From contig JAIEQK010000214.1 in NCBI GenBank assembly GCA_019747795.1, positions 1-34,935 of the forward strand: a stretch of 34,935 bases of DNA, read 5' to 3'. The DNA comes from Gammaproteobacteria bacterium (lineage in GTDB: Bacteria; Pseudomonadota; Gammaproteobacteria; Ga0077536). Both the position numbers and the translations under genes were made by a program. The notes under the pieces are model-generated. The model was not told the DNA's origin. It was given only the letters and a program-made list of their open reading frames with translations, and ran no database searches. Below are positions 1 to 34,935 of the stretch, one piece after another; the stretch's first letter is position 1, and every line of letters starts with the position of its first letter.

Positions 1-7
1 GAGCGCT

Positions 8-1270
8 TCACCCGGCCGCGGCGCGCGGCGCGCGGCGGCGCAGGCGATGCGCGGTGGCGGCAGCGACGATGGCCAGCACGCCGCAGCCCGCGGCGATGGC
101 GAACGGCAGGGTGTAGGCGCCGGTGACATCGTGCAGGTAGCCGCTCAGCCAGGGCCCGAAGGCGCTGCCGGCCGAGCTGCCGAACAGCCCGACGCCGAGA
201 ATCGCGCCGAAATGCCGGCCCTGGAAACGGTCGGCGACCATCGCCGGCACGATGGCGGCGGTGACCGCGTAGCCGATGCCGAGCAGCACCGCGAAGCCGT
301 AGGCGCCGAAGGTGCTGGGCGCGGCGCCCACCGCGAGCAAGGCCAGCACCGCGCAGATCAGGATGGCGACGCCGCCGATGTAGACGTACTCGCGTTCCAC
401 CCGGTCCGACAGCCAGCCGCCGCCGGTCTTGCCGAAGATGCTCGCCACCCCGACCACGCCCACCACCGAGGCCGCGAGCATGGCGGAGAGTCCGTGGTCG
501 ACCAGGAACGCCACCTGGTGCACGTGCAAGGTCTGCGAGCACAGGCTGCCGCAGAAGAAAGTGCCGACCATCAGCCAGAAGGGCAAGGTGCGGGTCGCCT
601 CACCGAGCGTCACCGCGGGCGTGTCGTCGGGCTTGGCATCGCGCGCCGCGGGCCGCGCCGCGGGCGGCGTCTCGCGCAGCAGGAACAGCGCCGCGGGCAG
701 CACCAGCGCGGTGGAGATCACGCCCAGCACGCGAAACGCGTCGCGCCAGCCGTAGGTCTCGATCAGATGCTCGCTCAAGGGCACCACCACCAGGATGCCG
801 ACGCCGACGCCGGAGCTGACGATGCCGATGGCGAGTCCGAGGTTCTTCTTGAAGCGCCGCTGCACCTGCACCACGGCCGGGATCCAGCCGCACAGGGCCA
901 CCGCCACCGCGGTCAGCCCGCCGAAGCACACGTACAGGTGCCAGGGCGCGCTGATGTAGCTGTCGAGATAGAGCGCGCCGCCGAGCAGCACGCTGCCGAC
1001 CGCGACGATGAGCGGCGGCCGCACCCGGTCGCACAGCATGCCAAGCAGCGGATTGGCGCTGCCCTGCACGATGGCGAACAGCGAGAACGCGCCGCCGAGG
1101 CTCGAGCGGCTCCAGCCGAAGTCCTTGAGCAGCGCGACCAGGAACACGCTGTAGGCGTACCAGATGCCATAGGCGAGCGCGAGCGTGACCGCGATAAGCC
1201 CCAGGCTCAGCGCCTGGCGGGCCGGCGTGGCGCGAGCATCCGTGGGCGCGGCTGCGCCGGTATCCGTCAT
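8..1270 (-). CDS. MFS transporter, oxalate/formate antiporter-like
   Basis: A 420-residue major facilitator superfamily carrier of the inner membrane. About twelve hydrophobic segments can be read, starting with SLGLIAVTLALAYGIWYAYS near residue 22. The loop after TM2 carries the MFS signature-like GMLCDRVRPP (about residues 77-86), and GGGWLSDRVERE repeats it in the second half. A polar loop rich in Ala, Pro and Asp (about 200-222) separates the two six-helix halves. Family resemblance is to monocarboxylate and oxalate/formate-type MFS proteins; the substrate cannot be read. It is the last gene of a minus-strand operon, 60 nt behind an LLM oxidoreductase, so the cargo may be a substrate or product of those enzymes. 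The ATG at 1270 has only a weak ribosome site. The stop lies 7 nt from the window edge, so a further downstream gene may be cut off. Confidence 0.88.
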   Translation of the reverse strand: MTDTGAAAPTDARATPARQALSLGLIAVTLALAYGIWYAYSVFLVALLKDFGWSRSSLGGAFSLFAIVQGSANPLLGMLCDRVRPPLIVAVGSVLLGGALYLDSYISAPWHLYVCFGGLTAVAVALCGWIPAVVQVQRRFKKNLGLAIGIVSSGVGVGILVVVPLSEHLIETYGWRDAFRVLGVISTALVLPAALFLLRETPPAARPAARDAKPDDTPAVTLGEATRTLPFWLMVGTFFCGSLCSQTLHVHQVAFLVDHGLSAMLAASVVGVVGVASIFGKTGGGWLSDRVEREYVYIGGVAILICAVLALLAVGAAPSTFGAYGFAVLLGIGYAVTAAIVPAMVADRFQGRHFGAILGVGLFGSSAGSAFGPWLSGYLHDVTGAYTLPFAIAAGCGVLAIVAAATAHRLRRRAPRAAAG

Positions 1271-1330
1271 GGCATGGGCTTCTCGAAGCGACGAGGAAAG
1301 CCGCGGCGCGCGAGGCGCCGCGGCGAAGGC

Positions 1331-2209
1331 TCAGACGCGGCCGATCACCTCGTCACCGATGCGCTTCACGTAGTCCAGCACCTCCTGGCGGGTGGCGTCG
1401 AGTTCGAACAGCACCTTGGGCGACTTGGTCGGGAACAGCAGGATAAGACGCTCGACGCCGAGATCGGCGTAGCGCTTGGCCAGATCGAGATTCATGTTGC
1501 CGAAGGGCGTGACGCTGATCTCGAGCTTGCCGAGATTCGCCGGTCGCGTGTACTTGGCGCCCGCGGCGGCGAGACCGGCAAGGCAGCCCTTGGTCGCGTC
1601 GAGATCGAGGCCGAAGCCGTACCAGCCCTGGCCATGGGTCACCGAGCGGCGGAACGCCGCCGGCGTGTGGCCGCCGAACACCGCCGGCGGGCCGCCGGGC
1701 CGCACCGGGCGCGGATAGGCCTGCACCTTGCTGAAATTGACGAACTGCCCGCTGTAGGACGGGTGCTCGTCGTTCCAGATGGCGCGCATCGCCTCGAGAT
1801 ACTCGATGGTGCGCGGCCCCTTGTCCTCGAAGGGAATGCCGAGTGCGTCGAACTCGGGCTTGAGATAGCCGATGCCGACGCCGAACAAGAGGCGTCCACC
1901 GCAGATCACGTCCAGGCTCGCCATCTCCTTGGCCAGCACCAGCGGATTGCGCTGCGGCAGGATGATGATGCCGGTGCCCATCTGCACCTTCTTCGTATGC
2001 GCCGCGAGATGCGCGAACACGATGTTGGGATCGAGCATGGGTTCGCGCGGCGGCAGTGGCGACGGCGGCTCCTGGGGATCCGGCAGCACCACGTGCTCAC
2101 CCGCCCAGATGGATTCGAAGCCCGCCGCTTCCGCGGTCTGCGCGGCTTCGACCGCCGCTTCAGGATCGGCCAGCGGCCCCATGTTGACGCCAAAGATGCC
2201 GAACTTCAT
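1331..2209 (-). CDS. LLM class (F420- or flavin-dependent) oxidoreductase, TIGR03619-like
   Basis: A 292-residue luciferase-like monooxygenase-fold protein. It opens with MKFGIFGVNMG, the first beta strand of the TIM barrel, and continues with AEAAGFESIWAGEHVVLP and HTKKVQMGTGIIILPQRNP, both typical of the family. GGRLLFGVGIGYLKPEFDALG (about 104-124) forms the cofactor-phosphate region. Length and motif order fit the TIGR03619 subgroup, whose members are often annotated as F420-dependent. F420 is uncommon in Proteobacteria, so FMN or another flavin is equally possible and the cofactor stays open. It is the middle gene of a three-gene minus-strand operon, 54 nt behind another LLM enzyme and 60 nt ahead of an MFS carrier. 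The minus-strand sequence TCACCGGAGGCTTCC places a GGAGG just before the ATG at 2209, which supports this start. Confidence 0.9.
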   Translation of the reverse strand: MKFGIFGVNMGPLADPEAAVEAAQTAEAAGFESIWAGEHVVLPDPQEPPSPLPPREPMLDPNIVFAHLAAHTKKVQMGTGIIILPQRNPLVLAKEMASLDVICGGRLLFGVGIGYLKPEFDALGIPFEDKGPRTIEYLEAMRAIWNDEHPSYSGQFVNFSKVQAYPRPVRPGGPPAVFGGHTPAAFRRSVTHGQGWYGFGLDLDATKGCLAGLAAAGAKYTRPANLGKLEISVTPFGNMNLDLAKRYADLGVERLILLFPTKSPKVLFELDATRQEVLDYVKRIGDEVIGRV

Positions 2210-2263
2210 GGAAGCCTCCGGTGAGGGTTGATAGAGGGCCGCGAGTGTAGCGCGCGGCCGCGC

Positions 2264-3226
2264 TCAGCGCCTCAGGCGCGCCACGACCTCGGCCAGGCGC
2301 TCGAGGCTGGCCTCGTTCCACGGGTAGGGAATGACCGATACGTGCTCCGCGCCATGTTCGGCGTACTCGGCGAAGCGATCGGCGATCTGATCGAACGAGC
2401 CCGCGAAGGGCACGGCGGTGGGAATGAGCCCGTAGGGACCGTCGCTGAAATTGACCGACACCGTCGCGCCACGCTCGAGCGTAGCCGGGTCGCGCCCGTG
2501 TTTCTCGCAGGCGCGTTCGATGGGCGCCCAGGCGCCGAGGAAGGTGGACAGCGCGCAGTCGCCGAAGGCAATCATGCAGTTCCACATGTCGGCGTGCTGG
2601 GCCGTCAGGCGCGACATGCGCGGCAGGCCGCGCAGGGTGCCGATCATGACCGGCGGCATGGGCCCGCTCGAACGCAGCAGCAGTTCGGCGTCTTCCACGC
2701 GATGGAACTCGCCGACATAGGAAAAGCGCTCGCCGCGCAGCAAGGGCAGCAGAATGTGCAGCGCGTCCTCGAAGCGACCGACGTGGCGTTCGAAGTCGAA
2801 GCCGTAGGCGCGATGCTCGGAGGTGAAGTCGCCGGCGCCGAGGCCCAGGATCAATCGCCCAGGGGCGAGATCCTTGACGTTGTCGACCGTGCGCGCGAGC
2901 AGCGCCGGGTTGCGGAAGGTGGTGTTGGTGACCAGCGTGCCGAGCGTGATGCGCGAGGTCATGAGCGCGAGCGCGGTCATCATGCTCCAGCACTCCCACT
3001 GCCCGCCCTTCACCCCGGCCCACTCGGCAGGCAGTTCGATGCCGACCGCGCGGAAGTCGGCGTAGGCCTCCCAGTACAGGTGGTCGGTCAGCCACAGGCT
3101 GTCCAGACCGACCGCTTCCGCGTGCTGGGCGAAGGCGATGGCTTCGCGCATGGTCGGCGTGCGGCCGTCCAGCGAACCCGTCCAGATGGGCATCAGCACC
3201 CCGAGCTTCATGTCCGCCGGTCGCAT
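2264..3226 (-). CDS. LLM class flavin-dependent oxidoreductase
   Basis: A 320-residue luciferase-like monooxygenase-family protein, first gene of the minus-strand operon. Motifs: MKLGVLMPIWTG at the first strand, AEAVGLDSLWLTDHLYW, SRITLGTLVTNTTFRNPALL and LILGLGAGDFTSEHRAYGFDF in the usual order. It differs strongly from its downstream neighbour, so this is a pair of distinct subfamilies, not a recent tandem duplication. The chosen ATG at 3226 has a GGAGG seven bases upstream; a second Met five codons in (MKLGVL) is the alternative start. Substrate unknown. Two LLM enzymes with an MFS carrier suggest oxidative handling of an imported small organic compound, as inference only. Confidence 0.9.
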   Translation of the reverse strand: MRPADMKLGVLMPIWTGSLDGRTPTMREAIAFAQHAEAVGLDSLWLTDHLYWEAYADFRAVGIELPAEWAGVKGGQWECWSMMTALALMTSRITLGTLVTNTTFRNPALLARTVDNVKDLAPGRLILGLGAGDFTSEHRAYGFDFERHVGRFEDALHILLPLLRGERFSYVGEFHRVEDAELLLRSSGPMPPVMIGTLRGLPRMSRLTAQHADMWNCMIAFGDCALSTFLGAWAPIERACEKHGRDPATLERGATVSVNFSDGPYGLIPTAVPFAGSFDQIADRFAEYAEHGAEHVSVIPYPWNEASLERLAEVVARLRR

Positions 3227-3354
3227 GGGCTGTCCTCCACGATTGCCGGCATGGTACTGCGCGCGCCACCGGCCGCGCCCCTCCCCTTATCGGAGGTAGG
3301 CCCGGGTCGGGCCAGGGGCTACCATCGCCGCCTCATTGCCGGGGAGACATCGAG
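3227..3354. promoter_or_regulatory. Divergent promoter region
   Basis: This 128-nt gap separates divergent genes and must hold promoters for both. Each strand has a TACCAT hexamer that could serve as a -10 element: 3320-3325 on plus and 3251-3256 read on minus. No convincing -35 box accompanies either. A GGGGAG at 3341-3346 is the ribosome site of the plus-strand ligase, and the complement of CCTCC at 3234-3238 is that of the minus-strand oxidoreductase. Confidence 0.3.
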
Positions 3355-4974
3355 ATGGACTGGTACCGCAAGCGCACGCTGAGCGACGTGATGGACGAGG
3401 CGGCGGCGCGCTGGGGGGCGCGCGAGGCGCTGGTGTTCGGTGAGCAGCGCTGGACCTACGCCCAGTTGAACGAAGAGGTCAACCGCGCGGCCAAGGCGCT
3501 GATCGCCCTCGGCGTGCAGAACGGCGAACACGTCGCGCTGTGGATGACCAATCGTCCCGAGTGGTTGTTCCTCATGTTCGGCGTGGCGCGGGTCGGCGGC
3601 TGCCTGGTGCCGCTGAACACCCGCTACCGCACCGACGACGTGGCCTACGCCGTGCGCCAGTCGCGCAGCCGCACGTTGATCAGCCTCGACCGCTCCGGGC
3701 CCATCGACTACCAGGGCATGCTGGCCGAAACCATGCCGAGCATCGAGCGCCACAGCGACGGACGTCTGCTGGTGGACGGCTATCCCGATCTCGAGCGCCT
3801 GGTGATCCTGGGCGAGCGCAGCCTCGCCCACGCGCAGGACTGGCAGCAGTTCATGGCCGGCGGCGCGCGCATCAGCGACGCCGAGCTCGCTGCGCGCAAG
3901 ACCGCGGTCGATCCTGACGGGCGCATGGTCATCTGCTACACCTCCGGCACCACCGGCAGCCCCAAGGGCGTGGTGCATTCCCATCGTCCGATCCGCAACA
4001 CCCACGAACGCGCGCAGATGCTCGGCATGACCATGCACGACGTGCACATGAACTACCTGCCGCTGTTCCACCTGTACGCCTACGCCGAGATCACGCTGGC
4101 CGCCGCGCTGGTCGGCGCGAAGCAGGTCATGATGGACGTGTTCGACGCGGAACGCGTGCTCGACCTGGCCGAGCAGGAGAAGGCCACCGTGCTGCATGGC
4201 TTCGAGGCGCACTGGTTGGATCTGCTGAACGCGCAGGCGCGCAAGCCGCGCGACATCCGCATGCGCATCGGCACCCTGCCTTCGGGCGTCGAGAGCACGG
4301 TACCGATAGCCGAGAAAGTGCAGGACGTGTTCGGCCCGACGGTCAGCGGCTTCGGCATGAGCGAGATCTGGGCGTACGTGTCCTGCGACAACCCCTCCTC
4401 GACCCGCGAGCAGCGCGTGCACGCCTCGGGCTATCCCATGAACGACTACGAGTTCCGCGTCATCGACGTCGAGACCGGCGCCGACCAGCCGGACAACGTG
4501 CCAGGCGAACTGCTGGTGCGCGGCTACACCGTGATGGACTGCTACTGGGACAAGCCCGAGGCCACCGCGGACGCCAAGGACAAGGACGGCTGGCTGCACA
4601 CGGGTGACATGGGCATGCGCCGTCCCGACGGCTGGATGGTGTTCATGGGCCGCTACAAGGACATGCTCAAGGTCGGCGGCGAGAACGTCTCCCCGGCCGA
4701 GGTCGAGGCCTACCTGCGCAACATGGCGGAGGTGCGGGACGCCGCGGTCGTCGCTTACCCCGACGCGCGCCTGGCCGAGGTGCCGGTGGCCTTCGTCATC
4801 AAGGAGCCCGGGCACGACATCGAAGCGCAGGCCCTCATCGACCGCATGCACGGCCGCATCGCGAGTTTCAAGATCCCGCGCCATGTGATCTTCGTCGAGG
4901 GCTACCCGATGACCTCGAGCGGCAAGATTCGCAAGGTGGAGTTGCGGGCGGAGGCGCGGCGGATCCTGGGGTGA
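3355..4974 (+). CDS. Acyl-CoA synthetase (AMP-binding, ANL superfamily)
   Basis: A 539-residue adenylate-forming ligase that activates a carboxylic acid as acyl-AMP and then transfers it to CoA. The ATP-binding P-loop YTSGTTGSPKG is at about 195-205. GFGMSEIWAYVS gives the A5-type adenine region. HTGDMGMRRPDGWMVFMGR, then KVGGENVSPAEVEAYL, contains the hinge and C-terminal domain entry. The catalytic Lys of the C-terminal SSGKIRK motif is residue 524. Length is normal for medium/long-chain or aromatic-acid CoA ligases. The ATG at 3355 follows a GGAG eight bases upstream. Its neighbours suggest catabolic use; acyl specificity cannot be told. It stands alone on the plus strand, divergent from the LLM operon. 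Confidence 0.93.
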   Translation: MDWYRKRTLSDVMDEAAARWGAREALVFGEQRWTYAQLNEEVNRAAKALIALGVQNGEHVALWMTNRPEWLFLMFGVARVGGCLVPLNTRYRTDDVAYAVRQSRSRTLISLDRSGPIDYQGMLAETMPSIERHSDGRLLVDGYPDLERLVILGERSLAHAQDWQQFMAGGARISDAELAARKTAVDPDGRMVICYTSGTTGSPKGVVHSHRPIRNTHERAQMLGMTMHDVHMNYLPLFHLYAYAEITLAAALVGAKQVMMDVFDAERVLDLAEQEKATVLHGFEAHWLDLLNAQARKPRDIRMRIGTLPSGVESTVPIAEKVQDVFGPTVSGFGMSEIWAYVSCDNPSSTREQRVHASGYPMNDYEFRVIDVETGADQPDNVPGELLVRGYTVMDCYWDKPEATADAKDKDGWLHTGDMGMRRPDGWMVFMGRYKDMLKVGGENVSPAEVEAYLRNMAEVRDAAVVAYPDARLAEVPVAFVIKEPGHDIEAQALIDRMHGRIASFKIPRHVIFVEGYPMTSSGKIRKVELRAEARRILG

Positions 4975-5030
4975 CGGGCGCGCCTGCGTCATTGTTCACA
5001 GTCAGAGGACGACGCGCGGCTGGATTAATC

Positions 5031-5046
5031 GGGGGGGGGCTACGAT
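5031..5046 (+). promoter_or_regulatory. Poly-G tract and -10-like TACGAT before the repeat-protein gene
   Basis: Nine consecutive G residues (5031-5039) are followed by C and TACGAT (5041-5046). Six bases later comes the ATG at 5053. TACGAT at this distance fits a -10 element of a leaderless transcript, which would place the G tract in the -35/-10 spacer. No good -35 hexamer is visible about 17 nt upstream of TACGAT. Alternatively the G-rich run simply lies in an ordinary leader. Confidence 0.35.
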
Positions 5047-5052
5047 CCTGGG

Positions 5053-7629
5053 ATGGACCGCGGCCAGGCCAGCAAGGACCGTTTCGCGCGCCGCGTGGCT
5101 GCCTGCGTTGCACTGGGCTGCCTGGTCGCCAGCTTCACCGCCCAGGCCTTGCCGGCGCTGTCCGGCGCGTTCCTGTCCGCCGGGCTGAGCGAGGCGCTGA
5201 ACCGCCTTGGCGCGGTGGTCGACGAGACCGACCCGTCGAGTGGCTCGGGCGGTTTAGGACTCGGTCTGATCTCCGTAGATCCGCAGTTCGCGCTGCCCGC
5301 GACCTGGTCCATCACCCTTGCCGGTACGAGCGCGGGCATCGACGCCCCGCCCGTGCTGCTCTCCAACGACTCGGCGCCCACCCCCGCCATCCAGATAGTG
5401 ACGACCACCGCGGGCGGTGAGCCGACACGCCTCGTGCTCGGCTGGAAGGCCGAGACCACGGACGCCGCACCGCTCATCCGCCTCGACATCGGCAGCGGCG
5501 ACGACACCCAGGCGCTCGCGGTCGGCGACTATGCCGGCGCCGCGGCCGACGGCACGCCCGGCACACCACTGCTCGACGTGCAGTACGCGGTCGATGCCTG
5601 CCGCGCCGCCGACCGCGGCTTCACCATCGAGCGACTCGCCTTTCAAGGGACCGCGCTGGTGGAACTCGACCTGCGCTTTCACTGCGGCGACTGGCTGCAC
5701 GGCGTCGTCCACTACCGTGACATCGGCCGCCTGAACGCCGACGCGGTGATCGTCAACGGCACCGTGTGGGAAGACCAGGGCATGGACGGCCTGCGGGAAG
5801 ACGGCGGCACGGGGCCCGATCTGCCCCTCGGCGGCGTCACCGTCGAACTCGTCAAGGACGATCGCACGGTGTCGCGCACCCGCACCGGCGACGACGGACG
5901 CTTTCGCTTCTATACCGATCTCGCCAGCTACCAGGTGCGCGTGCTCGCGCCGCGCGACATGAGCTTCACCGCACGCGCCGGCGGTGCGGATCCGGCGCTG
6001 GACAGCGACGTGGACCCTCAGACGGGCACGAGCGAACTGCTCGTCCCGCCGGCGCCGAACAATGTCTTCGGTGGCGGGGGCCTGGCGCAGGTCCCGCCAC
6101 TCACCATCGGCCTCGGCTACGCCGGCGGCCATCCGCAACTGCCGCTCGCGAGCACGCGCTTCAGCCGGCTGATGCCCGGCGAGCGCGTGACCTACGAGGT
6201 GAGCGAAGCGGGCAGCACGCGTTTCGCCACCGACACGGTCCAGCCCGGCAGCGTGGTCCTGAACGGCAGCGTCGCGCGCGTGGTGGAGGACAGCGACGGC
6301 AACACGATCTCGCTCTCCAACGACGCGCGCGGCCTGCGCCTGCACAAGGCGCGCGTCACGCTCTCGAACGGGCGCAGCTACGACTATCGCTTCGCGCCGC
6401 CGCTGGTGCTGTTGCCGGGACAGGTGACCCTGGCACCGCACGCCAGCAACGGTCGCGTCACGGTGAGCCGCGCCGGCGCCGCGCCCGTGACGCTGCAGTA
6501 CGACTTCGACGCGCGCTTCAGCGCGGGCCACGGCGGCTTGGGCGCCAGCCTGAGTCCGATGACCACGCCGCTTGGGCCGGGCCTCGGCCTGTTCAGCGAG
6601 TTCTCGCTCGGCTTCAGCGGCGCGCGTGGCGCCACGCCGCTCGCCGCGCGCGTGGACGCCATCGACATCTGGAGTCTCGATGTCGGACTGCGCGATTCAC
6701 AAGTGAACGGTTCCGGCGCGTCCCGCCACCACACCGCCACGGCAGTCCGCGCCAACGTCGCTGACAGCAGCGACGGCAACCGCACCAGCGACGTGCTGGC
6801 CGTCCATGCGCAGTCGAGCGCCTTTGGCTGGTGGCACATGCGCGGCCTCGCGGCGCCACAGTGGCAGCCGCTGGGCGACGGCGCCGAGGGCCTGCGCGTG
6901 GCCTACGGAGATATCGACGGCGATGGTCGCCCCGACACGCTCACCCACGATACGCAAAGCGGACTGGTCAGCCGCGTCGCAGCCGATGGCCTGCGAGAGC
7001 CCCTCGCCTTCGCGCCGCCGGGCAGTCGCCTGCTCGGCAGCGTCAACAGCAATCGCGACGGTCGGGCTCGCCTCCTGTGGCGGGACGACGCCACCGCTAT
7101 CCTCACGCTGTGGCGACTCTCGGACGGGCACCGCGTGACCCAGATGCCGATCGCGAGCGCGCCGGCGTCAACCTGGACCCTCCAGGGCAGCGGCGATTTC
7201 GATGGCAACGGCAGTGACGATCTCGTCTGGCTCGATGCCGACGGCGGACGTTACGTGTTGTGGCTGATGGACGATGGCACACGCGCAAGCGTGTCGGTGA
7301 AGCGCATGCCCGCAACCTGGCGCCTGGCGGCGATCGACGATTTCGACGGCGATGGTCACGCCGACCTGTTCTGGCACGAACCGAGCACCCGCGCGACGCG
7401 GCTCTGGCTGATGGACGGCACGCGGGTGCTCGCCGATCACGTTACGCGCAAGGCGACCTTCAGGACCGAAGTGGTGGACAGCGGCGATTACGACGGCGAC
7501 GGCGCGGCCGACCTGCTGTGGCGCCACGTCGCCAACGGCAACCACGAAGTATGGCTGATGCGCGGCGCGCAGGTGCGCGGGGCGGCGGCGGTCGGCAGAC
7601 TACCCGACGGCTTCGTGCCGCAGCGTTAG
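5053..7629 (+). CDS. Secreted SdrD-like B-domain and FG-GAP/VCBS-repeat protein
   Basis: An 858-residue exported protein. Residues 1-33 form a signal peptide (basic MDRGQASKDRFARR, then a hydrophobic stretch ending near AQA-LP). Residues about 234-325 resemble an SdrD B-like (prealbumin-like, calcium-binding) domain: GTVWEDQGMDGLREDGG, LPLGGVTVELV, TRTGDDGRFRF and DPALDSDVDPQTG. The C-terminal third has FG-GAP/VCBS-type units with Asp-rich loops: GDIDGDG near 618, GDFDGNG near 714, DDFDGDG near 761 and GDYDGDG near 811. The last three are spaced about 50 residues and each is followed by a LW.MD/RG strand, as in calcium-dependent beta-propellers. A role in surface attachment or extracellular binding is inference. 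No sorting signal or transmembrane anchor is visible at the C-terminus, so it may be released or held by partners. No clear Shine-Dalgarno precedes the ATG. Confidence 0.82.
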   Translation: MDRGQASKDRFARRVAACVALGCLVASFTAQALPALSGAFLSAGLSEALNRLGAVVDETDPSSGSGGLGLGLISVDPQFALPATWSITLAGTSAGIDAPPVLLSNDSAPTPAIQIVTTTAGGEPTRLVLGWKAETTDAAPLIRLDIGSGDDTQALAVGDYAGAAADGTPGTPLLDVQYAVDACRAADRGFTIERLAFQGTALVELDLRFHCGDWLHGVVHYRDIGRLNADAVIVNGTVWEDQGMDGLREDGGTGPDLPLGGVTVELVKDDRTVSRTRTGDDGRFRFYTDLASYQVRVLAPRDMSFTARAGGADPALDSDVDPQTGTSELLVPPAPNNVFGGGGLAQVPPLTIGLGYAGGHPQLPLASTRFSRLMPGERVTYEVSEAGSTRFATDTVQPGSVVLNGSVARVVEDSDGNTISLSNDARGLRLHKARVTLSNGRSYDYRFAPPLVLLPGQVTLAPHASNGRVTVSRAGAAPVTLQYDFDARFSAGHGGLGASLSPMTTPLGPGLGLFSEFSLGFSGARGATPLAARVDAIDIWSLDVGLRDSQVNGSGASRHHTATAVRANVADSSDGNRTSDVLAVHAQSSAFGWWHMRGLAAPQWQPLGDGAEGLRVAYGDIDGDGRPDTLTHDTQSGLVSRVAADGLREPLAFAPPGSRLLGSVNSNRDGRARLLWRDDATAILTLWRLSDGHRVTQMPIASAPASTWTLQGSGDFDGNGSDDLVWLDADGGRYVLWLMDDGTRASVSVKRMPATWRLAAIDDFDGDGHADLFWHEPSTRATRLWLMDGTRVLADHVTRKATFRTEVVDSGDYDGDGAADLLWRHVANGNHEVWLMRGAQVRGAAAVGRLPDGFVPQR

Positions 7630-7789
7630 GACAAGCTTTGGGCGGTCGCGCTGAGTACCGCGGCCGTCGTCCTGAATCCAGCGCACGCATGCATGGCATT
7701 CGTATCCGCGCGAACGCGAGCGGCAGGTAAATTTGAATCTACGTGAATGAGAACTGCCCCAAGTTGACGCTATAGGACGTAATGGCCCA

Positions 7790-8665
7790 ATGACCATCAA
7801 GTACTACCGGGTTGAAGGCCGGAGGTTCGCGGACCGCCTTCACGCGCTGATTTTCTTGACTCTGCTATTGGCTTTGGGCACGCCGTGCCGGGGATTGGAG
7901 CTTGACTCCGGCAATGGCGTGCGCGGGACCTGGGAAGGATGGTTCCTTGGTGCCAGTGTAGGCTATCGTGCCGGTCACTCTAGCTCGCGTTACTTGCAGG
8001 AAGACACTTCGGGCGCGGTGTTTGGGTTCGAACCATCTACTCAATCGTCCGCGTTGAGAATCGACGATGATCTACATGCGCCTTCTGGCTCCGGTGGGTT
8101 ACGTGGAGGCTACAACCGTTTAGTTGGGACCTATGGTTGGGGTGTTGTCACAGACTTCGACTACGTGAACGTCGATCAAGACAAAACACACGGCCCAGTG
8201 GTTGCAGCTTCGGCTGACACAGTTCCGCAGTTCCTCAGTGTTTCCGCGGAGCAGGAATGGTTCGGTTCGACAAGGGCGCAAATCGAACTGTTTCCAAGAG
8301 ACTGTTGGATGCTCTACCTCACTGGCGGCGTCGCTTATGGCGGAGTTCGGCGTGCCGTTTCTCAGACCATGTTTGTGAATATCGGTCCGAGAGAGGACCT
8401 GCAACGTAGCTTTTCTTCGCGGGAAGTTAAAGTTGGATGGGCGGCGGGAGCGGGCACGGAGTATCGCGTGGCGCGCAGTTTATCGGTGGGAGCCGAATAT
8501 CTCTACGTGGACTTAGGTGAAGACGAGTTGAGCGTCAGTGGAAGCCCAGGCACACCAAACAAGGGGTTTGGAGATCTCTTTCCACCGGCGACAGCAACCT
8601 TCAGTGACAGATTCAGTATCTTGAGGCTAACGGTTAACTTCCGATTTGGGGCTGGCGGTCGTTAA
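7790..8665 (+). CDS. Outer-membrane beta-barrel protein (porin/opacity-like)
   Basis: A 291-residue protein with a long N-terminal basic/hydrophobic export signal (hydrophobic core LHALIFLTLLLALG, about 18-31), then an eight-stranded-barrel pattern. Seen are WEGWFLGASVGYRAG at the first strand, LYLTGGVAYGGVRRAV in the middle, VGWAAGAGTEYRVA, SLSVGAEYLYVDLG, and a C-terminal strand ending LRLTVNFRF, with the aromatic last strand expected for BAM-assembled barrels. This matches the Omp25/RopB-like COG3637 family best known from alphaproteobacteria. Base and codon use are unlike the neighbours: TTG, CTA, TTA, AGA and GGT codons are common and GC is visibly lower, which suggests acquisition by transfer. 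The ATG at 7790 is the first good start but its ribosome site is poor (AGGA 12 nt away), so the start is uncertain. Confidence 0.75.
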   Translation: MTIKYYRVEGRRFADRLHALIFLTLLLALGTPCRGLELDSGNGVRGTWEGWFLGASVGYRAGHSSSRYLQEDTSGAVFGFEPSTQSSALRIDDDLHAPSGSGGLRGGYNRLVGTYGWGVVTDFDYVNVDQDKTHGPVVAASADTVPQFLSVSAEQEWFGSTRAQIELFPRDCWMLYLTGGVAYGGVRRAVSQTMFVNIGPREDLQRSFSSREVKVGWAAGAGTEYRVARSLSVGAEYLYVDLGEDELSVSGSPGTPNKGFGDLFPPATATFSDRFSILRLTVNFRFGAGGR

Positions 8666-8999
8666 GAAATCTCGGATGCCGCTCTCAGGCGCTACATTCG
8701 ACCGCGGTCACTATTACCCTCATTGCAAGGGCTCCCAGGAAGCGAACCGAAATCAACCCCACGCGCCACGCTTTGCCTGGTTTACCGCCACTAGCGACCT
8801 ACCCGATGGATAAGGCCTAACCCAAAAGCAAAACCTTGCACGGTGGATGGGTACCGCCTCCAGCATCCGTCCGCCCTAGACCGACACGCGCACATCCCCA
8901 TTTGGGTAGGCTGTGGGCTCCGGCCGCAAGTCGCGCCGCGATACCCCGCCGATTTCCGTATACTCCGAGCACACAGGCAACGTCCGGGGAGAAACCGTC
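8666..8999 (+). promoter_or_regulatory. Intergenic region with -10-like TATACT upstream of the deacylase
   Basis: This 334-nt gap has the same lower-GC character as the barrel gene in its first half and returns to high GC near 8870. I see no gene in it. TATACT at 8959-8964 is a good -10 hexamer for the deacylase and would give a leader of about 30 nt containing the ribosome site GGGGAGA (8987-8993). No -35 box stands out. Confidence 0.45.
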
Positions 9000-10682
9000 A
9001 TGTCCTACGATCTCGTGATCCGCAATGGCACCGTCGTCGATGGCACCGGTGCGCCGCGCAAGCAGGCCGATGTGGCCGTCAAGGATGGGCTCATCGTCGA
9101 AGTCGGCAAGGTCGACGGCACGGCGAAACGAACCATCGACGCCAAGGACCTGATCGTCGCGCCCGGCTTCGTCGATCCGCACACCCACTACGACGCGCAG
9201 ATCTGCTGGGACGACGTCACCTCGCCGTCCTGCTGGCACGGCGTGACCTCGGTGATGATGGGCAACTGCGGCGTAGGTCTCGCGCCCTGCCGGCCCGAGG
9301 CGCGCGAAATCGCCGCCTGGGACCTGGTCAACGTCGAGGCCATTCCCTTCGACGTGCTCGCCAAGGGCGTGACCTGGGATTGGGAAACCTTCCCCGAATA
9401 CATGGACGCCGCCGCCCGTCGCGGCAGCGGTCTGAATCTCGGCTTCCTGTGCGCGCTCACGCCCTTCCGTCACTACGTGATTGGCGAAGAATCCATGGAG
9501 CGCGCGGCGACCCCGGACGAGACCAAGGAAATAGCGCGGCTGCTGCGCGAGTCCATGGACGCCGGCGCCTTCGGCTTCACCTCGACCAACGCCGGCCAGC
9601 ACATCGGCTACCAGGGCCGGCCGCTCGCCTGCCGGCTCGCGAGCCAGGACGAGTTCCGCGCCTACGGCAACGTGCTGAAGGAAGTGGGTCACGGCGCGAT
9701 CGAAGTCGCGCTCACCAACGAAGTCTCGCGCGTCTCGCCGCAGGAACGCGAACTGCTGGACCTGCTGCTGACCTCCAGCGGCCGCCCGGTCACCTGGCTC
9801 GCGCTGCTGAACCGCGACGACAACCCGAACCAGGTGCAGGAGACGCTCGCCGAGGTCGACGACCTCATCAAGCGCGGCTCGGTGCCGCAGGCGACCTGTC
9901 GGCCGCTGGTCGGACAGATCGATCTGTCCAAGCCCTTCCTGTTCGCCAACATGCCGTGCTTCAACCCGGTGTTCAATCGCCCGGTCGAGGAACAGATAGC
10001 GGTGTACCGCAACGCGGATTTCCGCGCGGCGTTCAAGGAGTCGCTGAAGAAGGCGCTGATCTTCTCGGCGCGCTGGGAAGTGGCCATCGTGCTCGAAGTG
10101 AGCGACCCGGCGATGCAGAAATATGTCGGACGTAACGTCGCCGACATCGCCCGCGAGCGCAACGCGCACCCGGCCGACACCTTCCTCGATCTCGCCTGCG
10201 AAGATCAGCTGAAGCTGCAGTACACCTACGACTTCTTCAACGCGGATGAGTCGAAGATTCCGGACCTCATCAACGAATCGCGCATCATGATCGGCTTGTC
10301 CGACGGCGGCGCGCATGTCGACAGCCTGTGCGACGCGGGCTACGCCACCTACCTGCTCGGTACCTGGGTGCGCGAACGCGGCGCGATGAGCCTGGAGCGC
10401 GCGGTGCAGCGCATCACCACCGAGCCCGCGAAGCTCTTCGGCATCAAGAACCGCGGGCGCATCGCGCCCGGCCTCGCCGCGGACTTCGCGATCTTCGACA
10501 TGGCGACGGTCGGTTCGCCGAAGCGCGGCGAGATGCGCTACGACCTGCCGGGCGGCGGCCGTCGCCTGGTGGTGCCGGCCAAGGGCGTGGAGTTCACCAT
10601 CGTCAACGGCACCCCGGTGTTCGAGCACGGCAAGGATACCGGCGCGCGTCCCGGCACGGTGCTGCGCTCCGGGCGCGCCTGA
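9000..10682 (+). CDS. N-acyl-D-amino-acid deacylase / amidohydrolase family 3 protein
   Basis: A 560-residue metal-dependent hydrolase of the D-aminoacylase type. Family members hydrolyse N-acyl-D-amino acids or related amides in the cytoplasm. The N-terminal beta-sandwich strand SYDLVIRNGTVVDGTG leads to APGFVDPHTHYDAQ, whose HxH binds metal. MMGNCGVGLAP holds the conserved Cys used as metal ligand in D-aminoacylases. SDGGAHVDSLCD (about 438-449) carries the catalytic Asp, and GRIAPGLAADFAIFD closes the sandwich domain. The ATG at 9000 is chosen over an in-frame upstream start at 8913 because it has a strong GGGGAGA and begins exactly at the family's first strand. It is 13 nt ahead of a dehydrogenase gene, so the two are probably co-transcribed. 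True substrate unknown. Confidence 0.9.
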   Translation: MSYDLVIRNGTVVDGTGAPRKQADVAVKDGLIVEVGKVDGTAKRTIDAKDLIVAPGFVDPHTHYDAQICWDDVTSPSCWHGVTSVMMGNCGVGLAPCRPEAREIAAWDLVNVEAIPFDVLAKGVTWDWETFPEYMDAAARRGSGLNLGFLCALTPFRHYVIGEESMERAATPDETKEIARLLRESMDAGAFGFTSTNAGQHIGYQGRPLACRLASQDEFRAYGNVLKEVGHGAIEVALTNEVSRVSPQERELLDLLLTSSGRPVTWLALLNRDDNPNQVQETLAEVDDLIKRGSVPQATCRPLVGQIDLSKPFLFANMPCFNPVFNRPVEEQIAVYRNADFRAAFKESLKKALIFSARWEVAIVLEVSDPAMQKYVGRNVADIARERNAHPADTFLDLACEDQLKLQYTYDFFNADESKIPDLINESRIMIGLSDGGAHVDSLCDAGYATYLLGTWVRERGAMSLERAVQRITTEPAKLFGIKNRGRIAPGLAADFAIFDMATVGSPKRGEMRYDLPGGGRRLVVPAKGVEFTIVNGTPVFEHGKDTGARPGTVLRSGRA

Positions 10683-10695
10683 GAAAGGGTGAGCG

Positions 10696-11667
10696 ATGCG
10701 AGCATTGGTGTGCCGCGCCTGGGGCGCGGTGGAGGATCTCGTCGTTGATGAACTGCCGGCCCCCGTGCCGGCAGCGGACCAGGTGCTGATCGAGGTCGGC
10801 GCGACCGCGGTCAACTACGCCGATGCCATCATGGTCGGCGGCACCTACCAGACCAAGCCGCCGCTGCCCTTCGCGCCCGGCCTCGAGACCGCCGGCACCG
10901 TGATCGGTGTCGGCGCCAAGGTCACGCGCTTCAAGCCGGGTGACAGGGTCATGGCCCTGCTCGCCTACGGCGGGCTCGCGGAACAGGCGGTCGCCGCCGA
11001 GAGCGACACCTGGCTCATTCCAGACGGCATGCCCTTCGACGACGCGGCGGCCTTTCCCGTTGCCTATCTCTCCTCCGACGTCGCGCTGCGCTGGAACGGC
11101 CGGCTCGCGGCGGGCGAGACGCTCTTGGTGCTCGGTGCCTCGGGCGGCGTGGGGCTGACCGCGGTCGAGATCGGCAAGGCCATGGGTGCGCGGGTCATCG
11201 CCGCCGCCAGCACGCGCGAGAAGCTCGAAGCGGCGCGGAGCCGCGGGGCGGACGAACTCGTCAACTACAACGAACAGGATCTCACCGAGGCGGTGATGAA
11301 GCTGACCGGCGATCGCGGCGCCGACGTGTGCTTCGACCCGGTCGGCGGAGAGTACTTCGACAAGGCGCTGTCTTCGCTCGGCTGGGGCGGACGCATCGTG
11401 CTGGTCGGCTTCGTCGGCGGCATTCCGCAGATCCCCGCCAACCGCCTGCTGGTCAAGAACCGCTCGGCCTGCGGTTCATCCTTGCGCTACTTCCGCTGGC
11501 ACCAGCACGACAAGATCATGGAATCCTGCGCGACGCTCCTGCGCTGGTACGCCGAGGGCAAGCTGAAGCCGATGATCACGCGCGAGTTCCTGCTGGACGA
11601 AGCGGTGTCGGCGTTGAAGCTGCTGACCGGGCGGCAGGCGATGGGGCGGATATTGGTCAAGCCGTGA
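10696..11667 (+). CDS. NADPH:quinone oxidoreductase-family (zinc-less MDR) dehydrogenase
   Basis: A 323-residue medium-chain dehydrogenase/reductase. The N-terminal GroES-like domain contains NYADAIMVGGTYQTKPPLPF and PGLETAGTVIGVG. The Rossmann fold follows at LLVLGASGGVGLTAVEIGKAMG (about 143-164) with NADPH-type AASTREKLEAAR. The Cys/His zinc ligands of alcohol dehydrogenases are missing, as expected for the quinone oxidoreductase branch, whose members reduce quinones or enoyl/enone substrates. It starts 13 nt after the deacylase stop, with AAAGGGTGA before the ATG, so the pair form an operon. The gene ends just before a REP-like palindrome array that separates it from the convergent acyl-CoA dehydrogenase. 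Confidence 0.92.
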   Translation: MRALVCRAWGAVEDLVVDELPAPVPAADQVLIEVGATAVNYADAIMVGGTYQTKPPLPFAPGLETAGTVIGVGAKVTRFKPGDRVMALLAYGGLAEQAVAAESDTWLIPDGMPFDDAAAFPVAYLSSDVALRWNGRLAAGETLLVLGASGGVGLTAVEIGKAMGARVIAAASTREKLEAARSRGADELVNYNEQDLTEAVMKLTGDRGADVCFDPVGGEYFDKALSSLGWGGRIVLVGFVGGIPQIPANRLLVKNRSACGSSLRYFRWHQHDKIMESCATLLRWYAEGKLKPMITREFLLDEAVSALKLLTGRQAMGRILVKP

Positions 11668-11674
11668 GCTCGTA

Positions 11675-11872
11675 CATGGCCGATTGAAATCGATCCTGTA
11701 GGGCGGGTTTCAACCCGCCATGCACGGCATCACCGTAGACGCGGTGCATGGCCGATTGAAATCGGCCCTACATGAGGCGCGGCAAGGCCAATCGAAATCG
11801 ATCCTGTAGGGCGGGTTTCAACCCGCCGTGCACGGCGTGACCGTAGACGCAGTGCATGGCCGATCGAAATCA
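11675..11872. repeat. REP-like palindrome array between convergent genes
   Basis: Six related imperfect or perfect palindromes alternate in orientation. GGCGGGTTTCAACCCGCC occurs twice (from 11702 and 11810), each preceded by CTGTAG. GGCCGATTGAAATCGGCC occurs at 11750-11767, and diverged relatives of it at 11678, 11786 and near 11858. Read in one orientation all follow TGTAGG, then left arm, TTTCA, right arm, TGCAC, with arms that change together. The stretch from 11678 is repeated from 11786 with a 108-nt period. The last palindrome overlaps the stop codon of the minus-strand acyl-CoA dehydrogenase. Such elements may form hairpins in both transcripts and act as transcript-end structures. The layout is REP/BIME-like, not CRISPR. 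Confidence 0.85.
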
Positions 11873-13057
11873 GCCGTTCAGCGCCCCCTTCACGATCCTC
11901 CGCGCCAGCGCATGTCGATGCACCTCCGACGGGCCGTCGTAGATGCGGAAGCAGCGGATGTCGCGGTAGCAGCGTTCGATCACCGTGTCGCCGGTGATGC
12001 CGATGGCGCCCAGGATCTGCATGCAGCGGTCGACCACGCGGCCGAGGGCCTCGGAGCAGAACACCTTGCACATGCTGGTCTCGTCGCGCGCCTGCTGGTG
12101 CTGATCGAGCAGCCATGCGCAGTGCCAGATGGCGAGGCGGCAGACGTGCAGGTCGATCTCGTTGTCGGCCAGCATGAAGCCCACGCCCTGGTGCTCGCCC
12201 AAGGTCTTGCCGAAGGAATGGCGCTTGCCGGCGTGCTCGGCGGCGATGGCGTGGCAGCGACGCGCGAGCCCCAGCCAGCGCATGCAGTGGGTGAGCCGCG
12301 CCGGCGCGAGCCGCACCTGGGCCTGGGCGAAGCCGCGGCCGATCTCGCCGAGTACCTGGTCCGGTGTCACGCGCACGTTGTCGAAGGACACCTCCCAGTG
12401 GCCGCCCGGCATGTTGGAGTCCAGCGTTTCGAGTTCACGATCGAGCTTGAAGCCGGGCGCGTCCATCTCGACGAAGAACATCGACGCGCCGAGGTCGTTG
12501 CCCTTGCTGTCCAGGGTGCGCGCCATGACGATGTTGATGCCGGCGCCTTCAACGCCCGAGATCATGTATTTGCGGCCGCTGATGAGGTAGCCGTCGCCGT
12601 CCTGGCGCGCGACGGTCTGCAAAAGCGAGGGATCGGCGCCCGCGCCGTCGGTCGCGGTCTCGGTCATGCTGAACACGGTGCGCAGCTCGCCCGCCACCAG
12701 CGGCGGCAGGTAGCGCGCCTTCTGCGCCGGCGACGCACAGCGCAGCAGCAGGTTGACGTTGCCCTCGTCCGGCGCCTGGATGTTGAGCGCGAGGTGGCCG
12801 AGCGGACTCCAGGTCGCGGCCTCGAACACCACCGCCATGCCGCGATGGTCCAGACCGAGCCCCCCGTACTCGACCGGCGCATGGGGCGACAGCAGGCCGG
12901 CCGCGCGGCCCCGCGCCACCAGTTCGCGGCGCAGCGCTTCGTGGATGTGCGGACGCTGACGCGGGTCCTGTTCCAGCGGCACCACCTCGGACTTGATGAA
13001 ATGCAGCACGCGCTGGCGCAGTTCCTCGAGTTCGTCCGGCAACTGGAAATCGATCAT
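11870..13057 (-). CDS. Acyl-CoA dehydrogenase (ACAD10/11-like)
   Basis: A 395-residue flavoprotein that would introduce an alpha,beta double bond into acyl-CoA and pass electrons to ETF. The N-terminal helical domain begins IDFQLPDELEELRQRVLHF. TVFSMTETATDGAGADPS matches the FAD/substrate strand signature, KYMISGVEGAGINIVMARTL follows, and the C-terminal domain holds HSFGKTLGEHQGV and MQILGAIGITGDTVIER. At the usual catalytic position the sequence is IYDGPSEVHR, with Asp where medium-chain enzymes have Glu (IYEGT); ACAD10/11-type enzymes have a similar DGP-EVH motif. The ATG at 13057 has AAGGA eight bases upstream. It follows a CoA ligase by 49 nt, so ligase and dehydrogenase probably act in sequence. 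The stop codon lies within a REP-like palindrome. Confidence 0.93.
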   Translation of the reverse strand: MIDFQLPDELEELRQRVLHFIKSEVVPLEQDPRQRPHIHEALRRELVARGRAAGLLSPHAPVEYGGLGLDHRGMAVVFEAATWSPLGHLALNIQAPDEGNVNLLLRCASPAQKARYLPPLVAGELRTVFSMTETATDGAGADPSLLQTVARQDGDGYLISGRKYMISGVEGAGINIVMARTLDSKGNDLGASMFFVEMDAPGFKLDRELETLDSNMPGGHWEVSFDNVRVTPDQVLGEIGRGFAQAQVRLAPARLTHCMRWLGLARRCHAIAAEHAGKRHSFGKTLGEHQGVGFMLADNEIDLHVCRLAIWHCAWLLDQHQQARDETSMCKVFCSEALGRVVDRCMQILGAIGITGDTVIERCYRDIRCFRIYDGPSEVHRHALARRIVKGALNG

Positions 13058-13106
13058 GGTGAAGGTCCTTGCAGATTGAAGCGCGCGGCGCGCGCGGGCC
13101 GCGGTC

Positions 13107-14690
13107 TCAGGCCGCGCCGCTGAAGAGCGTCGGCAGTTCGTTGCGCTTCAGCTTGCCGGTGGTGGTGAGCGGCAGCGCGTCGGCGGTGACGAAACGGAAG
13201 TGGCGTGGCGTCTTGTAGGCGGCGAGTGTCGCGCGGCAGTGTGTCGCGAGCTCTGCTTCGCTCACCGATGCGCCGGCGCGGACGACGATCACCGCCGCCA
13301 GCGCCTCGTCGAGCCGCGGGTCGGGAACCCCGGTGACGAAGGCGAGCTCAACGGCGGGATGGGTGCAGAGCACCTCCTCCACCTCGGCCGGCGCGACGTT
13401 GATGCCACCGGTCTTGACCAGTTCCTTCACGCGGCCGCGGTAGAAGAGAAAGCCCTCGTCGTCGAGCAACCCGAGATCGCCCGTGCGAAAGAAGCCGTCA
13501 GGGTAGAAGGCCTCGGCTGTACGAACAGCATCGTTCCAGTAGCCCGGCGTGACGTTGCCGCGCAGCGTGATCTCGCCCGGCGTGTTCGGCGGCAGGGTCG
13601 CGCCGCTGACTGCGTCGCGAATACTGATCTCGACGCCGCCGAGCGCGCGCCCGACGGTCACGAGGCGCTTCTCCAGCGGCAGGTGGGCGTCGGTGACGGC
13701 GGAATTGCCGTAGGCCTCGGTGAGCCCGTAGACGTTGCAGATCTCACCGACGCCGAGATCGGCCACGCGGCGGACCTGCTCCGGCGTGCCGATGGTCACA
13801 CCGGTGCGCAAGGAAGCCAGGGAATGCGCGGCCCGCGCCGGATGCTCCCACAGCGCGAGCGCCATGTTGGGCGTGCCGTAGAACACGGTGCAGCGCTCGG
13901 CCTCGATGAGACGCAGCGCCTCACCGGCATCGAAGTGATGCTGGAGCACGATGGCGCCATTGTGGGTCAGCACCGCGTACAGCGCGTTGACGCAGGCCAG
14001 CGACCAGAACAGCGACACCGCGAGCCACAGCCGATCATCTTGCGTCAGGTGCTGGCGCTCGCCGATTTCCCACATGTTGTCGATGAGCCCGCGATGCGCG
14101 AGCGGCACGCCCTTGGGCAACGCGGTCGAGCCCGAGGTGTAGAGCATGCAGGCGATGTCCTCGGGATCGAGCGCCGCGACGGCGCGCGTCACCACGGACG
14201 GCTCGACCTCGTCGGCGCGGCGCAGGAAATCGGCCCACGCGAGCATGCCGTCTGCCGGCGCCTCGGTGCAGACCACCGTGGTCAGCGCCGGCAGCCCCTG
14301 GCCCTGCTCGCGGGCCGCGCTCAACAGCGCGCGAAAATCGGTGGCACGGAACGTGGGCTCGATGGCCAGCAGCTTCACCTCGGCGTGACCGAGCTGGTAG
14401 GCGAGCTCGTGGGCGGTCGCCCAGGTGTTCAGCCCGACTGCGATCGCGCCTAGGTGCATGACGGCGAAATCGAGCACCAGCCATTCGGCGCGGTTGCCCA
14501 TCAGGATGCCGACCCGGTCGCCCTTGCCGATGCCGCTGGCGGCGAGCGCGCGCGCCGCGCGTTCGATCTCGGCGGCGAAGGCGCCGTAGGTCCAGCGCGA
14601 GGCGCCGTCGACCAGGAAGAGCTGCGTGGGATCGCGCGCGACCATCGCGGCGAGCAGGGCGGGAACGGTGCGGGCGTCGGGCTTGTGCAT
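13107..14690 (-). CDS. Acyl-CoA synthetase / AMP-dependent ligase
   Basis: A 527-residue ANL-superfamily ligase, upstream partner of the acyl-CoA dehydrogenase. The P-loop YTSGSTALPKG is at about 184-194. It has Ala-Leu where most family members have Thr-Gly, a modest deviation. Further motifs are NVYGLTEAYG, FRTGDLGLLDDEGFLFYRGR, KTGGINVAPAEVEEVL and the C-terminal TTTGKLKRNEL with the catalytic Lys. The start chosen is MHKPDARTVP at 14690; in-frame starts further up at 14702 and 14774 would add residues without family likeness. No Shine-Dalgarno precedes it, but TATGCT sits seven bases upstream on the coding strand, suggesting a leaderless mRNA. It is divergent from the decarboxylase genes. 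Confidence 0.9.
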   Translation of the reverse strand: MHKPDARTVPALLAAMVARDPTQLFLVDGASRWTYGAFAAEIERAARALAASGIGKGDRVGILMGNRAEWLVLDFAVMHLGAIAVGLNTWATAHELAYQLGHAEVKLLAIEPTFRATDFRALLSAAREQGQGLPALTTVVCTEAPADGMLAWADFLRRADEVEPSVVTRAVAALDPEDIACMLYTSGSTALPKGVPLAHRGLIDNMWEIGERQHLTQDDRLWLAVSLFWSLACVNALYAVLTHNGAIVLQHHFDAGEALRLIEAERCTVFYGTPNMALALWEHPARAAHSLASLRTGVTIGTPEQVRRVADLGVGEICNVYGLTEAYGNSAVTDAHLPLEKRLVTVGRALGGVEISIRDAVSGATLPPNTPGEITLRGNVTPGYWNDAVRTAEAFYPDGFFRTGDLGLLDDEGFLFYRGRVKELVKTGGINVAPAEVEEVLCTHPAVELAFVTGVPDPRLDEALAAVIVVRAGASVSEAELATHCRATLAAYKTPRHFRFVTADALPLTTTGKLKRNELPTLFSGAA

Positions 14691-14824
14691 GGCGCGCAGC
14701 ATAAACGCGCGGGCGAAAGCGCGCTTTACTCGATTGGGTGGGCTTGCGTGCCGCGCTCGAGACCTTGGCCTCACGCGTCATCGCGTGCGCTAATACGCCC
14801 CTGCCACGAACGCGAGGATGCCCG
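14691..14824. promoter_or_regulatory. Divergent promoter region of ligase and decarboxylase operons
   Basis: On the minus strand TATGCT (complement of 14698-14703) ends seven bases before the ligase ATG, the spacing expected of a -10 box for a leaderless transcript. On the plus strand TAATAC (14791-14796) is a possible -10 for the decarboxylase operon, leaving a leader of about 20 nt that contains the GAGG at 14814-14817. Neither has a clear -35. Confidence 0.35.
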
Positions 14825-15352
14825 TTGAACAGCGCCGCCACACCCGGCTGGCCGAGCCGACTCCACGCCGTGCTGCGCGCGCAGGCCGTGCGCCAGGTCG
14901 GCTACGTGCCCGATGCCGGTCATCGTCAGCTCATCGAACTGTGCCGCGCGGACCCCGACATGCATGCCGTGCCGCTCACCACCGAGGAAGAAGGCATGGG
15001 CCTGCTTGGCGGCGCATGGCTCGGCGGCCAGCGCGGCGTGCTGCTGATGCAGTCGAGCGGCGTCGGCAACTGCGTGAACGCCCTTGCGTCGCTCACCCAG
15101 GCCTGTCGCTTTCCGCTGGTGATGCTGGTGACCATGCGCGGCGAGTGGGGCGAGGGCAATCCCTGGCAGCTGCCGATGGCGCGCGCGGTGACGCCGGTGC
15201 TGGAGACGCTCGGCCTGCGCGTGGTGCGCGTCGACCATGCGGAGGAGATCGAAGACACCGTCGCGGCGATGCTCGCCATGGCCTACACCACCGAGAGCGC
15301 GGCCGCCGTGCTGCTTGGCCAGCGCCTGCTCGGCGCGAAGGTGTTCCAGTGA
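14825..15352 (+). CDS. Thiamine-diphosphate decarboxylase alpha-like subunit (sulfopyruvate/phosphonopyruvate type)
   Basis: A 175-residue protein equal to the N-terminal (pyrimidine-binding) half of TPP decarboxylases. VGYVPDAGHRQLIELC, then PLTTEEEGMGLLGGAWLGG (about 50-68), supplies the Glu (54-56) that activates the thiamine pyrimidine, and VLLMQSSGVGNCVNALASL matches the sulfopyruvate (ComD) and phosphonopyruvate decarboxylase signature. The TTG at 14825 is chosen because GAGG stands seven bases upstream and the family homology begins soon after; no in-frame ATG is placed well. The gene overlaps the beta-subunit gene by 4 nt (GTGA), so translation is coupled and subunits should be made 1:1. 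Substrate is unknown: a 2-oxo acid with a charged tail is the family norm. Confidence 0.85.
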   Translation: MNSAATPGWPSRLHAVLRAQAVRQVGYVPDAGHRQLIELCRADPDMHAVPLTTEEEGMGLLGGAWLGGQRGVLLMQSSGVGNCVNALASLTQACRFPLVMLVTMRGEWGEGNPWQLPMARAVTPVLETLGLRVVRVDHAEEIEDTVAAMLAMAYTTESAAAVLLGQRLLGAKVFQ

Positions 15353-15921
15353 GCGGCGCGCGCATGGAACGTCGCGCCGCGGTGGCGTCGCTGCTGGCGG
15401 CGCGCGGCCCGCTCCTGGTGGTGTCCGGGCTCGGCGGTACCACCTGGGACGTGGCGGCCGTCGGCGACGAGCCCCGCAACTTCTACCTGTGGGGCGGCAT
15501 GGGCTGTGCCGTGCCCGTCGGTCTCGGGCTGGCGCTCGCGCAACCGTCACGACCGGTGCTGGTCATCACCGGCGACGGCGAGATGCTGATGGGTGTCGGC
15601 AGCCTGGCCACGGTCGCCGCGCAGCGGCCCGCCAATCTCGCCATCGTGGTGGTCGACAACGAGCGCTACGGCGAGACCGGCGGACAGCTGAGCCACGCGG
15701 CGCTCGGCGCGGATCTCGCCGGCATGGCGCGCGCGGCCGGCATCACCGACAGCGTCACGCTGGAGGACCTGGCGACGGTGGCGCAGTACCGCGCGCGACT
15801 TCACGAAGCCTCGGGCCCGCGCTTCGCAGTACTCAAGGTCGCCCCAGAGTCGCCGCCCATGGTGCTGCCGCCGCGGGACGGCGTACTGCTCAAGCAGCGC
15901 TTTCGCGCCTCGCTCGGATGA
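15349..15921 (+). CDS. Thiamine-diphosphate decarboxylase beta-like subunit
   Basis: A 190-residue protein equal to the C-terminal (diphosphate-binding) half of the split enzyme. NFYLWGGMGCAVPVGLGLAL precedes the TPP motif: GDGE at 75-78, with the matching Asn at 104 in VDNERYGETGGQ. The Mg2+ and diphosphate ligands therefore look intact. YGETGGQ is close to the phosphonopyruvate/sulfopyruvate decarboxylase beta region. The GTG at 15349 overlaps the alpha stop; an ATG at 15364 is a later alternative. Its own stop overlaps the ATG of the next gene by 4 nt. The alpha and beta active-site halves together predict a functional heteromeric decarboxylase. Confidence 0.87.
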   Translation: MSGARMERRAAVASLLAARGPLLVVSGLGGTTWDVAAVGDEPRNFYLWGGMGCAVPVGLGLALAQPSRPVLVITGDGEMLMGVGSLATVAAQRPANLAIVVVDNERYGETGGQLSHAALGADLAGMARAAGITDSVTLEDLATVAQYRARLHEASGPRFAVLKVAPESPPMVLPPRDGVLLKQRFRASLG

Positions 15922-16742
15922 GCGCCATGCCACCGCTCGCGGCCCTGTTCGCCCTGCTGCTCATGATGCTGTCGACCGCCGCCTCGGCGGCCAGCGATCC
16001 CGACGCCATCCGCGCGCGTGGCACGCTCGTCGTGAGCGTGAAGAATCTGGGCGATGCGGACGCAAGCCGTCACCGCGATCCCGCGCACTTCCACAAGCGC
16101 GCGCTCGAGGTCGGCATCGCGCGCGCCATCGCCGCGCGCTTGGTCGGTTCACCCGACAAGCTCGAACTGCGCATGCTGCGCAAACCGCAAAGACTGCCGG
16201 CGCTTCGCGCGGGCGAGGTCGACCTCGCCATCTCCATGCTGCGTGTGACGCCGGAATCGCAAGCACTGGTGGATTTCTCCACGCCCTACTACCAGGGAGG
16301 CCTCGCGGTGCTGCAGAAGCGCGGCGGGCCGGTGCATGGCCTCGCGGACCTGCGAGGACGGCGGTTCGCGGTTCTGGACCGCAACGAGGGCGACACGGAT
16401 CGGACCACGCAGCGGCTCGGCGCCGCGCTCGGCGCGCCCCTCGAAGCCGAGCCGGTGGACAACTTCCGCGCCGGCATCGAGGCCATCGAGAGCGGTCTTG
16501 TGGCCGGGCTCGTGAGCGAGTCGGCCAACATCGACGTGTTCCTCGCGCGGCACGGCGACGGCTACGAACGCTCGGTGCCGCTCACCAACGAGCGTTACGC
16601 GGTGGCGGTGGCGAAGGGCAACGCCGCGCTGCTCGCGCTGGTGAACGAAGTGCTGGCAGAGATGCGGGACTCGGGTGAACTCGCGCGGCTCGAGCAGGCG
16701 GCCGAGCTGCCGGCGGGCGGCGTCGCGGGCGGGGCCCCATGA
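15918..16742 (+). CDS. Periplasmic solute-binding protein (family 3-like)
   Basis: A 274-residue exported protein with signal peptide residues 1-25 (hydrophobic LAALFALLLMMLSTAASA). The mature part resembles bacterial extracellular solute-binding protein family 3: DAIRARGTLVVSVKN, ELRMLRKPQRLPALRAGEVDLAISML (ligand-site Arg/Asp region), VDFSTPYYQGGLAVL, and DLRGRRFAVLDRNEGDTD. It overlaps the decarboxylase beta gene by 4 nt (ATGA), so it is in the same operon. No permease or ATPase gene follows, which is unusual for an ABC binding protein: it may serve transport genes elsewhere or act as a sensor. The ligand may be the decarboxylase substrate or its precursor, as inference. Confidence 0.87.
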   Translation: MSAMPPLAALFALLLMMLSTAASAASDPDAIRARGTLVVSVKNLGDADASRHRDPAHFHKRALEVGIARAIAARLVGSPDKLELRMLRKPQRLPALRAGEVDLAISMLRVTPESQALVDFSTPYYQGGLAVLQKRGGPVHGLADLRGRRFAVLDRNEGDTDRTTQRLGAALGAPLEAEPVDNFRAGIEAIESGLVAGLVSESANIDVFLARHGDGYERSVPLTNERYAVAVAKGNAALLALVNEVLAEMRDSGELARLEQAAELPAGGVAGGAP

Positions 16743-17175
16743 GCCAATGCTGCATTGCGACCCCCGAAAGGCTCGCAAGCAAAGGGAGCTTGGGACACGT
16801 AGAGGACGTAGCAGTTCCAAAAAAAGCGTGCTAGGCTCGCCTCGCGTTCGCGCAATAACGATTACGACACCGCTCTTCGAGGTCCTGACCGAGTCCCGCT
16901 CAAAGCCCGCCTGACACGCCGCGCGGTTCATTGCGCGCCCTGTCTTCCCCGGCCCCTCGCGCGACCGCCACTGCAGATTTCGCCAGCTTGATAGCCATCG
17001 TTTCGCCCAAGGCACACGCTGCCGCTTCGCTTTCCGCATTCGAACTTCGTCTTGCATCCGTCATACACACTGCACGCGAGAACCTGGTCCCTTCGGGCCC
17101 GGGCGCTTGCGCCGCAGGTGTTTCAACCGAGGCGTGCGCCTCATTTGTGCCTGGCATCTAACTGGAGAAACCCTG
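16743..17175 (+). other. Long leader region of the RRM protein gene
   Basis: These 433 nt hold no convincing gene. The part nearest the RRM gene is low in purine runs and carries a short perfect hairpin (GGCGC, TT, GCGCC at 17102-17113) and the ribosome site GGAG (17164-17167). A long 5' leader would be in keeping with small cold-inducible RRM proteins in other bacteria. I could not place a confident promoter. A 31-codon frame at 16739-16834 overlapping the previous stop is probably chance. Confidence 0.4.
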
Positions 17176-17475
17176 ATGCAACAGAACAAACTCTACGTCG
17201 GCAACTTCCCCTACTCGGTCAACGAGAACGATCTGCGTGATCTGTTCGCGTCCTATGGCCCGATCGAGGACGTGCGCCTGATCACCGATCGCGAAACCGG
17301 CCGCTCGAAGGGCTTCGCGTTCATCACCTTCGCCACCCAGAGCGCCGCGGAAAGCGCGCTGGAGCAGAACGGCAAGGACATGAAGGGCCGTGCCCTGCGC
17401 GTCAACGTCGCGCAGGACAAGGTCAAGACCGGCGGCGGCGGCGGCGGCCCCCGCAACGATCGTCCGCGCTGGTAA
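17176..17475 (+). CDS. Small RRM-domain RNA-binding protein
   Basis: A 99-residue single RNA recognition motif protein. RNP2 is LYVGNF (6-11) and RNP1 is KGFAFITF (45-52), with all three conserved aromatic positions present. The tail is a Gly-rich stretch (TGGGGGGGPRNDRPRW), a short version of the glycine-rich tail of cyanobacterial and proteobacterial Rbp proteins. Members bind single-stranded RNA and are often induced by cold; role here is inferred. The ATG at 17176 is chosen because GGAG lies eight bases upstream and the domain begins at once. It appears to be monocistronic. Confidence 0.93.
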   Translation: MQQNKLYVGNFPYSVNENDLRDLFASYGPIEDVRLITDRETGRSKGFAFITFATQSAAESALEQNGKDMKGRALRVNVAQDKVKTGGGGGGPRNDRPRW

Positions 17476-17880
17476 AGCGCAGGATGCGCAGGGCGGGCCT
17501 CCACGGGGTCACCGCCAGGCGCCAAGCACGTCCTCGTCGGATGACGATGACGGGGCGATCCAGGGATGAACGACCCGGTTAGATTGCCAAGGCGGATTCA
17601 GAAAGCCGGAGTCCCGCGTCGCGACCGACAGGCCGCGCGCGGCGACTCCGGACTTTCCACGGCACAGGCGAAGGAACGCGGGATCCCGACTTTCCAGGGG
17701 AGAGGCCCGGAGACTTTCCGGGCAAAGAGCATGGCGTTCGTGATTGGCTGCGAACGCTGCATACCACGTTCAGATTCGCCTCCACTGCACCAAACACTCG
17801 ACTGATCGCGCTCCGCGCGCGTTGTCCACCGTGCGTCGGGGAGCGAGAATCCCACGCCTGCATGCAGCTTGGAGAACCCC
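17476..17880. other. Structured intergenic region with GACTTTCC repeats
   Basis: These 405 nt carry no recognisable gene but strong local structure. Arms GAAAGCCGGAGTC (17601-17613) and GACTCCGGACTTTC (17644-17657) are complementary over 13 pairs with one bulged base. CGGGATCCCG (17679-17688) is a perfect palindrome. CCCGGA-GACTT-TCCGGG (17706-17722) is a 6-bp hairpin. GACTTTCC occurs three times (17651, 17688, 17712). The region may hold a terminator for the RRM gene, an untranslated RNA, or an unclassified repeat element. GGAGAA at 17871-17876 is the ribosome site of the next gene. Confidence 0.45.
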
Positions 17881-18759
17881 ATGAGCGTCGAGTACATGCG
17901 GGCCATTCGCGCCCGCTACGAGAGCCTGGGCTACACGCCCTACCGCTGGTTCGAAGCCGACAGCCCACCGCCCTGGACACCGCTGGTGAAGCCGCTCAGC
18001 GCGGCGCGACTGGGCCTGCTGTCGACTTCGGGCGCCTACGCGCTCGGCCAGGCGGCCTACCACTACAAGGACGACACCTCGATTCGCGCCTTGCCGCGCG
18101 ACATCGACGATCGCGACATCCGCTTCTCGCACATCACCGAGAACTACCTGGTGGATCCCAGGCGGGATCCGCACTGCATCCTGCCGCTCGCGCCGCTGCG
18201 CAGGCTCACGCGCGAGGGCGTGGTCGGTGAACTCGCGGAACACGTGTTCAGCTGCATGGGCGGCGTCTATTCGCAGCGGCGCGTGCGCGAGGAAACGGCG
18301 CCCGCGCTGTTGGAGGCGTTCCGGCGGGAACGGGTCGACGCCGCCTTGCTGGTCGCGATGTGACCCGTGTGTCACCAGACCGTGAGTCTGGTCGCACGGC
18401 ACCTCGAAGCGAACGGCATTCCAACGCTGTGCCTGGGCGCGGCGCGTGACATCTTCGAGGCGGGACGACCGCCGCGCGCGGTGTTCGTCGACTATCCGCT
18501 GGGGCACAGCGCCGGTCGGGCCTTCGACGCGCAGGATCAGTACGACGTGGTGAGCGCCGCGCTGCGCGGCTTCGCATCGCTGACGACGCCGGGAGAACTC
18601 CTGACCCTGCCCAATCGCTGGCCGGACGACGCCTGGCGCGCCGAGGCCTCGTCGACCGAAGGCAAGGACACGCGCCAGCCGCGGGACGAGACACCGCAGT
18701 TCCAGTTCCCGGCCGATCGCGAGGCTGCAATCGCAAGCGGAGCGTGGGCGCCAGGCTGA
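17881..18759 (+). CDS. GrdB/PrdB-family protein with predicted selenocysteine 161 (UGA at 18361)
   Basis: A 292-residue product if the in-frame TGA at 18361-18363 is read as selenocysteine. The part before it (SVEYMRAIRARYESLGYTPY, LGLLSTSGAYAL, FSHITENYLVDPRRDPHCI, LPLAPLRRLTREGVVGELA, RVDAALLVAM) and after it (PVCHQTVSLVARHLEANGIP, FVDYPLGHSAGRAFD) are consecutive pieces of one family: glycine/sarcosine/betaine reductase selenoprotein B and D-proline reductase PrdB relatives. From memory, many proteobacterial homologues have C-P-V-C-H-Q-T here; this one would have U-P-V-C, a classic UxxC redox motif. A hairpin suited to SECIS follows. The ATG at 17881 has GGAG six bases upstream. The alternative is a Cys-to-stop mutation (TGC/TGT to TGA) making a pseudogene, but both halves are otherwise undamaged. 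Substrate unknown. No glycine-reductase partner genes and no sel genes are in the window. Confidence 0.8.
18365..18399 (+). promoter_or_regulatory. Candidate bacterial SECIS element
   Basis: ACCAGAC (18374-18380), loop CGTGA (18381-18385) and GTCTGGT (18386-18392) form a perfect 7-bp stem with a 5-nt loop. A lower stem CCGTG (18365-18369) pairs with CACGG (18395-18399) across an asymmetric internal loop. The apical loop begins 17 nt after the UGA and has G as its second base, both as known for bacterial SECIS elements. The element lies inside the coding sequence, as bacterial SECIS do. SelB binding is inferred. Confidence 0.7.
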
Positions 18760-18763
18760 GATT

Positions 18764-18795
18764 CGGGGACAGGCCCCGTACGGGGTCTGTCCCCG
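18764..18795. repeat. Near-perfect 15-bp inverted repeat downstream of the selenoprotein gene
   Basis: Arms CGGGGACAGGCCCCG and CGGGGTCTGTCCCCG are separated by TA and pair throughout, with one G-T wobble. The element begins five bases after the stop codon at 18759. It could end the transcript although no U tract follows. A diverged copy lies at 30801-30830, so it belongs to a dispersed family of GGGGACAG-type palindromes. Confidence 0.7.
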
Positions 18796-18823
18796 TTACA
18801 CAGCCCTTGTCGAGGCCGTGCAA

Positions 18824-18841
18824 GGCCGATTGAAATCGGCC
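18824..18841. repeat. REP-like palindrome GGCCGATTGAAATCGGCC
   Basis: A perfect 18-nt palindrome identical to the copy at 11750-11767. It directly abuts the stop codon of the enoyl-CoA hydratase: read on the minus strand, the conserved CTGTAGG head of the element contains the gene's TAG. It lies between the convergent selenoprotein and hydratase genes. Confidence 0.85.
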
Positions 18842-19630
18842 CTACAGGCCGAATTTCGGCGGACGCTTTTCCAGGAACGCGCGCATGCCTTCGCGCGCAT
18901 CCTCGCTCAGGAACAGGCGCTCCTGGGTGTCGCGCTCGTAGGCCGCGATGGTGGCGAGCGAGGCCTCGGCACCGAGATACACGCCGCGCTTGATGGCCGC
19001 GAGCGCCTCGGCGGGTCCGGCGGCCAGGCGGCGCGCGCGGACCAGCACTTCGTCCAGGAAGCCCTCGTCGGCGAACACTTCGTTCAGAAGCCCCAGGCGC
19101 AGCGCTTCGTCCGCGCCGATGCGCTCGCCGCTCATCATGAGTTCCATCGCGCGCGCGGTGCCCACCAGGCGGGTCAGGAAGTAGTGCCCGCCCCAGTCCG
19201 GCACGAGGCCGATCCTGACGAAGCTCGCGGCGAAACGCGCGCGCGCCGCGCCGTAGCGAAAATCGCAGGCCAACGCGAGGTTCATGCCGCCGCCCGCGGC
19301 CGGACCGTTGACCGCGGCGATCACGGGCTTCGTCATGGCGCGCATGAACTGCACCACCTCGCCGGCCAGCGCGACCCGCGCCCCTATCGGCCCCGCCTCC
19401 CGCCGTTCCTGCATGGCGACCATGTCGGCGATGTCGCCACCGGCGCAGAACGCGTCGCCGGCGCCGGTGATCACCACCACGCCCACAGCGCCGTCGCTCT
19501 CGGCGCGGCGCAGGCAGGCGAACAAGTCCTCGCGCATGCTGCCCGCGAAGGCATTCATGGCGGCGGGGCGATTGAGCGTGATGGTCGCGACGCGCGACGC
19601 GCAGCTATAGAGCACTTGCTCGTTCGACAT
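18842..19630 (-). CDS. Enoyl-CoA hydratase/isomerase (crotonase family, PaaG-like active site)
   Basis: A 262-residue crotonase-fold protein. Oxyanion-hole segments are seen at GAGDAFCAGGDIADM and NGPAAGGGMNLALACDFRYG. At the two catalytic positions where hydratases carry Glu, this protein has no acid in FAASFVRIGL and Asp in VPDWGGHYFL. The single Asp resembles PaaG-type isomerases more than true hydratases, so isomerisation is as likely as hydration. The ATG at 19630 is preferred because AAGGA stands six bases upstream; an ATG at 19636 overlapping the previous stop is possible. It is the last gene of a four-gene minus-strand operon. The TAG stop is part of a REP-like repeat. Confidence 0.9.
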   Translation of the reverse strand: MSNEQVLYSCASRVATITLNRPAAMNAFAGSMREDLFACLRRAESDGAVGVVVITGAGDAFCAGGDIADMVAMQERREAGPIGARVALAGEVVQFMRAMTKPVIAAVNGPAAGGGMNLALACDFRYGAARARFAASFVRIGLVPDWGGHYFLTRLVGTARAMELMMSGERIGADEALRLGLLNEVFADEGFLDEVLVRARRLAAGPAEALAAIKRGVYLGAEASLATIAAYERDTQERLFLSEDAREGMRAFLEKRPPKFGL

Positions 19631-19632
19631 GC

Positions 19633-20496
19633 TCATTCCTTGGGTGGCGCGTCGCGCCGGATGATCAGGCGACGCAGTTCGCGCAGCTTGGACTTCACCA
19701 CGCCGGCGTTGGCCGGCCCGATGCGCAACAGGACCTTCTGCCCCAACGAGCGCGACTCCAGGTCCTCGTCGGCGTAGAGGTACAGCGCCTTGGGCCGCAC
19801 CAAGGTCGGCGGCACGGCGAGATCCGGCGTCACGAGCAGGTGATCGATGACGTCCACCAGGCGATCGTTGAAATAGCCCTCGCTGTAGCCGAGCGCGCGA
19901 TAGGCGGCCTGGAAGCGCGGGTACTCGCGCACGTAGAGCGCCGCCAGCTGGCGCATGTCGAGCGCCGCCAGCGCCTGCACGTGCGCGGTGTAACGGCTGG
20001 CGTTGTTGGCCGCCAGCACCGTGCGGCCCGCGGTCTCCAGCACCTCGGGCTGTCCGCCCACCTTGCGCAGCGGCCACAGGCGCACCGGCAGCTTTTCGTT
20101 CGGCAGGTTGTCGATCGCCACCACGATGCGGTTCACGAGGTCGTCGCTCACCACGAGCGCGCTGAAGGCCGGCGCGCCGAGCAGGGCCTCGAGGGCTTGT
20201 TCGAAGGGTGGAGGCGGCTGGTCGGCGTCCGCCGGATCCGCGGGCGGCGCATCGCCGGCCAGCGCCTCGGCGGCCGCGCTCTGCTCGACCGGGTTGACCA
20301 CCGCGGGCGGCGGGGCAGCGGGCTCGTCGGCCTCGCGCGGCGGCGCCACGGGCGTCGGCGGCGCGGGCAGTTCGAGGGTATGCAGGCCATCGCTCAGGGG
20401 CTGCTGCAGCCCGCGCCAGTACAGCGCGCCGATGACCAGGAAGGCCAGCGCGGCGAGCAGCAGCGGCCAGAAGGAAGCGGTTCGTTTGTCGCTCAT
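19633..20496 (-). CDS. DUF3014 domain membrane-anchored protein
   Basis: A 287-residue protein. SDKRTASFWPLLLAALAFLVIGALYW at the N-terminus is a single membrane anchor, followed by a Pro/Ala-rich linker of about 75 residues and a soluble domain. The domain contains VNRIVVAIDNLPNEKLPVRLWPL, RYTAHVQALAALDMRQLAALY, PRFQAAYRALGYSEGYFNDR and YADEDLESRSLGQKVLLRIG, which match the uncharacterised DUF3014 family. The soluble part should face the periplasm. The ATG at 20496 starts the anchor directly; the longer in-frame extension to 20544 has no family likeness. Its stop is 2 nt before the hydratase ATG, so it is co-translated with an enzyme it does not obviously resemble in function. Confidence 0.85.
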   Translation of the reverse strand: MSDKRTASFWPLLLAALAFLVIGALYWRGLQQPLSDGLHTLELPAPPTPVAPPREADEPAAPPPAVVNPVEQSAAAEALAGDAPPADPADADQPPPPFEQALEALLGAPAFSALVVSDDLVNRIVVAIDNLPNEKLPVRLWPLRKVGGQPEVLETAGRTVLAANNASRYTAHVQALAALDMRQLAALYVREYPRFQAAYRALGYSEGYFNDRLVDVIDHLLVTPDLAVPPTLVRPKALYLYADEDLESRSLGQKVLLRIGPANAGVVKSKLRELRRLIIRRDAPPKE

Positions 20497-20566
20497 GTGC
20501 GGAGTCTCGCGGCGGCTGGCGTGGGCGCCGGCGCCCACGCGCATCGACAGCGTGACGCCGCGGCGC

Positions 20567-21262
20567 TCAGGCCCAGTGTTCCCAGTATGTCACCTGTTCG
20601 ACGGGCAGTCGGCGGGCGGGTTTCAGATCGCCGCCCTTGAGCCACGCGACCGGCAGCAACGCGGCCTGGGTGTAGGTTGCCGGAATGCCGAGCAGGTCCG
20701 CCACTTCGCGCTCGTGGTAGAGATGCAGGGTGGTCCAGGCCGAGGCCAGGCGCCGCGCGCGGAGCGCGAGCATCAAGGACCAGGTGGCGGGCAGGATGGA
20801 GCCCCACATCGAGGCCTGGGTGAAGACGTCGTCCTGCTCGAAGCGGCCCTCGATGCAGGGGATGATCATCACCGGCGCGCGTTCCAGGTTCTCCATCAGG
20901 AAGCCGCCGGACTTCAGCACCGCCTCCCTCTGCTGCTGGCGCAGGTCGTCGGCCTCGTACTCGCGCATGGCGGTGACGCCGGTGCGGCTCAAGCCCGTCT
21001 CGCCGCCGACGTAGGCCGCGGCGCCGCGCCGGTAGCAGTCGGCGATGGCGGCGCGCTTGGCCGGGTCAGTGACCACCATGAAGCGCCAGGTCTGGGTGTT
21101 GGCGCCGGTCGGCGCCTGCAACGCGATGCGCAGCGCCTCGGTGATCATCGCCGGCGGCACCGGCCGCTCGAAGTCGAGGCGCTGCCTGACGCTGCGCGTG
21201 GTGGTCAGCACGTGGTCCACGCTGGCGAGATCCAGCGGGCGAATGGCTTGGTCGTTCATCAT
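20567..21262 (-). CDS. Nitroreductase family protein
   Basis: A 231-residue FMN-dependent nitroreductase-family protein. The FMN-binding N-terminal helix TTTRSVRQRLDFERPVP and the substrate/FMN loop ALQAPTGANTQTWRFMVV are clear. SMWGSILPATWSLMLALRARRLAS and HEREVADLLGIPATYTQAALLPVAW are the standard central helix and C-terminal strand. Members reduce nitro groups, quinones or enones with NAD(P)H. ATGATG at 21262/21259 leaves two equal starts, with GGAG eight bases upstream of the first. It follows the VOC gene by 20 nt in the minus-strand operon. Confidence 0.92.
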   Translation of the reverse strand: MMNDQAIRPLDLASVDHVLTTTRSVRQRLDFERPVPPAMITEALRIALQAPTGANTQTWRFMVVTDPAKRAAIADCYRRGAAAYVGGETGLSRTGVTAMREYEADDLRQQQREAVLKSGGFLMENLERAPVMIIPCIEGRFEQDDVFTQASMWGSILPATWSLMLALRARRLASAWTTLHLYHEREVADLLGIPATYTQAALLPVAWLKGGDLKPARRLPVEQVTYWEHWA

Positions 21263-21282
21263 GGGGTTGCTCCGCGGGGGGC

Positions 21283-21771
21283 TCAGGCCTTCCAGGTGGG
21301 CGCGCCTATCGGCTCCCACAGCTGGATCATGTTGCCGTCGGCATCGTAGAACAGGAACGAGCGGCCGATGTTGGCGCAGGTCCACACGTATTCGGTCTGG
21401 GTCTGGTAGCCGGCGGCGCGCACCTTGTCGAACCAGCCGTCGATGTCCTCCACCACCAGCCCGAGTTCGTGAATGCCGGTGTGGCCGTAGCGCAGATTCT
21501 CCGGCGGGGTCTTCTGGATCCTCGGCACCTCGCACTGCTGCAGTTCGATCAGCGCGCCATCCTCGGAGGCCAGCAGCACCATCTTCGAACGCGCGCCCTC
21601 GACCTTGAAGATGTCGTCCAGCAGGCGCGGGTACATGTAGACCTCCGGGCCGGGTTCGTCACCGTCGGGAATGGTGCGGTCGACGATGACCTTGAAGCCC
21701 AGCACGTCGCGCCACAGGCGGGTGGCGGCGTGAATGTCCGTGACGAATATCGCCATGTGATGAAAACGCAT
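21283..21771 (-). CDS. VOC family (glyoxalase/bleomycin-resistance/dioxygenase fold) protein
   Basis: A 162-residue two-module VOC protein. MRFHHMAIFVTDIHAATRLW supplies the first metal-site His. TGIHELGLVVEDIDGWFDKV begins the second module with another His, and SFLFYDADGNMIQLWEP ends it with the usual strand (Gln where many have the metal-binding Glu). The family covers lyases, isomerases, epimerases and ring-cleaving dioxygenases, so no reaction can be named. The ATG at 21771 has GGGAGG eight bases upstream. It is the first gene of the operon VOC, nitroreductase, DUF3014, hydratase. Confidence 0.9.
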   Translation of the reverse strand: MRFHHMAIFVTDIHAATRLWRDVLGFKVIVDRTIPDGDEPGPEVYMYPRLLDDIFKVEGARSKMVLLASEDGALIELQQCEVPRIQKTPPENLRYGHTGIHELGLVVEDIDGWFDKVRAAGYQTQTEYVWTCANIGRSFLFYDADGNMIQLWEPIGAPTWKA

Positions 21772-21905
21772 GGAAGGCCTCCCGGTGAGTTGAGCGAACG
21801 CCGGCCGCTGCCGCCCGGTGGTCAGCATTCTCGACCGCCGGTCGGGGCGCCGCTACGCGCTAACGGGGGTCGCGTCCGGGCATTCCTCTGCTGCCCGTTC
21901 ACCGC

Positions 21906-21911
21906 GATAAT
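21906..21911 (+). promoter_or_regulatory. -10-like GATAAT upstream of the methyltransferase gene
   Basis: GATAAT matches the -10 consensus in five of six positions and lies 80 nt upstream of the ATG at 21991. A TTCCTC 17 nt further up is only a weak -35. The gap from 21772 also has to carry the promoter of the divergent VOC operon. Confidence 0.35.
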
Positions 21912-21990
21912 GGGCGGGCCCAAACCCGGAGCACCGCAAGAGCGGCCGTCGGGTCGGCCGACCCCGCGGGCGCGGGGCGGCCTTCGCAGC

Positions 21991-22875
21991 ATGGAGAACC
22001 AGCACTTGAAGCGCAGATCCCTACTCACCGGCGTGGCCGCGGTCGCGGCCGCCACGGCGCTGCCGCGCGTCGCGCGCGCCGCCATCGCCACGCCCTTCTC
22101 CTTCGACCTCGAGCCGCCGCTGGTGGACCGCGCCGAGTTCGTCGAGTGGATGGCGAAGAACCGCGGCGAGGATCGCGCCTTTCTCGAGCAGCGCTACGAT
22201 CGCCTGCAGGCCATGGTCGAGCGCAACGACGTGTGGGACGACGCGGTCAAGCGCGCCTTCATGCTGACGCCGCGCGAGGCCTTCGTGCAGAAGATCAACC
22301 GCTCCCACAGCTACGACCACAACTTCCTCGACATCGGCTATGGCGTGACCATCTCCGGGCCACACCTGGTCGGGCGCATGACCAACAGTCTCGATCTCAA
22401 GCTCGGCGACAAGGTGCTCGAGATCGGCACCGGCTCGGGCTACCAGTCCGCGGTGCTCGCGCACCTCACGGACAAGGTGTGGTCCATCGAGATCATCAAG
22501 CCGCTGGCCGAGCGCACGCGTGGCACCTACGACCAGCTGATCGCCGCCGGCTACGACGAGTTCAAGGCCATCCAGACCAAGAGCGACGACGGCTACTACG
22601 GCTGGGAGGAGTTCGCGCCCTTCGACAAGATCATCGTCACCTGCGGCATCGACCATGTGCCGCCGCCGCTCTTGAAGCAGCTCACGCCGAACGGCGTGAT
22701 GCTGGTGCCGGTGGGTCCGCCGGGCGCGCAGCGGGTGCTCAAGATCGTGAAGGGCATCGAGGCCGACGGCAGCACGCGCATCGCGCGCACCGATATCTAC
22801 AACGGCCGCATCGTGCCCTTCGTGCCGTTCCGCAAGCTGGACGGGGACCGTATCTCCGGCACCCACAACGGCTGA
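21991..22875 (+). CDS. Tat-exported protein-L-isoaspartate O-methyltransferase-like protein
   Basis: A 294-residue protein. Residues 1-30 are a twin-arginine signal (LKRRSLLTGVAAVAAATALP, cleavage likely after VARA). After an extra helical segment (EFVEWMAKNRGEDRAFLEQR) comes a PCMT-like methyltransferase: HNFLDIGYGVTISGPHLVGR (substrate loop), motif I VLEIGTGSGYQSAVLAHL, VWSIEIIKPLAERTRG, and FDKIIVTCGIDHVPPPLLKQ. PCMT enzymes normally work in the cytoplasm on damaged isoaspartyl proteins, so a folded, Tat-exported form is atypical. Periplasmic SAM supply is unclear, and the protein may have another role. The ATG at 21991 begins exactly at the signal. The next gene follows after 38 nt. Confidence 0.88.
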   Translation: MENQHLKRRSLLTGVAAVAAATALPRVARAAIATPFSFDLEPPLVDRAEFVEWMAKNRGEDRAFLEQRYDRLQAMVERNDVWDDAVKRAFMLTPREAFVQKINRSHSYDHNFLDIGYGVTISGPHLVGRMTNSLDLKLGDKVLEIGTGSGYQSAVLAHLTDKVWSIEIIKPLAERTRGTYDQLIAAGYDEFKAIQTKSDDGYYGWEEFAPFDKIIVTCGIDHVPPPLLKQLTPNGVMLVPVGPPGAQRVLKIVKGIEADGSTRIARTDIYNGRIVPFVPFRKLDGDRISGTHNG

Positions 22876-22913
22876 GCGACGCCGCCGCGCGTCGCGCTCA
22901 CGGGGAATCTTCC

Positions 22914-25490
22914 ATGCCCGCCATGCCCGCGGCGCGCAGCGGCGCGCTGCTGTACGTCGCCGTCGGCCTGCTGGCCGGCGCGGTGATCGCGCTGCAGATC
23001 GCGGTCATGCGCATCTTCGCCGCCGGCAACTGGGCGCACTTCGGTTCGTTCATCGTCAGCATCGCGATGCTCGGGGTCGGCATCTCGAGCACGGTGATGT
23101 GTGTGCGCCAGCCCTGGTTCGCGCGTCACTGGCGCGGCGTGGCGAGCGCGGCGCTGCTGGCCTTCGGCCCGGTCGCGGTGGGCGCCAACCTGCTGGCGCA
23201 GCAACTGCCCTTCAACGCCATCTTCCTCATCGCGGACAGCAGCCAGAAGTGGCGCCTGGCGGCGAACTTCGTGCTGTACCTGCTGCCCTTCATGGTAGGC
23301 AGCCTGTTCCTGGGCGCGGTGTTCCTGGAAACGCGGCGCGAGTTCGCGCGGGTCTACTTCGCGGACCTCGCGGGCTGCGGCCTGTGCGGACTCGCGATGC
23401 TGGGCGGCATGTGGGTGTTCACGCCCGAGTACCTCATCCTCGTACCGCTCGCGCTGTGGCTGCTGGCCGGCGTGGCCTGGGCGGCCACGCTCGCGAGTGT
23501 GCGTTTGTTGCTGGGCATATTGCTCTGCGCCGCGCTCGCGGTCTCGGCCCACACCTGGCTCGCGGACACGCTCGGCCTCACGCGGCTCGCGGTCAGCGAG
23601 TACAAGGGCGTGTCCTACGCCGAGCGCTTCCCCGACGCGCGGCGCGTGTACGAGCGCGCGACGCCCTTCGGTCATCTCGAGGTCTACGCGAGCTCCTACC
23701 TGCACTTCGCGCCGGGGCTCTCCGACAACGCGGCGCTCAACCTGCCGGAGATGCCGGAAAACGCCTACCTCGGTCTGTACATCGACGGCGACGGCCCGAT
23801 CGGCATCCTGCGCGACCTGCCGCCCGCGCAGACCGCCTACTTCGACTACCTGCCGACCACCCTGCCCTTCGCGCTGCGCCCAAAGGCTGAAGTGTTCGTG
23901 GTGCAGTTCGGCGGGGGCCTGTCCACCGCCGGCGCGCTGCGCAAGGGCGCGACGCGGGTGACCGTAGCGGACGGCAACCCGGCGGTGCTGGCCGCGTTTC
24001 GCGATGACGACTATCTCAAGCGCTTCACCGGCGACCTGCTCGGCCAGCCGCGGGTCGAGGTCGTGGACCAGGACGGTCGCGTGTTCCTGTCGCACACCGC
24101 GCGACGCTTCGACGTCATCGACCTGTCGCTGGCCGATTCCGCCGGCCTCTCCAGTCCGGGCGGCTTCGCCATCGCCGAGAAGTACAACTACACGCGCGAG
24201 GCGATGGAGACCTACATGCGCGCGCTCAGGGACGACGGCGTGCTGGCGGTGACCTTGTGGAACAAGGAGGAGCCGCCGAAGTCGGTGCTCAGGCTCTACG
24301 CCACCATGGTCGAGGCCGCGCGCGCGCGGGGCGAGCCGGCGCTCGAGCGCGCGTTCTTCGTGGTCTCGAGCTATCTCTCCACCGCCACGGTGCTCTATCG
24401 CCCGGGCGGGTTCACACCGGAGGAGACCGCGGTGCTCAGCGCGCGCGCGCGGGCGCTGTCCTTCGACGAGATCCAGGTGCCCGGCGTGCACCCCGACACC
24501 AGTGGCCTGGCGGCCGAGATGGCGGCCTACCGCGCGCAGCTGTTCGGCGCGCGTGGCGACGCACCGGCGGGCGAGGATGGCGAGGCCTTCGGCGCCGAGG
24601 GCGGTGAGGCGCCCGCGGTGATGCCCTCGGTGCTGCTCGCCCGCGCCGCCTGGCAGGCGCTGCTGGTCGGGGACTGGCCGGCCTTCGCGCGCGAGTACGT
24701 CTACGACCTGCATGCGCTCAGCAACCAGCGGCCCTACTTCGCGGCCTACCTGCGCCCGAGCGATCTGCCGCGCGTGCTGGACCGGCTCGATCAGCTGCAG
24801 GACGAATGGGGCTACGTGCTGGTGTGGGCGACGCTCGCCATCGCGTGCTGCGCGGGCGCGGTGCTGGTCGCGCTGCCGGCCGTGTTCGGCTGGCGCGGCC
24901 TCCTGGCGCGCTGTCCCGGCAAGCTCGGCACGCTTGCCTACTTCGCCTGTCTCGGCGCCGGCTACATCATGGTCGAGGTGGTGCTGATCAGCCATTTCGT
25001 GCTCGCGCTCAGCAACGCCACCGTGTCGGCCACGGTGCTCATCACCGGCATGCTGGTGTTCTCCGGTCTTGGGAGTCTCGTCGCAGACCGCCTGCTCGAC
25101 CGCGCGGCGCAAGTCCTGCCCGTGGTGTTCGTCGCCATCGCCGTGCTGCTCATCACCTACGGCCTCGCGCTCGATCACGCGCTCGCCTGGGTCGGCACGC
25201 TGCCCTATGGCTGGCGCCTGCCCTGCTGCTTCCTGCTGATCCTGCCGCCGGCGTTTCTCATGGGCATGCCGATGCCGATGGGCATGACCTGGCTCGCGCG
25301 GCTCGGCAAGGAGCAGATGTTCCTGTGGGCCTGGGGCGTGAACGGCTGCCTGTCGGTGATCGGGGCGGCGCTGGTGCCCCTGCTCGCGACGTCTTTCGGT
25401 CTCGGCAGCGCGCTGGTGCTGGCCGGAGCGCTCTACCTGCTCGCGCTGCCCGCGTTCCGCGCGTTGCTGCGACCGATGACACCGGCCTGA
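22914..25490 (+). CDS. Polytopic membrane protein with spermidine-synthase-like domain
   Basis: An 858-residue fusion. The N-terminal region (about 1-220) has several membrane helices (LLYVAVGLLAGAVIALQIAV, FVLYLLPFMVGSLFLGAVFL). The central region resembles the SpeE/methyltransferase fold: VFVVQFGGGLSTAGALRKGA near 328-347, VTVADGNPAVLAAF, VDQDGRVFLSHTARRFDVID, then LADSAGLSSPGGFAIAEKYNY. The C-terminal part (about 630-855) has six or so further helices with FLMGMPMPMGMTWLARLG. Fused membrane spermidine-synthase-like proteins are widespread but their reaction is mostly unproven. The glycine motif is GGGLST, not a standard SAM loop, so aminopropyl transfer is uncertain. The ATG at 22914 begins the first helix. 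Only 4 nt separate it from the next gene. Confidence 0.82.
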   Translation: MPAMPAARSGALLYVAVGLLAGAVIALQIAVMRIFAAGNWAHFGSFIVSIAMLGVGISSTVMCVRQPWFARHWRGVASAALLAFGPVAVGANLLAQQLPFNAIFLIADSSQKWRLAANFVLYLLPFMVGSLFLGAVFLETRREFARVYFADLAGCGLCGLAMLGGMWVFTPEYLILVPLALWLLAGVAWAATLASVRLLLGILLCAALAVSAHTWLADTLGLTRLAVSEYKGVSYAERFPDARRVYERATPFGHLEVYASSYLHFAPGLSDNAALNLPEMPENAYLGLYIDGDGPIGILRDLPPAQTAYFDYLPTTLPFALRPKAEVFVVQFGGGLSTAGALRKGATRVTVADGNPAVLAAFRDDDYLKRFTGDLLGQPRVEVVDQDGRVFLSHTARRFDVIDLSLADSAGLSSPGGFAIAEKYNYTREAMETYMRALRDDGVLAVTLWNKEEPPKSVLRLYATMVEAARARGEPALERAFFVVSSYLSTATVLYRPGGFTPEETAVLSARARALSFDEIQVPGVHPDTSGLAAEMAAYRAQLFGARGDAPAGEDGEAFGAEGGEAPAVMPSVLLARAAWQALLVGDWPAFAREYVYDLHALSNQRPYFAAYLRPSDLPRVLDRLDQLQDEWGYVLVWATLAIACCAGAVLVALPAVFGWRGLLARCPGKLGTLAYFACLGAGYIMVEVVLISHFVLALSNATVSATVLITGMLVFSGLGSLVADRLLDRAAQVLPVVFVAIAVLLITYGLALDHALAWVGTLPYGWRLPCCFLLILPPAFLMGMPMPMGMTWLARLGKEQMFLWAWGVNGCLSVIGAALVPLLATSFGLGSALVLAGALYLLALPAFRALLRPMTPA

Positions 25491-25494
25491 GTCC

Positions 25495-26376
25495 ATGTCC
25501 CGCGCGACCGAGAGCATCACGCTCGTGTCGCTGGCCCACGCACCCTGGCCGCTCAAGCGCAATCGCGGCGCTGACGGCCGACCCTTCTTCGACGTGCGCG
25601 ACGGTGCGCGCCGCGGGCGCACCACGCGCGACGGCGAAGTGTTCTGGGAGCACCCGACCTACGCCGACGATCGCTCGCTGCTGGCCCTGCCCGCGGATTT
25701 CGACGCGGCGCGTCCGGCGACGCTGGTGGTGTTCCTGCACGGGAACGGCGCGCTGCTCGAGCGCGACGTGTGGCGGCGCCAGCGCGTGCCGGCGCAGGTG
25801 CTCGGCGCGGGGCGCAACGCCGCGCTGATCGCGCCGCAGCTCGCACGCGACGCGCCGGACTCGAGTGCGGGACGCTTCGCGGTCCACGGCGTGTTCCGCG
25901 ACTACCTCGATGAAGCCTGCGCCACGCTCACCAGGCACTGCGCGCCGCCGAGCGCGCGCGCGAAGGTGGCTGCGGCGCTGGCCGACGCACGCGTGATCCT
26001 GGTGGCCTACAGCGGCGGCTACTGTCCGGCCGCCGCCGCGCTCACGCGCGGCGCCGCACGTCGACGCGTCGCGGGCCTGGTGCTGTTCGATGCGCTCTAC
26101 GACCACGCGGCGCTGTTCGCCGACTGGCTCGCGACTCAGCGTCAACACGCCTTCCTTGTGAGCGCCCACACCGCGAGCACGCGCGCGCAGCACGCGTCGC
26201 TCGAACGACGCCTGGCGGCACGCGCTGTGCCGGTCACGCATGCGCTGCCCGCGACGCTCGCGCCCGGCAGCGCCTGCCTGGTGCCGCTGCCAGCCGCATG
26301 CGACCACGCGGCACTGCTCGCCCACGCCTGGTGCCGCGCACCGCTCCGCGATCTTCTGCGCCGGCTGCCGCCGTGA
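25495..26376 (+). CDS. Alpha/beta-hydrolase-like protein of unknown function
   Basis: A 293-residue protein. TLVVFLHGNGALLERDVWRR (76-95, HGNG oxyanion-type turn at 82-85) is followed by ILVAYSGGYCPAAAALTRG with a nucleophile-elbow-like serine at 173. VAGLVLFDALYDHAALFADW may hold the acid, and a His late in the chain (for example CDHAALLAHAW) could complete a triad. Lengths and order fit the alpha/beta-hydrolase fold, but I recognise no named family. No signal peptide is seen, so it is probably cytoplasmic. It starts 4 nt after the spermidine-synthase-like gene and should be co-translated with it. Confidence 0.75.
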   Translation: MSRATESITLVSLAHAPWPLKRNRGADGRPFFDVRDGARRGRTTRDGEVFWEHPTYADDRSLLALPADFDAARPATLVVFLHGNGALLERDVWRRQRVPAQVLGAGRNAALIAPQLARDAPDSSAGRFAVHGVFRDYLDEACATLTRHCAPPSARAKVAAALADARVILVAYSGGYCPAAAALTRGAARRRVAGLVLFDALYDHAALFADWLATQRQHAFLVSAHTASTRAQHASLERRLAARAVPVTHALPATLAPGSACLVPLPAACDHAALLAHAWCRAPLRDLLRRLPP

Positions 26377-26399
26377 CGGACGCTCAGTCGGCCGGCGGC

Positions 26400-26405
26400 T
26401 ACAAT
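26400..26405 (+). promoter_or_regulatory. -10-like TACAAT upstream of the EamA transporter
   Basis: TACAAT is a good -10 hexamer lying 65 nt upstream of the transporter ATG, in the 94-nt gap after the hydrolase-like gene. No -35 is visible. It suggests that the transporter can be transcribed separately from the preceding operon. Confidence 0.35.
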
Positions 26406-26470
26406 CCCGGCCGTGGCGATGGCCGCCCACGGCGAGATGACGGCATGCACTCTTCCTTTCGACGCCGACC

Positions 26471-27379
26471 ATGAACGCCGCCGCACGTCCGCTGCGCGCG
26501 CTCGCACTCCTGACCGGCGCGCAGTGCCTGTTCGCGCTGCTGGACGCCACCGGCAAGGCGCTGACCGTCGACATGGGCGTGCCGCTCATCTCGCTCGCGC
26601 GCCACGCCGGGCAGGCCGCGCTGATGCTGCTGGTGCTCGGCCCGCGCATGGGCGGCCAGCTCGTGCAGACCCGTCATCCCTGGCTGCAGCTATGGCGCGG
26701 TCTCGCCATGAGCGGCTTCACGCTGTTCTTCTTCTCCGCCCTGTTCCGCCTGCCGCAGGCCGAAGCCACCGCCATCAACTTCGTCGCGCCCTTCGTGGTG
26801 ATGCTGCTCGCTGCGCCGGTGCTGGGCGAACGCGTCTCGGGGATGATGTGGGGCGGCGCCGCGGTGGGCTTTCTCGGCATGCTGGTGCTGGCCCGACCGG
26901 GCAGCGCGCTGGACGGCGTGGGCGTCGGGTTCGCGCTGCTCACCATGGTGTGCAACGTCAGCTTCCAGCTGCTGACGCGCAAGCTCGCGCCGCTGGAGAA
27001 CTCCTTCAGCACCATGTTCCTGTCTTCGGCCATCAGCATCGTGGTGTCGCTCGCGGCGCTGCCGCTGCAGTCGCGCTGGGGCGGCTGGCCCGCAGCGCTC
27101 GACACACGCGAGATCGCGCTGCTGTTCGCGACCGGCGCGCTCGGCGCGGTCAGTCAATGGTTCTTCATCCGCGCCTACGTGTGGTCGAGCGCATCGTTCA
27201 TCGCGCCGCTCTTGTTCATGCAACTGGTGTGGTCGACCGCCACCGGCTGGCTGTTCTTCTCCCAGCTGCCCGATCGCACCAGCCTGCTCGGCATCGTCAT
27301 CATCCTCGGGAGCGGCGTGCTGACCATGGTGTACGCCGCGCGCCGCGCGGCCCATCACGACCCTGGCGACAGACCGTGA
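26471..27379 (+). CDS. DMT-superfamily transporter (EamA domains)
   Basis: A 302-residue inner-membrane protein with about ten helices in two EamA repeats. The first repeat runs from RALALLTGAQCLFALLDATG through PQAEATAINFVAPFVVMLLA and FLGMLVLARPGSALDGVGVG. The second includes GALGAVSQWFFIRAYVWSSA, FIAPLLFMQLVWSTATGWLF and LLGIVIILGSGVLTMVYAAR. Members export metabolites or amino acids; the substrate is unknown. The C-terminus is a short charged tail. Confidence 0.9.
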   Translation: MNAAARPLRALALLTGAQCLFALLDATGKALTVDMGVPLISLARHAGQAALMLLVLGPRMGGQLVQTRHPWLQLWRGLAMSGFTLFFFSALFRLPQAEATAINFVAPFVVMLLAAPVLGERVSGMMWGGAAVGFLGMLVLARPGSALDGVGVGFALLTMVCNVSFQLLTRKLAPLENSFSTMFLSSAISIVVSLAALPLQSRWGGWPAALDTREIALLFATGALGAVSQWFFIRAYVWSSASFIAPLLFMQLVWSTATGWLFFSQLPDRTSLLGIVIILGSGVLTMVYAARRAAHHDPGDRP

Positions 27380-27693
27380 CCGCCTTGGCTTTCGCTCCGG
27401 CCAGGGGTGCACAGGCCGAGAAAGCGGCGGCCACCGCCTTCGTCCGGCGATGTAGCGCTGCTCGGTGTGTCCCTCGGCCAGGTGTGCGAGGCCGCGCGCG
27501 CCGTGTCCCGGCGCCCTGGAACCGGCATTGCAGGCTGCCTGCGCGGGCGAGGCCTGTGGCGACCACGCCCGTGTGTTTCACGAAAAAAGCGAAGCTTGGC
27601 TCCGCTTTTGCCGAATTACGGATAGAGCCGCACCCCGCGTAGACTGCTTCTCCTTCGTCCGCCTCGCGGCCTGCCTTGGGAAAGGGATTTTCG
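27380..27693. terminator. Intergenic region with terminator-like hairpin at 27585-27609
   Basis: The 314-nt gap holds no recognisable gene. AAAAGCG (27585-27591) pairs with CGCTTTT (27603-27609). Inside, AGC pairs with GCT around loop TTG, with one A-C mismatch. The stem ends in TTTT on one strand and is preceded by a run of A, so it can act as a Rho-independent terminator in either direction. It sits about 205 nt after the transporter stop. AAGGGA (27682-27687) is the ribosome site of the next gene. Confidence 0.55.
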
Positions 27694-28680
27694 GTGAAGT
27701 ACGCGCTGCATCAGTCCATCTTTACCGACGCACCCTGCAAGCTGTGCGCTGCCCACACACTGGTGGTCATCGGCACCCACGGCCGGCGTCGTCGGCCGCT
27801 GACCACCACCATCTGCAGAGGCTGCGGCCTCATCCACAGCTATCCCATCCCGCGCAAGGAGGAACTCGACGCGTTCTACGCTCGGCAGTACCGCAGCGAT
27901 TACAAGGGCACTGTCACGCCGAAGCGTAAGCACATCCTGCGCTACTCGCGCGTCGCCGTGCGGCGCCTCGACCGCCTGCTGCAGTTCGCTCCCGCCGGGC
28001 AGAAACTGCTCGACGTGGGCAGCGGCAGCGGCGAGTTCGTCTACATGGCCAGCCTGGCCGGCTTCGATGCACAGGGCCTGGAACCGCACGCAGGTTACTC
28101 CGAGTACACGCGCACGATCTTTGGCGTCCCTGTCATCACCGCGCCGCTCGAGAAAGCCGACATCGCCGAGAACACCTACGACATCATCACCCTGAACCAC
28201 GTGCTGGAGCACCTGCACTATCCGTTGACTTCGCTGGGCTACCTGAATCGCTGGTTGAAGATGGGCGGCCTGCTGGCCGTCGAGGTGCCCGATATCGAGT
28301 TCACGCGTCATTCGGCGGCCAATCGCTTCCACCATGCCCACGTCTACAATTTCAACCATGCGACGCTGACCGCCCTGCTGGACAAGGCCGGCTTCGAACT
28401 CGACGCGCGGGGAGCGGTGGCGAGCACCACGTTGTTCGCGCGCAAGACGCGCGCTCCGGCGCCCGAGCGGCAGGTTTCAATGCCGGAGAACTACCATCGC
28501 CTGATGGTGGCGCTGTTCGATGTGACCGCGGGCGCAGCGCGCGGTCGCGGCAGCCGCATCCTGCGCTTGCTGCGCAAGACCCGCCGCTACCTGCTGGAGT
28601 ACCTGGAAGCGACTCGACCGAGTCATCCGCGGGTAATAGTGGAGCGGGAATTCCGCCGCGGCCGAGCGGGCGCGGCCTAG
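27694..28680 (+). CDS. Class I SAM-dependent methyltransferase with N-terminal zinc ribbon
   Basis: A 328-residue protein. An N-terminal CxxC pair (CKLC about 13-16 and CRGC about 40-43) looks like a zinc ribbon. The methyltransferase core follows with motif I KLLDVGSGSGEFVYMASLAG, GLEPHAGYSEYTRTIFGVPV, and YDIITLNHVLEHLHYP, where the histidines are typical of Methyltransf_23-type enzymes. Such ribbon-methyltransferases often modify sugars or small metabolites. The GTG at 27694 is preferred since AAGGGA lies six bases upstream; an in-frame TTG at 27676 is less likely. It is followed by a strong hairpin and a convergent gene. Confidence 0.88.
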   Translation: MKYALHQSIFTDAPCKLCAAHTLVVIGTHGRRRRPLTTTICRGCGLIHSYPIPRKEELDAFYARQYRSDYKGTVTPKRKHILRYSRVAVRRLDRLLQFAPAGQKLLDVGSGSGEFVYMASLAGFDAQGLEPHAGYSEYTRTIFGVPVITAPLEKADIAENTYDIITLNHVLEHLHYPLTSLGYLNRWLKMGGLLAVEVPDIEFTRHSAANRFHHAHVYNFNHATLTALLDKAGFELDARGAVASTTLFARKTRAPAPERQVSMPENYHRLMVALFDVTAGAARGRGSRILRLLRKTRRYLLEYLEATRPSHPRVIVEREFRRGRAGAA

Positions 28681-28708
28681 AGCGGCAGGCGGGTGTCGGC
28701 GCCTTGCA

Positions 28709-28785
28709 CCCGACCTTCGCCGCAGCGCCTGGCGAAGGTCGGGACCCTCCTGTAACGACGCGGCCGGGGCGCTTGTCACCCCGGC
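28709..28785. terminator. Double hairpin terminator between convergent genes
   Basis: A perfect 13-bp inverted repeat has arms CCCGACCTTCGCC at 28709-28721 and GGCGAAGGTCGGG at 28731-28743 around a 9-nt loop. A second hairpin follows: GCCGGGG at 28763-28769 with CCCCGGC at 28779-28785. Neither has a U tract. Their location in the 117-nt gap between convergent genes fits bidirectional transcript ends. Confidence 0.6.
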
Positions 28786-28797
28786 GCGGCTCACGCC

Positions 28798-29679
28798 TCA
28801 GGCCAGGCGCGCGACCGGACGTCGACGCAAGGCCATCATCGTCAGCGGCAGCGCCATCAGCCACCCGCTGGCAGGCAGGGGCACCGGCGCGAAGTCCTCG
28901 CTGTAGCCCTCGACGTAGGCGTCGCTCGAGACTCGGAAGGAGCCGCGTTCGCCGTCGTGGAAGGCCATCGCCACCACCAGGCGATCCGCGCTGTCGAGAT
29001 CGGCATCGAGATAGAAGAAGCCACCGAACGGATCGAACTGCGACTCGAGCGACGCACTGCCGTCGTTGACCACGAGCGTATCCCCATCGAACTTGCTGAC
29101 GCTCGCGCCGGCCGTGGCGCGGCCATAGGCGTTCGAGAAGAAGTCGTTCCCCTCGGTCAGCAGCGACAGCGAGTAGTTGACGCTGAACAGTAGCACACCG
29201 TCACCCTGGACGGTGAACTCCCCGCCCTGGGACACGAACGTGCCGGCGTAGCGGTAATCGAAGGGCGCGAGCACGAGGCTCGACTCCGCGTGCAGCTGGG
29301 TCTGCTCCTCGGCGCTCGGACCCGCCGGCGGCGTGTAACCGAAGTTCGTCATCAGCGTGCCGCCGCCGAAGCTCTCGAGGCGGATGCGCGTGCCGACGTT
29401 CCAGTCGAAGGAGGACTCGATATTGAAGCCGTTGGTGTTGTCGATCGAGGTGTAGGCGAACTGGGTGCCGGCCTCGACCGGGTCGAACACCAGGCTGATG
29501 TCGCCGATGCTCGTGATGGTGAGACTGGACCAGTCGATGTTGGCTTCGGCCCGGGCGCTGACCGCGGCAGAAGCGGACCAGGAAGCGGCGCCGAGGCACG
29601 CGGTCAGCAGGGCCGCGCCGAGCAGGCGGGGCGCCGCGGCACGGCGGGAGGAAACACTGGGAAAAGCGGCGGACGACAT
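28798..29679 (-). CDS. PEP-CTERM-type sorted exported protein
   Basis: A 293-residue secreted protein. An N-terminal signal (LLGAALLTACLGAASWSASA, preceded by SSRRAAAPR) leads to a beta-rich, Asp/Ser/Gly-rich body with few basic residues. The C-terminus VPLPASGWLMALPLTMMALR, followed by RRPVARLA, is a PEP-CTERM-like tripartite sorting tail (V-P-L-P-A variant, hydrophobic helix, Arg cluster). Such proteins are processed by an exosortase and are tied to exopolysaccharide production. No exosortase is in the window. The ATG at 29679 is chosen since it begins the signal directly; GGAG stands ten bases upstream. It lies 80 nt behind the hydroxyacid dehydrogenase on the same strand; co-transcription is possible but no functional link is evident. 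Confidence 0.85.
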   Translation of the reverse strand: MSSAAFPSVSSRRAAAPRLLGAALLTACLGAASWSASAAVSARAEANIDWSSLTITSIGDISLVFDPVEAGTQFAYTSIDNTNGFNIESSFDWNVGTRIRLESFGGGTLMTNFGYTPPAGPSAEEQTQLHAESSLVLAPFDYRYAGTFVSQGGEFTVQGDGVLLFSVNYSLSLLTEGNDFFSNAYGRATAGASVSKFDGDTLVVNDGSASLESQFDPFGGFFYLDADLDSADRLVVAMAFHDGERGSFRVSSDAYVEGYSEDFAPVPLPASGWLMALPLTMMALRRRPVARLA

Positions 29680-29759
29680 GGAAGAAATCTCCGTTTTTGT
29701 TCCAGCGCGGAGACTAGGCGCTGACGGGCTCACCCCGCTGTAGGAATTCCCACCATCGC

Positions 29760-30719
29760 TCAGGTCACGACGTTGCGCCGCTCGCCCGCGACGAAGGCCT
29801 CGATGTTGGCGAGCAGTTGCTCGGCCAGCGCCGCCAGCGTGTAGTCGCTGGCGAAGGCCATGTGCGGCGTCAGGATGAGGTTGGGCACATCTGCCGCGAG
29901 CAGCGGGTTGCCGTCGCGCGGCGGCTCGCGGGAGAGCGAGTCGACACCCGCGCCCGCGAGGCGCCCGGCGCGCAGCGCGTCGGCGAGCGCCTGTTCGTCG
30001 ACGATGCCGCCGCGGGCGGTGTTGATCAGCACCGCGCTCGGGCGCATGCGCGCGAGCTCCGCGGCGGCGATGAGCCCGACGGTATCGGGGAGCGCGGGGC
30101 AGGCGACGCACAGCACGTCCGCGCGAGCCAGCACCTCGTCGAAGGCCACGCGGCCCGCGCGCGGCGGCTGTCCCTTGCGCTCCGCGATCAACACCTGCAT
30201 GTCGAAGGCCGCGCCTAGCGCTGCGAGACGCCGGCCGAGCGCGCCGTGGCCGATGATGCCGAGCGTCGCGCCGATCAGCCCCGGCGGCAGCGGATCGAAC
30301 AGCACGCCGTAGAAATTGGAGGCGGCCCACGCGCCGCCGGTCGCGGCCGCGTGGTAGCGAGCGAGCTGGCGGCGCAGCGCGAGAATCATGGCGAAGGTGT
30401 GCTCGGCCACCGCCGGCGTCGACCAGTCGCGCAGGTTGGTGACGGTCACGCCGCGGCGACGGCAGGCGTCGATGTCGATGCACTCGTAGCCGGTGGCCGA
30501 GACCGCGATGAGTTCGAGGCCGGGCGCCTGGGCCAGCAGCGCGTCGTCGAAGCGCACCCGGTTGGTGATGGCAATGCGCGCCCCGGCAAGCCGCGCGGCC
30601 GCCTCTTCCGGCGAGGTGGTCGGGTACTCCACCCACTCGTGGTCAAAGCGCAGCGTGCGCAGCGGCGCGCGGATCGCGAAGCGATCGAGGAACACGACCT
30701 TGGGGGACTTGGCATGCAT
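29760..30719 (-). CDS. D-2-hydroxyacid dehydrogenase (NAD-binding)
   Basis: A 319-residue member of the D-isomer-specific 2-hydroxyacid dehydrogenases, which interconvert 2-oxo acids and D-2-hydroxy acids. The dinucleotide-binding turn is LGIIGHGALGRRLAALG. Catalytic Arg lies in INTARGGIVDE, catalytic Glu in GVDSLSREPP, and catalytic His in ILTPHMAFAS, so the triad looks complete. The glycine turn has GHGALG where many have GxGxxG, still compatible. The ATG at 30719 (MHAKSPKVVFLD) begins the first strand and has a weak ribosome site. It is divergent from the LLM gene at 30884. Substrate unknown; hydroxypyruvate/glyoxylate-type enzymes are nearest in feel. Confidence 0.91.
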   Translation of the reverse strand: MHAKSPKVVFLDRFAIRAPLRTLRFDHEWVEYPTTSPEEAAARLAGARIAITNRVRFDDALLAQAPGLELIAVSATGYECIDIDACRRRGVTVTNLRDWSTPAVAEHTFAMILALRRQLARYHAAATGGAWAASNFYGVLFDPLPPGLIGATLGIIGHGALGRRLAALGAAFDMQVLIAERKGQPPRAGRVAFDEVLARADVLCVACPALPDTVGLIAAAELARMRPSAVLINTARGGIVDEQALADALRAGRLAGAGVDSLSREPPRDGNPLLAADVPNLILTPHMAFASDYTLAALAEQLLANIEAFVAGERRNVVT

Positions 30720-30800
30720 GACGGCTTCGCGCCTCGCGGTGCGGGGTGTGGTGGAAAGCATGGGATTGTCGCGCGTTTTCCCGGCGGGAGGGTGGAGGAC

Positions 30801-30830
30801 GGGAGAACCCCCGTTCGGGGCCTGTCCCGG
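30801..30830. repeat. Diverged copy of the GGGGACAG-type inverted repeat
   Basis: Read on the minus strand, this begins CCGGGACAGGCCCCG and then CGGGG after two bases, matching the element at 18764-18795 over its left arm and the start of the right arm. The remaining right arm has decayed. It lies in the divergent gap between the hydroxyacid dehydrogenase and the LLM gene, so its role there cannot be transcription termination. Confidence 0.5.
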
Positions 30831-30883
30831 CCAGCGGATCGTGCGACCATGCCGCGCGTCGTTCCGACAACCAGGAGTGAGGC

Positions 30884-31933
30884 ATGACGACCACCGGCAC
30901 CCGCCCCAGCCTGCGCTTCGGCGTGGCCTACGACTTTCGCAATCCGCCCGGTTTCGATGGCTTGAGCGACGCCGCGCTCTATGCAGCGGTACTCGACCAG
31001 GCGGCGTGGGTCGACACCCTCGGCTTCGACCAGGTGTGGCTGACCGAGCATCACTTCGTCGAGGACGGTTACCTGCCGGCCTTCGTGCCGGTGGCCGGCG
31101 CGCTGGCGGCGCGCACGCGGCACCTGCGCATCTCCACCGACGTCGCGCTGCTGCCCTTCCACCAGCCGCTACGCCTCGCCGAGGACCTCGCAGTGCTCGA
31201 CGTGCTGAGCAACGGTCGCATGGAGCTCGGCATCGGCATGGGCTACGCGGTGCACGAATTCCAGGCCTTCGGCATGCCGCGCGCCGAGCGCGTGTCGCGC
31301 ACCGAGGAAGGCATCGAGATCCTGCGCCAGGCGTGGTCCACGGGCCCGATACGTCATCGCGGCAAGCGCTTCCAGGTCGACGACGTCGAAGTGTTTCCAA
31401 AGCCGGTGCAGGCCGGTGGTCCACCGCTGTGGATGGCCGCGCAGAGCGAGGCCGGCGCGCTGCGCGCGGCGAAGTACGGCATGCATCTCCTGCCGCAGGG
31501 TCGCCGCGACCAGGTGCTCGATCCCTGGCGCGCGGCGCTGCGCGCCAAGGGTGAAGACCCGGCGCGCTACCGCGTGGGCCTCATTCGACCGATGCTGGTG
31601 AGCGAAGATCAGAAACGTGACTGGGCGGTGTTCAAGCCGAGCGAGATTCATCGCATGGCGAAGTACAGCGACTGGGCCGCGAGTTCGCCGGACCAGGTCG
31701 CCGACTTCCGCGATCCGCAGCGCATTCCGCAGCAGTGGATCATCGGCGACGTCGAGCACTGTGTGCGCGAGCTGTGCGCGTTCATCCGCGACTACGGCGT
31801 CACCGACATGGTCACCTGGGGCGCGCCGCCCGGGCTGCATCCGGAGCGGATGAATACGAGCTTGGAGCGTCTGGCCAGGGAGGTGTTGCCAGAGGTGCGC
31901 CTGGCCTATCAGAGTGGCGCACTGGATGCTTGA
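30884..31933 (+). CDS. LLM class flavin-dependent oxidoreductase
   Basis: A 349-residue luciferase-like enzyme, longer than the two near 2 kb. RFGVAYDFRNPPGF forms strand one; TLGFDQVWLTEHHFVEDGYL carries the usual EHH; RHLRISTDVALLPFHQPLRL, GRMELGIGMGYAVHEFQAFG and PLWMAAQSEAGALRAAKYGM follow the bacterial-luciferase pattern. The EHHF segment and the length are closer to the alkanal-monooxygenase-like branch than to the F420 branch. The ATG at 30884 has AGGAG six bases upstream. The last two thirds share close sequence with the broken copy at 33735-34213. A GC-rich hairpin follows the stop. Confidence 0.92.
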   Translation: MTTTGTRPSLRFGVAYDFRNPPGFDGLSDAALYAAVLDQAAWVDTLGFDQVWLTEHHFVEDGYLPAFVPVAGALAARTRHLRISTDVALLPFHQPLRLAEDLAVLDVLSNGRMELGIGMGYAVHEFQAFGMPRAERVSRTEEGIEILRQAWSTGPIRHRGKRFQVDDVEVFPKPVQAGGPPLWMAAQSEAGALRAAKYGMHLLPQGRRDQVLDPWRAALRAKGEDPARYRVGLIRPMLVSEDQKRDWAVFKPSEIHRMAKYSDWAASSPDQVADFRDPQRIPQQWIIGDVEHCVRELCAFIRDYGVTDMVTWGAPPGLHPERMNTSLERLAREVLPEVRLAYQSGALDA

Positions 31934-31941
31934 ACATGACG

Positions 31942-31964
31942 GGGCGGCGGGTCGCAGGCCGCCC
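31942..31964 (+). terminator. GC-rich hairpin after the LLM gene
   Basis: GGGCGGC (31942-31948) and GCCGCCC (31958-31964) form a perfect 7-bp stem with a 9-nt loop, starting 9 nt after the LLM stop. No U tract follows, so it is only a possible terminator or attenuator. Confidence 0.4.
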
Positions 31965-32001
31965 GTCGCACCGGTCTTCGGCGGTCACTGGATGAGGAAG
32001 T

Positions 32002-33657
32002 ATGTCCGTTCCCGCACGAGCGCGCGCCGCCTTTCTTCACGCTGAGTTCGGGCGCCTGCTGGCCTTTCTCGCCATCACGGCGGCGCTCAGCGCTCTGTGG
32101 TTCCGCGACGTGTGGACCGATGGAGTGATGGGCCTGTTCGACTGGCGCAAGGATGAGTTCTTCGTCGCCTACCTGGTGGCCTCGCTGCGCGAACAGGGCC
32201 TGGTGCCATCCGCCTTCTTCGCCGTCCCCATCAATCTCAACTACCCGACGATCAATACCACGCGGCTGTACTTCGCCAACCCGGAAGTCATCGCCTACAG
32301 TCCCTGGCTCTTCCTTGCTCACTGGTTCAGCGGAGAGCGATTCGTTCTCGCCCTGCTGGCCGCGCACCTGCTGCTCGCGGCGCTCGGCCTGTGGCAGCTG
32401 GGGGCGCTGTGCCGCTTTCCCTTCGTCTTCCGCGTATTGTCCTTCGTGCTGCTGGCGCTGAATCCCTGGCTGATGCAGCACCTCGCCATCGGCTACCTGC
32501 CCTGGATCAACGCACTGCTCGTGCCGCTCGCGCTGTGGGGACTGCTGCATGGACGCGGACGCCCCCTCGTCCTGGTCATCGGCGCCCTGCTGAGCGCGCT
32601 GATCATCTACCAGGGCGGCCTGCACGTCTGGCTGTGGATGAACTTTGCAGTCGCCACGGTGGCGCTGGCCCTCGCGCTCATCGCGCGCCGTGTCGCACCG
32701 CTGGCCCGCGTCGCCCTGTTCGGCCTGTTGAGCACGCTTGCCGCCGCCCCGCGCCTGCTGGCCACCACGCGCGAGTTCCATGGCCTGGTGCGTGAACCGC
32801 TCGGCAGCTACGCGAGCTGGTCGGACGTGCTGGGCCTGCTGCTCGACGCGCGCACCAACCCCTACGACCTGCCGCGCGCCTACGACGTCTACGGCACCAA
32901 TCTCTACGACGCATCGGTGGTGGTCGGCCTGCCGTGGCTGGTGGTGCTCGCAATCTGCCTGCTGCTCTTCCTGCGCCGCGCCAGGCAGGGGGCCGCGGGC
33001 TGGCCGACGGGCGCGGCGTTGCTGGTTGCCGCGGCCTGGTTCGTGGTCTGTGGCTGGGATGGCGTGTGGCGCGCCCTGGTTGCACTGCTGCCGCTGTTGT
33101 CGACCGACGTCTATCCCTGGCGATTCCTGTTTCTCGCCGTGGTGCTCCTCACCGTATTCATGCTGCACGAACTGGTCTTCCTGTACCGACGCGGCGCCGC
33201 GGTCGGACAGCTGGGGGCGCTGGTGCTGTGCCTCGCCCTCGTGCCGAGCAACTACCAGCGCAACCAGGCCTTCTGCGCCGTCGCGGCGCAGGGCGAGGCC
33301 GCGCTCGAACAGTTCAACCTGCGCCGATTCCTGGGCGTGATGCTGCCGGTGAAGGACCTGGCCGATGGTCGCTCGCTGCCGCCGACCTTGCTCCACGACC
33401 ACTTGGTCTATCCGCCGACCCCGGCCGGTTATCACCTGCCCTGGCTGAGCCGCGCGCTGCTGCGCAGCTTCGAGATTCGCGGCGCCGAGCTCGAGTTCCG
33501 CGCCGGCGAAGCCGGCGCGCGCAGCCTGCCGAGCGAACGTGCCCTGGTGATCGCCGCGCGCGCCAGCCTCTCGCCGCTGGAAGCCACGCTGCCGCTGCTC
33601 GCCTTTGGTGGCATCGCGATCGGGTTGAGCGTGTTCCATCGCCGCCGCTCTGCATGA
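32002..33657 (+). CDS. Polytopic membrane protein, GT-C glycosyltransferase-like
   Basis: A 551-residue integral membrane protein with about eleven or twelve helices. The first is LLAFLAITAALSALWF, followed by an extracytoplasmic loop with MGLFDWRKDEFFVAYLVASL and FFAVPINLNYPTINTTRLYF. Later helices include LLLAALGLWQLGALC and VALLPLLSTDVYPWRFLFLA, the latter with the PWR-type motif seen in YfhO-like and related membrane proteins. A final helix is followed by HRRRSA. The large first loop with acidic residues and the overall layout recall GT-C glycosyltransferases (lipid-linked sugar donors), but no diagnostic catalytic motif is certain. The start at 32002 has GAGGAAG close upstream. It lies alone between two homologous LLM sequences. 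Confidence 0.78.
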   Translation: MSVPARARAAFLHAEFGRLLAFLAITAALSALWFRDVWTDGVMGLFDWRKDEFFVAYLVASLREQGLVPSAFFAVPINLNYPTINTTRLYFANPEVIAYSPWLFLAHWFSGERFVLALLAAHLLLAALGLWQLGALCRFPFVFRVLSFVLLALNPWLMQHLAIGYLPWINALLVPLALWGLLHGRGRPLVLVIGALLSALIIYQGGLHVWLWMNFAVATVALALALIARRVAPLARVALFGLLSTLAAAPRLLATTREFHGLVREPLGSYASWSDVLGLLLDARTNPYDLPRAYDVYGTNLYDASVVVGLPWLVVLAICLLLFLRRARQGAAGWPTGAALLVAAAWFVVCGWDGVWRALVALLPLLSTDVYPWRFLFLAVVLLTVFMLHELVFLYRRGAAVGQLGALVLCLALVPSNYQRNQAFCAVAAQGEAALEQFNLRRFLGVMLPVKDLADGRSLPPTLLHDHLVYPPTPAGYHLPWLSRALLRSFEIRGAELEFRAGEAGARSLPSERALVIAARASLSPLEATLPLLAFGGIAIGLSVFHRRRSA

Positions 33658-33694
33658 GCGGATGGCGGCGCGGCGTCCATACTCGGCCCTGTAG

Positions 33695-33712
33695 GTCGGA
33701 CTTCAGTCCGAC
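33695..33712. repeat. REP-like palindrome GTCGGACTTCAGTCCGAC
   Basis: A perfect 18-nt palindrome preceded by CTGTAG, the same head as the elements at 11696 and 18842, but with a different, still self-complementary stem. It lies 22 nt upstream of the broken LLM copy and 37 nt after the membrane-protein stop. Confidence 0.8.
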
Positions 33713-33734
33713 ATTTGAACCCAGTCGGAACGTC

Positions 33735-34213
33735 CCGGCCTTCGTGCCGGTGGCCGGCGCGCTGGCGGCGCGCTGCGCGCGGCGAAGTACGGCATGCATC
33801 TCCTGCCGCAGGGCCGCCGCGACCAGGTGCTCGATCCCTGGTGCGCGGCGCTGCGCGCCAAGGGCGACGACCCGGCGCGCTACCGCGTGGGCCTCATTCG
33901 ACCGGTGCTGGTGAGCGAAGATCGGAAACGTGACTGGGCGGTGTTCAAGCCGAGCGAGATTCATCGCATGGCGAAGAACAGCGACTGGGCGGCGAGTTCG
34001 CCGGACCAGGTCGCCGACTTCCGCGATCCGCAGCGCATTCCGCAGCAGTGGATCATCGGCGACGTCGAGCACTGCGTCGCCACGCTGTGCGACTTCATCC
34101 GCGAATTCTGCATGACCGACATGGTGACCTGGGGTGCACCACCCGGGCTGCATCCGGAGTGCATGAACGCGAGCCTCGAGCGTCTGGCCAAGGAGGTGTT
34201 GCCGCGGGTGCGC
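33735..34213 (+). pseudogene. Truncated and internally deleted LLM oxidoreductase paralogue
   Basis: Positions 33735-33773 match 31076-31114 of the intact LLM gene, and 33767-34213 match 31454-31900. The two matches join at GGCGCGC, present at both ends of the missing 346 nt, as left by deletion between microhomologies. The first third of the gene is absent. The deletion is not a multiple of three, so the two parts are in different frames. After 33794 the frame remains open with many conservative changes (for example FCMTDMV for YGVTDMV), which suggests decay of a former functional paralogue. The reading frame then runs on into unrelated sequence. No ribosome site or promoter is evident. Confidence 0.85.
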
Positions 34214-34447
34214 GAGGCGGAGGCGCGGGGTGAGCGGGTGGGCGGCGACGGGAGGTTTCGACGTCGCTCGGGCCGGGTTCCTCGAAGGACGTGGCGTCAG
34301 GTCGAGTCTTTGCGCTGTCGTGCACGAAGCCGGCGCTTCGATAACTTCAGCCATGGCCCTCGACCTGGCCCTTTCCCGGGGACACTACGTGCGCAGTCAG
34401 CACGCCCGGCTGCATGCCTCGCGCAGCGTCCTGCGCCGTACACGCCA

Positions 34448-34474
34448 CTGCCCTCGGCGCCCAGCGCCGGGCAG
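34448..34474 (-). terminator. Hairpin downstream of the lipoprotein gene
   Basis: On the minus strand CTGCCC pairs with GGGCAG and, inside a 2-nt bulge, GGCGC pairs with GCGCC around loop TGG. It starts about 18 nt after the lipoprotein stop. No clear U tract follows, so termination is plausible, not certain. I see no gene between 34214 and 34491. Confidence 0.4.
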
Positions 34475-34491
34475 GGACCGTCGATCCGCAC

Positions 34492-34905
34492 TCAACGTTC
34501 CGGCAGCGTTCCCATCATCATGGCAGCGCGCGCTGCCTGCGCAGAGTCCTCACACTGCGACAGTGACGCGAACACCCTGAGCGCAAGGAGCGCGCCGGGG
34601 CTGGTTCCCATCGCCTGCATGCCCGCGGCTTCGTTCAGCGCGCTGCAACTGTCGATCATCTGGTCCTCGAGCGCGGACAAATCGCTGGTCGTGGCAGGTA
34701 CCCGCGACATCGTCTGACTGATGAGGTCGTCCATCACTCGATTCTGCAGCCGGAACACCTGCTCCGCGCGTTGGGCCTGGGTGGTATCCAGGTCCGCCGA
34801 ATTGGGGCGTCCATGCGCCGACGGGGCGGGCGCCTGACAGCCTGCGCAGCAGAGCGCTGCGGCGAGCGACATCGTCCAGGCGCGGGCAAACATTCTTGTT
34901 GGCAT
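34492..34905 (-). CDS. Small putative lipoprotein
   Basis: A 137-residue protein. The N-terminus MPTRMFARAWTMSLAAALCC leads to CCAGC, a lipobox-like site with the acylated Cys near residue 23. The mature part is short, rich in Ala, Gln and Ser, and mainly helical: AQRAEQVFRLQNRVMDDLIS and ALEDQMIDSCSALNEAAGMQ, with two further Cys that could form a disulfide. I recognise no family. It is transcribed towards the broken LLM copy. Its promoter would lie at the window edge, so a start and leader cannot be judged well. It might be an envelope protein of unknown function. Confidence 0.65.
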   Translation of the reverse strand: MPTRMFARAWTMSLAAALCCAGCQAPAPSAHGRPNSADLDTTQAQRAEQVFRLQNRVMDDLISQTMSRVPATTSDLSALEDQMIDSCSALNEAAGMQAMGTSPGALLALRVFASLSQCEDSAQAARAAMMMGTLPER

Positions 34906-34935
34906 GTCGCATCCAGTACGTGGCGCGCCACCTAC

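Follow-up and report, generated by a model that had tools for sequence, protein, structure and literature searches.

A PrdB-like protein of Proteobacteria with an in-frame UGA very probably read as selenocysteine

Introduction

In clostridia, the reductase chemistry to which D-proline reductase belongs is defined by a pyruvoyl cofactor. The available sections of two reviews list D-proline reductase (TIGR04483), with its UxxC motif, as a selenoprotein family (PMC13188914, PMC9312934). As far as the accessible text of each report goes, the Sargasso Sea metagenome of 2005 held 42 Sec forms and one Cys form of PrdB, with UxxC (PMC1088965), and the GOS metagenome of 2008 held 235 Sec and 110 Cys forms (PMC2398784). 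A 2006 survey, likewise seen in part, counted five proline reductase selenoproteins and names Anaeromyxobacter and Geobacter among the carriers (PMC1794560); the corresponding part of a 2016 survey gives 131 in 110 organisms (PMC5029168). In work on the fluoroacetate reductase FarB, the available portion of one paper proposes that a selenolate attacks a small acid (PMC10838667).

Here we analyze a PrdB-like gene in a window (the whole stretch of DNA examined) that makes up the entire contig C286, 34,935 bases long. The genome is 5.94 Mb in 331 contigs and 99% complete. PrdB (TIGR04483; Terrisporobacter petrolearius, Peptoclostridium acidaminophilum) is homologous along most of its length to the predicted protein, whose in-frame UGA lies at the matching place, in U-x-x-C-H. 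The predicted protein is longer than PrdB by about 50 residues, and whereas Terrisporobacter prdA lies two genes upstream of prdB, no PrdA was found in the window's order.

Other relatives lie further away. Proteins on alphaproteobacterial plasmids of Roseomonas and Haematobacter, annotated as glycine/sarcosine/betaine reductase selenoprotein B family, are 36-37% identical to it and carry C-P-[VI]-C-H-Q-T; no prd or grd genes are among the features shown within 6 kb of them. They differ in having Cys for Sec, in forming part of a separate clade and in lacking the K-D-D stretch. GrdB, GrdF, GrdH and FarB belong to the same superfamily by weak C-terminal profile matches, FarB being likened by description alone. 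The GrdB-type proteins are longer (profiles of 431-435 positions) and work with GrdE-type partners. The Sargasso and GOS selenoproteins are likewise called PrdB and have UxxC, a likeness that is again one of description alone.

Results

The gene and its in-frame UGA

The gene has the following features.

17881..18759, + strand: PrdB-like candidate selenoprotein coding sequence, from translation with UGA as Sec, the PrdB profile and 29 full-length orthologues in the order
17871..17874, + strand: GGAG as read from the sequence, a likely ribosome-binding site with 6 bases between it and the ATG
18361..18363, + strand: in-frame UGA (residue 161), which opens the U-P-V-C motif; TGA in orthologues
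18370..18372, + strand: codon of Cys164, partner thiol of UxxC; invariant in the 22-row protein alignment

Translation starts with ATG at 17881 and ends with TGA at 18757-18759. With TGA read as U, positions 17881-18756 give 292 residues and a single internal UGA at residue 161, in the context ...LLVAM-U-PVCHQTVSL.... An earlier note, made from the letters alone, had described two open stretches in one frame parted only by the TGA at 18361-18363, a gene that gene callers would split and a UxxC motif. Translation bears this out: standard ORF finding yields two pieces, of 164 and 130 residues, and Cys164 lies three residues past U161. At some loci the frame stays open far upstream (1211, 489 and 389 codons); we took these in-frame extensions, which have no Pfam match, to be chance frames.

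Judged by substitution rates, the segment downstream of the UGA is under purifying selection. Over 89 codons, dN/dS ranges from 0.15 to 0.49 in the five pairs computed, values that are rough because dS exceeds 1 in most pairs.

Orthologues and the selenocysteine column

A match to the protein is present in 30 of the 36 genomes of the window's order. Twenty-nine of these orthologues (window included) are full length and 56-100% identical, and each contains exactly one TGA, which in all 29 falls within the same motif and in the same column. The thirtieth match runs into a contig end ahead of the UGA site. An alphaproteobacterial relative at 56% identity (L010) has TGA at the same column. Because the same TGA recurs across orthologues, a single-base sequencing error is excluded. 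The order search returned 32 further rows, some partial, 24 with one TGA and 8 without; only the two rows from the window's own genome were read individually.

These two rows are paralogues at 38% protein identity, each with one TGA in U-P-V-C-H-Q-T:

G000:C246:3995-4780 and G000:C327:40228-40980, strand not stated: own-genome PrdB-like paralogues with in-frame TGA (L012, L013), UPVCHQT

The window's PrdB-like selenoprotein gene is thus no lone oddity, as there are two more in the genome. Elsewhere in it, a 51-residue piece (L105, G000:C294:4015-4167) resembles the N-terminus of the family and contains an in-frame TAA; it is perhaps a gene relic.

We read the codon at this column with a motif pattern that permitted only stop/U or C in first position, and 37 of 39 loci matched. 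Outside clade I (the clade of the window's protein, below), 23 of 25 homologous loci fit the pattern (U in 4, C in 19); the 25 include both own-genome paralogues and four Cys homologues of the class (L078-L081), which have TGC at the Sec column. Four loci (L084, L100, L101, L104) were skipped in this reading as own-genome repeats or a 46-residue fragment. The two loci that failed the pattern, L082 and L083, have U-P-A-C and were left out of the tree. No locus read had another residue: each homologue examined in this way has either Sec or Cys there. The earlier note had placed the UGA at the first Cys of C-P-V-C-H-Q-T, given there as the motif of homologues, and Cys homologues such as P0006 do carry it. 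L082 and L083 (genomes G393 and G298), with the motif U-P-A-C-T-R-A and its in-frame TGA, form another group of PrdB-like proteins.

A tree of 57 proteins, rooted at the midpoint and subject to a long-branch warning from the program, unites the 30 sequences of clade I, all Sec; their support of 92/89 falls short of the level that the program stars. Two groups stand apart from clade I, one of 22 (20 Cys, 2 Sec; support 98/91) and one of three (2 Sec, 1 Cys; support 100/95), and two clostridial PrdB sequences are placed far off. The L012 and L013 paralogues fall into two other clades, both of which also contain Cys forms. L009 was omitted from the alignments and the tree (taken as the same contig as L036), and L057, which ends ahead of the UGA, was left out.

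Clade I members were seen only in the window's order and as L010. Among 369 genomes sampled from the class, 8 have a match, and only three matches, all from the window's family (own genome included), reach at least 64% identity. Among 398 genomes of the phylum sample, 17 have a match; those in the tree lie outside clade I, the own genome excepted, and one 46-residue fragment (L100) was left unplaced. Matches occur in 24 plasmid records, with none above 37% identity among the 20 matches listed.

A hairpin downstream of the UGA

A bacterial SECIS element is a hairpin that lies shortly past the UGA and has a small apical loop containing a G. Two structures were considered here.

18374..18392, + strand: SECIS-type hairpin, 7-bp stem ACCAGAC/GUCUGGU, loop CGUGA; from folding, inverted repeat, covariation and codon conservation
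18365..18399, + strand: full span of the lower stem predicted in the window sequence (18365-18371 pairing with 18393-18399), which is not conserved

RNA folding of 18361-18412 gives the upper stem with its CGUGA loop, plus the lower stem. The hairpin begins 10 nt past the UGA and has a 5-nt loop. With its loop CGUGA and 17 nt from UGA to loop, it fits the description above. A hairpin at the place where a bacterial SECIS element should lie is supported both by folding and by orthologue comparison.

The folding energy of the 52-nt segment is by itself unexceptional (z -1.79; 10 of 200 shuffles as good). For the comparison we aligned all 30 sequences (the 29 order orthologues and L010) and counted 24 distinct rows. 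Bases pair in 98.2% of the upper-stem cells versus 93.8% in shuffles, and 13 cells changed on both sides versus 4.5; none of 500 shuffles reached the observed paired fraction or the count of cells changed on both sides. Sliding the stem by 1-3 columns left at most 38.1% paired. Covariation is seen at two pairs (C-G to U-A; G-C to A-U). The number of pairs with both-side change is not above shuffles (172 of 500 as high), nor is the number of further pair types (500 of 500 as high). With the lower stem included, paired cells fall to 83.3% and no additional pair changes on both sides: none of the 7 lower-stem pairs does so, and the outermost of them is intact in 4 of the 24 rows. We rejected the lower stem as part of the signal since it is not kept across orthologues.

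Codon use points to the same place. Synonymous-codon identity peaks at codons 165-171, which form the hairpin (0.82 versus a mean of 0.43), and this stretch comes out on top among the 263 seven-codon windows. Both paralogues keep the stem and loop letters, and the four Cys homologues L078-L081 lose them.

Selenocysteine machinery

All four genes that the earlier note had proposed to look for, selA, selB, selC and selD, are in the genome, each over its cut-off. The tRNA-Sec scores 62.4 bits (gathering 47), and ARAGORN assigns it the anticodon tca; selA (593.3 bits, cut-off 268) lies directly upstream of selB (418.9 bits, cut-off 242), and selD scores 266.5 bits against a cut-off of 125. The selD match (L026, G000:C281:31694-32524) lies at a contig end and enters the profile at position 38. 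A second RF01852 match over the cut-off in this genome proved to be tRNA-Ser. At locus L017 (G000:C291, 2138-7010), where selA and selB are adjacent, selC follows about 1.4 kb after selB, and the ORF between selB and selC has an esterase/beta-lactamase fold (PF00144, 179 bits).

Across the order, selB is above its cut-off in 29 of 36 genomes and a tRNA-Sec of at least 59 bits is found in 32, being absent in G012, G018, G021 and G029. G018 (100% complete) has neither the gene, nor selB over the cut-off, nor a strong tRNA-Sec; G021 (62% complete) is without a strong tRNA-Sec and without the gene; in both genomes, this joint absence of tRNA and gene is as expected. Four genomes (G014, G015, G028, G033) have tRNA-Sec and no gene. 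Conversely, five have the gene and no selB over the cut-off (G010, G011, G012, G029, G030). Three of these, G010, G011 and G030, have a strong tRNA-Sec, and G011 and G030 miss the selB cut-off because selB lies in two pieces. G012 (81% complete) and G029 (87%) contain the gene but neither selB over the cut-off nor a strong tRNA-Sec. We put this down to incomplete assemblies, but it still counts against Sec decoding.

On the sequence evidence, the UGA at 18361 is very probably read as selenocysteine, and Sec insertion at residue 161 is strongly supported in silico.

Family assignment and partner search

The best profile is PrdB (TIGR04483; E 1.8e-33, 115.9 bits against a cut-off of 300), which matches residues 49-266 of a 313-residue reading, or 29-246 of the protein. 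GrdB-type profiles reach 31-36 bits against cut-offs of 65 to 800 (TIGR01918, 32.4 against 65.45), and Pfam GRDB (PF07355) is narrowly missed at 20 bits against 22. The earlier note's assignment to the GrdB/PrdB family therefore stands as to relationship, but the protein lies outside the PrdB and GrdB equivalogs, whose NCBIfam cut-offs it misses widely. With 116 bits against a cut-off of 300, the PrdB label needs narrowing: we place the gene in a conserved, little-studied side branch of the D-proline reductase family.

The note had also described the gene as standing alone. As regards PrdA and GrdE this agrees with our search: PF09338, which we take to cover both GrdE and PrdA (its matches at annotated prdA fit this), was found in none of the 36 order genomes, including the window's own (99% complete), and in both of the two clostridial plasmid records carrying prdB that served as positive control. 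The GrdA profile PF04723, run without a positive-control genome, matched in 0 of 36. A divergent or unrelated carbonyl partner is conceivable.

Gene order gives little guidance. In a comparison of 20 of the 28 other orthologous loci, it was conserved only among members of the same genus, and the neighbor groups common to four genera are loosely placed. In the window, an RRM RNA-binding protein gene lies upstream at 17107-17475, conserved in both other genomes of the genus, and a convergent enoyl-CoA hydratase gene follows the selenoprotein gene; across the 20 loci, a HIT-family gene comes directly after the selenoprotein gene at least twice, each time in the same genus. Among 29 neighbor proteins scanned, several had no match at all and no common theme appeared; they include RRM, enoyl-CoA hydratase, nitroreductase, glyoxalase, HIT, SDR, CoA-transferase III, UPF0261 and FAA hydrolase. 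Nor did the 14 loci compared for Cys and Sec homologues of other clades share a theme. With an order limited to the genus and no shared neighbors, we rejected operon context as a guide to function. On a Roseomonas haemaphysalidis plasmid (L120, 6878-8350), a gene annotated as protein adenylyltransferase SelO adjoins the Cys form on the opposite strand.

Predicted structure

An AlphaFold model built from 22 sequences, with residue 161 folded as Cys, has a mean pLDDT of 89.2 and a pTM of 0.90. It places residue 161 between strand 154-158 and helix 162-177, and a helix start after a strand is a usual seat of a reactive thiol or selenol. The protein alignment (16 of the 30 sequences, that is the 29 order orthologues and L010, plus 6 other homologues) also has residues far from the motif that are invariant across its 22 rows: Y5, Y13, Y21, W23, D96, F202, P206-G208 and W247.

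A PDB sequence search gave no chain better than E 0.73, and Foldseek against the PDB gave nothing at E <= 0.001 (best 2.9e-3). The best VIA-align rows are LacI-type and other general alpha/beta folds, the first with Z 8.5 and 6.4 A over 148 residues. Neither gene context nor PDB fold search yielded a clue to the substrate.

Discussion

We consider it likely that the protein is a Sec-containing UxxC reductase that works without a partner. The mechanism we envisage follows homology to PrdB and GrdB, together with established knowledge and the available portions of PMC13188914 and PMC10838667. SelB and tRNA-Sec would insert Sec at the UGA at 18361, directed by the hairpin at 18374-18392, and of this decoding step we are close to certain. 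In the predicted model, Sec would sit at a helix start past a beta strand with Cys three residues on. In a small substrate, the selenolate might then attack either an electrophilic carbon or a bond of disulfide type, after which Cys164 would close an Se-S bond that cellular thiols reset. Such a scheme would resemble the PrdB half of D-proline reductase, minus the pyruvoyl partner PrdA. In this scheme, with no pyruvoyl partner, the enzyme should act on a self-activated substrate, for example a carbonyl compound, and with no PrdA an amino acid held as a Schiff base is an improbable substrate.

The protein might instead be a general thiol-disulfide oxidoreductase, or detoxify peroxides or organo-element compounds, by thioredoxin-type UxxC action with no cleavage of a substrate-carbon bond. 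The UxxC at a helix start in the model would suit such a role, as would the lack of a conserved operon partner across the 20 loci compared. However, the homology is to substrate-specific reductases, and the residues invariant in 22 rows far from the motif suggest a substrate pocket. We regard this role as possible but rather unlikely. It is a narrower form of the partnerless UxxC reductase, with which it overlaps, and does not exclude it. For the partnerless reductase itself we offer one more specific suggestion, tentatively and at somewhat short of even confidence: that this all-Sec clade without PrdA or GrdE, found in 30 of the 36 genomes of its gammaproteobacterial order, is a self-contained selenoenzyme that cleaves a bond in a small metabolite without a pyruvoyl cofactor.

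A genuine D-proline reductase PrdB with an unrecognised PrdA is very improbable. PrdB is the best profile, and the K-D-D and D-x-N-C-x-x-P stretches resemble PrdB when read side by side. Yet the score of 116 bits falls far below the cut-off of 300, whereas a true clostridial PrdB, our control, reaches 422.6; the motif is U-P-V-C-H-Q-T here and U-G-T-C-H-R-S in PrdB; and the profile that detects the partner in both control records is silent in all 36 genomes.

Still less credible is that the UGA is a true stop or marks a broken gene (a pseudogene or sequencing error), leaving two fragments. The two pieces of 164 and 130 residues from ORF finding are what this would predict, but the identical TGA in 29 of 29 full-length orthologues and both paralogues, purifying selection past it, the kept hairpin and the sel genes speak against it, and we rejected it on recurrence, selection and hairpin. 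Last, we dismissed as next to impossible that the real gene is the overlapping opposite-strand ORF at 17770-18507 (245 residues), which is open across 245 codons and has similar ORFs at 42-56% identity in orthologous loci, but in only 8 of 20 of them, is less conserved than the first half of the + strand gene (67-80%, first eight loci listed) and looks like a typical mirror ORF of G+C-rich DNA.

Selenocysteine in this superfamily is not new, as marine PrdB-type UxxC selenoproteins have been reported since 2005; judging by their descriptions, the Sargasso and GOS sets probably include the groups described here. What our evidence adds is an apparently partnerless, all-Sec clade and its setting in a genome with three paralogues. 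In our literature search, which covered few subscription journals, we recognised no paper on a comparable stand-alone protein of PrdB-like type from Proteobacteria, and the available part of PMC12013277 contains nothing on a PrdB-like family. The analysis draws a line between a database label (PrdB, proline reductase) and a group whose substrate is very probably not proline. It also illustrates how genomes of uncultured bacteria hide such selenoprotein genes as two fragments.

Selenium is costly, and Sec is kept in all 30 members examined, so the protein likely performs chemistry to which sulfur is ill suited. Both Sec and Cys forms occur in the two paralogous groups, which therefore provide natural pairs for asking what Sec adds. 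As a separate observation, the clostridial PrdB P0004 (L118, 3550-4272) weakly matches the UGSC family across its Sec motif (22.4 bits, cut-off 125), a sequence match that may be a hint of kinship between the two selenoprotein families.
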